Positions 1-64,000 of a stretch of 64,000 nt of DNA are shown one piece after another. The position numbers and the translations under genes are program-made. Source of the stretch: Nitratireductor pacificus pht-3B (lineage in GTDB: Bacteria > Pseudomonadota > Alphaproteobacteria > Rhizobiales > Rhizobiaceae); contig NZ_AMRM01000007.1 in assembly GCF_000300335.1 (NCBI RefSeq), positions 62,001-126,000 of the forward strand, written 5' to 3'. The first letter of the stretch is position 1. Every line of letters begins with the position of its first letter. Below the pieces are notes generated by a model that saw nothing but the letters and a program-made list of their open reading frames with translations, was not told the origin of the DNA and ran no database searches.

Positions 1-161
1 AGGATGTTCTTGGCGAGGCCCAGGCTTTTCTGAAACTCGCCGAACCGGCGCAGCCCGTCGAACGCATCGCGGACGATCAGCAGGGACCACCAGTCCCCGA
101 TCGCATCCAGAGGCCGCGCCACCGGGCAATCCGCGTCCCTGTGACTGGTTCGTTTGACCAT
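1..161 (-). CDS. HxlR-family transcriptional regulator, N-terminal part (runs off the window)
   Basis: Reading leftward from an ATG at 161, the frame stays open to the window edge and gives 53 residues. It begins MVKRTSHRDADCPVARPLDA and continues with GDWWSLLIVRDAF and GLRRFGEFQKSLGLAKNIL. The early Cys followed by GDWW and the RFGEFQ/IxxNIL segment are the standard N-terminal winged-helix signature of HxlR regulators. The C-terminal half lies outside the window. It is divergent from the alpha/beta hydrolase at 501, with a palindrome between them (345-377), so it may control that gene. Family assignment is firm; the ligand is unknown. Confidence 0.8.
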   Translation of the reverse strand, partial: MVKRTSHRDADCPVARPLDAIGDWWSLLIVRDAFDGLRRFGEFQKSLGLAKNI

Positions 162-184
162 GTTCGTCCGCTCCCTGCCGGCTA

Positions 185-286
185 GATCGCCTTGCGTCCT
201 GTTGGACGCACGAAGGACGATCTAAATCATCGATGGAGCATCGGAACAGCCGAAAACCGGCCACCACTTTTCGGTCCGATGCTCCA
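185..286 (-). repeat. RIME-like dispersed palindromic repeat, copy 1
   Basis: A roughly 100-bp element made of two palindromes. A long hairpin at 234-286 is bounded by TGGAGCATCGGA and TCCGATGCTCCA. A short one at 194-209 pairs GCGTCC with GGACGC around TGTT. The reverse complement aligns along its whole length with 46849-46948. The two-palindrome design resembles rhizobial intergenic mosaic elements (RIME). That name is an inference; the repeat itself is directly visible. Confidence 0.7.
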
Positions 287-344
287 GAGCGCCGATACGC
301 TCGAATGTTCGCCATTTTAGGGACCAGCAATATTGGTTGCAACA

Positions 345-377
345 TAAAACCTTATCTGATATCGAGATATGGTTTTA
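345..377. promoter_or_regulatory. Palindromic operator candidate between HxlR gene and hydrolase
   Basis: TAAAACC (345-351) and TATCT (353-357) pair with AGATA (365-369) and GGTTTTA (371-377) around GATATCG, leaving one T/T mismatch. It is an AT-rich island in a GC-rich region, placed between divergent genes, which suits an HxlR operator. The rest of 162-500 holds the repeat at 185-286 and no gene that I can support. Confidence 0.45.
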
Positions 378-500
378 ATATGAAACCACATGGCGCCACC
401 GGCTGGACGGAACGAAGAGCCAGGCGGGCTTCGCCTGACACGCGCGGCTCGGGGTTGCGATCCCGGCGCACCCGCGCACCGGTTCCATGCAGAGGAGACA

Positions 501-1361
501 ATGATGACGCACTACCGCACCATCGACATCGACGGGCGCAGGATTTTCTACAGGGAGGCGGGAAGCCGCGATCTGCCGACACTGCTTCTGCTACACGGTT
601 TCCCGGCATCGTCGTTCATGTTCCGCGACCTGATCTGCCGGCTTTCCGACCGGTTTCACGTTGTCGCGCCTGATTATCCGGGGTTTGGCTACAGCGATGC
701 GCCTTCGAATGCGGAGTTCACCTACAGCTTCGACCGCCTGGCAGACATCATCGAGCGGTTTGTCGATCAATTGGGGATCGAGAAATACGCCCTCTACATG
801 CAGGATTTCGGCGGGCCGGTCGGCTTCCGCCTTGCGGTCCGGCGTCCGGAGAAGGTGACCTTCCTCATCGTTCAGAACGCCAATGCCTATGACGAGGGCC
901 TGCCCGACAGTTTCTGGTCGCCCGTCCGTGCCCTGTGGGACGATCCGTCGCCGGAGAATTTCAGCAGGATCCGCGAGGCGGGAATTTCCGACGAGGCGCT
1001 GGAATGGAACTACACGCACGGCGTGCGGGACGTGACGAAAATCAGCCCGGACAGCTGGGTGCTGCAATCCGCTCTCGTCAACAGGCCTGGCAACAAGGAG
1101 ATCATGCTCGATCTCCTCTACGACTACCGGACGAACCCCGGCCTCTATCCCGAATGGCAGGCCTATTTCCGAAAACATCAGCCGCCGACGCTGATCGTCT
1201 GGGGACAGAACGACGTCATCTTCCCCCCTTCCGGCGCGCACCCCTATCGCCGGGATCTGGAGAAAGTCGATTTCAATCTTCTCGATACGGGTCACTTTGC
1301 CCTCGAGGAGCAGGCTGAGGTGATCGCCGGGCACATCAGGCGGTTCGCCGCGGCGCTCTGA
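501..1361 (+). CDS. Alpha/beta hydrolase, epoxide hydrolase/dehalogenase type
   Basis: 286 residues. The ATG at 501 is chosen because AGGAGA lies at 492-497. The protein carries HGFPASS (oxyanion loop, about residues 32-38), a nucleophile elbow QDFGGPVG with Asp at about residue 102, an acid in WGQNDVIFP, and the catalytic His in DTGHFALEE. An Asp rather than Ser nucleophile places it with epoxide hydrolases, haloalkane dehalogenases and fluoroacetate dehalogenases. The Trp that normally follows the nucleophile in true haloalkane dehalogenases is Phe here, which favours epoxide hydrolysis or another C-O/C-X substrate. No signal peptide, so probably cytoplasmic. Divergent from the HxlR gene and possibly regulated by it. 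Confidence 0.8.
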   Translation: MMTHYRTIDIDGRRIFYREAGSRDLPTLLLLHGFPASSFMFRDLICRLSDRFHVVAPDYPGFGYSDAPSNAEFTYSFDRLADIIERFVDQLGIEKYALYMQDFGGPVGFRLAVRRPEKVTFLIVQNANAYDEGLPDSFWSPVRALWDDPSPENFSRIREAGISDEALEWNYTHGVRDVTKISPDSWVLQSALVNRPGNKEIMLDLLYDYRTNPGLYPEWQAYFRKHQPPTLIVWGQNDVIFPPSGAHPYRRDLEKVDFNLLDTGHFALEEQAEVIAGHIRRFAAAL

Positions 1362-1508
1362 CCGCGCGCCCGGGTTTGGCCATCTGCCATCGGTCCGCGC
1401 CCGCTGTCCTGCCGGCGCGGTTCCCCTCTCCGCAAGGGCCGACTGCCTTCTGCGGAGACGACGGCGGGGGAGCTTTGATCCAAACGCAACCTTTTTTCCG
1501 AGGCGAAT

Positions 1509-2819
1509 ATGAGTCTGAACGGCGCGGCGGTTTCTCCGGCACTCTGCAATCAGGCGGAAGCGTCCGATGGATGCGGAAAGCCGCAGGACGAAGAGCATGA
1601 GGCGGGGCGGAACCAAATCCCGACTGCGCAGGCGCGCGGGGGCGTTGCCGCTCAAGCCCTCTCGCGCGGCGTCGCGCTGCTGTTCTCCGTCGCCTGCGGG
1701 CTTGCGGTCGCCAATGTTTATTACGCCCAGCCGCTGCTCGACGTGATCGCCGACACCTTCGCCATGAACCGCGCCTCCATCGGCATCGTCATCACCGTCA
1801 CGCAGATCGGCTATGGCCTGGGCCTGCTGCTGGTGGTGCCGCTTGGCGACCTGCTGGATCGCCGCCGGCTGGTGCTCGGACAGTCGCTCCTGTCGGTGCT
1901 TGCGCTGCTTGTCGTGGCACTCGCGCCGAACGGCACCGTTCTGCTGGGCGCCATGTGGGCAGTCGGCGTTCTGGCCGTGGTGACGCAGGTGCTGGTCGCC
2001 TATGCGGCGATCCTCGCCGACCCGGCGGAACGCGGTCGCGCCGTCGGCATCGTCACGAGCGGGATCATTCTGGGCATCCTGCTCGCGCGCACCGTGTCCG
2101 GCACATTGTCGGACCTGTTCGGCTGGCGCTCCGTCTACGCCGTCTCGGCCGTCGCGACGCTGATCGTCGCCGGCCTCCTGTCCAGGAGCCTGCCCCGTCA
2201 GGCGAAGCCCGGCGCCCGGATATCCTACCCCCGCCTGATCGGCTCGGTGTTCCTGCTGTTCGCGCAGGAACCCGTGTTGCGCATCCGCGCGGTCCTCGCC
2301 CTGCTCATCTTCGCGGCGGTCACCGTTCTCTTGACCCCGATGGTGCTGCCGCTCGCCGCGCCGCCCTTCTCGCTTTCCCACACGCAGATCGGCCTGTTCG
2401 GGCTGGCCGGTGCGGCGGGCGCACTGGGCGCATCGCGTGCCGGGCGCCTGTCGGATCGCGGGCTGGCCCAGAAGACGACGGGGATCGGCCTAGCGGTCAT
2501 GCTCGCTTCCTGGGTGCCGATCGCCCTGCTGCCCCATTCCTTGTGGGCCCTGGTGATCGGCGTCGTCGCGATAGACTACGGACTCCAGTCGGTGCATGTC
2601 GCCAACCAGAGTCTGGTCTACCGGGTGCGCCCGGAAGCCCAGAGCCGTCTCACCGCAGGCTACATGATCTTCTACTCGATCGGATCCGCCATCGGCTCGA
2701 TCGCATCGACGCTCGCCTATGCGCAGGCGGGCTGGAACGGCGTCTGCCTGCTTGGGGCGTCGATTTGCGCCGTGGCCCTGGTTTTCTGGAAATCGACAAG
2801 GCATCTGACGCCTGGCTGA
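1509..2819 (+). CDS. MFS transporter
   Basis: 436 residues with about 12 hydrophobic segments beginning near residue 50, in the motif VACGLAVANVYYAQPLLD that typifies a drug/metabolite MFS subfamily. PLGDLLDRRRLVLG is the conserved loop 2-3 motif A, and SRAGRLSDRG is its counterpart in the second half. The start at 1509 is kept because GAGG lies at 1500-1503, although the first 45 or so residues are hydrophilic and unusually long for the family. It probably exports small molecules by proton antiport across the inner membrane; the substrate cannot be read. It sits between two alpha/beta hydrolase genes. Confidence 0.85.
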   Translation: MSLNGAAVSPALCNQAEASDGCGKPQDEEHEAGRNQIPTAQARGGVAAQALSRGVALLFSVACGLAVANVYYAQPLLDVIADTFAMNRASIGIVITVTQIGYGLGLLLVVPLGDLLDRRRLVLGQSLLSVLALLVVALAPNGTVLLGAMWAVGVLAVVTQVLVAYAAILADPAERGRAVGIVTSGIILGILLARTVSGTLSDLFGWRSVYAVSAVATLIVAGLLSRSLPRQAKPGARISYPRLIGSVFLLFAQEPVLRIRAVLALLIFAAVTVLLTPMVLPLAAPPFSLSHTQIGLFGLAGAAGALGASRAGRLSDRGLAQKTTGIGLAVMLASWVPIALLPHSLWALVIGVVAIDYGLQSVHVANQSLVYRVRPEAQSRLTAGYMIFYSIGSAIGSIASTLAYAQAGWNGVCLLGASICAVALVFWKSTRHLTPG

Positions 2820-2955
2820 ACCGCCGCTCTGCGGGCGCGTGCCCGGCGCCGGAACATGTTCTTGAACATATCCTGATCTGCCGCATTCTGCGCGGGCGGC
2901 GGTCGACCGGTGTCGCACGCTTGCGCGCCTGCACGAACCTTCGGGAGGACAAAAC

Positions 2956-3366
2956 TTGCTGGCCCATACCCTCTCTGTCCTGGCGTACCTGGTCATCACA
3001 TTCGCCGTTCAGGCGAGCAATCATCTCGTCGTCAACGCCGCGCACTATGCCCGGCAGGGCATCGTCGCCCCGGAGCCGATTTTCGCCGGCGGTGTTGCCT
3101 CGATGCTGGTGCAGGGCGCTGTCCTGACCTTTCTCTACTCCCGGCTGCGTCCGGCCTTTCCCGGCGTGACCGGAGGGCTGTGGTTTGCCTTGCTGATGGG
3201 CGCCTTTCTCGGCAGCTACATCGCGCTCGGCGAACCCTCGAAATATCTCGTCTCCTCCTGGGTCGAATGGTTCGCCGTGGAGGCCACGGCCAGTCTTCTT
3301 CAGTTCGCGCTGTTCGGGCTGGCGCTCGGCTCCATCCACGAACGGTGGGGGCGTTTGGCGACATGA
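2956..3366 (+). CDS. Small integral membrane protein, function unknown
   Basis: 136 residues from a TTG at 2956 with GGGAGG at 2943-2948. About four hydrophobic segments are visible (residues 3-22, 40-62, 72-92, 105-125). FAVQASNHLVVNAAHYA lies after the first one and a GEPSKYLVSSWVEWFAVEA stretch lies before the last. I do not recognise the family; the shape recalls small DUF membrane proteins of about 130-150 residues. Its stop overlaps the start of the next gene (ATGA), so it is probably translationally coupled to the dehalogenase-like hydrolase. Confidence 0.7.
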   Translation: MLAHTLSVLAYLVITFAVQASNHLVVNAAHYARQGIVAPEPIFAGGVASMLVQGAVLTFLYSRLRPAFPGVTGGLWFALLMGAFLGSYIALGEPSKYLVSSWVEWFAVEATASLLQFALFGLALGSIHERWGRLAT

Positions 3367-4286
3367 TTGCCCCCAACCCTTCTGCCGGACCCCGCCATTC
3401 GTTTGTTGAGCGCAGTCTGAAGATTGCGGGTCACCGGATCCATTGCGTCGAGACGGGCGCGGGCGACCCGATACTCTTCCTGCATGGCAACCCCACATCT
3501 TCCTATGTCTGGCGCGCTGTGATGCCGGGAGTTGCCAGAGCGACAGGGCGGCGCTGCATCGCCCTCGACCTGCTGGGGTTCGGCAAGTCGGACAAGCCGG
3601 ACCGTCTCCGGCACACGCTGCACCTCCATCGCGACATCATCGCCGGCGTGGTTGCCGCGCTGGGGCTGTCAAACATCGTGCTGGTGGCCGAGGACTGGGG
3701 AGGTCCGCTCGGCATGCATCATCTGGTTCACGAACCGCAGCTCTACCGGGCAGCGATCCTGATGGAGACGTTCCTATGGACCTTCACCTTCGCTGACGAT
3801 TTCCACCCGAAGTTCCGCCTCCCCTTCCGTCTCATGCGCGGGCCGGCCGGCTATTTCATGGTGCAGGTCTTCAATCTGATGGTCAAAAAGCTGATCCCGG
3901 AACACTGCCCGATCACGGAAGAGGGGATCCGCTATTACATGGACAGCATGCCGACCATACGCTCGCGGCGCGCCATGCTCGAACTCGTTCGGCTCAACCC
4001 GCTGCATGGCAGGCCGCGCGAGAGCGTGCGCTTCATCGAGGAGATCCGCGCCCGCCTGCCGGGGCTCCGCCTGCCGGTCACATGGCTCATGCCCAGCCCC
4101 GGCGTCATCGTCTCGGAGGACTATCCTCCATCGCAGGCGAAGTTCGAGCGCTTCAAGGCGCTGCTGCCCGGACTGCAGGTCAAGCCCTTCGGGCCGGGGC
4201 ATCACTTTCTGGCGGAGGAGAATCCACACCGCGTGGCCCAGCTGGTGAGCGAAACCATCCGGGAAAAGGGACTTGCAGCAGTCTGA
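3363..4286 (+). CDS. Haloalkane dehalogenase-like alpha/beta hydrolase (HLD-II type)
   Basis: 307 residues from the ATG that overlaps the upstream stop (3363-3366). The active-site set of subfamily II haloalkane dehalogenases can be read. HGNPTSSYVW gives the halide-binding Asn at about residue 43. EDWGGPLG gives the nucleophile Asp111 and halide-binding Trp112. LMETF supplies the catalytic acid Glu135 after strand 6, as in DhaA and LinB. GHHFLAEENP gives His281. The predicted reaction is hydrolytic cleavage of carbon-halogen bonds in the cytoplasm. Active-site inference is strong, but substrate and actual dehalogenase activity are unproven; some relatives have other hydrolase activities. Coupled to the small membrane protein upstream. 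Confidence 0.8.
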   Translation: MIAPNPSAGPRHSFVERSLKIAGHRIHCVETGAGDPILFLHGNPTSSYVWRAVMPGVARATGRRCIALDLLGFGKSDKPDRLRHTLHLHRDIIAGVVAALGLSNIVLVAEDWGGPLGMHHLVHEPQLYRAAILMETFLWTFTFADDFHPKFRLPFRLMRGPAGYFMVQVFNLMVKKLIPEHCPITEEGIRYYMDSMPTIRSRRAMLELVRLNPLHGRPRESVRFIEEIRARLPGLRLPVTWLMPSPGVIVSEDYPPSQAKFERFKALLPGLQVKPFGPGHHFLAEENPHRVAQLVSETIREKGLAAV

Positions 4287-4329
4287 ACCAGGAACGAATA
4301 CGGAGTTCGAATCCGGTGATCCCTGACAC

Positions 4330-5523
4330 TCACCGCCGAAGTTCGACACCGTCCTCAAGGGCCGCAGCCGCTTCGGCGAGCTTTTCGCCGATCATGGCGG
4401 TTCGCAGGAAGAAACCGGAATTGCTCAGAACAACCAGCACGGTCCCATCCCGAATGCTGCGCCAATAGAAGTTGGAGAAGCCCTGCCAGTGTCCATAGGA
4501 GGTCACTTCCGGAAAATCCTGGACGTTCCAGCCGAGCCCGGGCTGAATGACCTTCCCGAACACGGTTTCCCGGACGGGTTCGCCATTGTCGAGGTGCACG
4601 GGAGCATAGGCCTGCTGGATCACGTCGTCGGGCAGGAGGGAGCCGGCCCGCAACGCGGCGTCCCAGGCTACCAGGTCGCGCCCATTGGCATAGATGTTTC
4701 CATCTCCGGCGACACCATCCATCCGGCTCAGGTCGTGTTCGACCTTCGGGCCGAAATGCACGAAACGTTTGCGAAATCCCCGCGCTCTGTCTGGCAGCGC
4801 ATGGAGGTTGGTCGATCTGCTCGCCACCGTGGTATGCCGCATCCCAAGCGGGTTGAAGAAGCGGAGCTGCATGAAATCAGCGAAGGACTGTCCCGATACG
4901 CGTGCGACGATCTCGGCGAGGAGCACATAGTTCGTGTTCGAGTACTGCTCCCTTTCGCCGGGGTGGAATAGCGGTACCTGCGGGTTCTCTCCGAGCCAGG
5001 CAATCAGATCCGGGACCGTGACGACGCGCGCTTCCTCATCCATGCGGAGCGCAAGACCGGTATCCCTTGCATAATCCGGAAGGCCCGACATGTGTGCAAG
5101 CAGATGATCGATGGTCAGCGTACCGAAGCGTTCAAGCTCTGGAATATACCGGCCGATCACGTCCTGCCGGGAGAGTTTCCCCTCGTGTGCCAGCAGCAGG
5201 ATCGCGAAGGCGGTGAACTGCTTCGACACCGATGCCAGGTTGAAGGAGGTTTCCGCAGTGATGGGACGGCCGGTTTCATCGGCACTACCGACATAGCGCT
5301 CCAGGAGAACAGTGTCGTTCCTGGCGATCAGAATTGCGCCGTTGAACTTGCCGGACTGCTCGATCCTGTCGATCCATCTGTTCAACACGCGAATCTTGTC
5401 CGGCAGCGTGGCCGCTTTCGAGACATAAATGCGCGGGAGCGCGATGGCATTGAGTTCCATCGACACAAAGAGCGCGAGAGGAGCCAGGATCGCACAGGCT
5501 ATCAAGACCAGCATGGGTTTCAT
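4330..5523 (-). CDS. Beta-lactamase-fold serine hydrolase, membrane-anchored
   Basis: 397 residues. An N-terminal hydrophobic stretch (residues 4-22) suggests an uncleaved anchor or signal peptide, so the domain acts in the periplasm. The class C beta-lactamase/PBP-like catalytic set is present: SVSK (Ser98 and Lys101) and YSN (Tyr194 and Asn196), with GLPDYARD and HPGEREQYSN typical of the Beta-lactamase (PF00144) family. The substrate could be an ester, a D-amino-acid peptide or a beta-lactam. The start overlaps the upstream hydrolase stop (ATGA at 5520-5523), making it the last gene of the RND efflux operon. Confidence 0.85.
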   Translation of the reverse strand: MKPMLVLIACAILAPLALFVSMELNAIALPRIYVSKAATLPDKIRVLNRWIDRIEQSGKFNGAILIARNDTVLLERYVGSADETGRPITAETSFNLASVSKQFTAFAILLLAHEGKLSRQDVIGRYIPELERFGTLTIDHLLAHMSGLPDYARDTGLALRMDEEARVVTVPDLIAWLGENPQVPLFHPGEREQYSNTNYVLLAEIVARVSGQSFADFMQLRFFNPLGMRHTTVASRSTNLHALPDRARGFRKRFVHFGPKVEHDLSRMDGVAGDGNIYANGRDLVAWDAALRAGSLLPDDVIQQAYAPVHLDNGEPVRETVFGKVIQPGLGWNVQDFPEVTSYGHWQGFSNFYWRSIRDGTVLVVLSNSGFFLRTAMIGEKLAEAAAALEDGVELRR

Positions 5524-6650
5524 CGAACGGCAAGGGTCGGGTGCTTCGTCGAGGCGTCCGTTCCGTTTCGCGCATCTGCGGTGCGCTCCAGCCAGGCGGC
5601 AAGCGTTTCGAAGAACCCGTCCGCAAACGCTTCCTTTCCTTCGAACCAGACGCTCGCCAGCATCAGCCAGGCGTCGAGGCCCCGATGCGCGGGCTTGACT
5701 TCATCGGTCTCCAGCATGCCGTGATCGGCATTCTGGAGGGTCTCGATTTCGAAGAAGGGCGCCTGCGAGCGGCCGAGTTCTTCCCGGTAGGTTTCGGCGC
5801 TGGCGACCGGGTCCACATAGGCATCATGGGAACCGAACAGGGCGAGGACCGGAACGTCCATCCTGCGCAGATCCTCGCGGACATCCGTGCGCCAGTTGCG
5901 TTTTGCAAAACCCCAGAACGCCTCGCTCATCGGCGTCGCCCCGGTCGTTCCTGCGACATGGTCGAGATACTCCCGATAGGGAGCATCGTTGCGGATGAGG
6001 GCATCGACCTTCCCGTCGGCCTCCTCTTCCGCTTCGATCTCTGTCGCGGTCATGCCTTCCGCTTCCATCCGCCGGCGTCCTGAATAGCGCGATTGTTCCA
6101 TCCAGTTCACCGCCCCGGAGACCGAAATCATGAAGGCGATGTCGTCACGCCAGTTGGCGACCTTGGGCATGACCCAGCCCGCCTGGCTGAAGCCGATGAG
6201 GCCGATCTGCGTTTCCTCGAAACCGCCTTTCGCACGCAGCATGTCGATCGCCGCCGAGACCTCTATGCCGCGGTCGACCATCGATTGCTGCCGCCAGTCG
6301 CCGCCCGAAGCGCCGACACCCGGCTTGTCCCACGAAAGGGAACACCAGCCCTTGTCGGCGAAGAAGCGCCAGAGGGGTTCGTAATAGCCATGCGCATCCC
6401 GGGGCATGTCGCCCGATCCATGAACGAAGACCATGCATCCGCGCGGTTTCCGGACCCCGGTCGGCAGGATCAGGGCGCCGTTCACGGTGTCGCCGGCATG
6501 TTGGAAGCTGATCGCATGGCGGACCAGCCCGTCATCCTCCAGGAGGACGGCGCCGGTTGCCAGTGCCAGAAGAGCGGCACCAATCACGGCAAGCCGCCAG
6601 CCCCGTCTTCCAGGTTCTTTTCCTGCGGTCATCGTGGTTTCTTCCTTCAT
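5520..6650 (-). CDS. Alpha/beta hydrolase with N-terminal membrane segment
   Basis: 376 residues. A hydrophobic segment (about residues 18-37) follows a basic N terminus, indicating export or inner-membrane anchoring. FVHGSGDMPRD forms the oxyanion region, GFSQAG gives the nucleophile Ser155, and ALFGSHDAYVDP and NADHGMLE supply the acid and His. It resembles secreted acyl/peptidyl esterases. It overlaps the RND permease stop and the next start by four bases each. An alternative start at 6632 has a better Shine-Dalgarno (AAGGAAG) and would be free of the overlap. Probable role: hydrolysing a compound that the pump handles; this is inferred from operon position only. Confidence 0.8.
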   Translation of the reverse strand: MKEETTMTAGKEPGRRGWRLAVIGAALLALATGAVLLEDDGLVRHAISFQHAGDTVNGALILPTGVRKPRGCMVFVHGSGDMPRDAHGYYEPLWRFFADKGWCSLSWDKPGVGASGGDWRQQSMVDRGIEVSAAIDMLRAKGGFEETQIGLIGFSQAGWVMPKVANWRDDIAFMISVSGAVNWMEQSRYSGRRRMEAEGMTATEIEAEEEADGKVDALIRNDAPYREYLDHVAGTTGATPMSEAFWGFAKRNWRTDVREDLRRMDVPVLALFGSHDAYVDPVASAETYREELGRSQAPFFEIETLQNADHGMLETDEVKPAHRGLDAWLMLASVWFEGKEAFADGFFETLAAWLERTADARNGTDASTKHPTLAVR

Positions 6651-9600
6651 GGGGCTTTGGGTGAGGCGAGGGGATCGGCCACGCTTTTCTCTTCGCGGCG
6701 CGATGACGTCAGGAGGATGTAGAGGCAGGGGACGATCAGCGGCACGAGCAGCGTCGCCACTGCCAGGCCCAGGATGATCGCCATGCAGAGCGGATACCAG
6801 GCAGGGGCGGAGAAGGCGAGCGGCAGGAGGCCGGCGATCGTCGTCAGCGACGTGGTGAGGATCGGGCGCAGCCGGTCGGCCGCGCCGAGGGCCGCCGCGT
6901 CGCGCACCGTCCGGCCCTCGCGCAGCCGCTCGTTGATCACCTCGACCATGACGATGGCGTCGTTCACGACGATACCGACCAGCGCGATGATGCCGATCAT
7001 GGCCGGGAAGGACATCGGAATCGACAGGACGTAGAACCCGGCCAGCGTTCCGGTCAGCGCCACGGGAACCATCGCCATGATGATCAACGGCTGCAGGAAG
7101 GAGCCGAACAGCAGGATGAGAATGGCCGCGACCAGCAGGCCGGCCAGAGCAAGGGAGGTCTGCGTCCTTCCGAAGGCTTCCTCGGTCGCCGCAATCTCCC
7201 CGGCGAAGCTGATGTCGTAACCCGGCGGGAGCGTTTCCCTGAGTTCCGCGACCAGCGGAGCAAGCCGTTCCGCCACCTCCGTTGCCGTCATGCCCTGGTC
7301 GAGGCGGGCCTTCACCGTGTTGGTGCGGCGGCCGCCATTGTGCAGGTAGATGTCCGGCACGGCGACGGCGCTCGGCGTGGCCAGCAGCGGCAGCGAAAGC
7401 GCCGTTCCGTCATCGGCCACCACCCAGACGGTGTCCAGCTCGTGCGGCGCGCGGGGGCCGCCCAGCGCGCCCAGGCGGCTGGCATGGCTGGCGCCCATCT
7501 GGATATCGAGGTCCGGTTCGGTTCCCGCCATCTGGAAAGTGTCGATCTTGTCGGTCGTGAGGGCGAAGCGCACCTGCTGCAGGACCTCCGCCTCGCTCAG
7601 CCGATGCATCGCCAGCACGTCGGGTTCCAGCGTGAACCGGGTTTCGGTCCTGAAGGGACCGATCGTGTCGCGAATGTCGGTGACGCCGGAAACCGCCGCG
7701 AGCGCCCGCCGGATGCTCTGCGACAGCGCGCGCAGCCGCTCCGGATCGTCGCCGGTCAGCCTGATCTGCACGGGATCGGCGGAGGTGGCGCCGCCGAGAT
7801 CGGGGCTGAGCAGAACCCGCAGGCCCGGCTCGTCGGCGAGCGCACCTGCCAGACGGCCGCGAATTTCGGGCAGGGCGTCGTAGGCGGCGATGTCCCGATC
7901 GTTCTTCGGCTTGAACAGAACGGATATGCCGGTCATCGGATACCCGTAGAGAGGCAGCAGATACTCGTCGATCGTGTGCAGGGCGAACGGGCTTTTTTCC
8001 GCCGCATGGGTGGTGACGCTGGCGAGATAGGGGAGATCACGCAACGCCTCTCCCGCCTTAACCGCGACGCGCTCGGCATCGTCCAGCGTTGCGTCGGGCG
8101 CAAGCGAGAGCGTTATGCCGAGGGTTCGGCGGTCCTCCTTGGGGTAGAGGATCGACGGCAGCGAATCGGCGAGCAACCCGGCGGCGAGAAAGCCGAGCAG
8201 CGCCAGCCCGACCGTGGCGCCCGCCCGCATCCTGCTGCCCAGGGGGCCGCTGCGAAGCCAGGCCTCGACGCGGGCGGCGAGGTAGAGGGTGGCGCGGTCG
8301 GCCGGTGTCGCCGCCGGCCTCGTCCTGTGCGACAGGACGAAGCGCGACAGGGGAATGGCGATGAGGAAGGCGACGGCGAGGCTCGCCACCAGGCAGGCGA
8401 TGGCCGTGACCGGGATCAGCCGGATGAACGTTCCGTCGATGCCGCCCATCAGCATCAGCGGCGCCATGGCGAGGATCGTCGTGGCCTGACCGGCGATGGC
8501 CGGCATGAGATAGGCCTTCACCGTCGCCAGCGCCGCATCGTTGAAGCTCAACCCCTTCAGATGCAGGCCCTCATGCATGCCCTCCATCACCAGAATGAAG
8601 ACGTCGACCAGAAGCCCGAGAGCGATGACCATGCCGAGAATGGTCAGCGTGTTCAGCGTGTAGCCCAGCTGGTCGATGGCGAGCAGCGCGCCCAGCAGCG
8701 CGACCGGCATGGCCAGCGCGGCAACGACGGCTTCGCGCCAGGAAAGCGCCACGAGCAGCACCAGGAAGACCGCACACGCCCCCTGGATGAGGTTGGTCGT
8801 CACGTCGCGAAAACTGTTGCGGATGACCTCGCGCTCGTCGCTGAGGATGGAGACCTCCATGGCCCGCGGCCAATCCGCCGCGCCGGTGATCCGGTCGATC
8901 TGCCGGCTCACGGCGTCGATGGTGGCCACCGTGTCGTTTCCCGGACGCTTGAGGACCGAAAGGCTGATCGCGTGGCGAAAGGCCGCGCCGCCGGTGCTGG
9001 TGCGCGTGGTGCCGTCCTGCTGGCTGAGGCCGATGAAGACGTCGGCAACATCCGCCAGCCGCAGGACGGTACCGTCATCGCGTGTGGCGATCCGGATGGC
9101 CTTGAGGTCATCGACACTGGTTGCCCGTCCCGCAAGGTAGAGCGGACGCGTCGCCGTGTCGGTTTCGACGTCTCCCCAGGTGAGGTCCCGGTTGGCCATC
9201 CGGACGCGTTCGCGGATCGTGGTGGCGGAGATGCCGAGCGTGGCGAGTTGCCCGGTATCGAGCCGTACATGGACGGCGCGCGGTCTCGCTCCCTGCAGCC
9301 GGACGGCGCGCACGCCGGGCAGTTCCTCGAGCTTGCGCTTCAGGGTGTCCGCATGGCTGTTGAGCGTTTCCTCGGAGACGTTCCCCGACAGGACGAAGCT
9401 CGCAACCGGCATGTCGTTGACGGAGACCTGCTGGATGTCGGGCTTCTTGACCCCGGCCGGAAACCGGCTTTCCGCCTCGCTCATTCTGGCGCGCAGTTCC
9501 TGCATGGCGAAGGGGATCGGAACATCGGCCTCGAACTGGAGGATCACCAGAGACAGGGAATTGCCGGAACTGCTCTCGTAGAATTTCAGGCGTGGAAGCG

Positions 9601-9826
9601 CCCGAACGGCATCCTCGATGGGCTTCGTGACCTCCTTCTCCATCTGCTCCGGCGAGGCGCCCGGCCATTCGGTGGCGATGACCGCCTGTGGAATGGCGAG
9701 GTCGGGGTAGTTCTCGCGGACCATGCCGAACGTGGCGATGACCCCGCCGATGATGCACGCGGCCAGGAGGACGAGGGCCAGTGTAGGATTGAGAAGGAAG
9801 AACCCGACCGGGCTGCGGTACGTCAC
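6647..9826 (-). CDS. RND efflux transporter permease (inner membrane pump)
   Basis: 1059 residues, typical of AcrB/MexB-type RND pumps. The GTG start overlaps the adaptor stop (GTGA, 9823-9826). The N terminus holds TM1 (about residues 11-33) and then a porter domain beginning ENYPDLAIPQAVIATEWPG. Two blocks of transmembrane helices lie near residues 340-540 and 870-1040. LGMVIALGLLVDVFILVMEG is the TM4 region, and GIVVNDAIVMVEVINERLREG is the mirrored region in the second half. It should pump amphiphilic compounds with the adaptor encoded upstream. No outer-membrane factor gene is adjacent, so a TolC-like channel must come from elsewhere. Confidence 0.92.
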   Translation of the reverse strand: MTYRSPVGFFLLNPTLALVLLAACIIGGVIATFGMVRENYPDLAIPQAVIATEWPGASPEQMEKEVTKPIEDAVRALPRLKFYESSSGNSLSLVILQFEADVPIPFAMQELRARMSEAESRFPAGVKKPDIQQVSVNDMPVASFVLSGNVSEETLNSHADTLKRKLEELPGVRAVRLQGARPRAVHVRLDTGQLATLGISATTIRERVRMANRDLTWGDVETDTATRPLYLAGRATSVDDLKAIRIATRDDGTVLRLADVADVFIGLSQQDGTTRTSTGGAAFRHAISLSVLKRPGNDTVATIDAVSRQIDRITGAADWPRAMEVSILSDEREVIRNSFRDVTTNLIQGACAVFLVLLVALSWREAVVAALAMPVALLGALLAIDQLGYTLNTLTILGMVIALGLLVDVFILVMEGMHEGLHLKGLSFNDAALATVKAYLMPAIAGQATTILAMAPLMLMGGIDGTFIRLIPVTAIACLVASLAVAFLIAIPLSRFVLSHRTRPAATPADRATLYLAARVEAWLRSGPLGSRMRAGATVGLALLGFLAAGLLADSLPSILYPKEDRRTLGITLSLAPDATLDDAERVAVKAGEALRDLPYLASVTTHAAEKSPFALHTIDEYLLPLYGYPMTGISVLFKPKNDRDIAAYDALPEIRGRLAGALADEPGLRVLLSPDLGGATSADPVQIRLTGDDPERLRALSQSIRRALAAVSGVTDIRDTIGPFRTETRFTLEPDVLAMHRLSEAEVLQQVRFALTTDKIDTFQMAGTEPDLDIQMGASHASRLGALGGPRAPHELDTVWVVADDGTALSLPLLATPSAVAVPDIYLHNGGRRTNTVKARLDQGMTATEVAERLAPLVAELRETLPPGYDISFAGEIAATEEAFGRTQTSLALAGLLVAAILILLFGSFLQPLIIMAMVPVALTGTLAGFYVLSIPMSFPAMIGIIALVGIVVNDAIVMVEVINERLREGRTVRDAAALGAADRLRPILTTSLTTIAGLLPLAFSAPAWYPLCMAIILGLAVATLLVPLIVPCLYILLTSSRREEKSVADPLASPKAP

Positions 9827-11226
9827 GGCCGGGCTCCACCGGCCGGCGTGTTTCCGTGAAGCCGGCCCGCAGCAGCTGTTCGCTGGTCAACCCCCGGAGA
9901 CGGAGACTGCACGATCCTGACCGCCATCCCGTCGTCGAGCAGGTGCTGGCCGGCGACGACCACGCGGTCGCCGTCCGTCAGCCCGGTCAGCACGGCCACG
10001 CGCTCATGCGTTTCCAGTCCAAGCGCCAGCTCCCGCCTTTCGACTACCGGACCGCTTCCGGACGCGATGAAGACGAACGGGTTCTGTCCGCTGTGGGAAA
10101 GGGCGGAGCGTGGCAGCGTGAGGACGTCGGACGCCTCCGTCGCGGCGATCCAGACGGTCGCGAACATGCCGTCGCGGATGTCGCCCCCATGGACCCGCAC
10201 CTTGACCTGAACCGCACGGCTGCCGAGCCCTATGGAGGGGCTGACCGACCAGATCTCCCCGCTTCCGACATCGGGGTGAACCTTCTCCGTCCCGGCCGCT
10301 TGCGCGAGGGCCGGCGCGTTGCCGCTCGCCAGAACGCGCTGCCCCGGCGCGAGGTCGCCGGCGTCCCGCAGCGGCAGGTTCAGGGTGATCTCGAACGCAT
10401 CGTCGTTGACGAGGACCATGGCCGCGCTTTTCTCGCGCGACAGGCGCGATTGCACGGCCGCGCCCTCGATGTGGTCGCCCACGCGCAGATTGACGAGGGA
10501 GAGGCGCCCGTCGAAGGGCGCGCGCAGCGTCATCTTCCCGACCAGAAGGGCGGCCTGCCGGACCTGTGCTCCGGCGGAATCGACTTCCGCGCGGGCGGCG
10601 TTCAGTTCCGCCTGCGCCGTCCGCAGGGCGATTTCGGCGGCTTCCGCCGCCTTGCGTGAGGCGATGCCGCGCGCCGCCAGGGTGTCGGCGCGCACCAGCT
10701 CGGAGCGGGCCTGGTCGAACGCCGCCTCGGCCACGGCGAGGCGGCGCTCCGTGCGCCTGTGTTCCGCTTCGGCCTGCAGGAGCCGCGCGCAGGCCTCGCG
10801 GTCGTCCAGTCTCGCCAGCACCTGTCCGCCGTTGCCCGTGCCGGGCCCCTCCACGCGCGACCCCTCCCGCAGCGGCGCGCCGGAGGCATCGATGCCGATC
10901 TCCGCCACGGTGCCCGCAGCCTCGAAGGTGAGGTAGCGCTTCTGGACCGCTTCCGCGATGCCCTGGGAAACACGCCACTGGACGAGGTTGCTCCGCGTGA
11001 CCGGAACCACGGCCACGGAAGGCGGTGCCTCGCGCTGCTCACCTGCCGCCGGCAGTCCTTCCGGCGCGTTCTCCGGTGCCAGGAGGATGAGTGCAGGCGT
11101 TACGGCCAGAAACGCGATGCCGGCCATCCACCAGCGCCTGCGGCGGCGGCGCCTGAGCTTCGCGGAAACGGATGCGCCATCGATGGAGCGATCCGCGCCG
11201 CGCTCATCGGGATTGTGGGATGCCAC
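9823..11226 (-). CDS. RND efflux periplasmic adaptor (membrane fusion protein)
   Basis: 467 residues from a GTG at 11226. A basic cytoplasmic start (KLRRRRRRRWW) is followed by a single membrane segment. A lipoyl/barrel-sandwich half carries YLTFEAAGTVAEIG. An Ala/Arg/Glu-rich alpha-helical hairpin (about residues 155-230, EAEHRRTERRLAVAEAAFD) leads to the matching half VGKMTLRAPFDGRLSLVNL and then beta-barrel domains. It links the RND permease to an outer-membrane channel. First gene of the efflux operon, divergent from the TetR gene; the 106-bp intergenic space carries the probable operators. Confidence 0.9.
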   Translation of the reverse strand: MASHNPDERGADRSIDGASVSAKLRRRRRRRWWMAGIAFLAVTPALILLAPENAPEGLPAAGEQREAPPSVAVVPVTRSNLVQWRVSQGIAEAVQKRYLTFEAAGTVAEIGIDASGAPLREGSRVEGPGTGNGGQVLARLDDREACARLLQAEAEHRRTERRLAVAEAAFDQARSELVRADTLAARGIASRKAAEAAEIALRTAQAELNAARAEVDSAGAQVRQAALLVGKMTLRAPFDGRLSLVNLRVGDHIEGAAVQSRLSREKSAAMVLVNDDAFEITLNLPLRDAGDLAPGQRVLASGNAPALAQAAGTEKVHPDVGSGEIWSVSPSIGLGSRAVQVKVRVHGGDIRDGMFATVWIAATEASDVLTLPRSALSHSGQNPFVFIASGSGPVVERRELALGLETHERVAVLTGLTDGDRVVVAGQHLLDDGMAVRIVQSPSPGVDQRTAAAGRLHGNTPAGGARP

Positions 11227-11248
11227 AGCGTATCTTTCTTAAAATGAT

Positions 11249-11317
11249 CGTTCGCTTTATAAATCGAATTGGTCCATTCTGTTGTCAAGAAAATAATGAG
11301 AACGAGCGTTCGCTTTT
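11249..11317. promoter_or_regulatory. Paired operator sites between RND operon and TetR gene
   Basis: The 10-mer CGTTCGCTTT occurs twice in direct orientation, at 11249-11258 and 11308-11317. The second copy forms part of GAACG-AG-CGTTC (11300-11311), a short palindrome of the kind bound by TetR/AcrR repressors. Position between divergent genes supports autoregulation and repression of the pump operon. Confidence 0.55.
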
Positions 11318-11332
11318 TGAAAGGAGGCCGCT

Positions 11333-11929
11333 TTGAGAACACGCGACGAGGCTTTGCACAAGCGCAGAAAATCGGAGATCCTGAGTGCCGCGGCGCTCTG
11401 TTTCGCCGCCAAGGGCGTTCATCAGACCAGCATGCAGGAGATCTGCGAGGCCGCCGCCATCAGCGCCGGCGCGCTTTATCGCTATTTCGAGAGCAAGGAT
11501 GCGATCATCTTCGCGCTCGCCGAGCAGGAGCGCCTGGAGAACGCCGAGTTGATCGCGCATCTGACCCCTTCGGAAGACATCGTCGAGGGACTGTGCCAGG
11601 CTCTGCCCGAGATCGTCGCGCTGTCGGGGGACGAGCAGTATGGCCGTCTGACGATCGAGATCGGCGCGGAAGCCGCGCGCAATCCCGCCATCGCCGAGGT
11701 GTTCGCCAGAAACGAAACCGAGCTTCGCGGCGCGCTCGTCGACGCCCTCAAGCGCGGGCAGGGGCGCGGCGACGTTGATCCGTCGCTCGACCCGGAAGCG
11801 GCGACCTTCCTGATCCTGGCGCTGTTCGATGGGATGCCCGGCCGTCGGCTGTTTGTGGACGATGTGGCGCCTGACAGGCTTGTGGGAACCCTTGCAGGCT
11901 TTCTGCGCAAGATCCTCGGAAGCGCATAG
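11333..11929 (+). CDS. TetR/AcrR-family repressor of the RND operon
   Basis: 198 residues from a TTG at 11333; AAGGAGG at 11321-11327 fixes this start. The N-terminal helix-turn-helix reads ILSAAALCFAAKGVHQTSMQ then ISAGALYRYFESKDAI, the classic TetR DNA-binding domain (about residues 14-60). The C-terminal all-helical ligand domain ends in LAGFLRKILGSA. Divergent from the efflux adaptor gene and flanked by repeated CGTTCGC motifs, so it most likely represses the pump until a substrate binds. Confidence 0.9.
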   Translation: MRTRDEALHKRRKSEILSAAALCFAAKGVHQTSMQEICEAAAISAGALYRYFESKDAIIFALAEQERLENAELIAHLTPSEDIVEGLCQALPEIVALSGDEQYGRLTIEIGAEAARNPAIAEVFARNETELRGALVDALKRGQGRGDVDPSLDPEAATFLILALFDGMPGRRLFVDDVAPDRLVGTLAGFLRKILGSA

Positions 11930-12103
11930 AAGCTTACCGATCCAGGCGGGCGATCGACGCGCCGTTGCAGGAGAAGAAGAGAGCGATGTCTCCTCCATAG
12001 CCCTCCAAGGCTGTTCCCAAGGCTGACCTGTCGCCATTTCTGAAAGGAACTGCCGCCGCTCACTGGCTTGGAGGCATTTGGCGGCAATCCTGGACAATCG
12101 CTT

Positions 12104-12997
12104 TCACCCGCGAAATCTCAGCGTCTCCACCAGCAGGGTGAATGCGGACGAAGCATGTCGCCGGTGCGGATAGTAGAGATGATAGCCGGGAAGGTCGGGC
12201 GTGAACTTGTCCAGGACCCGCACCAGTCGGCCGTCGTCCAGATGGCGCTGGACTTGATCGAGCGGGAGGTAAGCAAGACCGTGACCGTCGAGCGCGGCAT
12301 CGAGGATCAGGTCGATCGTATTGAAAACGAGCGGCCCATCGACCCTTACCCGCGTCTCGCGGCCGCCGCGCATTAATCGCCATCTGTTCAGCGTGCCGGA
12401 GGTCGGCAAGCGCAGATTGATCGCGCGGTGATCGATCAGTTGCCCCGGCGAATTCGGGGCAGCGTGCGTGCGGAAATAGTCCGGCGCGCCGATGATCGCC
12501 ATCGGGATGTCGGGCCCGATGCGCACTGCGATCATGTCTTTCGCCATCTCCCCACCGAGCCGGACACCGGCGTCAAACCGGTCAGCCACCACATCGGAAA
12601 GACCGTAGTCGACGGTGAGTTCCACCGTGATGTTCGGATTATCCGGAAGGAGCCGCCTCATGGTCGGGACGATGATGGTCTTTGCGGCATGCTCGACAGT
12701 GGTGATCCGAATCGTACCGGAAGGCCGAGCGCGAAGCTCGCCCAGCGAGGCAACTGCCGCATCCAGGTCGTGCAGCATGGGAGCGAGCGTCGCCATCAGC
12801 CGCTCGCCCGCTTCGGTCGGCGCCACGCTGCGTGTCGTGCGCGACAAAAGCCGCACCCCCAGCCGTTCCTCTGTCCGCCGCACGATCTGGCTGAGCGCGG
12901 ATTGCGCCATGCCGAGGCGTGCCGCCGCCTTGGTGAAGCTGCGCTCCTCGGCGACGACGACGAAGGCCGCCAGATCGGCAATCTCATCTCGTCGCAT
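12104..12997 (-). CDS. LysR-family transcriptional regulator
   Basis: 297 residues, normal LysR length. The winged helix-turn-helix is at residues 1-60 (LAAFVVVAEERSFTKAAARL, AQSALSQIVRRTEERLGVRL), followed by a linker and a periplasmic-binding-like effector domain. A perfect palindrome (12998-13015) abuts its start codon, so it probably autoregulates and controls the divergent hydrolase pair at 13136-15090. The sequence resembles regulators placed beside short-chain dehydrogenases and aldo-keto reductases; the effector is unknown. Confidence 0.9.
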   Translation of the reverse strand: MRRDEIADLAAFVVVAEERSFTKAAARLGMAQSALSQIVRRTEERLGVRLLSRTTRSVAPTEAGERLMATLAPMLHDLDAAVASLGELRARPSGTIRITTVEHAAKTIIVPTMRRLLPDNPNITVELTVDYGLSDVVADRFDAGVRLGGEMAKDMIAVRIGPDIPMAIIGAPDYFRTHAAPNSPGQLIDHRAINLRLPTSGTLNRWRLMRGGRETRVRVDGPLVFNTIDLILDAALDGHGLAYLPLDQVQRHLDDGRLVRVLDKFTPDLPGYHLYYPHRRHASSAFTLLVETLRFRG

Positions 12998-13015
12998 TTA
13001 TCACTCCAGTGATAA
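12998..13015. promoter_or_regulatory. LysR operator candidate, perfect 8-bp palindrome
   Basis: TTATCACT, then CC, then AGTGATAA. The arms are perfectly complementary and contain an ATCAC-N4-GTGAT core of LysR-box type. It lies directly against the LysR start codon and upstream of the divergent hydrolases. Confidence 0.6.
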
Positions 13016-13135
13016 GCTCAATATTAATTCCCCGTCTAATCGACACAATCTTTCTGGCCTAGATTGCATCCATCGGCAAGGGGATACCTCGCAAGCATCG
13101 CGAACGGCCCCCGGTTCAACACAAGGAGACTGGAA

Positions 13136-14083
13136 ATGGGCAAGATCAGCTTCAACAATTCGAACAACCCAACCATCGCCATGTCGGCGGTGATCAACCT
13201 TCCCGAAGGCTTCGACGAGAAAAAGCGCTATCCCGCCATCGTTGTCTCGCATCCCGGTGGCGGCGTGAAGGAGCAGACCGCTGGCACCTACGCCAAGAAA
13301 CTCGCCCAACAGGGCTTCGTCACCATCGCCTTCGACCGTTCCTATCAGGGCGAGAGCGGTGGCGAACCGCGCCAGCTCGAGAACCCCTATGTCAGCACCG
13401 AGGATGTCAGCGCCGTTATCGACCATCTGACCACGCTGACTTACGTCGATAAGGAGCGGATTGGCGCCATGGGCATCTGCGCAGGAGCCGGCTACACCGC
13501 CAATGCCGCGATCCAGGACCGGCGCATCAAGGCGGTCGGCACGGTGAGCGCGGTCAACATCGGCTCGATGTTCCGCAATGGCTGGGAGAACACCGTCAAG
13601 TCGGTCGATGCGCTGCCCTATGTCGAGGCGGGTTCGAATGCCCGCACGTCGGATGCCGAGGGCAAGGGCTACACGACCATGCCACTGGCGCCGCTCACCG
13701 AGAAGGATGCACCGAACGAGGAGCTGCGGCAGGCCTGGGAATATTACCACACACCGCGCGCCGAATGCGCGACCGCGCCCGGCTTCGCGACGCTGCGCAG
13801 CCTCAATCAGATCATCACCTACGACGCCTATCACATGGCCGACGTCTATCTGACCCAGCCGATCCAGATCGTCGCCGGCAGCGTGGCGGGAAGCAAGTGG
13901 ATGAGCGACGACCTCTTCGACCGTGCCGCGAGCACGGACAAGTCTTTCCATGTCGTCGAGGGCGCCAATCACATGGATCTCTATGACGGGCAGACATTCG
14001 TCGACGAGGCCGTATCCGTCCTGGCGCCGTTCTTCACAGCGAAGCTCTCGGTCAAGGCCACGGCTGCGCAGGCGGCAGAGTAA
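13136..14083 (+). CDS. Dienelactone-hydrolase-type alpha/beta hydrolase, paralogue A
   Basis: 315 residues from the ATG at 13136 (AAGGAG at 13123-13128). The fold motifs read VVSHPGGGVKEQ, FDRSYQGESGGEPR and GICAGAGY, which places a Cys (residue 115) at the nucleophile elbow as in dienelactone hydrolases, and GANHMDLYD for the His. It matches the YcjY-like family of uncharacterised hydrolases. Paralogue B follows 59 bases downstream with the same layout. Probably controlled by the divergent LysR. Substrate unknown. Confidence 0.85.
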   Translation: MGKISFNNSNNPTIAMSAVINLPEGFDEKKRYPAIVVSHPGGGVKEQTAGTYAKKLAQQGFVTIAFDRSYQGESGGEPRQLENPYVSTEDVSAVIDHLTTLTYVDKERIGAMGICAGAGYTANAAIQDRRIKAVGTVSAVNIGSMFRNGWENTVKSVDALPYVEAGSNARTSDAEGKGYTTMPLAPLTEKDAPNEELRQAWEYYHTPRAECATAPGFATLRSLNQIITYDAYHMADVYLTQPIQIVAGSVAGSKWMSDDLFDRAASTDKSFHVVEGANHMDLYDGQTFVDEAVSVLAPFFTAKLSVKATAAQAAE

Positions 14084-14142
14084 CGAAGCGAACGTGCATC
14101 GGGGGGGCCTCCCGATGCCGCCCCTACCGAGAGGAAGCGATC

Positions 14143-15090
14143 ATGGAATCCGTGAAAATCCAGAACCGGGACATGGCCTGGCACATCGCCGCCAACATCC
14201 GGTTCCCACCGAACTTCGACGCAGCCAAGACCTGGCCGACGATCGTCGCCGTTCATCCGTTTGGAAGCTGCAAGGAGCAGACGTCGGGCAACGTCTACGG
14301 CAAGGCGCTCGCCGAGCAGGGCTTCGTCGTCATCGCCTATGACGCGAGCTTCCAGAGCGAATCCGGCGGCGAGCCCCGCTGGATCGAAGATCCGACCCAG
14401 CGGGTGGAGGATATCAGCCACGTTATCGATTACGCCGTCACGCTTCCCTATGTCGATGCCGACCGGATCGGCGTGATCGGCATCTGCGGTGGCGGTGGCT
14501 ATGTGTTGAACGCCACGCTGACCGAAAAGCGCATCAAGGCCGTCGTCACGATCACCCCGGTCAATATTGGCCGGCTGTTCCGCGAGGGTTTCAGCAATCA
14601 CGACCCGCTCGGCGCGCTGGAAGCGATGGCGGCGCAGCGAACCAAGGAAGCGCGCGGCGGCGAATTGCAGGTCAACGAACTTCTCCCTGCCAACCCCGAT
14701 GCGGCCAGGGCCGCAGGTCTCACCGAACGCGACGTGTTCGAGGCGACCGACTATTACAAGACGCCGCGCGGAGAGCAGCCCGGCGGCTGGACGCGGATGC
14801 TGTTCAGCCGCGCGCAGAACACGCTTGGCTGGGACGCTTTCGCCTTTGCCGAGATGCTGATGACCCAGCCGATGATGGTGGTGATCGACCAGAAGGTCGG
14901 CGCCTTTGGCGCCTATCGTGACGGGATGGAAATCTACGGGCGCGCCACAGCCTCAAGGGACCGGCAGATCGTCTCGCTCGAGGATTGGTCCCACTACGAT
15001 CTCTACGACAAGCCCGAGCCCGTCGGCCTCGCGCTCGAAAAGCTGGTGCCGTTCTTGAGGAAGCATTTGAACGAGGCGCCAGGACAATGA
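14143..15090 (+). CDS. Dienelactone-hydrolase-type alpha/beta hydrolase, paralogue B
   Basis: 315 residues, the same length as paralogue A and colinear with it (HPFGSCKEQTSG, ASFQSESGGEPRW, GICGGGGY with Cys115, EDWSHYDLYD). GAGAGGAAGCGATC precedes the ATG. The conserved QSESGGEPR versus QGESGGEPR blocks show a tandem duplication followed by divergence. Its stop overlaps the start of a truncated NmrA-like gene (ATGA, 15087-15090), so the original operon had at least three genes. Confidence 0.85.
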   Translation: MESVKIQNRDMAWHIAANIRFPPNFDAAKTWPTIVAVHPFGSCKEQTSGNVYGKALAEQGFVVIAYDASFQSESGGEPRWIEDPTQRVEDISHVIDYAVTLPYVDADRIGVIGICGGGGYVLNATLTEKRIKAVVTITPVNIGRLFREGFSNHDPLGALEAMAAQRTKEARGGELQVNELLPANPDAARAAGLTERDVFEATDYYKTPRGEQPGGWTRMLFSRAQNTLGWDAFAFAEMLMTQPMMVVIDQKVGAFGAYRDGMEIYGRATASRDRQIVSLEDWSHYDLYDKPEPVGLALEKLVPFLRKHLNEAPGQ

Positions 15091-15132
15091 CCAAAGCCCC
15101 GATTCTCGGGGCAAGCGGCCAGATCGCTCGCC
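15087..15132 (+). pseudogene. Truncated NmrA-like NAD(P)-binding protein, first ~15 codons only
   Basis: The ATG at 15087 overlaps the preceding stop and encodes MTKAPILGASGQIAR. This is the start of a Rossmann-fold protein of the NmrA/SDR type, with the dinucleotide-binding GASGQIA. After about residue 15 the similarity ends and the DNA becomes a serine-recombinase fragment. The gene therefore looks cut by a recombination or deletion event. Confidence 0.6.
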
Positions 15133-15287
15133 AGCGTCATCGACCACCGGCAGGAATGCGCCGAACGCCGCCGTGAACACCCTGCCGAGCTTCAAAAAGG
15201 CGAATCGCGGAAGCCGACCAGCGGATCAGTCGCCTCTTTGACGCCATCGAAGCCGGAATTGCTGCGAACGCTGGTCACCGCTTTTAG
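15133..15287 (+). pseudogene. Remnant of a serine site-specific recombinase (C-terminal region), frameshifted
   Basis: Frame 1 from 15133 reads SVIDHRQECAERRREHPAEL. Moving one base at the A-tract (15194-15198) continues as RIAEADQRISRLFDAIEAGI and ends at TAG 15285-15287. The Arg-rich helix followed by ADQRISRLFDAIEAG matches the coiled region near the C terminus of large serine recombinases. No catalytic domain survives. It lies beside the 3' end of tRNA-Arg, a common integration site. Confidence 0.6.
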
Positions 15288-15330
15288 CGTAGAAACGGCG
15301 GCGTTCGGCGTTCAGAGTTCTGTAATGAAA

Positions 15331-15407
<77 letters not shown>

Positions 15408-15448
15408 TGGCCGATCTGCGCCGGTGGCGAAGCGGCGACGCGCAGCCT

Positions 15449-15477
15449 ACATAGCCGAAGCGCCTCGGCGCATCAAC
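15449..15477 (-). promoter_or_regulatory. Probable promoter of tRNA-Arg
   Basis: On the minus strand, GTTGAT (15477-15472) and CTATGT (15454-15449) are separated by 17 bases. This is close to the rhizobial CTTGAC-N17-CTATAT consensus, with transcription expected to start about 35 bases before the tRNA. Confidence 0.5.
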
Positions 15478-15618
15478 GGCGAAATGGAGCCGTGCCCCGC
15501 TTCCTTGGTGGCGTCTGCGGAACGAACGCGGTCGGCTGGGCGAGCAATCCCGTCCGGTGGCAGGCGGAAGTGGAGCGTTGCCAGTCGAACCGGCATCGCT
15601 CCCGTGCCGGGCCAGGCG

Positions 15619-16380
15619 CTAGCGGAGACCAGAGAGAGCCTTCCGCTCTTCATCGACCGAAAGCGGGGTTCCGGCCCCGCTGGCGTCGAGGAAGGCGTCC
15701 AGCGCCTCCATCGACGATGCGGGAACGAACCTGCCCTCGGCATCGACCTGCGAAGCGGCGAAGCGGAGCTGCCAGGCCTCGTCGTCGCGGCAGGCGACCG
15801 CCACGTGCGAAATGCCGCCGGCGCTTGCCTCGAACTCGCGGCAGAGCGCGTTCGCGCCGTCGCGATAGGTTGCGATCGCCTCGAAGCTTGCCTCCGGGCC
15901 GAGTTCGACCGTCTCCCCCGAGGCCGAGGTGTTCAGGGCTTCGACGATCCGTTCGCCAGCCAGGCCGGCAATCTCGATGCCCGCGGCGCGTTCCGGCTGG
16001 CCGGCGGCCATGTAGCCGAGCAGCCCGCCGGCGACGAGCGCCAGCGAAGCAGCGATCGGCAGGAAGAAGCGCTGGGCGGCGTGTCCCTTCCCCGCCGCGC
16101 GGCGCGGCGCGAATGGAACCACGTCGGCGCCTGCCGCATCCTCCGCCTCCGCCGCGGCGGCCATCTGCCGCACGCGCGCTTCGAGATCGTCGGGTATCGA
16201 GACCTTCGCCGTTCCCAGCGTTTCCGCCACAAGCGCGCGGGTCTTCACGAACAGCGCCACGCGCTGCGCGAGTTCGGCATCGCGGCCGATGGCATCGTCC
16301 ACGCGGCGGCGGGTCTGTGCGTCCAGCTCGCCATCCGCATAGGCCATCAGAACGTCATCGGTGAACTTGTCTTCATGCAT
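15619..16380 (-). CDS. Membrane anti-sigma factor
   Basis: 253 residues. The N-terminal anti-sigma domain contains [21 protein letters not shown], as in FecR/RsiW-like anti-sigma proteins without an obvious zinc motif. One transmembrane segment follows (about residues 104-127, [20 protein letters not shown]), then a periplasmic domain rich in acidic residues with two Cys (ALCREF, VACRDDE). It starts 38 bases after the ECF sigma gene and should hold that sigma factor at the inner membrane until a periplasmic signal releases it. The two periplasmic Cys could sense redox state; that part is speculative. Confidence 0.85.
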
Positions 16381-16418
16381 CGTCTTCGGTCCTGTCGTGC
16401 AAGGTCATGGCGTCCTTG

Positions 16419-16910
16419 TCAGTTGAGATCGAGCCTGCTGGCGAGGTTGGTCCGGGCACGGGCGAGCCGGCTCATCACCGTGCCGATGGGAATGCCGAGC
16501 GTCGCGGCGGCTTCCTTATAGGAAAGCTCCTCGACGCAGATCATCACGATGATCTCGCGCTGATCCTCGGGGAGGTCCTGAAGCGCATGCGCCACGGTGC
16601 CAAGCATCAGATGGGTCTCCGTGTCGCGCGCGCCATCGGTGAAGATCGCATCCGGCCGGTCGGCGATGTCGATGCTTTCTCCCCGCGTCCTGTCGCGCCG
16701 CACCCGGTCGATCCAGGTGTTGCGCATGATGCGCAGCAGCCAGGCGGAAAGATTCGTGCCGCGGGCATAGCTGCCCCGGTTCGCGAAGGCCTTCTCGCAG
16801 GTCTGCTGCACAAGGTCGTCGGCCACGTCGAGGGAGCGGCTGAGCACGAAGGCATAGCGCCGCAGGTTCGGCAGCAGGTCGACGACGTCATCCGCAAAAC
16901 TGGACTTCAT
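16419..16910 (-). CDS. ECF-type RNA polymerase sigma factor
   Basis: 163 residues from the ATG at 16910, which has AGGAT about seven bases upstream. A farther in-frame start at 16982 would lie inside the promoter repeat and is rejected. Region 2 reads DLLPNLRRYAFVLSRSLDVA and LLRIMRNTWIDRVRR; region 4 reads LPEDQREIIVMICVEELSYK and GIPIGTVMSRLARARTNL. There is no region 3, as expected for group 4 (ECF) sigma factors. Cotranscribed with its anti-sigma gene and divergent from an exported protease, with which it shares a symmetrical promoter element. Confidence 0.92.
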   Translation of the reverse strand: MKSSFADDVVDLLPNLRRYAFVLSRSLDVADDLVQQTCEKAFANRGSYARGTNLSAWLLRIMRNTWIDRVRRDRTRGESIDIADRPDAIFTDGARDTETHLMLGTVAHALQDLPEDQREIIVMICVEELSYKEAAATLGIPIGTVMSRLARARTNLASRLDLN

Positions 16911-16944
16911 GCTCAGATCCTGGCGCCTTCTCCGTGAATGATGT

Positions 16945-16974
16945 GGAATAAACGTCCGGCTTGCCCGTTTATTC
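16945..16974. promoter_or_regulatory. Symmetrical divergent ECF promoters embedded in a perfect inverted repeat
   Basis: GAATAAACG (16946-16954) and CGTTTATTC (16966-16974) are perfect inverted repeats around an 11-base spacer. On the plus strand this yields GGAAT-N16-CGTT toward the protease. On the minus strand it yields CGAAT-N16-CGTT toward the sigma gene. This is the GGAAy-N16-CGTT layout known for alphaproteobacterial ECF sigma factors, so the sigma factor probably drives both directions. Confidence 0.6.
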
Positions 16975-17020
16975 GTTCGCACTCGAAAAAATGCTAATGA
17001 GGCGTCGATTGGAAGGCTTC

Positions 17021-18466
17021 ATGAATAAAACGCACAGCTATCGCACCCTCTTGCGCCTGTTGCTCATCCTCCTCTTGGGCGCGCCGCTTGCCGTCGCGCC
17101 GGTTCTTTTGGGCGACCCCATGGGCCATGCCCTTGCCGACGACGATGACGACGACGACGATGATGACGATGATGCGGGCGGTGGTTCATCCGCGCGGGGC
17201 GGCTCGTCCGGCGGTTCCTCCGGTTCGTTCCAGCGTCCGGGCTCCTCCCGCCTGCCGCTGTTCGACAAGCTGCGGGAGCGTTTCAGCCCCGCGCCGCGCA
17301 CGCAGCGCCGCGGCCGGACCGTTCGCCGCGCCACTCCGCCGCCGGCCATCCATGCCGAGCGGGAGATCATCGCGATAGGGCTGGACGAGGACGAGATCCG
17401 GGCACTTGCCGAGGATGGCTTCGCCGTCCTGGAACAGGTCGATCTGCTGTCGCTGGCCGCCACCCTCTACCGCCTGCGGATCCCGGCGCGTCAGACGCTG
17501 GAGAGCGCCCGCGAGGCGGTCCGCGCCCTGAAGCCCGACGCCTTGCTGGACCTCAACCACTATTACCGCCCCTCCGCGCCCGGCAACGCCTCGGTTCCGG
17601 AACCGCTCGCCTGCGACGGGCCGCATTGTGCCGACAGGGCGCTGGTGGGATGGGCTACGTCCGAAAGGCGCGACCCGGCCTGTAGTGCGCCTGTCCGGGT
17701 CGGCATCATCGATACCGGCATCAATCCCGAACACACGACATTCGACGGCAGCAATATCGAATTCGTCGGCACCGAGGAACCGCATGGGAACCGGTCGGGC
17801 AGACAGCACGGCACGGCGGTCGCCGCCATCCTGATCGGGTCTGGAGAGAGCCGGTCGCCGGGGCTGTTGCACGAAACCCAACTCGTGGCGGCCGACCCCT
17901 TCTACAGGGAATCGGGCGACGAGCGCGCCGACGCCTACCATCTCATCGCGGCAATCGACGCCGTTCTGCACCGCGATGTCGCCGTCCTGAATCTGAGCCT
18001 TGGGGGTGCCGCCAACGAGGTTGTCGAGCGCATCGTCGACGAAGCGGCACAAGCCGGCACCATCGTCGTCGCGTCCGCCGGCAACAATGGCCCGCGGGCG
18101 GCGCCGGTCTATCCCGCCGCTTATGAAACGGTGATCGCGGTCACCGCGGTGGATCGCGCCAGACGGGTCTACCGCCGTGCCGGGCAGGGCGAGCATATCG
18201 ACTTCGCCGCCCCGGGAGTGAGGGTCTGGACCGCCGCGTCGATCTCGGGCGCCCGTCCGAAGACCGGCACGTCCTTCGCAACCCCCTTCGTCACGGCGGC
18301 GGTGGCGATGCTGAAGCGCCAGGTTGGGGAACTGAATCTCGATGCCGTGAAAAGGATCCTCGCCGCGAGCGCGCTCGATCTGGGCGCGGAGGGCAAGGAC
18401 CCCGTTTTCGGATACGGGCTGCTGCAGGCGGGCAATCTGTGCTCCTCGTCGCTGGCCGTCGATTAG
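17021..18466 (+). CDS. Secreted subtilisin-like (S8) serine protease with poly-Asp stretch
   Basis: 481 residues from the ATG at 17021. Upstream in-frame starts lie in or next to the promoter element and are rejected. A signal peptide (residues 1-39, ending MGHALA) is followed by 12 consecutive Asp (about 40-51) and a Gly/Ser linker. A pro-region of about 110 residues precedes the S8 domain. Catalytic residues are all present: Asp231 in VGIIDTGINPEH, His263 in RQHGTAVAA, oxyanion Asn in ASAGNNGP, and Ser418 in GTSFATPFVTAA. It should be an active periplasmic or extracellular protease. It is divergent from the ECF sigma/anti-sigma pair and probably a member of that regulon. Confidence 0.9.
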   Translation: MNKTHSYRTLLRLLLILLLGAPLAVAPVLLGDPMGHALADDDDDDDDDDDDAGGGSSARGGSSGGSSGSFQRPGSSRLPLFDKLRERFSPAPRTQRRGRTVRRATPPPAIHAEREIIAIGLDEDEIRALAEDGFAVLEQVDLLSLAATLYRLRIPARQTLESAREAVRALKPDALLDLNHYYRPSAPGNASVPEPLACDGPHCADRALVGWATSERRDPACSAPVRVGIIDTGINPEHTTFDGSNIEFVGTEEPHGNRSGRQHGTAVAAILIGSGESRSPGLLHETQLVAADPFYRESGDERADAYHLIAAIDAVLHRDVAVLNLSLGGAANEVVERIVDEAAQAGTIVVASAGNNGPRAAPVYPAAYETVIAVTAVDRARRVYRRAGQGEHIDFAAPGVRVWTAASISGARPKTGTSFATPFVTAAVAMLKRQVGELNLDAVKRILAASALDLGAEGKDPVFGYGLLQAGNLCSSSLAVD

Positions 18467-19017
18467 ACAACGTTCAACGCTTCGGTGAACGGGTCCATCG
18501 TTCTCCTTTCCTGCGTCTTTCCGGGCGTTGGCCGTTTCCATTTCGCTGCAAGCATCCCTGGATGAGGACACATTCAAACGCTGGAGATCGCGGCGTCCAA
18601 GGGCGCGACAGCTGATAGGGAAGTTGGAGGGGTGAGCATATCGTGACGAAGCGCCGGCGGTTCCCGAGCCCCGCAGAAGAGCTTTCGATGACGATCCGTC
18701 GTCGATGGGTTTTGCGATCAGGGGGATGGCGTTCTGCGGGCGGCCGAGGATGGGGCACAGCCTCGATGTTTGCCGCTGTAAGCCGCTGCCGCAGATTGCC
18801 CGCATGGGCTTCGTCCGCGAGCGGCAGTTTGGTCGGACTGCCCGTTCCAGCAATGGAACAAGCATCCTGATGTCTGCGGTATCAAAGGGTGAGGGGACGA
18901 AAGCGGCCTATAGGACGCAATCATCGGCCAAGGCACGGTTTTGCTTGTTCTTCGTCTGTGCGACCTGTCAGTCGCTGGCGGGGCTGGGAGACTGACCGGC
19001 CTTCCAGCCTGTGACGG
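18467..19017. other. 551-bp stretch without a supported gene
   Basis: An imperfect hairpin (18471-18491, arms CGTTCA and TGAACG) follows the protease stop and could end its transcript, though no T-run follows. Short open frames on both strands show no recognisable domain, no good ribosome site and no consistent codon pattern. The stretch could be decayed sequence. I see no insertion-sequence ends in it. Confidence 0.5.
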
Positions 19018-19941
19018 CTAACGGCCGGACGGTAACCCCACCTCCACCAGCGCGAAGACGGAACGCTGCTGCTTGTCGATCCTGTCGTCGCTGACGAGAA
19101 GGAAGCGCGTCGGCGAAACGGCAACGATGCCTTCGAAGTCGGCGTCGTTGATGCCCGGAATGTCGAGGCGCACGGCGCTCGTCTCGCAGTCGGTGTCCGG
19201 CTGGCAGGCCTGCGGGTCGATCAGGCGGAGATGCGGAATGAGGGCCTTGCCCTCCTTGACGCGCTCGAGCGCCAGCAGCCTGCCGTCGGGGAGGGTCGTG
19301 ATCGCCTTCACCCTGGATTCGCCGATGTCGCCACTCGACCAGGTGAGGGTCTCGCCGCCTTCGGCGTGGAGTCTGTGCTGGCTGCGCGGCGCCGGTTGGT
19401 AGGGTTCCTCGGGAAGGGTCACGAGGCCGAGCTCCGGATGGTGGGTCATCGCCTCGAGGCCGCGGTTCTTACCGGCCTGCCGGCTGCTGTCGCGCACGCC
19501 GAGCGGCAGGTCGATCTCCTTCAGCCAGCGTCCCTCCTGATCGAAAAGGGCCGCGCGCGGGCCGCTTTCGCTGAGGATGGCGAAGGCGGGGACGCCCGCT
19601 TCGCCCGGCCTGATGACAAGCTCCTCGGGACCGAACCCCTGATCGGCGAGCGTCGCGCCGTCCGTGTCGGTGAGGCTGTAGGCGCTTTGCGGTTCCAGGG
19701 TCGCGATCTTCTCGCCCTCGGTCGCGAAGGCGAGGCCGAAGAGCGTCGCCCTGTCCGAGACCGCGTAGACGATCTGCTTTTCGGGGTCGTAGGCGAGGCC
19801 GGACAGTTCGGCCATCGTCTGTCCGTCGACATCGATGGCGGGCAGGATCCTGTGATCGAGCACCCTTGCCGTCATCGGCTCGGCATTGGCTGCAAGCGTC
19901 GTGGCGAGGGCGAGGAGCGGGGTGATGAGAATGGTTCGCAA
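19018..19941 (-). CDS. Secreted phytase-like esterase domain protein
   Basis: 307 residues from a TTG at 19941, supported by GGAGG eight bases upstream. A signal peptide (residues 1-20, ending TLAANA) directs it to the periplasm. The body carries the beta-propeller-like pattern of the esterase-like phytase family (Phytase-like, PF13449): MAELSGLAYDPEKQIVYAVSD, GPEELVIRPGEAGVPAF, NRGLEAMTHHPELG and NDADFEGIVAVSPTRFLLVSDD. It would cleave phosphate esters or related bonds outside the inner membrane. It is the last gene of the phosphate/polyphosphate operon, 78 bases after the PiT transporter, and could supply that transporter with phosphate. Confidence 0.8.
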   Translation of the reverse strand: MRTILITPLLALATTLAANAEPMTARVLDHRILPAIDVDGQTMAELSGLAYDPEKQIVYAVSDRATLFGLAFATEGEKIATLEPQSAYSLTDTDGATLADQGFGPEELVIRPGEAGVPAFAILSESGPRAALFDQEGRWLKEIDLPLGVRDSSRQAGKNRGLEAMTHHPELGLVTLPEEPYQPAPRSQHRLHAEGGETLTWSSGDIGESRVKAITTLPDGRLLALERVKEGKALIPHLRLIDPQACQPDTDCETSAVRLDIPGINDADFEGIVAVSPTRFLLVSDDRIDKQQRSVFALVEVGLPSGR

Positions 19942-20019
19942 GGTTCAAACCTCCAGTTTGGCGGATGCTGTCGGTGGAAGGCGGGGGCGCTCCGGTTCCT
20001 GGCCGCAGCGCCCGGCGCG

Positions 20020-21624
20020 TCACAGCATGATTCCGCGAAGGGTGAAGTAGATCAGGGCGGAAATGAGCGCGGTCAGCGGGACGGTTATGATCCATGCCGA
20101 CAGCACCCTGGCCATCAGTGCCCGGTTGACGAGGGCATCGCTCCGGCAGGCTGCGTTGCGGCTCACCGTGGCGCCGTTGTCCGCCACCCGCTCCCTGCGC
20201 AGTTGCGCGATCATGGCCTTGCGCTGCGCGAAGGGCGTTGCGTGAAGCCGGGCGATGAAGGCGTCGCATTCCGCCGTGTCGCGATCCGCGTGAAGCGCGC
20301 GGATGTCGGACAGGATCAGCGCATGGCGCCGCTTCAGCCATTCGCGCAGGAAGCCCACACCGAGCACGGCACCGACGGTCACATGGGTGGTGGAAACCGG
20401 CAGGCCGAGCTGGCTGGCGGCGATCACCGTGATCGTCGCCGCCATGGCGATGCAATAGGCGCGCATGGCGTCGAGCTTCGTCAGTTCCGCGCCCACCGTA
20501 TGGATGACGCGGGGGCCGAACAGCAGCAGGCCGATGGCGAGGCCGGCGGCACCGAGACCCATGACCCAGAGCGGAATGACCGCCTCCTCCTGCATCGCCG
20601 CATTGCTCAGCACGTCGTAGATGCCGGCGAGCGGGCCGATGGCGTTGGCGACGTCGTTGGACCCGTGCGCGAAGCTCAGCAGCGCGGCGGAGAAGATGAG
20701 CGGCAGGGCGAGCAGCTGGTTGACCGCCGACTTGTCGTTGCGGAGCCTCGGCAGCCGGCGCCTGATCAGTGCGCGGGCGATGCCCCAGGTCACCAGGGCG
20801 ATGAGCGCGCTCATCATGCCCGCCTCGAGCAGGCTGGCGGCCCAGATCTTCTTGAGCCCCTTCAGGATCAGGTAGGTGCCGAAAGACCAGGTCATCGCGG
20901 CCACCAGCAGCGGGACGATCCTCTGCGCGGCCTCAAGCACCTGTGGCTGATAGGTGACGAAGCGCTTGATCGCGTAGAGGAACAGCGCCGCGAACAGCCC
21001 GCCCAGAAACGGGGAGACGATCCAGCTTGCGGCGATGTTGGCCATGACCGACCAGTCGACGGCCGAGAGGCCGGCGGCCGCTATGCCGCCGCCCATCACG
21101 CCGCCGACGATGGAATGGGTGGTGGAGACGGGCGCGCCGAGAACCGTCGCGAGGTTCAGCCACAACGCGGCGGCCAGCAGCGCGGCCATCATCACCCAGA
21201 CATAGACGTTCCGGTCGGCCAGCGCCTCCGGCATCACGATCCCGCCGCGCACGGTGCTGATCACCGAGCCGCCGGCGATGAGGGCGCCGCCGAACTCGAA
21301 CAGCGCCGCCATGATCAGCGCACCGCCGAGCGGAATGACGCCGGCGCCGACGACAGGGCCGACATTGTTGGCCACGTCGTTCGCGCCGATGTTGAGCGCC
21401 ATGTAGGCGCCGAAACCGGCGGCCGTCGCGATCCAGAGCGCGAATTCGGGATTGCCTCCCGATTGGGCGCGCACCAGCGCATAGACCATCGCCGCGACGA
21501 CGAAGGATAGGGCGACGAGAAGGCGCCCGAGAAACGGAGCGAGGTCCCTGAGGTCCGACCGGGCTTTCGCGAGGCTCGCCATATAGCCGGATTCAGGCAA
21601 AGCGGGGCTGACATGCGTACGCAT
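20020..21624 (-). CDS. PiT-family inorganic phosphate transporter
   Basis: 534 residues. The second of two adjacent ATGs (21624) is preferred because AAAGGAG then lies six bases upstream; the first ATG (21630) would touch it. Both PiT signature repeats are present: GANDVANNVGPVVGAGVIPL and GSNDVANAIGPLAG, each with TTHS/TTHV partners (VSTTHSIVGGVMGG, VSTTHVTVGAVLG). About 10-12 membrane segments flank a hydrophilic loop (about residues 375-460). It is a low-affinity, proton- or metal-phosphate-coupled transporter of the inner membrane. It lies 31 bases after the polyphosphate polymerase gene, in one operon with it. Confidence 0.92.
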   Translation of the reverse strand: MRTHVSPALPESGYMASLAKARSDLRDLAPFLGRLLVALSFVVAAMVYALVRAQSGGNPEFALWIATAAGFGAYMALNIGANDVANNVGPVVGAGVIPLGGALIMAALFEFGGALIAGGSVISTVRGGIVMPEALADRNVYVWVMMAALLAAALWLNLATVLGAPVSTTHSIVGGVMGGGIAAAGLSAVDWSVMANIAASWIVSPFLGGLFAALFLYAIKRFVTYQPQVLEAAQRIVPLLVAAMTWSFGTYLILKGLKKIWAASLLEAGMMSALIALVTWGIARALIRRRLPRLRNDKSAVNQLLALPLIFSAALLSFAHGSNDVANAIGPLAGIYDVLSNAAMQEEAVIPLWVMGLGAAGLAIGLLLFGPRVIHTVGAELTKLDAMRAYCIAMAATITVIAASQLGLPVSTTHVTVGAVLGVGFLREWLKRRHALILSDIRALHADRDTAECDAFIARLHATPFAQRKAMIAQLRRERVADNGATVSRNAACRSDALVNRALMARVLSAWIITVPLTALISALIYFTLRGIML

Positions 21625-21655
21625 GGTCATCTCCTTTCGATGGCAAAGATGAGGT

Positions 21656-22444
21656 TCAGGCGGGGCTCAGGGCCCGGCCGTCCAGAAGCTGTAGCCGCCG
21701 CAGCGCCGGCAGGAAGCGGTTGTGCCGCGCCACCTGCCCCGTCGCGGCCATGCCGACGCAGTATTTCGAGCAGCGTTTCGTCGGGTGGACATGCAGCCCC
21801 CGCAGGATCGCGTCGGCGATGCCGTTGCCGCGCGCCGACTTCGTCTCCACGATGGAGATGTCCGGCCGGACCCGGCGGCTGACGCCACCCGCGTCGAACG
21901 AAAGCTCTGTATCGATGGTCATGCGCTCGCCGCCTTCCTTGGCGACCAGCGTGATGCGCCTGTACCGCATCCCGATCACCGGCACCAAGGGCCGGTCGAA
22001 GGGGCTGTCGTAGATCTCGCGGTGGCATGTATCGATGAAGGCTTCACCGGAGAGGTCGAGGCCCGCGCCCGGCTCCCGCAGCTTCAGCCGTTTCTTGACG
22101 GTGATCTGCCGCTTGCTCTTGAGCTTCACCTCAAGGTAGCTGAGGCCGCTGTCTATATAGTCGCGCACCCGCACCTTGCAGCGCTTCCGGCGTCCCTGAT
22201 GGTGGTCGTAGTAGCTGCGCAACCCGTCATCGTCGTAGTAGCGGGTGGCGTAGGTGAACGCGCGGATGCCGTCGATCTCGAGCACGTCGAAGAAGTCCGA
22301 GAAGGCGTTCAGCGCGGGGCGGAGCCGGTCGGCCGGAACGATGTACTTGTTGTCCAGCCGTTCCAGCATGGCGGCCTTGCCGTTTAGCTCGTCGAGCGAG
22401 AGGGGCTGGAAGCCGGTCAGTTCGGTCGCGATGGAGTGGTCCAT
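21656..22444 (-). CDS. VTC-domain polyphosphate polymerase
   Basis: 262 residues with AAGGAGG seven bases before the ATG. The sequence carries the VTC (PF09359) triphosphate-tunnel pattern of alternating basic and acidic residues: LERLDNKYIVP near residue 30, TRYYDDDGLRSYYDHH at 67-82, KRCKVRVRDYIDSGLSYLEV at 87-106 followed by KLKSKR, then GMRYRRITLV and IVETKS. Yeast Vtc4 uses such residues to make polyphosphate from ATP. No transmembrane segment is visible, so it probably acts on the cytoplasmic face, perhaps held by the DUF4956 protein encoded 23 bases upstream. Confidence 0.85.
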   Translation of the reverse strand: MDHSIATELTGFQPLSLDELNGKAAMLERLDNKYIVPADRLRPALNAFSDFFDVLEIDGIRAFTYATRYYDDDGLRSYYDHHQGRRKRCKVRVRDYIDSGLSYLEVKLKSKRQITVKKRLKLREPGAGLDLSGEAFIDTCHREIYDSPFDRPLVPVIGMRYRRITLVAKEGGERMTIDTELSFDAGGVSRRVRPDISIVETKSARGNGIADAILRGLHVHPTKRCSKYCVGMAATGQVARHNRFLPALRRLQLLDGRALSPA

Positions 22445-22467
22445 GGGAGTGCCTCCTTGCCGTCCGA

Positions 22468-23049
22468 TCAGCGCCGGGGCTTGCGGAAGAACACGTTCAT
22501 CCGGGCCATGTCGTTGATGTAGTCGAGCGTGGTGATCTGGTAGGACATGACGTCCACGCCGAGGCGTTCGGAGAGGTCGCGGCGCATCTTCTCGGGCTGC
22601 GAAAGCGCCTCGTGGTCGATCTTGTCGAGCGTGATCTTGACGCCGTCCGAGGAGCGCAGGATCGCCGGGTGGTCGAGGATATAGGCGCCCAGAAGCACCA
22701 GCGCCACGACGGCGAGCACGATGGCGATCGGCGTTCCGGGGATGGCGCAGATCACGGCGATGGAAACCGAGCCGAAGAAATAGGTGATCTCGACCTTCGA
22801 GATCTGCTCCGAGCGCAGCGTGAACAGCGCCAGGATGGCGAAGAGGCCGAAGCCCGCCGCAAGCGAGAATTCGACCGCCGAAAGGATGGAGAGAACGCCG
22901 AAGGCGAAGATGTTGAAGAGCGACGCCGCGGTCACCAGCTCCTTGTCGCGATAGCGCCTGTAATACAGGCCGAAGACCAGGGCCGTCATCGACAGGACGT
23001 CGATGGCGAAGCGGATGGGGGTATCGCCGAGTGCGAGCGTTTCCAGCAT
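22468..23049 (-). CDS. DUF4956 membrane protein
   Basis: 193 residues from the ATG at 23049, chosen because GAGG lies six bases upstream; two earlier in-frame ATGs (23073, 23061) lack this. About four membrane segments occupy residues 10-120 (IDVLSMTALVFGLYYRRYRD, FAFGVLSILSAVEFSLAAGF, ITYFFGSVSIAVICAIPG). A cytoplasmic tail of about 70 residues contains RLGVDVMSYQITTLDYINDM, typical of DUF4956. The function is not established. DUF4956 genes commonly neighbour VTC-domain genes in bacteria, which suggests a membrane partner for polyphosphate synthesis or transport. Confidence 0.85.
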   Translation of the reverse strand: MLETLALGDTPIRFAIDVLSMTALVFGLYYRRYRDKELVTAASLFNIFAFGVLSILSAVEFSLAAGFGLFAILALFTLRSEQISKVEITYFFGSVSIAVICAIPGTPIAIVLAVVALVLLGAYILDHPAILRSSDGVKITLDKIDHEALSQPEKMRRDLSERLGVDVMSYQITTLDYINDMARMNVFFRKPRR

Positions 23050-23078
23050 TGTTTTCCTCATTCTGTTGGTCATGGTCG

Positions 23079-23107
23079 CTGTCAGAAATCTGTCACATAA
23101 CTGTCAG
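23079..23107 (+). promoter_or_regulatory. Pho box: three direct CTGTCA repeats, 11-bp phasing
   Basis: CTGTCAG (23079-23085), CTGTCAC (23090-23096) and CTGTCAG (23101-23107) are spaced by four AT-rich bases each. This matches the PhoB consensus of 7-bp CTGTCAT units with 4-bp spacers. It lies 30-58 bases before the DUF4956 start. The repeats read on the plus strand while the operon is on the minus strand, which is not the usual orientation. Confidence 0.75.
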
Positions 23108-23191
23108 AAAACCGTCTCTGGTGTCGGAAAACGTGAGGGAAACGGATCTATTCCATCGGCGGTGATTTTTATTCTCGCTGGCGCGGCTTCT

Positions 23192-23211
23192 CCCCTCCCC
23201 GGCAGGAGGGG
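23192..23211 (-). terminator. GC-rich hairpin after LysR gene
   Basis: CCCCTCC (23192-23198) and GGAGGGG (23205-23211) pair around CCGGCA, 22 bases past the LysR stop. There is no T-run, so it may only be a 3' stabilising stem. Confidence 0.4.
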
Positions 23212-23232
23212 CGGGTGTCGGCGGGGACAGCG

Positions 23233-24165
23233 TTAGCCGGCGAAGGGTCCGCGGTCGGCGTCGCGCTGCGCCTTCGTGTCGGCGGTCAGGATGCGCAGGA
23301 ACAGCGCGGTGGCCTTGCTCAGGCTGCGCGAGCGCGGCCAGATGACACCCGTGTTCATGGTCTCGATCCTGTCGGCGAGCGGTTTCCGCAGGAGGCGCTG
23401 GCCTTCGAGCGACCAGGCGCGATAGATCATATCGGAAAGCACCGTGATCCCGTGACCGGCGGCGACGAGGCTTCGCACCGCCTCGATCGAATAGCTGCGG
23501 AAGACGACCCTCGGCTGAAAACCGTAGCGCCCCCAGTTTGCGGTCATCGTGTGCTCGTGGTCGTCGGTCTGCAGCAGGAAATACGGTTCGTCCACCAGAT
23601 CTGCGAAGGCGATGTCCTCGCGCGCCGCGAAGGGATGTCCGGCGCCGATCCAGAGCTGCCTCTGCGAAACCAGCAGCGTCTCGTGCTCGAAGTCCTCCCT
23701 GTTGCCCATGTTGGAGATCAGGATGATGCCCAGGTCGAAGCGGCCGTCGAGCACGCCCTTTTCCACCTCCGGCCTCGGCAGTTCGGTCACATGCAGCTTC
23801 AGGCTCGGCGCCTTACGCCGGATCTCGCGCCAGATGCGGGGCAGGTAGTAGCCGGAAACCGTATCGGTCACGCCGAGCCGCACCTCGCCGCCGATCTGCA
23901 GGTCGTCCTCGACGCTCAGCGTCATCAGGTCTTCCAGTCCGGCAAGCACGCCCGTGGCGTTCTGCAGGAAGAGCTGGCCGGCGGCGGTGAGTTCGACGCC
24001 CTTCGCCTTGCGGTGGAACAGCCGGTATCCCAGCCTGTCCTCGAGGTCCCGGATCGCGATGGTGATCGAGGACTGCGTGACATTCATGTCGTTGGCGGCG
24101 CGCGAGATCTGGCCGCTGCGGGCAGCCGCGACGAAATACTGGAGCTGTCGGACGGTTGGAAGCAT
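23233..24165 (-). CDS. LysR-family transcriptional regulator
   Basis: 310 residues from the ATG at 24165, giving MLPTVRQLQYFVAAARSGQI; a TTG twelve bases upstream is possible. The HTH reads ISRAANDMNVTQSSITIAIR followed by LEDRLGYRLFHRKAKGVELT. The effector domain belongs to the CbbR/CysB-like periplasmic-binding fold. It is divergent from the molybdopterin fusion gene with 70 bases between starts in an AT-rich gap, so it very likely controls that gene and the fatty-acid transporter behind it. Confidence 0.9.
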   Translation of the reverse strand: MLPTVRQLQYFVAAARSGQISRAANDMNVTQSSITIAIRDLEDRLGYRLFHRKAKGVELTAAGQLFLQNATGVLAGLEDLMTLSVEDDLQIGGEVRLGVTDTVSGYYLPRIWREIRRKAPSLKLHVTELPRPEVEKGVLDGRFDLGIILISNMGNREDFEHETLLVSQRQLWIGAGHPFAAREDIAFADLVDEPYFLLQTDDHEHTMTANWGRYGFQPRVVFRSYSIEAVRSLVAAGHGITVLSDMIYRAWSLEGQRLLRKPLADRIETMNTGVIWPRSRSLSKATALFLRILTADTKAQRDADRGPFAG

Positions 24166-24235
24166 AAATTCTATCAATATCTCGGTTCAGGTATTTAAAC
24201 TAGTTATTTTGCGGCGGGATGCCTAGCGTGCCGCG

Positions 24236-27200
24236 ATGATCCACGTCGCCGCTGCTTCCGAAGGTCCGATGCTGAAAACCGGGTTCTGCGCCCTGTGCCG
24301 CTCGCGCTGTGGCGCGCGTTTTGAGATCAGCGAAGGTCGGCTCGTGGCCGCCCATCCCGAACCCTCGCACCCGACCGGTTCGGCGCTCTGCACGAAGGGC
24401 CGTGCCGCGCCGGAGATCGTGGCCGATCCGGATCGGCTCCTGACGCCCCTGCGCCGGACCGCGCCCAAGGGCAGCAGCGATCCCGGCTGGGTGCCCGTCG
24501 GCTGGGATGAGGCGCTGGACGACATCGCCGCAAGGCTCGGCGCGATCCGCGACCGGTCCGGCGCCGAAGTGGTCGCCTTCGGGGTGACGACGCCCAGCGG
24601 CACGCCGATGAGCGATTCCATAGACTGGGTCGAGCGCTTCATTCGCGGCTTCGGCAGCCCGAACACGATCTACGCCACGGAACTGTGCAACTGGCACAAG
24701 GATTACGCCCACGCCTTCACCACCGGCAGCGGCATCCTCTTTCCCGACTACCGGAACACCGAGACGATCCTTCTGTGGGGGTTCAATCCGAGCGCCGTCT
24801 GGCTCGACCAGGCAACCCAGATCGCCGAGGCGAGGGCCCGGGGCGCGAAGATCGTCGCGGTGGACCCGCGTGCCGCGGGCTATGCCCGCGGCGCCGACCA
24901 CTGGCTGAAGCTGCGACCCGGAAGCGACCTGCCGCTTGCCATGGGCCTGCTGCGCCAGTTGATCGCGCGGCGCGGCTACGACGAGGCGTTCCTGCGCCGC
25001 TGGACCAATGCGGCCCTTCTGGTACGGACGGATACGGGCGCCTTCCTCCGGGCCGGGGACATCGGCGAAGCCGCCCACGCCGGCGCTTATGTGGCCTGGA
25101 ACGGCGCGCCCGTGTTCTACGATGCCGCGCGACGCCGTTTCGACGCGGGCGTCGAGCACCTGTCGCTGCGCGGCACGGTGACGGTGGCCGGCATCGCCTG
25201 CCGGCCGGCGTTCGACCATCTTTGCGAGGCGGTGGAACCCTATTCGCCGGAGCATGTCGCCCGTTTGACGGGCGTCGCCCCGGAGGCACAGGACCGTGCG
25301 GCGGAACTTCTGAGCCGCACCGGTTCCATCGCCTACTATTGCTGGACCGGCGTCGGCCAGCACCGGAACGCCACCCAGACGGATCGGGCGATAGCGCTGC
25401 TTACCGCCCTCAAGGGCCGGCACGACGCGCCGGGCGGCAATGTCGCCTTCACCAAGGTTCCCACCAATCCGGTGAACGGCGCCGAGTGGCTGACGCCCGA
25501 ATTCGTTTCCCGCGCCATCGGCTATGACGAACGCCCCATCGGCCCACCGGCCATGGGATGGGTGCGGGCGCTCGACGTTTATCGCGCGATCCTCGACGCG
25601 CAGCCCTACCGGGTTCGCGGGCTGGTTTCCTTCGGCGCGAACTTTGCCGTGTCGCAAGCCGGCGCCGACCTGGCCGTGGAGGCGTTGCGGCAGCTCGAGT
25701 TCCACGTGCACTGCGACCGGGTCATGACGCCGACCGCGCAGTTCGCGGACTATATCCTGCCGGCCAACACTCCGTGGGAACGGGAGGCGCTGCGTGTCGG
25801 TTTCGAGGTCAGCCAGGAGGCCGAGAGCCTCGTCCAGCTGAGGCAGGCGGCGCTACCCTCGGCGGGGGAAAGCCGTTCGGATGCCGACATCGTCTTTGCG
25901 CTGGCCGCGAGGCTGGGCATGAGCGACATGTTCTTCGGCGGCGACATCGACGCGGCGCGCGACTGGCAGCTGAAGCCCGCCGGCCTGAGCGTGGCGGAAC
26001 TGCGGGCGAAGCCAGAAGGGATCACGGTGCCGCAGTCCCAGAGACATCGCAAATACGCGGAAGAGACCGAAGGAGGGCAGCGCGGCTTCGCGACGGACAC
26101 GGGGCTGGTCGAGATCTATTCGGATCTGCTGCGCCGTCACGGACAGCCGCCCGTGCCGCGCATGACCGGCGCGCCGCCCGAGCCGAGCCGCGACTTCCCG
26201 CTGCTTCTGACGACGGCCAAGAGCCCCTACTACTGCCACAGCCAGTACCGTTCCATCCCGTCGCTGCGCAAGCGGGCGCCGCAGCCGCAGGTGCGCCTGC
26301 ATCCCGACGCAGCCGCGCTCTACGGGCTGGAGCACGGCGAGACCGTGCGCCTCCGCACGGAGACGGGGGAGGTGCGCATGCAGCTTGCCTGCGACCGGAC
26401 GCTCGATCCCGGCACGGCCGTCGCCGACTATGGCTTCTGGCAGGCGAACCCGCGGCTGAAACTGCCCGGATACGATCCCTTCTCCGACAAGGGGGCGAAT
26501 TTCAACCGGCTGATCGCCCTGGACGAGGCCGATCCCGTCAGCGGGGTTCTGCCGCACCGCTCGACCCGCTGCGCGGTGCTGCCTCTCGACGAAGGGGCGC
26601 TGGCCTGGCGCGGCTTCCGTGCCGCGCGGGTCGTCGAGCACCAGCCGGTCGCCGGGGACTGCATGCGTGTCGGCTTCGCGGTGGAAGGCCATGAAACCCT
26701 GCCCGACTACGCGCCCGGCCAGCATATCGTGCTGCGCATATCCGCGCCGGATGGTGCGGCGCCGGTAACGCGCTGCTATTCGCTCGTCGGCTCCGCCCGC
26801 GATGCGAACAGGGGAAGCTACATCATCACGGTGCGCCGGGTGGGCGTGCCCGCCGGACGAAGCGATCTGCCGCCGGGCCGGGCCTCGACGTTGGTGCACG
26901 ACGGCCTGCAGGTCGGCAGCATGGTGGAACTGCAGGCGCCGAAAGGCCGCTTCACCCTGCCGCTCGAGCCGGAACGTCCCGTCGTCATGGTGGCAGGCGG
27001 CATCGGCATCACGCCGTTCCTTTGCTATCTGGAAACGCTGGCGGCCAGCGGTTCGCCGGCGCGGGTGCACCTAGTCTACGCCAACCGCAACGGACGCAGC
27101 CATGCCTATCGCGAGCGGCTTGAGGCGCTTGGCGAGGCTCTGCCGGGCATGAGCCTCGTCTCGCTCTACGACGCACCGGACGAGGGCGATCGTCCAGGAC

Positions 27201-27661
27201 GCGACTTCGACCGCGCCGGGCGCATCGCGCTGACCGATATCCTCCCTGCCGACCTGACCGAGGCGCCGGAGGTCTATCACTGCGGCCCGCCGCTGATGAT
27301 GCGCGCCGTCGAGGCGATGCTGGAGGAGGCGGGCCATCCGGCCGAACTGATCCACAGCGAATCCTTCGGAGCGCCGGCGTTGCCGCAACCCGGAAAATTG
27401 CCCGAAGGGCCTTTCATCGTCGAGTTTCGGCGCAGCGGCAGGACGCTCACATGGAGCAGGGACTCCGGAACGCTGCTTGATTTCGCCGAGAAGGCAGGGC
27501 TTGAGATGGCCAGCGGCTGCCGCGCTGGCCAGTGCGAAAGCTGTGCCGTCAGAATCATCCAGGGAAAGACCCAGCCGCTGAGCGGGGACCTCCCGAGCAA
27601 CCCGGAACTGTGCCTCACATGCAGCACCGTGCCTGCCAGCGACCTGATCCTGGATGGATAG
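24236..27661 (+). CDS. Molybdopterin oxidoreductase fused to ferredoxin-NAD(P) reductase and 2Fe-2S ferredoxin
   Basis: 1141 residues in one frame. Residues 1-790 form a bis-MGD molybdoenzyme. A 4Fe-4S motif (Cys18, 21, 25, 52) comes first, then ELCNWHKDYA with Cys151 at the usual Mo-ligand position, GFNPSAVW, AKIVAVDPRA, and a C-terminal MGD-binding barrel (FPLLLTTAKSPYYCHSQYRS). Residues of about 800-1045 form an FNR-like domain with RCYSLVG (FAD), GGIGITPF (NAD(P)) and YHCGPP. The end is a plant-type 2Fe-2S ferredoxin, CRAGQCESC plus CLTC. Electrons could run from NAD(P)H through FAD and 2Fe-2S to Mo, or back. No Tat signal is visible, so it is probably cytoplasmic. An in-frame ATG at 24269 is an alternative start. 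Confidence 0.88.
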   Translation: MIHVAAASEGPMLKTGFCALCRSRCGARFEISEGRLVAAHPEPSHPTGSALCTKGRAAPEIVADPDRLLTPLRRTAPKGSSDPGWVPVGWDEALDDIAARLGAIRDRSGAEVVAFGVTTPSGTPMSDSIDWVERFIRGFGSPNTIYATELCNWHKDYAHAFTTGSGILFPDYRNTETILLWGFNPSAVWLDQATQIAEARARGAKIVAVDPRAAGYARGADHWLKLRPGSDLPLAMGLLRQLIARRGYDEAFLRRWTNAALLVRTDTGAFLRAGDIGEAAHAGAYVAWNGAPVFYDAARRRFDAGVEHLSLRGTVTVAGIACRPAFDHLCEAVEPYSPEHVARLTGVAPEAQDRAAELLSRTGSIAYYCWTGVGQHRNATQTDRAIALLTALKGRHDAPGGNVAFTKVPTNPVNGAEWLTPEFVSRAIGYDERPIGPPAMGWVRALDVYRAILDAQPYRVRGLVSFGANFAVSQAGADLAVEALRQLEFHVHCDRVMTPTAQFADYILPANTPWEREALRVGFEVSQEAESLVQLRQAALPSAGESRSDADIVFALAARLGMSDMFFGGDIDAARDWQLKPAGLSVAELRAKPEGITVPQSQRHRKYAEETEGGQRGFATDTGLVEIYSDLLRRHGQPPVPRMTGAPPEPSRDFPLLLTTAKSPYYCHSQYRSIPSLRKRAPQPQVRLHPDAAALYGLEHGETVRLRTETGEVRMQLACDRTLDPGTAVADYGFWQANPRLKLPGYDPFSDKGANFNRLIALDEADPVSGVLPHRSTRCAVLPLDEGALAWRGFRAARVVEHQPVAGDCMRVGFAVEGHETLPDYAPGQHIVLRISAPDGAAPVTRCYSLVGSARDANRGSYIITVRRVGVPAGRSDLPPGRASTLVHDGLQVGSMVELQAPKGRFTLPLEPERPVVMVAGGIGITPFLCYLETLAASGSPARVHLVYANRNGRSHAYRERLEALGEALPGMSLVSLYDAPDEGDRPGRDFDRAGRIALTDILPADLTEAPEVYHCGPPLMMRAVEAMLEEAGHPAELIHSESFGAPALPQPGKLPEGPFIVEFRRSGRTLTWSRDSGTLLDFAEKAGLEMASGCRAGQCESCAVRIIQGKTQPLSGDLPSNPELCLTCSTVPASDLILDG

Positions 27662-27712
27662 GAATGCCAACCAAGTTCGAAGCAACAGAAAAGTGACCTG
27701 AGGGGGACTTCA

Positions 27713-29035
27713 ATGAACATCGTGAATCGTGGTTTTGTCCGGCTGTTCGAAAGATACATGCCGGATCCGCTGATCCTTGCCGCCGTGCTGACCTTCGCCG
27801 TCTTCATCGCCGGCATGATCTTGAAGGGCGTCAGCCCCGTCGGCATGACCGAGGCGTGGTATGGCGGCTTCTTCAAGCTGCATGCCTTCGCCATGCAGAT
27901 GATCCTCGTCCTTGTGGGCGGCTACGCGCTGGCGCGCAGCCCGGCCTTCGGCTGGCTTGTGGACCAGGTCGCCAAGCTGGCGACCACGCCGGGCCGCGCC
28001 ATCATACTGGTTACCGGCTTCACGCTGGTCGCCTGCTGGATCAACTGGGGCGTCGGCCTCGTCGCGGGCGCGGTTCTCGCGCGCGAGCTGGCGCGCAACG
28101 TCAGGGGCGTCGATTATCGCCTTCTGATCGCCGCGGCCTACAGCTCCTTCATCGCATGGCATGGCGGCCTGTCCGGCTCGGCCACCCTGCTGATGGCGAC
28201 GGAGGGCAACTTCCTTCAGGAAGCGGCGGGTGGTCTGATCCCGGTTTCGGAAACCATCTTCTCCTCGCTGAACCTGTCGCTGTCCATTCTGGTGGGACTG
28301 ACGCTAATCCTCACCTTCTACCTGCTCAGCCGGTCGATTACCGAGCCGGTCGGCATTCCCCAGTCGGCCCTTCCGGAAAAGACCGACAGCGTCGAGGAAG
28401 ACGACGGACTGCCGGCAACCCGCATGGAGAACTCGCGCCTGCTGGGCATCCTCACCGGGCTCCTTGGTCTGGCGGCCATCACGGTCTACTTCCTCCAGGC
28501 TGGCGGGCTGGACCTGAACGCCGTGATCTTCATCCTCATCTTCGTGGGCATGATCCTGCACGGTTCGCTGGCCGCCTATCTGCGGGCGCTGAAGGAAGGC
28601 GTTTCCGGCGCGACGGGCGTCGTGATCCAGTTCCCCTTCTATGCCGGGATCATGGGCATGATGGCGAGCTCCGGCATGTCCGTCGATCTCGTCCGCTATT
28701 TCAGCGAGATCGCGACCGCGGCGACCCTCCCGTTCCTGACCTTCCTCTCTGCCGGCCTGCTCAACATCCTCGTGCCGTCGGGCGGCGGGCAATGGGCGAT
28801 CCAGGGGCCGATCGCGATCGACGCGGCGCGGGCGCTCGGCGCAAATCCCGCCCCGACGATCGTCGCCTTCGCGTGGGGCGACGCCTGGACCAACCTGATC
28901 CAGCCGTTCTGGGCGCTGCCGGCACTGGCCATCGCCGGGCTGCGCGCCAAGGACATCATGGGCTTCTGCGCGCTGGCCCTGTTCACCACCGGCGCGATGA
29001 TCGGCGTCATCCTGTTGGTCGCCGGAGCGATGTAG
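27713..29035 (+). CDS. AtoE-type short-chain fatty acid transporter
   Basis: 440 residues, AGGGGG about seven bases before the ATG. About 10-12 hydrophobic segments. NRGFVRLFERYMPDPLILAA and the central blocks LTFLSAGLLNILVPSGGGQW and NPAPTIVAFAWGDAWTNLIQ are the hallmarks of the short-chain fatty acid transporter family (AtoE, TIGR00366). It would import acetoacetate, butyrate or a similar small carboxylate across the inner membrane. It follows the molybdo-flavo fusion by 51 bases, so one operon is likely, and the transported acid may be the fusion enzyme's substrate or product. Confidence 0.88.
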   Translation: MNIVNRGFVRLFERYMPDPLILAAVLTFAVFIAGMILKGVSPVGMTEAWYGGFFKLHAFAMQMILVLVGGYALARSPAFGWLVDQVAKLATTPGRAIILVTGFTLVACWINWGVGLVAGAVLARELARNVRGVDYRLLIAAAYSSFIAWHGGLSGSATLLMATEGNFLQEAAGGLIPVSETIFSSLNLSLSILVGLTLILTFYLLSRSITEPVGIPQSALPEKTDSVEEDDGLPATRMENSRLLGILTGLLGLAAITVYFLQAGGLDLNAVIFILIFVGMILHGSLAAYLRALKEGVSGATGVVIQFPFYAGIMGMMASSGMSVDLVRYFSEIATAATLPFLTFLSAGLLNILVPSGGGQWAIQGPIAIDAARALGANPAPTIVAFAWGDAWTNLIQPFWALPALAIAGLRAKDIMGFCALALFTTGAMIGVILLVAGAM

Positions 29036-29040
29036 GGCAT

Positions 29041-29070
29041 CCGGGCCGAAGCGGCGACGCTTCGGCCCGG
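29041..29070 (+). terminator. Strong hairpin after the AtoE gene
   Basis: A perfect 13-bp stem, CCGGGCCGAAGCG with CGCTTCGGCCCGG, is closed by a GCGA tetraloop five bases past the stop. A T-run is absent. It separates the AtoE operon from the convergent MarR gene. Confidence 0.7.
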
Positions 29071-29227
29071 ACAATGGGTCAGCCCGGCAGGGCGGCTCGC
29101 CGTGCATGAGAACGGTGAGCCGCTCGGTTACATGGGTCTGGGCTGATGGCGCAGGCGGGTTCGGGAAAAGGAGAGAGTGAAGCAGCGGTGGGAAGCAAGG
29201 CAGAAGTGGAAATCAGTAGGATGGGTT

Positions 29228-29671
29228 CTACGACATCTGAGATATTTTTCTCAGGGCGTTTATGAGATCCTTCTTTTTCTCTTCCCCTATGAGGTGATCG
29301 ATGGCGTCTATATGGATCTTCGCCTTGTCCAGTATCCTCGTATAGGCTTTCTCGCCTTCCTCGGTGAGCGTGCTGGCATATGACCGGCGATCATCCTCCA
29401 GCCGATCGCGACGGATAAGACCTGCATCTTCGAGGTTCCTGAGCGCTGCCGTGATGCTTGATTTGTCGCGCCCGCTGGTGCGGGCCAAGTCGACCTGGGT
29501 GATACCGGGGTTCTCGTGGATCAGGGTCATCACTGCAAAACTACCGGGTTTCAGCGTATCGGCGCCGAGGATCCTGGCGAAATGGTTGTGCGAAGCGCTG
29601 TAGGCAAGATTTATGTGAAATCCAATTGCCTTATCAAGTATCCCAAGATTGATCTTGTTATCTGCGGACAT
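29228..29671 (-). CDS. MarR-family transcriptional regulator
   Basis: 147 residues, standard MarR size. The winged HTH lies at about residues 55-105 (GITQVDLARTSGRDKSSITA, LRNLEDAGLIRRDRLEDDRR), with dimerisation helices at both ends. It lies 66 bases downstream of the FMN dehydrogenase gene on the same strand, so it can be cotranscribed with the mandelate-racemase/dehydrogenase pair. It probably acts on the palindrome at 32094-32109 between that operon and the TctCBA genes. The upstream DNA (29672-29735) is unusually AT-rich for this window. Confidence 0.88.
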   Translation of the reverse strand: MSADNKINLGILDKAIGFHINLAYSASHNHFARILGADTLKPGSFAVMTLIHENPGITQVDLARTSGRDKSSITAALRNLEDAGLIRRDRLEDDRRSYASTLTEEGEKAYTRILDKAKIHIDAIDHLIGEEKKKDLINALRKISQMS

Positions 29672-29737
29672 AAATTTTCTTTCTTTTATTCTTCAATATA
29701 CAGATCGAAAAGAGCAGATATGAGAACTGGATTTTCT

Positions 29738-30874
29738 TCATGGGTCCTGTATGGATCTTAGGCCAATCTGCGACATCGCATTGAGAAGCTCATCCTGCAG
29801 AAGATTGAACAGCTGATCCGGTCCCTCCCTGCCTCGCGCCGCAACGGAGTAGAGAAAGGGCCTCCCGATAAACGCGAAATCGGCGCCCGCCAGAAGAGCT
29901 TTGAGGATATCTTCTCCGCAACGAAGTCCTCCGTCAATCGCAAGTGGAAAGTCCGTGCCGACTTCTGCTCGAATGCCGCCGAGCATCTGCAATGGCGCGG
30001 GCGCGGCGTCGAGCTGACGACCGCCATGGTTGGAGACGATGACGGCATCGACGCCGGAATCCCGCGCGGTTCGCGCATCAAGGGGCGAGAGCACGCCTTT
30101 CAGGACCAGATGTCCGCTCCAGCGCTTCCTGATGCGTGCAAGAAGCTCCCAGTCGAGCCGTCCGGAACTTTGACCTTGCATCAACTGCGCGAGGGTATGC
30201 GTTCCTGCGCCTGAAGCTGCATATGGCTCCAGATTTGCAAAACGGGGTGTGCCATTGAGCAGCATTCCCATTGACCAGCCGGGATGTCGCAGGAGATCGA
30301 CAAACATCCGCGGGGTCATCTTCAGCGGCAGAGTCAGGCCGTTGCGCAGGTCGCGCCGGCGCTTGCCGGGGCGCGGCACATCAGCGGTGACGACTAGAGT
30401 TTCATACCCCGCGGTTTCGGCGCGCGCGATGAGGCCGTCGACGATGTCCTGCGAGCGGCCGACGTAAAGCTGGAACCATCCATTTGCGGGAGCGAGCCGC
30501 TTCAGCTCTTCCAGCGAAGCCGACGCAGGGGTCGAGGCCACGTAGGGCAGGCCGTTTCGTTCTGCGGAAGCGGCGAGGATCTGATCGGTGCCGGAGCCGG
30601 CCATGGCGGCCATCCCGAACGGCGGGATGCCGAAAGGGACGGACCATTCGCGCCCGAGAAACCGCTTTGCCGTGGACAGCTGGCCGTCGGTGTTCCTCAG
30701 GATTCGTGGATGAAGCAGCTCCGCGTCGAAGGCGGCCCTGTTCCGGGCGAGTCCAAGCTCGCTGCCTGCACCGCCGTCGATGAAGTCGAATGCGAAGCGC
30801 GGAATCTTCTGTCGCGCGATCTTTCTCAGATCATCGGCGCAGATCAGCGACTGTTTGGCGCTTGGACCACCCAT
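29738..30874 (-). CDS. FMN-dependent alpha-hydroxy-acid dehydrogenase/oxidase
   Basis: 378 residues. The ATG at 30874 shares one base with the previous stop, so the pair is translationally coupled. It belongs to the glycolate oxidase / lactate dehydrogenase / (S)-mandelate dehydrogenase family: IPRFAFDFIDGGAGSE near the N terminus, TADVPRPGKRRRDLRNG, VLKGVLSPLDA, the active-site VSNHGGRQLD (His and Arg), and the phosphate-binding IDGGLRCGEDILKAL and IGRPFLY. It should oxidise an L-2-hydroxy acid to a 2-oxo acid with FMN. With a mandelate-racemase-family partner beside it, the arrangement parallels MdlA/MdlB. Confidence 0.9.
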   Translation of the reverse strand: MGGPSAKQSLICADDLRKIARQKIPRFAFDFIDGGAGSELGLARNRAAFDAELLHPRILRNTDGQLSTAKRFLGREWSVPFGIPPFGMAAMAGSGTDQILAASAERNGLPYVASTPASASLEELKRLAPANGWFQLYVGRSQDIVDGLIARAETAGYETLVVTADVPRPGKRRRDLRNGLTLPLKMTPRMFVDLLRHPGWSMGMLLNGTPRFANLEPYAASGAGTHTLAQLMQGQSSGRLDWELLARIRKRWSGHLVLKGVLSPLDARTARDSGVDAVIVSNHGGRQLDAAPAPLQMLGGIRAEVGTDFPLAIDGGLRCGEDILKALLAGADFAFIGRPFLYSVAARGREGPDQLFNLLQDELLNAMSQIGLRSIQDP

Positions 30875-32034
30875 CAGTTGTGTTTCCTTTGGCGTGGCGA
30901 AGGGCTCGCAACCGCGTCGCGAAGGGCCGCTGCATCCAGCGTGAAGCCCAGGCCGGATGTGTCGGGAAGCGCCATTTTCGATCCGTCGCGCGAGGGTAGC
31001 CCGCCAAACAGCGCCTTGCACAGCTCCACCGAGAGCAGGTGCCATTCGACCAGGCCGCCATGCGCCAGTCCGCCATGGAGGTGCATGTTGTGGAACGGAT
31101 ATGCGCCGCCATTGTCGATGGCGACGTTGCCGGCCTGAGCAAGCGCCGCGACCTTCATGGCAGCCGTATAGCCGCCACAGATTATCGCGTTGGGCTGGAG
31201 CACGTCGACGGCGTTGGCGGCGAGCAAGTCGCGGAAGCGCCAGAGCTGCCCCTCGTTCTGGCCGGCTGCGAGCCTCAACCCGGATGTGCGCCGAAGATCG
31301 GCCAAACGCCCGGGATCGTTGTCGCGAACCGGCTCCTCGAAGAACGACACCTTCAGTTCGCGCAGCCCGCCGGCCAGCCAGGCGGCGGAACCGGCATCGA
31401 GACTGCAATTGGCATCGACAAAGAGCTCGCATTCCCAGCCGATGGCCTCGCGCACTGCCTGCACACGCTCCAGATCGGAACACACGACGGCATGCATGTC
31501 CGCCGCATTGTCACGTCGTTGCAGCGCCCGGTGGCCCGCGACCATCTTGAACCGCTCGACACCCGTCCCCTTCAGGTGCAGCGCGGCGTCCCGGAGCTGC
31601 TGCTTGTCCAGAGAAGCGAAGCCGAACGTCACGTAGAGCGGCACTTCGGGACGCGCGCCGCCGAGCAGCTTCCAGCAGGGAAAGCCTGTCGCCTTGCCCA
31701 GAATGTCCCAGAGCGCGAGGTCGATTGCTGAAACGACATGGCTTGCAAAGCCTGTCTGCCCGCGCGGGGTAAGCTGCCAGTAAAGGCGCTCCGCGATCTT
31801 CTCCCGATGCAGTGCGTCAAGGCCGATGATGTTCGGTCCAGCCAACTGGTTGATGATGAAGGCGGCGACCTCGGTGTCCGTTATGGCCGTCAGGCCGTGC
31901 CCAACGATTCCTTCGGTGGTTGTCACCTCGACGATCGCGCAGGACATCCGTGCTGAAAGTTCCACGGATCCGAGGGTGGCGGAGACGGGGATGGTAACTG
32001 GATGTGCGGTGACCGCACGGATCGTCAGGTCCAA
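30874..32034 (-). CDS. Mandelate racemase/muconate lactonizing family enzyme, paralogue 1
   Basis: 386 residues from a TTG at 32034 (GGAAG seven bases upstream). The enolase-superfamily layout is clear: N-terminal capping domain, SAIDLALWDILGKATGFP, Lys163 in RFKMVAG, Asp207 in FVDANC, Glu233 in FFEEP and His318 in HNMHLHGG. Two positions look unusual: GQNEG (Gln259) where most members have a metal-binding Glu, and QPN (Asn282) where the His partner Asp is usual. Probable role: racemising or dehydrating a 2-hydroxy or sugar acid for the coupled FMN dehydrogenase. Substrate unknown. Confidence 0.85.
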   Translation of the reverse strand: MDLTIRAVTAHPVTIPVSATLGSVELSARMSCAIVEVTTTEGIVGHGLTAITDTEVAAFIINQLAGPNIIGLDALHREKIAERLYWQLTPRGQTGFASHVVSAIDLALWDILGKATGFPCWKLLGGARPEVPLYVTFGFASLDKQQLRDAALHLKGTGVERFKMVAGHRALQRRDNAADMHAVVCSDLERVQAVREAIGWECELFVDANCSLDAGSAAWLAGGLRELKVSFFEEPVRDNDPGRLADLRRTSGLRLAAGQNEGQLWRFRDLLAANAVDVLQPNAIICGGYTAAMKVAALAQAGNVAIDNGGAYPFHNMHLHGGLAHGGLVEWHLLSVELCKALFGGLPSRDGSKMALPDTSGLGFTLDAAALRDAVASPSPRQRKHN

Positions 32035-32093
32035 AGGAGGCTTCCTTTCTGAAGTCGGAACGCGGGTATTTTAAAAATAGTTGACTCACAGAA

Positions 32094-32109
32094 AGTTTGT
32101 TATCAAACT
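32094..32109. promoter_or_regulatory. MarR-type operator candidate in the divergent promoter
   Basis: AGTTTG-TTAT-CAAACT is a perfect palindrome with 6-bp arms. TTGACT (32081-32086) lies just upstream and could serve as a -35 element for the TctC operon. It is centred between the mandelate-racemase gene and the TctC gene, suiting control by the MarR protein encoded at 29228-29671. Confidence 0.5.
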
Positions 32110-32177
32110 AACATCCATGCATCAACGCCAAAGTTCTGGACGTCTGATGTCCACGGCACGCCGCAGGGAGGAACCTT

Positions 32178-33131
32178 ATGCGCCCGTCGATCTTCGTGTT
32201 AATTCTGTGTGCAATCTCGGCGGCCGTAGCCCCCGCTCGAGCCGAGTTTCCTGTCAAGCCGATCAAGCTGATCATACCTTTCGGCGCAGGCGGAGGCAGC
32301 GATGGTTTTGCCCGGGTGATCCAGGCGGCCATCGAGAAGCATGAGCTTCTGCCGATGCCGCTGGTCGTGGTCAATGCGGATGGCGCCTCAGGTGCCGTGG
32401 GCACCCGTCAGGTCCTGGCTGCCAACCCGGATGGGTATACCATCCTTCAGATTCATCAGGAGATGTTCGCCGCTTCGGTGTCTGGCCGGGTGGAGTATGG
32501 TCCCGACGATCTGGAGCCGATTATCCAGGCGGCGCGGAGCTGCGAGTTCCTGGCCGTCCACAAGAGCAGTTCCTTCGCCGATCTTCAGCAACTTCTCGAC
32601 TACGCGAAAGACAATCCGGGAAAGCTCAAGCAGGCTGGCGACATTGGCAGCTCATCGCATTTCCTTTCGGCGAAGCTGATGTCGCTCTCGGGCGTGCGCT
32701 GGGCAATCGTTCCCACGGGAGGGACCTCGAAGCGCTTCGCGTCCCTGCTGGGAGGCTTCACCGATCTGGCGCTGATGTCCTCCCCATGGCTCGAGCGTGG
32801 CAAGAATGATCTGCGTCCTCTCGCGGCTCTCGGCGAAGAGCGTTTCCCGGAAGCGCCGGACCTCCCAACCGCCACCGAGCTTGGCTTTGACGTCAGCGGG
32901 TGCCTGATCCGTCGTTACTGGGCGCCGAAAGGCACGCCTCGCGAGGTTGTCGATACGATTGCCGATGCGATCGAAGCGGCGATGACGACCGATGAAGTCA
33001 AGGCTCATCTTGCCAACAGTCGCGAAGAGTCTTCCGTGCTGCGCGGCGAGAAGCTGAAGGAAGCGATCAGCGCCGAGTATCAGGAATATGTGGAGGTGCT
33101 GCCCTTGGTGAAGGAAACCTCGGGAAAGTAG
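32178..33131 (+). CDS. Tripartite tricarboxylate transporter substrate-binding protein (TctC/Bug family)
   Basis: 317 residues with AGGGAGGAAC before the ATG. A signal peptide (residues 1-22, ending APARA) precedes EFPVKPIKLIIPFGAGGGSD, the classic Bug start, and VNADGASGAVGTRQVLAANP forms the ligand-binding segment. Periplasmic receptor that delivers an organic acid to TctAB. First gene of a three-gene transporter operon, divergent from the mandelate-racemase/FMN dehydrogenase genes, which suggests the acid is their substrate. Confidence 0.92.
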   Translation: MRPSIFVLILCAISAAVAPARAEFPVKPIKLIIPFGAGGGSDGFARVIQAAIEKHELLPMPLVVVNADGASGAVGTRQVLAANPDGYTILQIHQEMFAASVSGRVEYGPDDLEPIIQAARSCEFLAVHKSSSFADLQQLLDYAKDNPGKLKQAGDIGSSSHFLSAKLMSLSGVRWAIVPTGGTSKRFASLLGGFTDLALMSSPWLERGKNDLRPLAALGEERFPEAPDLPTATELGFDVSGCLIRRYWAPKGTPREVVDTIADAIEAAMTTDEVKAHLANSREESSVLRGEKLKEAISAEYQEYVEVLPLVKETSGK

Positions 33132-33173
33132 CGGCCGCAAGTTGAGTCTGATCTCCATCTGGGGTGTTGAATC

Positions 33174-33650
33174 TTGAATTTCCGTTCCTTGGTCGAAAAC
33201 TCGCACATGGCGGTGTTCTTGATCGTTGTCGTCGCGATATCCGTCCTTGTTGTCCTGGAAACAGGGGTTTCGCACGGTGATGGCAGCATCGGCGGAGCCG
33301 TGTTTCCGATGGTGCTGGGTATCCTGGCACTTGTTCTGGCGACGCTCAAACTTGTTGCGCTGACAGTGATGGCACGCCCGGCTCCCCGCCGGGCGGCCGC
33401 AAGCATGGATGCGGCTCATTCCAAGGGAAAGGTTCTCGGCGCAGTTGCCGTCACCGGCATCTATTTTGCCGCGCTCGCCATCCCGTGGGTGCATTTCATC
33501 GCCGCGACGGCCGCGTTCGTGCTGGTCCTGACGCTCTTGCTGGTAGGCTGGCGCGGCCTCCGCTTCGCCGTATCCGGTTCTGCCATCTCGGTGGTCTTTG
33601 CGACGGCAGTCTATTTCGCGTTCACTCGCTTGTTCTTCATGGATATCTGA
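33174..33650 (+). CDS. Tripartite tricarboxylate transporter small membrane subunit (TctB)
   Basis: 158 residues from a TTG at 33174. Four hydrophobic segments (about 12-30, 40-65, 85-105 and 110-150) are arranged as in TctB, with VFPMVLGILALVLATLKL near the second. It pairs with TctA in the inner membrane. It lies 42 bases after the TctC gene and 17 bases before the TctA start. Confidence 0.85.
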   Translation: MNFRSLVENSHMAVFLIVVVAISVLVVLETGVSHGDGSIGGAVFPMVLGILALVLATLKLVALTVMARPAPRRAAASMDAAHSKGKVLGAVAVTGIYFAALAIPWVHFIAATAAFVLVLTLLLVGWRGLRFAVSGSAISVVFATAVYFAFTRLFFMDI

Positions 33651-33667
33651 AGCTCTGAGGATTGCAC

Positions 33668-35140
33668 ATGCTAAGTGCCTATGCCCATGTTTTCACCGAT
33701 GGGCTGATCTGGATTATCATCGGGACGAGTGTCGGGATATTCATAGGGAGCATCCCGGGTCTTTCCGGCGCCATGGTCATCTCCCTGGCGCTGCCGATGA
33801 CATACTTCATGAGCGGCGATAATGCGCTCCTTCTCATGGTGTCCATGTATGTCGGCGCGACAACGGGAGGGCTGATCAGCGCGACGCTGATGCGCATGCC
33901 GGGAACCGAAGCGGCCATCATGTCCACCCTCGACGGATATCCGATGGCTGCGCGCGGCGAACCGGCTCGCGCCCTCGGACTTGGTGTGCTCGCGTCCTTC
34001 GTCGGTGGCATGCTCGCCTGGCTGGTCCTCACCCTGCTGTCGCCACAGCTGTCGCTGGTAGCCGTCCGTTTCGGTCCTTACGAGATATTCGCGATGGCGG
34101 TGGTGGCGCTCACGCTGATCGCGGCAGTGTCGCGCGGCAGCCTGATCAACGGCCTTCTTGCCGCCATCCTCGGCGCGATCGTCTCCATGCCGGGGATCGA
34201 TCCGATCAACGGGGCGCTGCGGTTGACATTCGGTTTTCACCAGATCGACAACGGGTTCTCTCTCCTGCCCGTTTTGCTCGGGTCGCTGGTGCTCGGGCAG
34301 GTCCTGGTGGATTGCGGTGCTCCTCGGCAGGCCACAGCTCCGATCGCTGGACAGGCACGCGCCGCGATACGTCTGAGCGACATGGTGCGTTACCGTTGGA
34401 CCTTTATCCGGTCCTCGGCAATCGGAACGTGGATCGGCATCCTGCCCGGGGTGGGCGGCATGACCGCATCCATCGCCTCCTATTCCATCGAGAAGGCGAT
34501 TTCCTCCTCGCCCGAGCGTTTCGGCAAGGGCGCGGAGGAGGGCATCCTCGCTTCGGAGACGGCCAATAACGCGGGCACCATAGGCGCGCTCGTGCCACTC
34601 ATCACGCTCGGCATCCCCGGCTCCGTCATCACGGCCATATTGCTGGGAGCCATGGTGGTCCACAATCTCAATCCAGGCCCCCTGCTGTTTGTCGAGAACC
34701 CGCATATCGCCTACATCATCATCGCCGGTGCCCTGGCGTCCAACATCGCGATGTTTGCGATCATGTGGGTCTCCACTCCGCTGCTGGGACGCCTGATGTA
34801 TGTCGATAAGGCCTATCTGCTGCCGCCGATCATCGTGTTCTGTTTCCTTGGAGCCCTGTCTGTCTCCAATCGGTTGTTCGACGCAGGCGCCATGCTGGCT
34901 TTCGCGGTGCTGGGCTACCTGATGCACAAGGCCAGGATCCCGGCCGGACCGTTCATCATCGCCTACATCCTGACGCCGATGGCGGAAACCAGCCTTCGCT
35001 CCGGTCTCGTGATCTATGAGGGGAGTTTTCTGCCCCTTCTCACCCGGCCGGTGAGTGCGGTGTTCCTCGCCATCGCCGTCTTGTCGGTGGTATACTCGCT
35101 CGCATCCGAGTGGCGCGCCTATAAGAGGAAGGCGGGGTGA
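33668..35140 (+). CDS. Tripartite tricarboxylate transporter large membrane subunit (TctA)
   Basis: 490 residues from the ATG at 33668 (TGAGGA at 33655-33660). A TTG two codons earlier is too close to the ribosome site. About 11-12 membrane segments. GSIPGLSGAMVISLALPMTY and the mirrored GILPGVGGMTASIASYSIEK are the two inverted-repeat signatures of TctA, and GTEAAIMSTLDGYPMA is also typical. It carries out sodium- or proton-driven uptake of the acid delivered by TctC. Confidence 0.93.
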   Translation: MLSAYAHVFTDGLIWIIIGTSVGIFIGSIPGLSGAMVISLALPMTYFMSGDNALLLMVSMYVGATTGGLISATLMRMPGTEAAIMSTLDGYPMAARGEPARALGLGVLASFVGGMLAWLVLTLLSPQLSLVAVRFGPYEIFAMAVVALTLIAAVSRGSLINGLLAAILGAIVSMPGIDPINGALRLTFGFHQIDNGFSLLPVLLGSLVLGQVLVDCGAPRQATAPIAGQARAAIRLSDMVRYRWTFIRSSAIGTWIGILPGVGGMTASIASYSIEKAISSSPERFGKGAEEGILASETANNAGTIGALVPLITLGIPGSVITAILLGAMVVHNLNPGPLLFVENPHIAYIIIAGALASNIAMFAIMWVSTPLLGRLMYVDKAYLLPPIIVFCFLGALSVSNRLFDAGAMLAFAVLGYLMHKARIPAGPFIIAYILTPMAETSLRSGLVIYEGSFLPLLTRPVSAVFLAIAVLSVVYSLASEWRAYKRKAG

Positions 35141-35141
35141 T

Positions 35142-35182
35142 TGGTCCTGCCATCAGATGATGGCAAGCCGATTTCAGGACCA
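35142..35182. terminator. Nested hairpin between convergent TctA and GntR genes
   Basis: Outer arms TGGTCCTG (35142-35149) and CAGGACCA (35175-35182) enclose a second perfect stem, GCCATCA (35149-35155) with TGATGGC (35158-35164). The two stems share base 35149. It could end transcripts from both sides. Confidence 0.55.
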
Positions 35183-35226
35183 GGCTGCGCGGGTGACCCT
35201 CGCCGCGGACTGGGTTTGCCCCGGCC

Positions 35227-35940
35227 CTATCCCCGCGTCTGCTCCATGATCATGAAGTCCACCAGCCGGTCCGGATCGCAGATGTGGCGGCGCATTTCGG
35301 CGGCGGCGCGGGCGCCGTCGCCGGTCTCGATCGCCGCGAGTATGGCGGCGTGCTCGTTGTGCGACTGGCGCATGCGGTCGAGCCGCCGCAGCAGCCAGCG
35401 GCGATAGGGCGCGAGCTTGGTGCGCAGCCCCTCCAGCTGCTCGTGCAGATAGGGATTGCCTGCGCCCTGGTAGATCTCCTGGTGAAACAGGAAGTTCAGC
35501 CGATCGAACCCGTCCCGGTCGCCGGCCTTCACGACGGCACCAGTCTCCAGATGGATGTGCTGCAGCTGCTCGATCTGCTGCTGGTTCATCCGCCGCGCGG
35601 CGCATTCGGCGGCGAAGGCCTCCAGCCCTGAGAGGACTTCGAACATCTGCGCCAGGTTCTGCGCGGTGAGCGAGCGGACGATGGCGCTGCGGCGCGGCCT
35701 GAGTTCCACCAGCCGCTCCACGTCCAGCCGCCGCAGCGCCTCGCGTATCGGCGTCCGCGAGACGCCGAAGCGCTCGGCCAGACGCCTTTCGTCCAGCTCC
35801 TCGCCGGGCTTGATCAGCCCGTCGATGATCTCCCGCTCGAGCTGCCGCGCCAGCCCGTCCGCGAGGGGCTGCCCGTCAAGACCTGTCTTGTGCTTCGCCG
35901 TCACCTTGCACCACGCCCACGCCAGTTCCCCTGTTTTCAT
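35227..35940 (-). CDS. GntR-family (FadR/FCD type) regulator
   Basis: 237 residues from the ATG at 35940, preceded by GGAAG; a TTG at 35979 would extend into the operator region and is rejected. The N-terminal wHTH reads LEREIIDGLIKPGEELDERR then FGVSRTPIREALRRLDVERL. The FCD domain contains the metal-binding pattern with FHQEIYQGAGN and HNEHAAILAAIETGD. It is divergent from the TRAP operon, with a perfect GntR-type palindrome in the gap. It most likely represses the TRAP, mandelate-racemase and decarboxylase genes until an acid ligand binds. Confidence 0.9.
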   Translation of the reverse strand: MKTGELAWAWCKVTAKHKTGLDGQPLADGLARQLEREIIDGLIKPGEELDERRLAERFGVSRTPIREALRRLDVERLVELRPRRSAIVRSLTAQNLAQMFEVLSGLEAFAAECAARRMNQQQIEQLQHIHLETGAVVKAGDRDGFDRLNFLFHQEIYQGAGNPYLHEQLEGLRTKLAPYRRWLLRRLDRMRQSHNEHAAILAAIETGDGARAAAEMRRHICDPDRLVDFMIMEQTRG

Positions 35941-35957
35941 GGCCGTTCTTCCGGCTA

Positions 35958-36000
35958 TTGACAAGCCGGATATGTCCAACCTACGATTTGGTATACCAAA
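35958..36000 (+). promoter_or_regulatory. TRAP operon promoter with GntR operator
   Basis: TTGACA (35958-35963) and TACGAT (35982-35987), 18 bases apart, form a plausible promoter. TTTGGTATACCAAA (35987-36000) is a perfect palindrome containing TGGT-N2-ACCA, the half-site pattern bound by FadR-type GntR proteins. It lies where transcription would begin, so bound repressor would block the TRAP operon. Confidence 0.65.
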
Positions 36001-36059
36001 ATATAACTTTGGTGTTCAATCTGGGGAATTGATCAGCCGGAACCCGGCGGGAGGAACTT

Positions 36060-37049
36060 ATGAACAGATTCATGGCGGCGGCGCTCGCATGCGCTGCCTC
36101 GGTCCTTGCCTTGGATGCGGCCTCGGCGCAGACGGTGCTGCGGCTCAGCCATTCCTACACCGACGGGGACACGCGCGACCTCTGGGCCGATCGCATTGCC
36201 GAGATCGTCGCGGAGAAGACCCGCGGCGCGGTGACCGTCGAGGTCTATCCGAACCAGCAGCTGGCGAAGGCGCGGTCGCAGGCCGATTTCCTCGCGCGCG
36301 ACCGCATCGACATGTCGATCTATCCGTTGCCCTGGCTTTCCGGCAAGGTGCCGATGGCCGAGATCGGCGCCCTGCCGGGTCTGGTCGCCACGCCGCAGGA
36401 CGGCATCGTCTGGCGCGAGCGCAGGATCTGGCCGATGCTGCAGGAGGCTGTGTCGGAGGCCGGCGTCGTGTTTGCCGGCGGCGGCTGGGCCATGGGCACG
36501 ATCGGCAACCGCGGGGAGGCGATCACGCTGCCGGAGCATCTCGACGGCCACAAGGTGCGCGGCCTGGGCAAGGCCACCGAGATCATGATGAACGGCTACG
36601 GCGCGACGATCACCTCGCTGCCGGCCTCGGAGATCTACCAGTCCCTGCAGACCGGGGTGCTGACCGGCGTCATGACCATCTACGCCTCTTTCGAGGGCTA
36701 CAATCTGCAGGAAGTGGTCGATCACCTGATGGTCGGGCCGGGCTTCGTCGGCGCCATGCATGCCGTCCTCCTGGCCCCGGGCGTCGAGGAGAAGATCGGC
36801 AAGGAGCACTACGCGACGCTGATGGACGCCATCGCAGAATCCGAGGTCTGGTTCGCGGACCGCACGATGGAGGACAACAAGCGCATCACCGAGAGCTTCC
36901 GCTCCGCCGGCGTCACGATCCATGAACTCTCGCAGGATCAGGTGGCGCGCTGGCACGAGGCGGCGCGCGAGCATGCCTGGGCTTTCTTCCGGGAAAGCGT
37001 GCCGAATGGCGATGAGGTTCTGAAAGCGGTCGAACAGCCCCTGCAATGA
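36060..37049 (+). CDS. TRAP transporter substrate-binding protein (DctP family)
   Basis: 329 residues with GGGAGGAAC before the ATG. A signal peptide (residues 1-23, ending AASA) leads to QTVLRLSHSYTDGDTRDLWA, then KTRGAVTVEVYPNQQLAKAR and the DctP-type binding core GWAMGTIGNRGEAITLPEHL then DGHKVRGLG. The conserved Arg of VRGLG normally contacts the substrate carboxylate. It delivers an organic acid from the periplasm to DctQM. Its stop overlaps the DctQ start by four bases. Confidence 0.92.
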   Translation: MNRFMAAALACAASVLALDAASAQTVLRLSHSYTDGDTRDLWADRIAEIVAEKTRGAVTVEVYPNQQLAKARSQADFLARDRIDMSIYPLPWLSGKVPMAEIGALPGLVATPQDGIVWRERRIWPMLQEAVSEAGVVFAGGGWAMGTIGNRGEAITLPEHLDGHKVRGLGKATEIMMNGYGATITSLPASEIYQSLQTGVLTGVMTIYASFEGYNLQEVVDHLMVGPGFVGAMHAVLLAPGVEEKIGKEHYATLMDAIAESEVWFADRTMEDNKRITESFRSAGVTIHELSQDQVARWHEAAREHAWAFFRESVPNGDEVLKAVEQPLQ

Positions 37050-37630
37050 GCGCACTCGACCACACCGGGTCCGGTCGGCACGAAGCGTCCGACCGGCAGT
37101 CGCCGCGGCTGAAAGCATTGTTTCGGCTGCGGCGTGCGCTGCAGAAGATATCGGCCGTCGCCGCCATGGTCTCCGCCTTCGGCGTCGTGGTGGCGTCAGT
37201 CGTCATCACATGGGCGGTGTTCGCGCGCGGGCTGCTCGGCGTCAACACGGTCTGGGAGCTTGAGTTCAGCGTCTATCTGCTGATCTACGCCGCCTTTCTG
37301 TCGGCGGCCTTCACCGACCGCAGCGGCGGCCAGATCAGCGTGCAGATCCTGTCCGGCGCCCTCAGGGGCGCGGCGGCGCGGGTGCATGTGGCCGTCATCG
37401 AGCTGGTCTCGCTCTGCCTCTTCCTGCTGGTCGCCTATTCCGGCTGGATCATGTTCCTGCATTCCTGGGACAGCGGCTGGCGCTCTGAAACCCTGTGGGG
37501 CCCGCCCTTGTGGATCCCGCATCTGGCGATCCCGCTCGGCGGGTCGCTGCTCGCGCTATCGCTTACGGTCGACCTGCTGATCCGGGCATTCGGCGGGCGC
37601 ATCGAGCTGCCTGCGGGAGGGCATCACTGA
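37046..37630 (+). CDS. TRAP transporter small membrane subunit (DctQ)
   Basis: 194 residues, overlapping DctP (ATGA). The usual four-helix layout is present: helix 1 around residues 32-60, VWELEFSVYLLIYAAFLSAA for helix 2, then HVAVIELVSLCLFLLVAYSG, and WIPHLAIPLGGSLLALSLTV for the last. The N-terminal 30 residues are hydrophilic. The stop overlaps the DctM start by one base (TGATG), so all three subunits are translationally coupled. Confidence 0.9.
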   Translation: MSALDHTGSGRHEASDRQSPRLKALFRLRRALQKISAVAAMVSAFGVVVASVVITWAVFARGLLGVNTVWELEFSVYLLIYAAFLSAAFTDRSGGQISVQILSGALRGAAARVHVAVIELVSLCLFLLVAYSGWIMFLHSWDSGWRSETLWGPPLWIPHLAIPLGGSLLALSLTVDLLIRAFGGRIELPAGGHH

Positions 37631-38958
37631 TGGATCCGCTGACGATCGCCTTCGCCGCTGTCGGCATTCTCCTCGCGCTGATCCTGGTGGGGCTGCCCAT
37701 CGGCTATGCGCTGCTCGGCGCCATGGTGGCTTCCTCCGTTCTGGTCGGCGAGCCGGGCGAGCTTCTCTATGTCGCCGAGACCGCCTTCCAGTCGCTGGAT
37801 TCCATCGAGCTGGTGGCGCTGCCCATGTTCATCTTCATGGGCGCGGTCATCGCCGTCAGCCCCGCGGGCGCCGACATCTACTCGGCGTTGAGCCGGCTCC
37901 TGCCGGTGCCGGGCGGCCTCGGCATGTCGACCATCGCCGGCTGCGCCATGTTCTCGGCAATCTCCGGCTCCTCGCCGGCCACCGTGGCCGCGATGGGATC
38001 GTCCGGCGTGCCCGAAATGCTGGCGCGGCGCTATCCGCCGGGGCTGGCCTGCGGCATCGTCGTCGGTGGCGGGACGCTCGGCATCCTCATCCCGCCCTCG
38101 ATCGTCCTCCTGCTCTACGGCGTGGTGACCAAGACATCCATCGGCCAGCTCTTCCTGGCGGGCATCCTGCCGGGACTGATGCTGGTGGCGCTGTTCTCCA
38201 TCTACACCTGGTACGTGATGTGGCGGCACCTGTCGCGGCTTTCGCCGCAGGAGCGCGCGGCGTTCGAGGCGCTCGGCGCCGAGCGTGCCGAGGCGGGCGG
38301 AGGCGGCAGCTTCCGGCGGGTCGTTCCCTTCTTCGCCCTGATGGCCGGCATCATGCTGGCGCTCTACGGCGGCTGGGCGACGCCCTCCGAGATCGCCGCC
38401 GTCGGCGCGACCGCGTCGATCCTGCTGGTGCTCGCGATCTACCGCATCACCAGCTGGCCGGTCTGGCGCGAGCTGCTGCTGAAGACGGTGCAGGACACGT
38501 CGATGATCCTCATCATCGCGGCATTCGCCTACACCTTCTCGCAGTTCCTCGCCTTCCACGACGTCGTTTCGGCGATCACCGGCCTCCTGATCGACGCGTT
38601 CGACAACCGCTGGGTGACCCTGTTCGCGCTCTGGTGCGTGATGCTGGTTCTGGGCTGCTTCCTGCCGCCCTTCGCGATCGTGGTCATCGTCGCGCCCATG
38701 TTCCTGCCCTTCGTGCTCAGCGCCGGCTTCGACCCGGTCTGGTTCGGCGTCTTCGTCACGCTGAACATGGAGATGGGCTGCATCACGCCGCCGCTGGGCA
38801 TCAACCTGTTCGTGGTCAAGGCCATCGCCCGCAAGGTCGAGATGCGCGAGATCATGAAGGGTTCGCTGCCGTTCCTGGCGATCCTCGCGCTGGGCACGCT
38901 GCTGATCACCCTGTTCCCGGACATCGTCCTGTTCCTTCCTTCCTTGTTGATGAGATAA
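37630..38958 (+). CDS. TRAP transporter large membrane subunit (DctM)
   Basis: 442 residues starting at the ATG coupled to the DctQ stop. About 12-13 membrane segments. The family signatures AISGSSPATVAAMGSSGVPE and TLGILIPPSIVLLLYGVVTK in the first half are mirrored by GCFLPPFAIVVIVAPMFLP and MGCITPPLGINLFVVKAIA in the second. It performs ion-coupled uptake of the acid captured by DctP. Together with the next two genes this forms the second organic-acid module. Confidence 0.93.
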   Translation: MDPLTIAFAAVGILLALILVGLPIGYALLGAMVASSVLVGEPGELLYVAETAFQSLDSIELVALPMFIFMGAVIAVSPAGADIYSALSRLLPVPGGLGMSTIAGCAMFSAISGSSPATVAAMGSSGVPEMLARRYPPGLACGIVVGGGTLGILIPPSIVLLLYGVVTKTSIGQLFLAGILPGLMLVALFSIYTWYVMWRHLSRLSPQERAAFEALGAERAEAGGGGSFRRVVPFFALMAGIMLALYGGWATPSEIAAVGATASILLVLAIYRITSWPVWRELLLKTVQDTSMILIIAAFAYTFSQFLAFHDVVSAITGLLIDAFDNRWVTLFALWCVMLVLGCFLPPFAIVVIVAPMFLPFVLSAGFDPVWFGVFVTLNMEMGCITPPLGINLFVVKAIARKVEMREIMKGSLPFLAILALGTLLITLFPDIVLFLPSLLMR

Positions 38959-38960
38959 CC

Positions 38961-40139
38961 ATGCTGCAGTCGCCCTCGGCAAAAACGCGCGCCATCACGC
39001 GCGTCCACAGCTACGCCCTGAATGTGCCCTCCGAGATCACGGCGGCGGGCGTGACCCGCAAGCTCGATCTCTCGGCGGTGGTCTGCACCATCGAGACCGC
39101 CGACGGACATGTCGGGCATGGCTTCACCGCGATCACCGAGGAACGCACCGTGGCCGAGGCGATCCGCGAGGTCGCCGCGCCGGCGCTCGAGGGCATGGAT
39201 CCGCTAGCCACGGAAGCCATCTGGGAAAAGCTGTTCTGGCTGATGAGCCCGCGCGGCCAGACCGGCTATGCCACGCATGCCATCTCCGCCGTCGACACCG
39301 CGCTGTGGGACCTGAAGGGAAAGATCCTGGGTCAGCCGGTCTGGCGGCTGCTGGGCGGGGCGCGCAGCGAGGTGCCGGTCTACGTCACCTGCGGGTTCAA
39401 CTTCCTGTCCATCGAGCAGCTGGTCGAGTCGGCGACCGGCTGGGTCGAGGCGGGCTTCACGCGCCTCAAGATGACGGTCGCGGCCGAGGCGACGCGCCGC
39501 CGCGACGTGACGGACGTGGCCGCGCTGATCGCCGAGGATGCGCGCCGGGTTGGCGCGGTGCGCGCCGCTGTCGGGCCGGACGTCCAGCTCTTCATCGACG
39601 CCAACTGCAATCTCGATCCGCACAGCGCCTACAAGCTGGCGCAGGCGGTCGCGCCCTTCAATGTCGACTTCTTCGAGGAACCCCTTTTGAAGAACGACAT
39701 CGGCTGGCTGGCCGATCTGCGCCGCCGCAGCCCGGTGCCGCTTGCCGGCGGCCAGAACGAGGGGCTTTCCTTCCGCTTCCGCGACCTGCTGGCCGGCAAA
39801 TGCGTCGATGTCCTGCAGCCGAACGTGGTGATCGGCGGTGGTTTCACGCAGGCGCAGAAGATCGCGGCCATGGCCGATGCCTTCGCCACGCCGATCGCCA
39901 ATGGCGGCGGCTGGCCCTTCCACAACGCGCATCTCCATGCCGGCGTGTCGAATGGCGGCCTGGTCGAGTATCACGTCCCGGCGGTGAATGTCTGCGAACG
40001 CATCTTCACCGGGCTGGCGAAGCCTGAGCGCGGCAGGATGGCGATGTCGGAGCGGCCGGGCCTGGGCTTCGATCTCGACATGGACGCCGTGAAGGCGTTC
40101 GCCGAGCGGCACTCGGCTGCCGGCCATGGCAAGGGGTAA
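38961..40139 (+). CDS. Mandelate racemase/muconate lactonizing family enzyme, paralogue 2
   Basis: 392 residues from the ATG two bases after DctM. It is colinear with the enzyme at 30874-32034 and shares blocks such as PRGQTG, LLGGAR, GGQNEG/AGQNEG and VLQPN. Active-site readings are Lys170 in RLKMTV, Asp213 in FIDANC, Glu239 in FFEEP and His324 in HNAHLHAG. The same two unusual residues recur: Gln265 instead of the usual Glu ligand, and Asn288 instead of the dyad Asp. Likely function: enolising an imported carboxylate for racemisation or dehydration; product and substrate unknown. Confidence 0.87.
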   Translation: MLQSPSAKTRAITRVHSYALNVPSEITAAGVTRKLDLSAVVCTIETADGHVGHGFTAITEERTVAEAIREVAAPALEGMDPLATEAIWEKLFWLMSPRGQTGYATHAISAVDTALWDLKGKILGQPVWRLLGGARSEVPVYVTCGFNFLSIEQLVESATGWVEAGFTRLKMTVAAEATRRRDVTDVAALIAEDARRVGAVRAAVGPDVQLFIDANCNLDPHSAYKLAQAVAPFNVDFFEEPLLKNDIGWLADLRRRSPVPLAGGQNEGLSFRFRDLLAGKCVDVLQPNVVIGGGFTQAQKIAAMADAFATPIANGGGWPFHNAHLHAGVSNGGLVEYHVPAVNVCERIFTGLAKPERGRMAMSERPGLGFDLDMDAVKAFAERHSAAGHGKG

Positions 40140-40143
40140 GGCG

Positions 40144-40884
40144 ATGCGGCCCCTGCCCACCATCGGCATGATCGTGCCTCCGGCGGCCGGCGACGTGCCG
40201 CCCGAGCCGCTGGAGCTCTATGGCGGCCGCGCGCGCTTCATTGCCGAGGGGCTGGCGCTGAAGGCGCTGTCGCCCGAGGGATACGACGCCGTGATCGAAC
40301 GGGTGGAGGCGCTCGCCGTCAGCCTCAGGGAACGCGGCGCGGAGGCCATCTCGCTGATGGGCACCTCGCTCAGCTTCTATCGCGGGGCGGCGTTCAACGA
40401 CGCGCTGATCGCCGGCATGAAGGCGGCCACGGGCCTGCCTGCAACGACCATGACCGACAGCGTCATCGAAGCGCTGGAGGCGCTGGGCGCGCGCCGTCTG
40501 GCCGTCGCCACCGCCTACAGCGATCCGGTCAACGACCGTCTGACGGACTATCTGGAGCGGGCTGGGTTCGAGGTGGCGGCGCTGCGCGCGCTCGACATCG
40601 AGGATGTGGACACAATCGCCACGGTGACGACAGAAGCCCTCATCGATCTGGGGGTGGAGGCCGGCAAGGCGGCACCGGGCGCCGACGCCCTGTTCATCTC
40701 CTGCGGCGGCCTGCGGACCCTGCCGGTGACCGGGCCGGTCGAGCGGCGCAGCGGCATGCCGGTGGTTTCCAGCGCGCTTGCGGGCGCCTGGGGCGCCATG
40801 GGCCTGCTCGGCCTCGACCGGCATGCCCAAGGCGCCGGACGGCTGTTCGACCCTGCCCTTTCGCCGGACGGCCGCATGGGGTAA
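40144..40884 (+). CDS. Arylmalonate decarboxylase-like enzyme (Asp/Glu racemase superfamily)
   Basis: 246 residues from the ATG at 40144, with AAGGGG seven bases upstream; an ATG at 40126 would overlap the preceding gene. It tracks bacterial arylmalonate decarboxylase closely: PTIGMIVPPAAG at the start, LMGTSLSFYRGAAFN with the dioxyanion-hole Thr74 and Ser75, ATAYSDPVN with Tyr125, and FISCGGLRTL with catalytic Cys187. The first racemase Cys is replaced by Gly73, as in the decarboxylase and unlike true racemases. Predicted reaction: cofactor-free decarboxylation of a disubstituted malonate to a chiral acid. Third catabolic element of the TRAP operon. Confidence 0.82.
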   Translation: MRPLPTIGMIVPPAAGDVPPEPLELYGGRARFIAEGLALKALSPEGYDAVIERVEALAVSLRERGAEAISLMGTSLSFYRGAAFNDALIAGMKAATGLPATTMTDSVIEALEALGARRLAVATAYSDPVNDRLTDYLERAGFEVAALRALDIEDVDTIATVTTEALIDLGVEAGKAAPGADALFISCGGLRTLPVTGPVERRSGMPVVSSALAGAWGAMGLLGLDRHAQGAGRLFDPALSPDGRMG

Positions 40885-40923
40885 ATCCGGGCCTGGCGTC
40901 ACAGCGCGGACCAGGCATCGGAA

Positions 40924-42954
40924 ATGAACGATACGACCACGTCTCCAGACACGTTGATGCTCGGCATAGACACCGGCGGCACCTATACGGATGCTGTTCT
41001 CTACGGCGAGCGCGCCGGCGTGGTCGCCAAGGCGAAGGCGCTGACGACGCGCCACGACCTGGCCGAAGGGATCGCCGGGGCAGTGGACGCGGTCCTGGCG
41101 CGTGCGGCAGCCCGGCCGGGCGCCATCGGCCTCGTTTCCATGTCGACGACGCTGGCGACCAACGCGCTGGTCGAGGGGCAGGGCGGACGCGTTGCGCTCG
41201 TCATGATCGGCTTCAAGGAGGCGGATCTGGAGCGCGCCGGCCTGCGCGGCGCGTTGGGGTCCGATCCCGTGCTGTTCCTGCCCGGCGGTCACGACGTTCA
41301 CGGCAACGAGACGCCGCTCGACACCGGCGCCCTGGAGGAACAGGTCGAGGCGCTGGGCCGCAGCGTCACCGCATTTGCGGTCTGCGCCTATTTCGCGGTG
41401 CGCAATCCGGCCCATGAGATTGTCGTCCGCGACCTGATCCGCGCCGCCACCGGCCTTCCGGTGACGGCGAGCCATGAGCTTTCCGCCCAGCTCGGCGGCC
41501 CGCGCCGTGCGCTGACGACGCTGCTCAACGCGCGCCTCGTCTCCCTGATCGACCGGCTCGTGGCGGCGACGGAAGGCTTTCTTGAGGCCCGCGGCATCGC
41601 CGCGCCGCTGATGGTGGTGCGGGGCGACGGCGCGCTGGTCTCCGCAGCCTTCGCCCGCGCCCGTCCGATCGAGACCATTCTTTCCGGACCGGCGGCCAGC
41701 CTCGTCGGCGCCCGGCACCTGACGGGGCTGACCGACGCGATCGTCTCTGACATCGGCGGAACCACCACCGACATCGCCGTTCTTCAGGATGGCCATCCCC
41801 GTATCGATCCGGAAGGCGCCAGCGTCGGCGGCCATCGCACGATGGTGGAGGCGGTCGCCATGCGCACCTTCGGCCTCGGCGGCGATTCCGAGGTGGCGCT
41901 CGAGGAAGGTGTGTTGAAGCCGCGCCTTCTTCTGGGGCCGCGACGGGTGGTGCCTCTGTCGCTCGCCGCCCATCTCCACGGCGACGCCGTCCTCGTGGTG
42001 CTCAGGCGGCAAGGCGAGAGGGCGACGGCCGCCCGCCACGATGGCCGGTTTGCCTGCCTGAGCGGTGTCCCGGCGCGATATGCCGCCGGGCTGACGCCGG
42101 GCGAGCGGGCGTTGCATGAACGGCTCGAAACGGCGCCCCAGCCGCTGGAAAGTCTGCTGACCTCCAACGCGCAGCTTGCGACGCTCGGGCGCCTCGTGGC
42201 GCGCGGCCTCGCGCTTCTCGTCGGCTTCACGCCATCCGACGCCGCCCATGTTCTGGAGCGTCAATCCGGCTGGAACGCGGAAGCGGCGCGGCTTGGAGCC
42301 ATGCTCTTCGCCCGCCGCCGCGACGGCAATGGCATGGCGCTGGCGCCGTCTCCGGAAGTCTTCAGCGCCAGGGTTCTGGACGGCCTCACGCGCCGTTCCG
42401 CCGAAGCGCTCCTCGAAACCGCGCTCTGTGAGGACGGGCTGGACGGCGGCAGCCTGGTCATGGACCCGCTGATGCGCCGCGCGCTCGACCGGGAGGTGGG
42501 CATGGTGCGCCTCGGTCTGGCGCTCGACCGGCCGGTGATCGGCCTCGGCGCTTCTGCGCCGCTTCACTATGCCAAGCTGCCGGAATTTCTGGGACAGGAA
42601 TGCGTGCTGCCCGAGCATGCGGACGTGGCCAATGCCATCGGCGCGGTCGTGGGACAGGTGCGGGTGCGGATCGAGGCGCATGTCGGACAGCCGCGCGAGG
42701 GCGTCTTCCGTGTCGGCACGGCCGGCGCGATCCACGATTTCAACGGCGAGGAAGAGGCGATGTCCTTCGCCGAGGAGATGCTGCGCGCCGAGGCGTTCGA
42801 GCGGGCGGTCGCCGCCGGCGCGCAGGACGCGGAGCTGCGCGTCGCACGCGACGTGCGGGCCGTCGAGACGGACGGGCAGCGAACTTTTGTCGAAGCGTTT
42901 GTGACGGCCGAGGCCGCGGGCCGGCCCCGCGTCGCCCGTCACCGCGATGCATGA
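40924..42954 (+). CDS. Hydantoinase/oxoprolinase A-type protein (HyuA)
   Basis: 676 residues. The actin-like ATPase signatures of HyuA are visible: LGIDTGGTYTDAVLY at the N terminus, STTLATNALVEGQGG, TILSGPAASLVGARHLTG and VSDIGGTTTDIAVLQDG. These enzymes couple ATP hydrolysis to opening of cyclic amides such as hydantoins or 5-oxoproline. Most have a HyuB partner; none is adjacent here. It follows the decarboxylase-like gene by 39 bases, so cotranscription with the TRAP module is possible, but so is a link to the downstream malate synthase gene. Confidence 0.85.
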   Translation: MNDTTTSPDTLMLGIDTGGTYTDAVLYGERAGVVAKAKALTTRHDLAEGIAGAVDAVLARAAARPGAIGLVSMSTTLATNALVEGQGGRVALVMIGFKEADLERAGLRGALGSDPVLFLPGGHDVHGNETPLDTGALEEQVEALGRSVTAFAVCAYFAVRNPAHEIVVRDLIRAATGLPVTASHELSAQLGGPRRALTTLLNARLVSLIDRLVAATEGFLEARGIAAPLMVVRGDGALVSAAFARARPIETILSGPAASLVGARHLTGLTDAIVSDIGGTTTDIAVLQDGHPRIDPEGASVGGHRTMVEAVAMRTFGLGGDSEVALEEGVLKPRLLLGPRRVVPLSLAAHLHGDAVLVVLRRQGERATAARHDGRFACLSGVPARYAAGLTPGERALHERLETAPQPLESLLTSNAQLATLGRLVARGLALLVGFTPSDAAHVLERQSGWNAEAARLGAMLFARRRDGNGMALAPSPEVFSARVLDGLTRRSAEALLETALCEDGLDGGSLVMDPLMRRALDREVGMVRLGLALDRPVIGLGASAPLHYAKLPEFLGQECVLPEHADVANAIGAVVGQVRVRIEAHVGQPREGVFRVGTAGAIHDFNGEEEAMSFAEEMLRAEAFERAVAAGAQDAELRVARDVRAVETDGQRTFVEAFVTAEAAGRPRVARHRDA

Positions 42955-43050
42955 CGATACAGCTTCAACCGACTGGCGAATTGACCCGCTGCGCCGGGCA
43001 TGGTGAAAGCAACGGACATTTCTACGATCGGGATGAGGAGTAGTGTCGAG

Positions 43051-45249
43051 ATGACGAGCCGTGTCGAGCTTCATGGATTGAGGATTGCAGAAGAACTCCA
43101 CGCTTTTGCGGTAAGTGAAGCACTGCCTGGCACCGGCATCGAACCCGAACGCTTCTGGACGGCGCTGGCCGCCATCGTCGGGGATCTGGCGCCGAAGAAC
43201 CGGGCGCTGCTTGCCAAACGCGATGCGTTTCAGGAAAAGATCGACGCTTGGTACCGCGACAATGGCGCGCCGGTGGACCAGGACGCCTACCAGGCGTTCC
43301 TGCGCGAGATCGGCTATCTGCTGCCCGAGGGCGGCGCGGTCAGCGTTTCCACCGCCAATGTGGACCCCGAGATCGCCTTGGTCGCCGGGCCGCAGCTCGT
43401 CGTCCCGGTGATGAACGCCCGCTACGCGCTGAACGCCGCCAATGCACGCTGGGGATCGCTCTACGACGCGCTTTACGGCACGGATGCGATTTCCGAGGCG
43501 GACGGCGCCGAGAAGGGCAAGGCCTACAATCCGAAGCGCGGCGAAAAGGTGATCGCCTGGGCGCGCGGCTTCCTGGATGGCAGCGCGCCGCTCGACGGCG
43601 CCTCCTGGTCCGAGGCGACGGGGCTTTCCGTCATCGATGGTCAGCTTGTCGTGAAGACCGGTGGTGGCGCGGTCCGCCTCAAGGACGCGGCGCAGTTCGC
43701 CGGTTACCGTGGCGCGACCGAAGCACCGGCGGCGGTGCTGCTCGTGACGAACGGCCTCCATGCCGAAGTGGTCATTGACCGCGATCACCCGATCGGCCGG
43801 ACGGATGCCGCAGGCATCGCCGACGTGGTGCTGGAATCGGCGCTCACCACCATTCAGGATTGCGAGGATTCCGTCGCCGCCGTCGATGCCGAGGATAAGG
43901 TCGCGGTCTACCGCAACTGGCTCGGCCTGATGAAGGGCGATCTCGCAGAGGAGGTGACGAAGGGTGGCAGCAGCTTCACCCGCCGCCTCAATCCCGACCG
44001 CGAATACACCGCGCCCGATGGCGGCAAGCTCGTCCTGCCCGGCCGTTCGCTGATGCTGGTGCGCAATGTCGGGCACCTGATGACCAACCCGGCGATCCTC
44101 GACGGCGACGGCAAAGAGGTGCCGGAAGGCATCATGGACGCCATGTTCACGGCGCTGGTCTCGCTGCACGACATCGGCCCCGACGGCCGGCGCAGGAACA
44201 GCCGCGCCGGCTCGATGTATGTGGTCAAGCCGAAAATGCACGGTCCGGAGGAAGTGGCCTTCGCGGTCGAGCTGTTTGGCCGTGTGGAACAGGCGCTCGG
44301 CATGGCGGCGAACACGATCAAGATGGGCATCATGGACGAGGAGCGGCGCACCACCGTCAACCTGAAGGAGTGCATCCGCGCCGCGAGGGACCGCGTGGTG
44401 TTCATCAACACGGGCTTCCTCGACCGCACGGGCGACGAGATCCACACGTCGATGGAAGCCGGCCCGATGATCCGCAAGGGCGACATGAAGCAGGCGGCGT
44501 GGATCGCGGCCTATGAGAACTGGAACGTCGATATCGGCCTGGAATGCGGCCTCTCCGGCCATGCGCAGATCGGCAAGGGCATGTGGGCCATGCCCGACCT
44601 GATGGCCGCGATGCTGGAGCAGAAGATCGGTCACCCGAAGGCCGGCGCCAACACGGCCTGGGTGCCCTCGCCGACGGCCGCCACCCTGCATGCGACCCAC
44701 TATCACACGGTCGATGTGCAGGCGGTGCAGGCGACGCTCAGGGACCGGCCGCGCGCGAAACTGTCGGACATCCTGTCGGTGCCGGTCGCCACCCGCCCCA
44801 ACTGGACGCCGGAGGAAATCCAGAAGGAGCTGGACAACAACGCGCAGGGCATTCTGGGCTATGTGGTGCGCTGGATCGACCAGGGTGTCGGCTGCTCCAA
44901 GGTGCCGGACATCGACGATGTCGGCCTGATGGAGGACCGTGCGACGCTGCGCATCTCCTCCCAGCACATCGCCAACTGGCTGCATCACGGCGTGGCGGAC
45001 GAGGCACAGGTGATGGAGACCATGCAGCGCATGGCCGCCGTGGTCGACCGGCAGAATGCCGGTGATCCGCTCTATCGCCCGATGGCGCCCGACTTCGACG
45101 GCTCCATCGCCTTCCAGGCGGCCTGCGACCTGGTCTTCCGGGGACGCGAGCAGCCGAACGGCTACACCGAGCCTGTACTGCATGCGCGAAGGATCGAACT
45201 CAAGAAGCGGGACGGGGCGGATGCTGCGACTGCGGCCACCGGCGGCTGA
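43051..45249 (+). CDS. glcB: Malate synthase G
   Basis: 732 residues from the ATG at 43051 (GAGGAG at 43035-43040). In-frame ATGs at 43000 and 43033 are less likely because known GlcB proteins begin like [60 protein letters not shown] (with the catalytic Arg region) and [13 protein letters not shown] are family hallmarks, and the length suits the roughly 80-kDa monomeric G form. It condenses glyoxylate with acetyl-CoA to malate, allowing growth on C2 compounds and acids broken down to glyoxylate. The next gene starts inside its 3' end. Confidence 0.95.
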
Positions 45250-45688
45250 CGAGGGGCCGGCCCTGACCGAGCTCTGCCTGCGCTCGAAAGCCGTGCATGG
45301 CTATGACGCGGCCTTCATCGAGGCGTGCCGCGCCGAGCTGACGGTCGATCCGGCAAGGCCCGGCGCGGCGATCATGGTCGCAGAGATCGACGGCGTCCCC
45401 GCCGGCGTGGCCGAACTCCTGTTCGAGGACGGGGAAGCGGAACTCGCCAAGCTGTTCACCGAACCCGGCCTTCAGGGTCGGGGTGTCGGCAAGGCGCTGC
45501 TCGACTGGGCGAGGAACGAGGCGGCGGGACGCGGCGCGCCGGCGCTCGTCCTCGATGCGGATCCCGGGGCTGCCGCGTTCTACGAGCGCTGCGGCGCCGT
45601 TCTGACGGGCCGGACTCCCTCGGGCTCGATCCCGGGACGCACTCTGCCGCAGTATCGCCTGCCCCTGAAGGGTGTCGTCGCGCCGTGA
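45221..45688 (+). CDS. GNAT-family N-acetyltransferase
   Basis: 155 residues from the ATG at 45221, overlapping the glcB end by 29 bases. The acetyl-CoA-binding motif A reads [20 protein letters not shown], and motif B contains [18 protein letters not shown]. The acceptor is unknown. It ends in a GTGA overlap with tsaB, so it belongs to the same transcript as tsaB-rimI. Confidence 0.82.
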
Positions 45689-46365
45689 GGATCCTTGCCA
45701 TCGATACCGCCGCACGGCTGTGCGCGGCGACCGTTTACGACAGCGTGGCGAATGCCGAGCTGGGCCGGTCCGTGCGCGATCTCGGCAAGGGACATGCCGA
45801 ACATGTCATGGGCGTGATCGAGGAGGCGCTCGGCGCCGCGGGATGCGGCTATGCCGGTCTCTCCTCTGTAGCGGTGTGCGTCGGGCCGGGATCGTTCACC
45901 GGCGTACGCGTCGGCGTGGCGGCGGCGCGCGGCCTGGCACTGGCGCTGAAAATTCCGGCCACCGGCGTCAGCACGCTGGAAGCGCTGGCCGACGAGGCGC
46001 GCGCGGCGTTTCCCGGCCGGCCGGTTCTCGTGGTGCTCGGCCAGCGGCCGGAGCAGCTTTTCGCCGCCGCGTTCGGCTCCGATGGCGGCGTCCTGCTCGA
46101 ACCCGCAAGCCTGTCCGTTGAAATCCTGGCGCAATGGGCCGCGCGTGAAAACCCGGTCCTGTGCGGCAGCGCGGCGGAACTTGTCGCCGCCGCCTCAGGG
46201 AGGACATTCGACATGGGCGCGGCGGACGCCACCGCCGACATCGCCACCTATGCCCGTCTCGCCGCCGCAAAGGGAGACGCCGGGGAAAAACCCAGGCCGC
46301 TCTATCTCCGCGCGCCGGAAGCGACCCCGCAGCAGAATTTCGTTCTGCCGCGCAAGGAGATCTGA
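45685..46365 (+). CDS. tsaB: tRNA threonylcarbamoyladenosine biosynthesis protein TsaB
   Basis: 226 residues from a GTG that overlaps the upstream stop. The N terminus [19 protein letters not shown] and the VCVGPGSFTGVRVGVAAARG block are diagnostic of TsaB (YeaZ). It forms the TsaB-TsaD-TsaE complex that makes t6A37 in ANN-decoding tRNAs. It overlaps rimI by one base, a common alphaproteobacterial pairing. The C-terminal YLRAPEATPQ matches alphaproteobacterial TsaB proteins. Confidence 0.93.
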   Translation: MRILAIDTAARLCAATVYDSVANAELGRSVRDLGKGHAEHVMGVIEEALGAAGCGYAGLSSVAVCVGPGSFTGVRVGVAAARGLALALKIPATGVSTLEALADEARAAFPGRPVLVVLGQRPEQLFAAAFGSDGGVLLEPASLSVEILAQWAARENPVLCGSAAELVAAASGRTFDMGAADATADIATYARLAAAKGDAGEKPRPLYLRAPEATPQQNFVLPRKEI

Positions 46366-46850
46366 TGGCGCTCTTCTCCCGACATACGGAGCATGCGGTG
46401 CGTCCGCTCGAAGTCGCCGACAGCCTGGTCCTCGCGGATCTGCACGGTGAGGACTTCGCCCGACCGTGGAGCGACGCCGAGTTCGAGGCGCTTTTGTCGC
46501 AGGATGCCGTCTTCGGCTTTGCCGTCTCCCCGGTCGGCAGGCGCCCGGGCCGGCCCGTCGGTTTCGTGCTGGCGCGTCAGGCCGCGGGCGAGGGGGAAAT
46601 CCTCACCATCGCCGTTTCGCGCGGACAGCGCCGGCAGGGCCTTGGACGGCAGCTGATGGACGCGGTGCTGCGCCGGCTGCACGCCGACCGGGCGGAAGCC
46701 CTGTTTCTCGAGGTCGAGGAGAACAATGTCGCGGCGATCGCGCTCTACCGCCGCCTCGGCTTCCATCAGGTCGGCGGACGGCCGGACTACTACCGCGATG
46801 CGAAAGGCATGCGCACCGGCGCGCTTGTCATGCGCCGGGACCTTCGCTAG
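46365..46850 (+). CDS. rimI: Ribosomal protein alanine N-acetyltransferase RimI-like
   Basis: 161 residues with AAGGAGA before the ATG. GNAT motif A reads ILTIAVSRGQRRQGLGRQLM; motif B is EVEENNVAAIALYRRLGFHQ, followed by RPDYYRDAKGMRTGALVMRR, the RimI C-terminal signature. It acetylates the N terminus of ribosomal protein S18 and possibly others. It is coupled to tsaB, and a RIME-like repeat starts at its stop codon. Confidence 0.9.
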   Translation: MALFSRHTEHAVRPLEVADSLVLADLHGEDFARPWSDAEFEALLSQDAVFGFAVSPVGRRPGRPVGFVLARQAAGEGEILTIAVSRGQRRQGLGRQLMDAVLRRLHADRAEALFLEVEENNVAAIALYRRLGFHQVGGRPDYYRDAKGMRTGALVMRRDLR

Positions 46851-46948
46851 AGCATCGGACTGAAAGTGGGATCCGGTTCTCGGTTATTCCGCTGCTCCAT
46901 CAATGATTTAGATTGTCCTTAGAGCGCCCGAAAGGACGCACGGCGATC
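46849..46948 (+). repeat. RIME-like dispersed palindromic repeat, copy 2
   Basis: It begins within the rimI stop codon and fills the gap to plsC. AGAGCATCGGAC and TCCGCTGCTCC bound the larger, degenerate palindrome. GCGCCC-GAAA-GGACGC forms the smaller one. It matches the reverse complement of 185-286 from end to end, including a shared TGATTTAGATyGTCC segment. Confidence 0.7.
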
Positions 46949-46955
46949 CGGCGCC

Positions 46956-47789
46956 ATGCGTGGTGACATTCAAACCGAAAGGCCGCACCGGCTGATGCTC
47001 AGCACCCTGCGTTTCCTCATCGCGATCCTGACGGTCGCTCTTTACACCCTGCCGCTTCTGGTGGTGCAGGAGATCGCGCTGCGCACGCCGCTGATGAGCG
47101 ACCGGCGCATTCCCCGGCTCTGGCACCGGATGACCTTGCGCGTTCTGGGCGTGCGGTTGGAGGTCGAGGGCGCGGCGGTCGCGGACCGGCCCCTGCTGAT
47201 CGCCGCCAACCATGTCTCGTGGCTGGACATCCTTGTGCTCGGCTCGCTGGACGGTGTCCACTTCATCGCCAAGTCGGAGATGCGCCACTGGCCCGTGCTC
47301 GGCACCTTCGCCCGTCAGCAGCGCTCCGTCTTCGTCGAGCGCGAGCGCCGGCGCGCCTCGCCCGATCAGGCGCGCGAGATCGCCGAGCGCCTGGCGGACG
47401 GGGATCCCATGGTGCTGTTCGCCGAAGGCACGACGGGTGACGGAAACCGCCTGCTGCCGTTCAACAGCACCCTGTTCAGCGCGGCGCAGATGGCGCTGGC
47501 GGGGTCGCAGACCGGACAGGTCACGGTGCAGCCGGTGGCGCTGGCCTACACGCGCAAGGGCGGGCTTCGCCTCGACCGGCGCGAGCGCGCGCAGATCGCC
47601 TGGATCGGCGATACCGATCTCGTGCCGCACCTGCGGTCTGTCTTCGCCGCCCGTCCGCTCGACGTGTCGGTTCGCTACGGCGACCCGATCCCCTTCGCGG
47701 CGCAGGGGGACCGCAAGACGGTCGCCCGCCAGGCCGAGGCCCAGGTGCGCGGCATGCTGAGGGCGATGCTGCGCGGCGGCAATTCCTGA
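46956..47789 (+). CDS. plsC: 1-acyl-sn-glycerol-3-phosphate acyltransferase-like
   Basis: 277 residues. An N-terminal membrane segment (about residues 14-38) is followed by the PlsC acyltransferase motifs: NHVSWLDI (His-X4-Asp), FVERERRRAS, and LFAEGTTGDG for glycerol-phosphate binding. It transfers an acyl chain to lysophosphatidic acid or, in rhizobia, sometimes to ornithine lipid precursors (OlsA). The sequence does not decide between them. The symbol is given in the family sense. Confidence 0.85.
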   Translation: MRGDIQTERPHRLMLSTLRFLIAILTVALYTLPLLVVQEIALRTPLMSDRRIPRLWHRMTLRVLGVRLEVEGAAVADRPLLIAANHVSWLDILVLGSLDGVHFIAKSEMRHWPVLGTFARQQRSVFVERERRRASPDQAREIAERLADGDPMVLFAEGTTGDGNRLLPFNSTLFSAAQMALAGSQTGQVTVQPVALAYTRKGGLRLDRRERAQIAWIGDTDLVPHLRSVFAARPLDVSVRYGDPIPFAAQGDRKTVARQAEAQVRGMLRAMLRGGNS

Positions 47790-47841
47790 GCGGACAAAGA
47801 ATCGTCTGTTTTTTGACACGCAAAACCGTTAGGAAACCGGC

Positions 47842-49254
47842 ATGGAACAGAATTATTCCCTCGAAAGCGTTGGCGATACGGCAACGCGCGACGCGGTTGA
47901 AGCGCGGCCCGACGGCAAGAAGGTTTTCGTCAAGACCTACGGTTGCCAGATGAACGTCTACGATTCGCAGCGCATGTCCGATGCGCTGGCGGCGGACGGC
48001 TATGCGCCGACCGAGCGGATCGAAGATGCCGACCTGATCCTGCTGAACACCTGCCATATCCGCGAGAAGGCGGCGGAGAAGGTCTATTCCGAGCTTGGCC
48101 GCATCCGGCAGCTGAAGCAGGAGCGCGGCGCGCTCGGGCGCGAGACCGTGGTCGGCGTGGCCGGCTGCGTCGCGCAGGCCGAGGGCCAGGAGATCCTGCG
48201 CCGCGCGCCCGCGGTCGATCTGGTGATCGGCCCGCAGACCTATCACCGCCTGCCGATGGTGGTGAAGCGCGCGCGGGGCGGCGAGAAGATCGTCGAGACC
48301 GATTACGCCATCGAGGACAAGTTCGAGCATCTGCCCGCGCCGCAGCGGAAGGTGGTGCGCGCCAGGGGCGTGACGGCGTTTCTCACGGTGCAGGAAGGCT
48401 GCGACAAGTTCTGCACCTTCTGCGTTGTGCCCTATACGCGCGGCTCCGAGGTGTCGCGGTCCGTGGCGCAGATCGTCGCCGAAGCCGAGCAACTGGCCGA
48501 GGCCGGCGTTCGCGAACTGACGCTGCTCGGCCAGAACGTCAACGCCTGGCATGGCGAAGGCGCGGATGGACGCGAGTGGGGCCTTGGCGAGCTTCTGTTC
48601 CGGCTGGCCGAAATCCCCGGCCTCGACCGTCTGCGCTACACCACCAGCCATCCGCGCGACATGGATGACGCGCTGATCGCCGCCCATCGCGACCTTCCGT
48701 CGCTGATGCCCTATCTGCATCTGCCCGTGCAGTCCGGTTCCGACCGCATCCTGAAGGCGATGAACCGGAAGCACACCGGCGACGACTACCGCCGGCTGAT
48801 CGACCGCATTCGCACTGCCCGGCCCGACATCGCCATGTCCGGCGATTTCATCGTCGGGTTTCCCGGCGAGACCGACGCGGATTTCGAGGACACGATGCGC
48901 CTCATCCGCGATGTGACCTATGCGCAGGCCTTCTCGTTCAAATATTCACCGCGGCCGGGCACGCCGGGCGCGGACATGGACGGTCACCTACCCGAAGACG
49001 TCAAGAACGAGCGCCTGCAGGCGCTGCAGGCGCTGTTGCTGGAGCAGCAGCGCGGCTTCGCCGCCAGCCTCGTCGGCAGGAAGCTCGATGTCCTGCTCGA
49101 AAAACCTGGTCGCCAGCCGGGCCAGCGCGTCGGCCGCTCGCCCTGGCTCCAGCCGGTTATTGTTGATGAAAAGGCCGGCGAAATCGGCGACATTATCAGG
49201 GTTCGAATCACGGACGCAGGCTCCAACAGCCTGTTTTCTGAACCGGTGTTTTAA
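47842..49254 (+). CDS. miaB: tRNA-2-methylthio-N6-dimethylallyladenosine synthase MiaB
   Basis: 470 residues with the full MiaB layout. The UPF0004 domain holds the first cluster Cys ([22 protein letters not shown]). The radical-SAM domain carries [15 protein letters not shown], and a C-terminal TRAM domain follows. It adds methylthio groups to i6A37 of tRNAs reading UNN codons. First gene of a run through phoH, ybeY and corC. Confidence 0.96.
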
Positions 49255-49265
49255 AGGAGAGGCGT

Positions 49266-50282
49266 TTGACCGCCAGCACTGAGTTGAAGAACCTGCCCTC
49301 CGGGGCATCGGACATGGCGCACATCGTGCTCACCTTCGATAACAACAAGCTGGCCAGCGCCCTCTACGGACCCTTCGACGAGAATCTTGCGCGCATCGAG
49401 CAGGCGCTCGGCGTCGACATCCGCTCGAAGGGCAACCAGCTCTCCGTGAAGGGCGACAGCGTGGCCGCGACGCAGGCCCGCCGCGCGCTCGACTATCTCT
49501 ATGAGATGGCGCAGGGCGGGGCGGAGATCGCGGCTTCGGACGTGGATGGCGCAGTGCGCCTGGCCATCGCGGCAGACGACCAGCTTGTCCTCCCGACGCT
49601 GGAGGGCAAGGGCAAGCTCGCGGCGGCGCAGATCTCGACCCGCAAGCGCACGGTGCACGCCCGCTCGGCCAACCAGGACGCCTATATGCGCGCTCTGGAA
49701 CGTTCCGAGCTCGTGTTCGGCATCGGCCCCGCCGGCACCGGCAAGACCTTCCTGGCGGTCGCCTATGCGGCCATGCTGCTCGAGCGCGGCGCCGTCGACC
49801 GCATCATCCTGTCGCGCCCGGCGGTGGAAGCGGGCGAGCGGCTTGGCTTCCTTCCCGGCGACATGCGCGAGAAGGTCGATCCCTATCTGCGGCCGCTTTA
49901 CGACGCGCTCTACGACATGATGCCCGCCGACAAGGTGGAGCGGGCACTGGCCGCCGACGTCATCGAGATCGCGCCGCTCGCCTTCATGCGCGGCCGCACG
50001 CTGGCCAACTCCGTCGTCATCCTCGACGAGGCGCAGAACACGACGCCGATGCAGATGAAGATGTTCCTGACGCGCCTGGGCGAGAACGCGCGCATGATCG
50101 TGACCGGCGATCCGAGCCAGATCGACCTGCCGCCGAACACGAAATCGGGTCTCGTCGAGGCGCTGGAAGTCCTGAACGGGGTTCCCGGCATCGTCACCGT
50201 CCGCTTCGACGACAAGGATGTCGTGCGCCATCCGCTGGTCGCCGCCATCGTCAAGGCTTATGATCGGCAGGCGCGGGGCTGA
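49266..50282 (+). CDS. phoH: PhoH-family ATPase (YbeZ)
   Basis: 338 residues from a TTG at 49266, which has a near-perfect AAGGAG six bases upstream; an ATG at 49314 is an alternative. [15 protein letters not shown] is Walker A and [20 protein letters not shown] is Walker B. An N-terminal KH-like part precedes them. In many bacteria YbeZ works with YbeY, encoded next, in rRNA maturation. It lies 11 bases after miaB. Confidence 0.93.
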
Positions 50283-50296
50283 CCCGGAAAACGCCG

Positions 50297-50800
50297 ATGA
50301 ACGCTGCAATCGATGCTCAGGACAGGGCTGCCATCGTCCTCGACCATACGGTCGAGGCGGGCGCCTGGCCGCCTGAGGCGGACCTGCTGGCGCTGACGCG
50401 CCGGGCCATCGGCGCGGCCGTTGCGGTGAGCGAAGCCGATCTGGAAGACCACGTCGCCGTCAGCCTGCTGTTCACTGACGATGACGGGATCAGGGAGATA
50501 AACCGCGCGTGGCGCGGCAAGGACAAGCCCACCAATGTGCTTTCCTTTCCCGCCGCGCCGCCTGCCGTCGCCGGGCCGGACCCGGTCCCGCTGGGCGACA
50601 TCGCGATCGCGTATTCGACCGTGGTGCGGGAGGCGGACGACGAGGGCAAGACCTTCGAAGACCATCTGACGCATCTCCTCGTTCACGGTTTCCTTCATCT
50701 TCTGGGCTATGACCACGAGACGGAGGAAGAGGCCGACGAGATGGAGGGACTGGAGAGGAATATTCTCGAAAGTCTTGCCATTGCCGATCCATATGCATAA
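50297..50800 (+). CDS. ybeY: Endoribonuclease / rRNA maturation factor YbeY
   Basis: 167 residues, 14 bases after phoH. The zinc-binding [20 protein letters not shown] motif (His-x3-His-x5-His) is intact, with TNVLSFP and LGDIAIAY upstream as in other YbeY proteins. Involved in 16S rRNA 3'-end processing and ribosome quality control. Confidence 0.96.
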
Positions 50801-50827
50801 CTGAAGGGTGCAATCGACCACAGGGCC

Positions 50828-51889
50828 ATGACAGAGAACACGATGATCGCCGCGGGCGAGACGCCTGGCAGCGAGACGAATTCTCCCGAGGAGGGAGATG
50901 AGGGATCGAGTAGATCCACATATGGCGCCGGCAATGGCCGCCTTTCCCTCTGGGAGAGGATGATGGCGGCGCTCGGCCTGCGCAACGGCTCGTCGCTGCG
51001 CGACGATCTCGCCGACGCGCTGTCCCAGCACACCCACGACAACACCGCCTTTTCGCCTGGCGAGCGGGCGATGCTCAACAACATCCTGCGGCTGCGCGAA
51101 CTGCGGGTCGAGGACGTCATGGTGCCGCGCGCCGACATTGAAGCGGTCGAGCTTTCCACGACGCTCGGCGACCTGCTGAACGCGTTCGAGCGCTGCGGCC
51201 ATTCGCGCATGCCTGTCTATGGCGAGACGCTCGACGACCCGCGCGGCATGGTTCACATCCGCGACGTGGTCGGCCATCTGATCCGCGCCTCGCGGCCGAA
51301 ACGCGGGCGCGGCCGGGTCAAGGCGGTCGATGCCACGGGCTTCGATCTGAGCAAGGTCGACCTGGCGAGCACCATTGGCGAGCTGAGCCTGATCCGGCGG
51401 CTGCTCTTCGTCCCGCCGTCCATGCTTGCCTCCGACCTGATGGCGCGGATGCAGGCCACGCGCACGCAGATGGCGCTCGTCATCGACGAGTATGGCGGCA
51501 CGGACGGCCTCGTCTCGCTGGAGGACATCGTCGAGATGGTCGTCGGCGACATCGAGGACGAGCATGACGATGACGACGCCCCGATGATCGAGGAAGCCAG
51601 CGATGGCGTCTTCGTCGTCGACGCGAAGGCCGAGATCGAGGATGTCGCCGAGGTTATCGGCGAGGCGTTTCGCGCCGAGGAGCATACCGAGGACGTCGAC
51701 ACGATCGGCGGCATGATCTTCAACGCGCTCGGCCGTGTCCCTGCGCGCGGCGAGGTGGTTCAGGCGATCCCGGGCTTCGAGTTTCAGGTGCTGGACGCCG
51801 ATCCGCGCCGCGTCAAGCGGGTGCGCATCGTCCACAACCGCGCTTCGGAGCGTAGGCGCCGCCTCGTCAAGCCCATGGATGCGGCCTGA
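50828..51889 (+). CDS. CorC/HlyC-type CBS-domain protein
   Basis: 353 residues. Two CBS domains (about residues 95-220) begin at LRVEDVMVPRADIEAVEL, with VIDEYGGTDGLVSLEDIVEM in the second. A C-terminal CorC_HlyC domain follows from residue 250 (EDVDTIGGMIFNALGRVPAR). There are no membrane helices. E. coli CorC has been linked to Mg/Co efflux; other relatives were named hemolysins. Regularly found between ybeY and lnt in this order. Confidence 0.9.
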   Translation: MTENTMIAAGETPGSETNSPEEGDEGSSRSTYGAGNGRLSLWERMMAALGLRNGSSLRDDLADALSQHTHDNTAFSPGERAMLNNILRLRELRVEDVMVPRADIEAVELSTTLGDLLNAFERCGHSRMPVYGETLDDPRGMVHIRDVVGHLIRASRPKRGRGRVKAVDATGFDLSKVDLASTIGELSLIRRLLFVPPSMLASDLMARMQATRTQMALVIDEYGGTDGLVSLEDIVEMVVGDIEDEHDDDDAPMIEEASDGVFVVDAKAEIEDVAEVIGEAFRAEEHTEDVDTIGGMIFNALGRVPARGEVVQAIPGFEFQVLDADPRRVKRVRIVHNRASERRRRLVKPMDAA

Positions 51890-52016
51890 CACGCATTCGG
51901 CCGGATCCCCGCCGTCCTGTCCTGTGCAATGCCGCTGAAACCGCTCGATAGGGTTTTGCCCTGTCGCGATGTGCTGATACTCCTTGAAGCCTGATTCATG
52001 CTGCACGGACGGACCC

Positions 52017-53600
52017 ATGGAGAGCCTCGCCGGACGGGTGATTTTGCTGAGCGGCTGGCAACGCGCTCTGCTGGCTTTCGCCGCCGGCGCGGGTGCTGCG
52101 TTCTCCCAGCCTCCGTTTGATTTCTTCGCTGCCTGCTTCATCGCCTTCCCGATCCTGGTCTGGCTGCTCGATGGAGCGGAGGGAGGCGGGCGCGGCTTCT
52201 TGTCGCGCCTCGCGCCCGCCTTCGCGACGGGCTGGTGGTTCGGGTTCGGCTATTTCCTGCTCGGCTTGTGGTGGATCGGCAACGCGCTCCTGGTCGATGC
52301 GGACAACTTTGCCTGGGCCTGGCCGTTCGCCGTCGTCGGCCTGCCCGCCTTCCTGGCCGTCTTCTACGGGCTGGCGGCTTTCCTGGCTCGGATGGTCTGG
52401 TCGGGAGGCCTTCTCCGGCTCGTCGCATTGGCACTGGCCTTCGGCCTGGCCGAATGGGTCCGCTCGATCATCTTCACCGGATTTCCGTGGAATGCCATCG
52501 GCTATTCTGCGATGCCGACTTTACTTGCGATGCAGTCGGCTAAATTGGTTGGCCTGGACGGCATGAACATTCTGGCCGTCTTCGTCTTCTCGGCGCCGGC
52601 GCTTCTGGGCACGCGCCGCCATCTGGTTCCCGGCGTCGCGGCTGCGACATTGTGTATCGCCGTGCAGCTTGGCTACGGATATCTGCGGCTGGCGCAGGAG
52701 CCGGAAGCCGGTGGAGCCCTTGCCCTCCGCATCGTCCAGCCTTCGATCGCGCAGACGGAGAAGTGGGATGCCGCGGAACAGGACCGCATCTTCAAGACCC
52801 TGATGGACCTGTCGTCCAGCCCCCGGCCGGAGGGAACGCCGCGGCCGCAGGCCATCCTGTGGCCGGAAACGGCGGTCCCTTTCCTGTTCACCGACCGTCC
52901 GGATGCCCTCGCCGAACTCGGAAATCTCCTGGAGGACGGCCAGGTGCTGCTCACCGGCGCCGTGCGCAGCGAGGGCGGGGAGCGCGCCGGCGATACCCGC
53001 TACTACAACGCCGTCGTGGCGGTCGCGTCGGATGGCACGATCTTTGATGCCGTGGACAAGACGCATCTGGTGCCGTTCGGGGAATACGTGCCGTTCGCCG
53101 GCCTTCTGGAGAGGCTCGGGATCGGCGCGATCGTGCAGTCCGCGGGACCCTTCACCGGGGGCGCGCCGCGCCACGCGATCGCCGTCGCCGAGGGCATTCG
53201 GGCGCTCCCATTCATCTGCTACGAGATTATTTTTCCGCGCCTGGTTAACGGGGCGACCGCCGGCGCCGATCTGCTGCTCAACGTGACCAACGATTCCTGG
53301 TTCGGGGTTTCGCCCGGTCCCTATCAGCATTTTCGCCAGACGCGGCTGCGGGCCATAGAATCCGGGATTCCGCTGGTCCGTGCCGCCAACAACGGAATTT
53401 CCGCCGTGGTCGATTCCGACGGGCGCATCGTCGACGCTTTCGATCTGAACGCGGTCGGAGCGCTGGATGTCGAGGTGCCGCTGCACAGAGGAGAAAAATA
53501 TTCTTACGGCACGCCGGGAACCAACAGCGCCATTGTTGCGTTGGGTTTCGGGTTCTTGCTTCTGCTTGGGAGTATCGTTCGCCGGTTGAGACCGAATTGA
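52017..53600 (+). CDS. lnt: Apolipoprotein N-acyltransferase
   Basis: 527 residues from the ATG at 52017; a TTG 33 bases upstream is less likely. Six or so N-terminal membrane helices (residues 10-210) precede a periplasmic nitrilase domain. All three catalytic residues are in view: Glu in ILWPETAVPF, Lys in DKTHLVPFGEYVPF, and Cys in FICYEIIFP. It adds the third acyl chain to lipoproteins in the inner membrane. It follows the CorC-like gene as in other Hyphomicrobiales. Confidence 0.95.
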   Translation: MESLAGRVILLSGWQRALLAFAAGAGAAFSQPPFDFFAACFIAFPILVWLLDGAEGGGRGFLSRLAPAFATGWWFGFGYFLLGLWWIGNALLVDADNFAWAWPFAVVGLPAFLAVFYGLAAFLARMVWSGGLLRLVALALAFGLAEWVRSIIFTGFPWNAIGYSAMPTLLAMQSAKLVGLDGMNILAVFVFSAPALLGTRRHLVPGVAAATLCIAVQLGYGYLRLAQEPEAGGALALRIVQPSIAQTEKWDAAEQDRIFKTLMDLSSSPRPEGTPRPQAILWPETAVPFLFTDRPDALAELGNLLEDGQVLLTGAVRSEGGERAGDTRYYNAVVAVASDGTIFDAVDKTHLVPFGEYVPFAGLLERLGIGAIVQSAGPFTGGAPRHAIAVAEGIRALPFICYEIIFPRLVNGATAGADLLLNVTNDSWFGVSPGPYQHFRQTRLRAIESGIPLVRAANNGISAVVDSDGRIVDAFDLNAVGALDVEVPLHRGEKYSYGTPGTNSAIVALGFGFLLLLGSIVRRLRPN

Positions 53601-53730
53601 CACATCGCCATTCGGGTACGCATAGTGTGTAAGCCGACTACTCCGATACCGTATTGTCAAGCTTGGGGCTGAGACAAGGTTTTGGGCGCGTCGGTCAATG
53701 GCAACCCCGTGCCTGATGGCGAGGGAATAT

Positions 53731-54144
53731 ATGAACAAGAATAAGAAAAAACCGAATCCGATCGATATCCATGTTGGTGGTCGGATAAGACTCAGAAGAA
53801 ACATGCTGGGAATGAGCCAGGAAAAGCTTGGTGAAAGCCTGGGCATAACTTTCCAGCAGATCCAGAAATATGAGAAGGGCACCAACCGGGTGGGCGCCAG
53901 CCGGCTGCAGGCAATCGCCTCGGTTCTGAGTGCGCCGGTGTCGTTCTTCTTCGAGGGCGCACCGGGTGAGGATGCGGGCGCTGCCGGGGGGATGGCTGAG
54001 GACGGTGCGTCCTTCGTGGTCGATTTCCTGAACAGCAGCGAGGGAGTCCAGCTCAACAGGGCCTTCGTCAAGATTTCGGATCCGAAGGTACGCCGCAGGA
54101 TCATCGACCTGGTGAAGGTCCTCGCTGCGGAAAGCCAGGATTGA
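53731..54144 (+). CDS. XRE-family helix-turn-helix regulator upstream of metK
   Basis: 137 residues from the ATG at 53731 (GAGGG five bases upstream); an ATG at 53698 is possible. The HTH_3 domain at about 12-66 reads IRLRRNMLGMSQEKLGESLG followed by ITFQQIQKYEKGTNRVGASR. The C-terminal 70 residues end VRRRIIDLVKVLAAESQD, and the whole resembles a conserved rhizobial regulator always found in this place. Its targets are not evident; nearness to metK suggests but does not show a link with SAM metabolism. Confidence 0.9.
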   Translation: MNKNKKKPNPIDIHVGGRIRLRRNMLGMSQEKLGESLGITFQQIQKYEKGTNRVGASRLQAIASVLSAPVSFFFEGAPGEDAGAAGGMAEDGASFVVDFLNSSEGVQLNRAFVKISDPKVRRRIIDLVKVLAAESQD

Positions 54145-54205
54145 GGCGCAGCCTCGGTCCATTGATCAGTTTTTTACGCAACTGATGACATAATATGCGA
54201 CGCAT

Positions 54206-54318
54206 GGGGGACGGGCGTACGCGCCCCTTCCCCATCCTGCCCCGTTTTTGAGATGTCGCCGCTGATCCAAGCTTGACCTTTGCGGGTGAGCTTGGCTAAC
54301 AGATGTGCGCCTGTTGCC
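54206..54318 (+). promoter_or_regulatory. Structured metK leader with overlapping hairpins
   Basis: Hairpin A pairs GGGG and GGGCG with CGCCC and CCCC (54206-54233). Hairpin B pairs CCAAGCT (54267-54273) with AGCTTGG (54289-54295). Hairpin C pairs GGC and AACAG (54294-54302) with CTGTTGCC (54311-54318). B and C share bases 54294-54295, so they compete. This could be a SAM-responsive element, but no known SAM aptamer can be matched by eye. Confidence 0.4.
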
Positions 54319-54354
54319 GACGTTCCGATCGGCTTCTTCTCAGAGGGGACACCC

Positions 54355-55632
<1,278 letters not shown>

Positions 55633-55641
55633 TCAGATCCG

Positions 55642-55672
55642 CGGCGCCGGCTCCTTGCGGGAACCGGCGCCG
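55642..55672 (+). terminator. metK hairpin terminator
   Basis: CGGCGCCGG (55642-55650) pairs perfectly with CCGGCGCCG (55664-55672), nine bases after the metK stop. No T-run follows, and trmB starts 26 bases later, so readthrough may be allowed. Confidence 0.5.
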
Positions 55673-55698
55673 TCGGCACAATTGCTGGGAAATTTCGA

Positions 55699-56409
55699 AT
55701 GGCCGAAGAGCGGCGAAAGCGGGCTACGGAAGCCTTTTACGGCCGCCGGCACGGCAAGACCCTGCGTCCGAAGCAGGGCGCGGCGCTCGAGACCTTCCTG
55801 GCATCGGCGTTGATCGACCTCCGCCGCGATCCCCCCTCCGATCTGACATCTCTGTTTGCCGATCCGGTTGAATCCGTACGGCTGGAGATCGGCTTCGGCG
55901 GCGGCGAGCACCTGCTTGGCGAGGTCGCCCGCTATCCGCAGACCGGCTTCATCGGCGTCGAACCCTTCGTCAACGGCATGGCCAAGATGGCTGCCGCAGT
56001 GGAGGACGCGGGAGGGCTTCCGGGCAATCTGCGCGTCTACAATGACGACGCCACGGTTCTGCTGGACTGGCTTCCTGCGGGTGCGCTGGCCGGCATCGAT
56101 CTTCTGTATCCCGATCCCTGGCCCAAGAAGCGGCACTGGAAACGGCGTTTCGTGAGCGCCGTCAATCTCGACCGCTTCGCGCGCGTCCTGAAGCCGGGCG
56201 CGCCGTTTCGCTTCGCCTCGGACATCGACACCTATGTCGACTGGACGTTGCAGCACTGCCGTGCGCACCCGGCCTTCGAATGGTGCGCCGCGAGCGCCGC
56301 CGACTGGCGCACACCCTATGACGGCTGGCCGGGAACGCGTTACGAAGCCAAGGCGATCCGCGAGGGCCGGACCCCCGCCTATCTCACCTTCCGCCGCACC
56401 AGTCAGTAG
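55699..56409 (+). CDS. trmB: tRNA (guanine-N7-)-methyltransferase
   Basis: 236 residues. [20 protein letters not shown] is the SAM-binding motif [20 protein letters not shown] is the characteristic TrmB motif, and [14 protein letters not shown] follows. It makes m7G46 in tRNA and consumes SAM from the neighbouring metK product. The last seven bases overlap a small convergent gene on the other strand. Confidence 0.95.
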
Positions 56410-56564
56410 CGCTGCGACGCGTAAAACTGCTCGGGATCGATGCCGAGGCGCTTCAGGTCGGCGGCCTTGGCGCGGCGACGGTCGCGCACCGCCGCGGAAA
56501 CCGCCATCGCGCTTTCGATGGTGCCGAAGAATTCGCCGATTCCACGCATGAAGTTGCGGCTCAT
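56403..56564 (-). CDS. Small conserved-type protein, 53 residues
   Basis: On the minus strand an ATG at 56564, with AAAGG eight bases upstream, opens a 53-codon frame. It begins [20 protein letters not shown] and ends [15 protein letters not shown]. The composition is protein-like (an amphipathic, Arg/Ala-rich helix in the middle), and the ending DLKRLGIDP recalls DUF1127 proteins, though the match is short. It fills the trmB-rimP gap, convergent with trmB by seven bases. Function unknown. Confidence 0.65.
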
Positions 56565-56704
56565 CACGATTGCCTTTCACTTTGCTTGTGCATTGCAGCA
56601 TAGATAGTCCCACCGTCGCCGAGAAAGAAGCGACGAATCGGCAGGGCTGCCATGCAATTGTGCGTCGCAGCATCCGCGTCCGGCGGAGGCCCCGCCCATC
56701 GGCC

Positions 56705-56733
56705 CTTGAAAAAAGGGGCCGTCTCGGCTATAT
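56705..56733 (+). promoter_or_regulatory. Promoter of the rimP-nusA-infB operon
   Basis: CTTGAA (56705-56710) and CTATAT (56728-56733), 17 bases apart, differ by one base from the rhizobial housekeeping consensus CTTGAC-N17-CTATAT. Transcription would start near 56740, giving an 80-base leader before rimP. Confidence 0.7.
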
Positions 56734-56763
56734 CGCAATCAAATTCTTGGTCACTATGACGGA

Positions 56764-56793
56764 GAGTGGGTCCCGCCGGTCCCGCTCTTTTTT
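56764..56793 (+). terminator. Attenuator-like terminator in the rimP leader
   Basis: GAGTGGG (56764-56770) pairs with CCCGCTC (56781-56787, one G-U pair), followed by six T (56788-56793). This is an intrinsic terminator between promoter and first gene. Premature terminators before rimP have been proposed as attenuators in rhizobia, which this would fit. Confidence 0.65.
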
Positions 56794-56819
56794 GTTAAGG
56801 GCATCTGCCCGGAGGCTTG

Positions 56820-57509
56820 ATGACGGCAGTTTCAGGAGAAATGATCGGTGACGACCGGCTGATCCGCGAGAGCGGCATCGAGGCGCGCGTGGCGGCGATC
56901 ATCGCTCCGGTTCTGGGCGCCATCGGCTACCGCTTGGTGCGCGTGCGCATGACCGCGCAGGAGGGCGCCACGCTCCAGATCATGGCCGAGCGTCCCGACG
57001 GCACCATGTCGGTCGAGGATTGCGAGGAGGTCAGCCGCGCCCTGTCTCCGGTGCTCGATGTGGAAGATCCCATCGACACCGCCTACCAGCTGGAGATCTC
57101 GTCTCCCGGCATCGACCGGCCGCTGGTGCGCAAGTCCGATTTCGCTGCGGCCGTCGGCCATCTGGTGAAGATTGAGACGGCGGAGCCGCTCGAGGGCCGC
57201 AAGCGCTTCCGCGGCTTTGTGGTCGAGAGCGACGAGGAGACGGTGACCATCGAGCCGGAAACGGTGGAGAGCGAGGAAGATGAAGCCTTCCTCTACGGGA
57301 TACCCTTCCTGGCGATCGCCGAGGCCCGGCTGGTCCTGACCGATGAGCTGGTCCGCGACGCCCTGAGACAGGACAAGGAAGAGCGCCGTCAGCGCAAGCG
57401 TGACCGCCGCCCGACCGCAAGCGAGCGGGCCGCGTTGCGGTCCAGCAAGGAAAATGGAACAGAGCGGGCTCCGGACGAAGAAACCGGAACCCAGGCCGAA
57501 GGAGAATAA
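56820..57509 (+). CDS. rimP: Ribosome maturation factor RimP
   Basis: 229 residues from the ATG at 56820 (GGAGG just upstream); a TTG one codon earlier and an ATG at 56841 are alternatives. Domain 1 contains [20 protein letters not shown] and [18 protein letters not shown], then [12 protein letters not shown], the RimP hallmark. A charged tail of about 55 residues ([12 protein letters not shown]) is an alphaproteobacterial extension. It assists 30S assembly. The stop directly abuts nusA. Confidence 0.95.
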
Positions 57510-57510
57510 A

Positions 57511-59124
57511 ATGGCTGTCAGTGCGAACAGGCTGGAGCTTCTGCAGATCGCCGACGCGGTGGCTCGCGAAAAGTCCATCGACAAGCAGATCGTCATCGCC
57601 GCGATGGCCGATGCGATCCAGAAGGCCGCGCGCTCGCGCTACGGTCAGGAGACCAACATCCGCGCCGACATCAACGCCCAGACCGGCGAGATGAAGCTGC
57701 AGCGCCTGATGGAAGTGGTCGAGGCGGTCGAGGAACCGGCCCGCGAGATCTCGCTGAAAGATGCCCGCACCCGCAACCCGGACGCCCAGGCCGGCGATTT
57801 CATCGCCGAGCAGCTTCCGCCGATGGAGTTCGGCCGCATCGCCGCCCAGTCCGCCAAGCAGGTCATCGTGCAGAAGGTGCGCGAGGCCGAGCGCGACCGC
57901 CAGTACGACGAATACAAGGACCGCATCGGCGAGATCGTCAATGGCACCGTCAAGCGCGTCGAGTACGGCAATGTCATCGTCGATCTCGGCCGTGGCGAGG
58001 CGATCATCCGCCGCGACGAGCTGATCCCGCGCGAGATCTTCAAGTATGGCGACCGCGTCCGCGCCTATGTCTATGACGTGCGCCGCGAGCAGCGCGGTCC
58101 GCAGATCTTCCTGTCGCGCACCCATCCGCAGTTCATGGCGAAGCTGTTCACCATGGAAGTGCCGGAAATCTACGACGGCATCATCGAGATCCGTTCGGTC
58201 GCCCGTGATCCGGGCTCGCGCGCCAAGATCGCCGTGATCAGCCATGATTCCTCGATCGATCCCGTCGGCGCCTGCGTCGGCATGCGCGGCAGCCGCGTCC
58301 AGGCGGTCGTCGGTGAGCTTCAGGGCGAGAAGATCGACATCATTCCGTGGAACGAGAACGCGGCGTCGTTCATCGTCAACGCGCTGCAGCCGGCGGAAGT
58401 CGCCAAGGTGGTGCTCGACGAGGACGCGGAGCGCATCGAGGTGGTGGTGCCGGACGACCAGCTTTCGCTGGCCATCGGCCGCCGCGGCCAGAATGTGCGC
58501 CTCGCCTCGCAGCTTACCGGCTGGGACATCGACATCCTGACCGAGGAAGAGGAATCGCAGCGTCGCCAGAAGGAATTCACCGAGCGTTCGGGCCTCTTCA
58601 TGGACGCCCTCAACGTCGACGAGATGGTCGGCCAGGTTCTGGCGTCGGAAGGCTTCTCGAGCGTTGAGGAAGTCGCCTTCGTCGAGCTGGGCGAGATCGC
58701 GTCCATCGACGGTTTCGACGACGACACTGCCGGCGAGATCCAGATGCGCGCCCGCGAATATCTGGACCGCATCGAGGAAGAGCGCGACGCAAGGCGCAAG
58801 GAGCTGGGCGTCGAGGACGAGCTGCGCGAGCTGCCCGGCATGACCACCGCCATGATGGTGGCGGTCGGCGAGGATGGCGTGAAGACCATCGAGGATTTTG
58901 CTGGCTACGCGGTCGACGACCTCGTCGGCTGGAAGGAGCGCAAGGACGGCGAGACCAAGTTCGAGGCCGGGGTCTTCTCCGATCTCGACATCTCGCGCGT
59001 CGAGGCCGAGCAGATGGTCGTTGCCGCGCGCCTGAAGGTCGGCTGGATCACCGAGGAAGAGCTGGCGGCCGCCGATGAAGGCGAGGAAGCCGGTTCCGAG
59101 GACGCCGAAGCTGCGGAAGCCTGA
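57511..59124 (+). CDS. nusA: Transcription termination/antitermination protein NusA
   Basis: 537 residues from the ATG at 57511 (AAGGAG eight bases upstream). The N-terminal polymerase-binding domain is followed by S1 ([20 protein letters not shown]), KH1/KH2 ([40 protein letters not shown]) and two acidic C-terminal repeats. It acts in pausing, termination and rRNA antitermination. Second gene of the rimP operon. Confidence 0.97.
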
Positions 59125-59147
59125 GATGGGCCTGAGCGGGAGATACC

Positions 59148-59788
59148 GTGGACGAGATGAACGACCGCACATGCATCGTCACGCGCACGGCGCGACCGGC
59201 AGAGGACCTGATGCGGTTCGTCGCCGGGCCGGACGGCATGGTCGTGCCGGATCTGAAGCGCAATCTCCCCGGTCGGGGCTGCTGGGTCACCGCTGACCGC
59301 GCCCATGTCGACCTGGCCGCGAAGAAGAACATCTTCGCGCGGGCGCTGAAGGCTCCGGTCAGGCCGCCCGACGATCTAGGCGGAATGGTCGACGATCTGC
59401 TTGCGAAAGCCGCCCTTGGCGCTCTTGGCCTTGCGCGCAAGGCCGGTGCCGTGGCATTGGGTGCGGCCAAGGTCGAAGCTTCCGTGCGCAGCGGCAAGGC
59501 CGTGGCAGTCCTGCACGCCCGGGAAGCCTCGGATGATGGCGTGCGCAAGATCGCTTCCGCCCGGCGCTCGGTCGTCCACCTGGGTGGACCGGAGGTGCCC
59601 GCATACAAACTCTTTTCCGAGCAAGAATTGAGTTTGGCATTGGGGGCAACAAATGTGATACATGCTGCCGTGTTCGGGCGGGACGCGGGCAAGGCGGCGC
59701 TGAAACGCGTGGTGGCGCTCGGAAAGTTTCGAGGCAATTGCGCGGAAAACCCGGAAGCGGATGCGCTAGGCACCGCAGAGGATGTGGA

Positions 59789-59792
<4 letters not shown>
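59148..59792 (+). CDS. YlxR-L7Ae fusion RNA-binding protein
   Basis: 214 residues from a GTG at 59148 with GGGAG upstream; an ATG at 59157 is also possible. Residues 1-80 form a YlxR domain (DUF448: [31 protein letters not shown]). Residues of about 90-190 form a ribosomal L7Ae/YlxQ-like domain ([32 protein letters not shown]). Separate ylxR and ylxQ genes occur in Bacillus between nusA and infB; here they are one chain. Overlaps infB by four bases. Confidence 0.88.
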
Positions 59793-62362
<2,570 letters not shown>

Positions 62363-62380
62363 TCCGTCCGGTTCGATTTC

Positions 62381-62408
62381 CCGGCGGAGCGCTCTGTCGC
62401 TCCGCCGG
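62381..62408 (+). terminator. Perfect 11-bp hairpin after infB
   Basis: CCGGCGGAGCG (62381-62391) pairs with CGCTCCGCCGG (62398-62408) around CTCTGT, 19 bases past the infB stop. No T-run follows; rbfA begins 85 bases later, so it may be a processing or partial termination site. Confidence 0.55.
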
Positions 62409-62492
62409 CGTCATCCGGCGCGATCCCCGTTCCCTGATTTGCCGATATCCGCAAGGCGGGTACAATAGAGCATTCCCGTAAGAAGGTGCCCC

Positions 62493-62912
62493 ATGCCGTC
62501 TTCCGCGCCATCCCAGCGTCAGCTTCGCGTCGGCGAACAGGTGCGCCATGCCATCGCCCAGCTTCTGCAGCGCGGCGATGTGATGGACGACACGCTTGAA
62601 AATACCGTCGTCTCGGTGTCCGAGGTGCGCATGTCACCGGACCTGAAGATCGCCACCGCCTATGTGTCGCCGCTCGGCGCCGGCGACAGGGATGCGGTGG
62701 TCGAGGCGCTCAACCGTCATGCGCGCTTCATTCGCGGCCGCATCACGCCGGCGCTCCGGCAGATGAAGTACATGCCCGAACTGCGCTTCCGTTTTGACGA
62801 GAGTTTCGACAATTTCAGCAAGATCGACCGCCTGCTGAAGTCGCCCAAAGTGGCGCGCGACCTGGACGAGGACGATCTGGGCGAAGACGGACCTGATGGG
62901 GGCGACCGCTGA
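62493..62912 (+). CDS. rbfA: Ribosome-binding factor A
   Basis: 139 residues. [20 protein letters not shown] at the N terminus, [20 protein letters not shown] and [20 protein letters not shown] are RbfA signatures (KH-like fold). It binds helix 1 of 16S rRNA in late 30S assembly and cold adaptation. Overlaps truB by one base. Confidence 0.95.
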
Positions 62913-63847
62913 TGGCCCGGCGCGGAAAGAAGAAGGGCCGTCCGGTCAATGGCTGGCTGATCCTCGACAAGCCCGCCGGCATGGGCTCGACCGAAGCGGT
63001 CTCCAAGGTCAAGTGGCTGTTCAAGGCCGAGAAGGCCGGTCACGCCGGAACGCTCGATCCGCTGGCCTCGGGCATGCTGCCCATCGCGCTGGGGGACGCA
63101 ACCAAGACCGTGCCGTTCGTCATGGATGGCGCAAAGGTCTATCGCTTCACCGTGGCCTGGGGCGAGGAGCGCAGCACCGACGACCTCGAAGGTCCGGTGG
63201 TGGAAAGCTCCGACAGGCGTCCGGGCGAGGAGGAGGTGCGCGGCCTGCTGCCCCGCTACACCGGCATCATCATGCAGACGCCGCCGCAGTTCTCTGCCAT
63301 CAAGATCAACGGCGAACGCGCCTACGATCTGGCCCGTGGCGGCGAGACCGTCGAGATCGCCGCGCGCGAAATCGAGATCGGCCGGCTCGATCTGCTGGAG
63401 TTCACGCCGGACAGGGCGGTTTTCGAGGTCGAGTGCGGCAAGGGCACCTATGTGCGCAGCCTCGCACGCGACATGGGGCGCGATCTGGGCTGCTTCGGCC
63501 ACATCGCCGAATTGCGCCGCACCGAGGTCTATCCCTTCACGCCCGAGCAGATGGTCGATCTCCCGCCGCTCGAGGAGGCGGCCGAAGCGGCCCACGCGGA
63601 AGAGGGGGATTTCGCTCCCCTGGACGATGCCCTGCTCGATGTCGCCACCGCGCTGGAGGGGCTGCCGGAGATCGCGGTGAACGACGATGCCGCCGCCCGC
63701 ATCCGCCTCGGCAACCCGGTCATCGTGCGCGGCCGCGATGCGCCCGTCGAGGCGCCGGAGGCATGGGCCAGCGCCCGCGGCCGGCTGGTTGCGCTGGGCG
63801 TCGTCGAGGCGGGGATGTTCAAGCCGAAGCGCGTCTTCGCGGCCTGA
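62912..63847 (+). CDS. truB: tRNA pseudouridine(55) synthase
   Basis: 311 residues. [16 protein letters not shown] at the start, [20 protein letters not shown] with the catalytic Asp, [19 protein letters not shown] and [18 protein letters not shown] are TruB motifs. It makes pseudouridine 55 in the T-loop of tRNAs. Coupled to rbfA (stop and start share one base). rpsO usually follows, beyond the window. Confidence 0.96.
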
Positions 63848-63923
63848 ACCCTGCCTGCGTCGAATTTCCGGAAACGCCGCGCAACCGATGCGCATCTCAT
63901 GCATTGTCTATAGCAATTTGCAG

Positions 63924-63941
63924 TCAGGTGGTTACACCTGA
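63924..63941 (+). other. Perfect 7-bp inverted repeat after truB
   Basis: TCAGGTG-GTTA-CACCTGA, 77 bases past the truB stop. It has no T-run and could be a hairpin or an operator for the next gene. The remainder of 63848-64000 holds no feature that I can support. Confidence 0.4.
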
Positions 63942-64000
63942 TGTCCGCATGAACGCGGGGAGCACGAGGCAGAGCGGTTCGGCGTTTCGTGAGAACGAGG

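Follow-up and report, generated by a model that had tools for sequence, protein, structure and literature searches.

Organization of the operon

The locus lies in a 64-kb stretch of Nitratireductor DNA, the whole of which is referred to here as the window, and comprises four genes, all on the minus strand, in the order DUF4956, VTC, PiT and phytase-like, separated by gaps of 23, 25 and 78 bp. The first gene (22468..23049) encodes a DUF4956 membrane protein of 193 aa (PF16316, 1.2e-45) and the second (21656..22444) a VTC-family protein of the TTM fold (262 aa; PF09359, 2.5e-28), predicted from its domain, fold and residues to be an ATP-dependent polyphosphate polymerase. The third gene (20020..21630) encodes a PiT-type phosphate transporter of 536 aa (PHO4/PiT, PF01384, 5.2e-103) and the fourth (19018..19941), which starts with TTG, a phytase-like protein of 307 aa (PF13449, 6e-27). 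A sequence-only reading of this DNA had claimed a four-gene, same-strand operon with short gaps; gene order, Pfam families and gaps bore this out, and the operon is confirmed as observed, with its genes, families and upstream repeats. No CotH kinase gene was found by Pfam in the operon, nor any among the flanking genes that were family-tested in 34 related loci, and we call the locus a VTC-DUF4956 module without CotH in the operon, coupled to phosphate import.

The start of the DUF4956 gene was corrected from 23073 to the ATG at 23049 by comparison with two Nitratireductor relatives, because a 1-bp indel disrupts the longer frame in both, while the leader with its GAGGA ribosome site and the ATG are retained. 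The longer frame is also interrupted by an internal stop in 4 of the 34 related loci. A scan for sigma-70 consensus promoters between 18400 and 23300 gave no promoter, 0.6 being expected by chance.

Predicted fold and Vtc4 residues of the VTC protein

The predicted model of the VTC protein (pLDDT 88.5) showed a TTM tunnel fold closest to the Vtc proteins: the first 13 matches in the PDB were chains of yeast Vtc2, Vtc3 or Vtc4, with 8i6v_E as the best (4.3e-12). Triphosphatases of the wider TTM fold were also among the fold matches. Searching the PDB sequences with the single sequence gave nothing useful, and a profile of close relatives found only Vtc2 at E=1, but a wider profile of 15 bacterial VTC proteins found Vtc4 at 1.9e-16. 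By this profile, K33, R92, R94, K107, K117 and Y161 of the window protein correspond to K200, R264, R266, K281, K294 and Y359 of Vtc4, and R163, R174, D178, E200, K202 and K227 to R361, R373, D377, E426, K428 and K458. Each of these residues, which we take to be catalytic in Vtc4, is invariant or at least 90% conserved among the 15 bacterial proteins. The position of Vtc4 K455, presumably a functional residue as well, is occupied by Arg in the window protein; Vtc2 has Ile at the position of K458. Since nearly all catalytic residues and the fold of Vtc4 are kept, it is likely, judging from alignment and model, that the protein synthesises polyphosphate. The VTC domain was the sole domain found by Pfam and an SPX domain is absent; membership is therefore claimed for the polymerase-domain family and not for the eukaryotic complex.

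The DUF4956, PiT and phytase-like proteins

Hydropathy and a predicted model (pLDDT 72) gave DUF4956 about five membrane helices and a C-terminal alpha/beta domain; no solved PDB fold matched this model at E < 0.001. The layout resembles that of E. coli YhiD, presumably an MgtC-family protein. Kinship with that family was nevertheless dropped, as no PDB fold matched and comparison with YhiD showed no similarity, although this single low-diversity comparison is weak evidence. We propose DUF4956 as the membrane partner of the polymerase.

The PiT protein contains the PHO4 domain with both half-repeat motifs and aligns over both of them to the solved phosphate transporter 6l85 (4.7e-63). Members of the PiT family may also transport sulfate; the protein scored below the NCBIfam cut-offs for both the sulfate permease (118.7 versus 400) and PitA (52.3 versus 800). 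The phytase-like protein matched PF13449 above its cut-off, but of four relatives tested, three also matched PF06977, the SdiA-regulated family, and two of these exceeded the cut-off of that family, so that extracellular phosphate release by this protein is regarded as putative. By reading, its N terminus resembles a signal peptide.

Linkage of DUF4956 and VTC across genomes

The partnership of VTC and DUF4956 put forward by the sequence-only reading was supported by linkage. DUF4956 accompanies VTC in 31 of the 34 related loci, and among 289 genomes of the class both families occur in five and one family alone in two, so that five of the seven genomes holding either hold both. Likewise, the same three of 14 control genomes were positive for both. 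A survey of DUF4956-VTC adjacency with PiT and phytase-like genes, which that reading had suggested, revealed a recurring link in more than one gene order, PiT being near the pair in six of the 34 loci, the phytase-like gene in seven and both in five. PiT and the phytase-like gene are absent from most of these loci, some of which end at contig ends.

In a tree of DUF4956-VTC with 31 rows, the three Nitratireductor rows grouped with L004, L006 and L007, all of them MAGs (98/92); since similarity to the window had guided the choice of rows, the tree is no proof of a direction of horizontal transfer. L005, L016, L030 and L033, which are broken, cut or without VTC, are absent from the tree and from the VTC alignment.

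A PhoB-type operator upstream of the operon

The operator (23079..23118, plus strand) consists of CTGTCAG, CTGTCAC and CTGTCAG at 23079, 23090 and 23101, spaced 11 bp apart, followed by a weaker, degenerate fourth unit at 23112. These tandem 7-bp repeats with an 11-bp period correspond to a Pho box, as the sequence-only reading had claimed, and binding of PhoB is putative. The triple CTGTCA occurs once in the window (both strands), and the 4.47-Mb genome contains exact CTGTCA-N5-CTGTCA pairs at three places, of which two are the overlapping pairs at the operon. The block is kept in two other Nitratireductor loci, where the middle hexamer differs by one base. Of 35 upstream regions, each 200 bp long, 15 had box matches of at least 10 of 12 positions, versus 56 of 4000 control windows, and 200 rounds of shuffling gave on average 0.4 upstream regions with boxes (maximum 4); chance was therefore rejected as their source. 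The LysR gene further upstream (23233-24177) was rejected as the regulator: it is not conserved, because another gene, msrA-like by reading, takes its place in L002.

The CTGTCA units read against the operon and end 29 bp before the ATG at 23049. In this the box differs from that of pst in the same genome, which lies 73 bp before the start codon and is oriented with its genes, as is the box of a phn-like locus at 100 bp (both start codons were picked by reading). The TIGR00975 PstS model found no match in the genome; the model was judged too narrow, because PstB is present above its cut-off.

Direction of regulation

The PhoB type of the box is supported. Induction on phosphate starvation is doubtful, since the inverted box sits near the start codon, an arrangement like that of orfA-pit. 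According to excerpts of PMC3131613, this PiT operon of Sinorhizobium also carries its Pho box immediately before the translation start and is repressed on Pi starvation. The same excerpts report rosR boxes near the start codon that accompany stimulation by E. coli PhoB; therefore a start-proximal box need not imply repression. We lean slightly towards repression of the operon on phosphate starvation.

The operator may instead be read mainly by another regulator of the OmpR family, with the operon answering to calcium, envelope state or carbon source, which we regard as a less probable but serious competitor. In many Rhodobacterales loci, a triple operator with an 11-bp period accompanies the DUF4956-VTC pair, in association with a linked two-component system. 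A triple operator oriented with the operon was found in 17 of 18 kinase/regulator-linked loci versus 3 of 16 unlinked ones at a score above 23 (Fisher 1e-5), and in 16 of 18 versus 3 of 16 at a score above 25 (Fisher 7e-5), but these values are inflated, since some of the sites had gone into building the matrix and the loci are related to one another, and the lower cut-off, 23, was chosen so as to include L017. Four loci (L008, L013, L032 and L034) have weaker copies of the operator near the kinase, P-loop or EF-hand genes, and L026 has such copies between its kinase and regulator genes. The third exact pair in the window genome adjoins a response-regulator gene that lies next to tct-like genes. 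The reader would perhaps be a TctD-like regulator in Nitratireductor, and the linked two-component system in Rhodobacterales. Against such a regulator, no two-component system adjoins the window operon and pst of the same genome bears a similar box.

Activation of the operon by PhoB in phosphate starvation, when the exported enzyme would free phosphate, PiT import it and VTC store it, appears unlikely. The PhoB type of the box agrees with it, as do the rosR boxes, and many Rhodobacterales boxes are oriented with the operon, as at pst, and precede the start by about 95-166 bp, so that these operators look like activating ones. In Nitratireductor, however, the inverted box at 29 bp would, by the usual spacing, leave little room for a leader with the GAGGA ribosome site if activation proceeded from it, and PiT is low-affinity in known systems.

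Proposed function of the operon

We propose that the operon encodes a membrane-attached polyphosphate synthase of the VTC type, coupled to phosphate import and repressed by PhoB on starvation; as a complete mechanism this is tentative and falls somewhat short of an even chance. PiT would import phosphate, which the cell then incorporates into ATP. DUF4956 would anchor the VTC protein to the membrane, where the latter would move the terminal phosphate of ATP onto the growing polyphosphate chain. Across the membrane, the exported phytase-like protein may act on polymer or on esters of phosphate. With ample phosphate, the operon would be on and fill a store beside that of PPK1; when phosphate is exhausted, phosphorylated PhoB, or a close relative, would bind the inverted boxes over the leader/promoter region and switch the operon off, and uptake would pass to PstSCAB.

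It is improbable that the VTC-fold protein acts on a different substrate, for instance by being a tripolyphosphatase, or that it and its membrane partner DUF4956 serve to phosphorylate an exported polymer. Besides the triphosphatases among the fold matches, a distant bacterial relative adjoining CotH (L090) would fit these activities. So would the CotH, polyphosphate polymerase and DUF4956 genes that excerpts of PMC7112168 describe as accessory to the Pel clusters of streptococci, clostridia and bifidobacteria, where they adjoin pel exopolysaccharide genes. Nevertheless, VTC proteins rather than triphosphatases give the best matches in fold and in sequence, the Vtc4 residues are kept, PiT is linked to the pair, and in Tabrizicola aquatica the same type of box precedes both ppk1 and DUF4956-VTC.

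Comparison with known polyphosphate and phosphate systems

Like the eukaryotic VTC complex (Vtc1 to Vtc5), the proposed synthase has a polymerase domain of the TTM type in which the Vtc4 residues are kept and would be linked to the membrane, here through a partner; unlike it, the bacterial protein has neither an SPX domain nor membrane helices fused to it, a separate protein, DUF4956, forms the membrane part, and the operon includes PiT. To our knowledge, orfA-pit has no VTC, DUF4956 or phytase-like gene. The module linked to CotH and pel in PMC7112168, as far as its excerpts go, shares the two families VTC and DUF4956, but the window operon has PiT, the phytase-like protein and the PhoB-type operator in place of CotH or pel.

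With the PPK1 system the operon shares polyphosphate as predicted product and, in Tabrizicola aquatica, the box type; PPK1 belongs to an enzyme family unrelated to VTC. The sequence-only reading had considered the operon independent of Ppk, which did not hold, because the genome encodes PPK1, at a separate locus, and PPK2. By reading, a ppx-like gene adjoins the PPK1 gene. In excerpts of a review (PMC12526157) and of a research paper (PMC7556998), polyphosphate synthesis is assigned to VTC in eukaryotes and to PPK in bacteria. Among the titles and abstract openings listed, mostly from open-access literature excluding bioRxiv preprints, no report on the activity of a bacterial VTC protein was found. 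The operon suggests a second, membrane-linked route of phosphate storage in bacteria. Should the proposed mechanism hold, certain bacteria would possess an additional polyphosphate synthase that is connected with the membrane and with phosphate import, and DUF4956 would obtain its first function. Three Ruegeria genomes carry the DUF4956-VTC pair with no PPK1 match, which makes the question directly testable.

Neighbouring genes and a possible periplasmic store

Beside the operon lie genes for an ECF-type sigma factor (16419..16982, minus strand; Pfam), a probable anti-sigma factor (15619..16380, minus strand) and a subtilase of family S8 with a poly-Asp segment (16961..18466, plus strand; PF00082), the latter probably exported by reading. 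The probable anti-sigma factor had no Pfam hit; its gene adjoins the sigma gene and resembles, by reading, the gene at the same place in L002. Seven of the 34 related loci have this module next to DUF4956-VTC.

In a more speculative extension, which we consider a long shot, DUF4956 would be the bacterial counterpart of the VTC channel, polyphosphate being made at the inner membrane and passed to the periplasm, where a calcium-polyphosphate store would be analogous to an acidocalcisome. The periplasm would correspond to the lumen, acidic and probably exported proteins (EF-hand; subtilase) would hold the calcium-polyphosphate, the phytase-like protein would return phosphate and PiT would re-import it. 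An EF-hand protein was seen repeatedly beside the pair, and in L008 this protein has a poly-Asp tail.

Conservation and distribution of the operon

The four genes of the operon lie on the minus strand, and each has a Pfam match above the cut-off: DUF4956 (23049-22468), VTC (22444-21656), PiT (21630-20020) and the phytase-like gene (19941-19018), separated in this order by 23, 25 and 78 bp. These coordinates and assignments bear out the same-strand order with short gaps proposed in the sequence-only reading. The start codon that it had assigned to DUF4956 was revised. In an upstream alignment with two other Nitratireductor loci, a 1-bp indel falls between that start and a later in-frame ATG, and the longer frame contains a stop in 4 of 34 related loci (L004, L005, L006 and L024). 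Because the longer frame is broken in this way while ATGAGGAAAACAATG is kept across the same alignment, the ATG at 23049 is taken as the probable start codon. The window is part of contig C7 of a 4.47-Mb genome, and among named relatives in the collection Nitratireductor aquimarinus comes closest, its DUF4956 being 95% identical.

The 34 related loci were obtained by scanning for DUF4956 in a collection that represents each species by a single genome. VTC is present in 31 of them; in L020, L023 and L026 the phytase-like gene separates it from DUF4956. Of the three loci outside the 31, L016 stops at DUF4956, and no VTC was found within the stretches fetched for L030 and L033, both of which hold Nitrotoga DUF4956 genes. 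A class sample of 289 genomes gave DUF4956 in six, VTC in six and both in five; in all five the two families are located on the same contig, less than 3 kb apart. The unpaired cases were DUF4956 alone in genome G220 and a weak VTC match with stops in genome G108. Among 14 control genomes, the same three matched both families. In a phylum sample, 8 of 398 genomes gave a VTC match, one of them under the cut-off, and the 16 other genomes listed there for the window's family gave none; the module is rare and patchy. Double DUF4956-VTC copies per genome were seen in two separate cases (L022 and L029; L065 and L070), and the VTC gene of Roseovarius tolerans (L005:8610-9371) has an in-frame stop after residue 118.

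Neighbour counts over the 34 loci are lower bounds, because contig ends cut several loci short. PiT was found in at least six loci, the phytase-like gene in at least seven (in L020 across two frames) and both in at least five (L002, L003, L011, L022 and L023), so that the combination seen in the window recurs, with varying gene order. The VTC-DUF4956 module of the window is real and conserved, and represents a variant linked to phosphate.

Predicted functions of the VTC and DUF4956 proteins

The AlphaFold model of the VTC protein was confident (pLDDT 88.5). A fold search of the PDB with this model returned yeast VTC chains as its top 13 matches, followed by other TTM enzymes, and a profile from 15 bacterial VTCs reached yeast Vtc4 at 1.9e-16. 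Through this profile, K33, R92, R94, K107, K117, Y161, R163, R174, D178, E200, K202 and K227 correspond to K200, R264, R266, K281, K294, Y359, R361, R373, D377, E426, K428 and K458 of Vtc4, respectively, which we take to be catalytic residues. Among the 15 bacterial VTCs, every mapped residue is either invariant or conserved in 90% or more. At the position of Vtc4 K455, presumably also catalytic, the VTC protein of the window has an arginine; in the same profile alignment, Vtc2 has an isoleucine at the K458 position. Polyphosphate synthesis is thus predicted with good confidence.

In the DUF4956 model (pLDDT 72), some five long helices of hydrophobic character are joined to an alpha/beta domain at the C terminus; comparison of the model with solved folds gave no match under E 0.001. 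Comparison with E. coli YhiD, considered as a relative, gave no similarity. Invariant basic residues of DUF4956 are located in loops, which by the positive-inside rule are predicted to be cytoplasmic. DUF4956 is probably the partner of VTC in polyphosphate synthesis. No paper treating DUF4956 together with polyphosphate came up in an open-access library. In the parts of the sources available, VTC is regarded as the eukaryotic route (PMC12526157, PMC7556998) and its distribution is mapped across eukaryotes (PMC10657179); the available text of PMC6864096 contained no mention of VTC.

The operon box and its possible regulators

Upstream of DUF4956, three CTGTCA units (23079, 23090 and 23101, plus strand) follow each other with an 11-bp period, and a degenerate fourth unit (23112, plus strand) continues the series. 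The units are kept in both Nitratireductor relatives, where the middle hexamer differs by one base. With CTGTCA on the plus strand, the box points against the operon, and its end is 29 bp from the ATG. No gene for it to activate in the plus direction was seen, because what follows there is a LysR gene on the minus strand, with its 3' end nearest. A consensus sigma-70 scan of 18400-23300 recognised no promoter.

The genome has three exact occurrences of CTGTCA-N5-CTGTCA: two overlap in the operon box, and the third abuts the start of a response-regulator gene (L081:2143-2820) that adjoins tct-like genes. When one mismatch was allowed, 25 pairs were found in the genome against 11 for the reversed control (some palindromic sites counted twice), so about half of these matches are background. 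One of the one-mismatch sites precedes the pst operon (PstB by TIGR00972, response regulator by Pfam, pstS-like and phoU-like genes by reading) and another precedes phnCDE-like genes (by reading). The pst and phn-like boxes point in the direction of their genes, at distances of 73 and 100 bp, respectively, upstream of start codons chosen by reading. The operon box matches a Pho box in sequence and differs from these two in geometry.

When the 200 bp preceding DUF4956 were examined in the window and the 34 loci, 15 of these 35 regions contained a box matching at 10 or more of 12 positions, versus 56 of 4000 control windows drawn from the same loci. The operator is mostly a triple 11-bp repeat in the direction of the operon in Rhodobacterales, and is inverted in the three Nitratireductor loci and L021. 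A real rival to PhoB as the protein reading the operator in such loci is the linked regulator. A histidine kinase and/or OmpR-type regulator is encoded in at least 18 of the 34 loci (kinase only in L013, regulator only in L017), and matrix scores above 23 were reached by 17 of the 18 loci in which such a gene is linked versus 3 of 16 without (above 25, 16 of 18 versus 3 of 16; inverted sites of L002 and L003 left out). These figures are descriptive, because the 17 sites that went into the matrix include some of those scored, and the loci are related. In the available part of PMC4513871, Pseudomonas PhoB and TctD act at shared promoters, which also bears on which regulator reads the box.

As for direction, the part of PMC3131613 available places the box upstream of the promoter at most PhoB-regulated genes of Sinorhizobium, and just upstream of the translation start at orfA-pit, an operon that phosphate starvation represses. 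Because the box of the window operon is likewise near its translation start, repression on starvation would, on balance, be expected by analogy. Counting against this, boxes near the start codon of rosR accompany stimulation by E. coli PhoB; rosR expression goes up with phosphate (PMC3131613). The available part of PMC5127829 held nothing on pit.

A box shared with ppk1 in some relatives

The proposed independence from Ppk did not hold up: the window genome has one PPK1 and one PPK2 match, as well as a second PiT. PPK1 was found in 26 of 30 searched genomes behind the loci; in a search for PPK1 alone, the genomes of L009, L010 and L011 (Ruegeria) and L031 (a MAG), of unstated completeness, gave no match. 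The three Ruegeria genomes thus combine DUF4956-VTC with the absence of a PPK1 match. Together with the window's own, 27 ppk1 loci were available, 24 of them with a located start region. Boxes matching at 10 or more of 12 positions occur within 450 bp upstream of ppk1 in 6 of the 24 (genomes of L002, L017, L018, L020, L023 and L025), where about one would be expected by chance, scaled from the 200-bp control; the window's own ppk1 has a best box of 8/12. In the five genomes searched for it, exact CTGTCATNNNNCTGTMA was found at five sites versus one for the reversed pattern: two before DUF4956 (genomes of L025 and L032), one before ppk1 (L025) and two elsewhere; no site was present in the L010 and L029 genomes. 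Tabrizicola aquatica (L025) has just two exact sites, one before DUF4956-VTC and one before ppk1. These exact sites of one genome, together with a few weaker ones, connect the module with polyphosphate metabolism by a route separate from the VTC name. The whole mechanism, with polyphosphate synthesis at the membrane, import through PiT and shut-off on starvation, is possible, and is proposed here tentatively.

Other genes accompanying the module

Genes for an ECF sigma factor, a probable anti-sigma factor and a subtilase form a module that occurs in at least seven of the 34 loci in variable arrangement, and also beside the window operon (15619-18466, with a poly-Asp subtilase). An Asn/Ser/Asp-repeat-rich protein is encoded between the anti-sigma gene and DUF4956 in L020 (6625-6939), and also upstream of DUF4956 in L025 (L097:168-509). 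An EF-hand protein is encoded near DUF4956 in at least eight loci (L008, L009, L010, L018, L019, L022, L024 and L029), and that of L008 (9475-9963) has a poly-Asp tail; L065 and L070 have genes that look similar by reading. A P-loop protein (by reading; no Pfam match) was found in at least eight loci and an ABC-membrane-like protein (Pfam; partial in L013) in at least seven. The two (e.g., L010:1894-2958 and L008:11127-12716) are often together near DUF4956-VTC, and the ATPase part of the latter seems degenerate by reading. CotH adjoins in the distant relative L090 (Pfam); two further proteins, in L068 and L092, which had at first looked like CotH, gave no CotH match. According to the parts available, CotH, poly-phosphate polymerase and DUF4956 genes adjoin pel (PMC7112168), and a Clostridium locus has VTC-domain and CotH genes (PMC2879425). 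In the window, a 1141-aa frame (24236-27661, plus strand) appears by reading to fuse molybdopterin oxidoreductase, reductase and 2Fe-2S domains.
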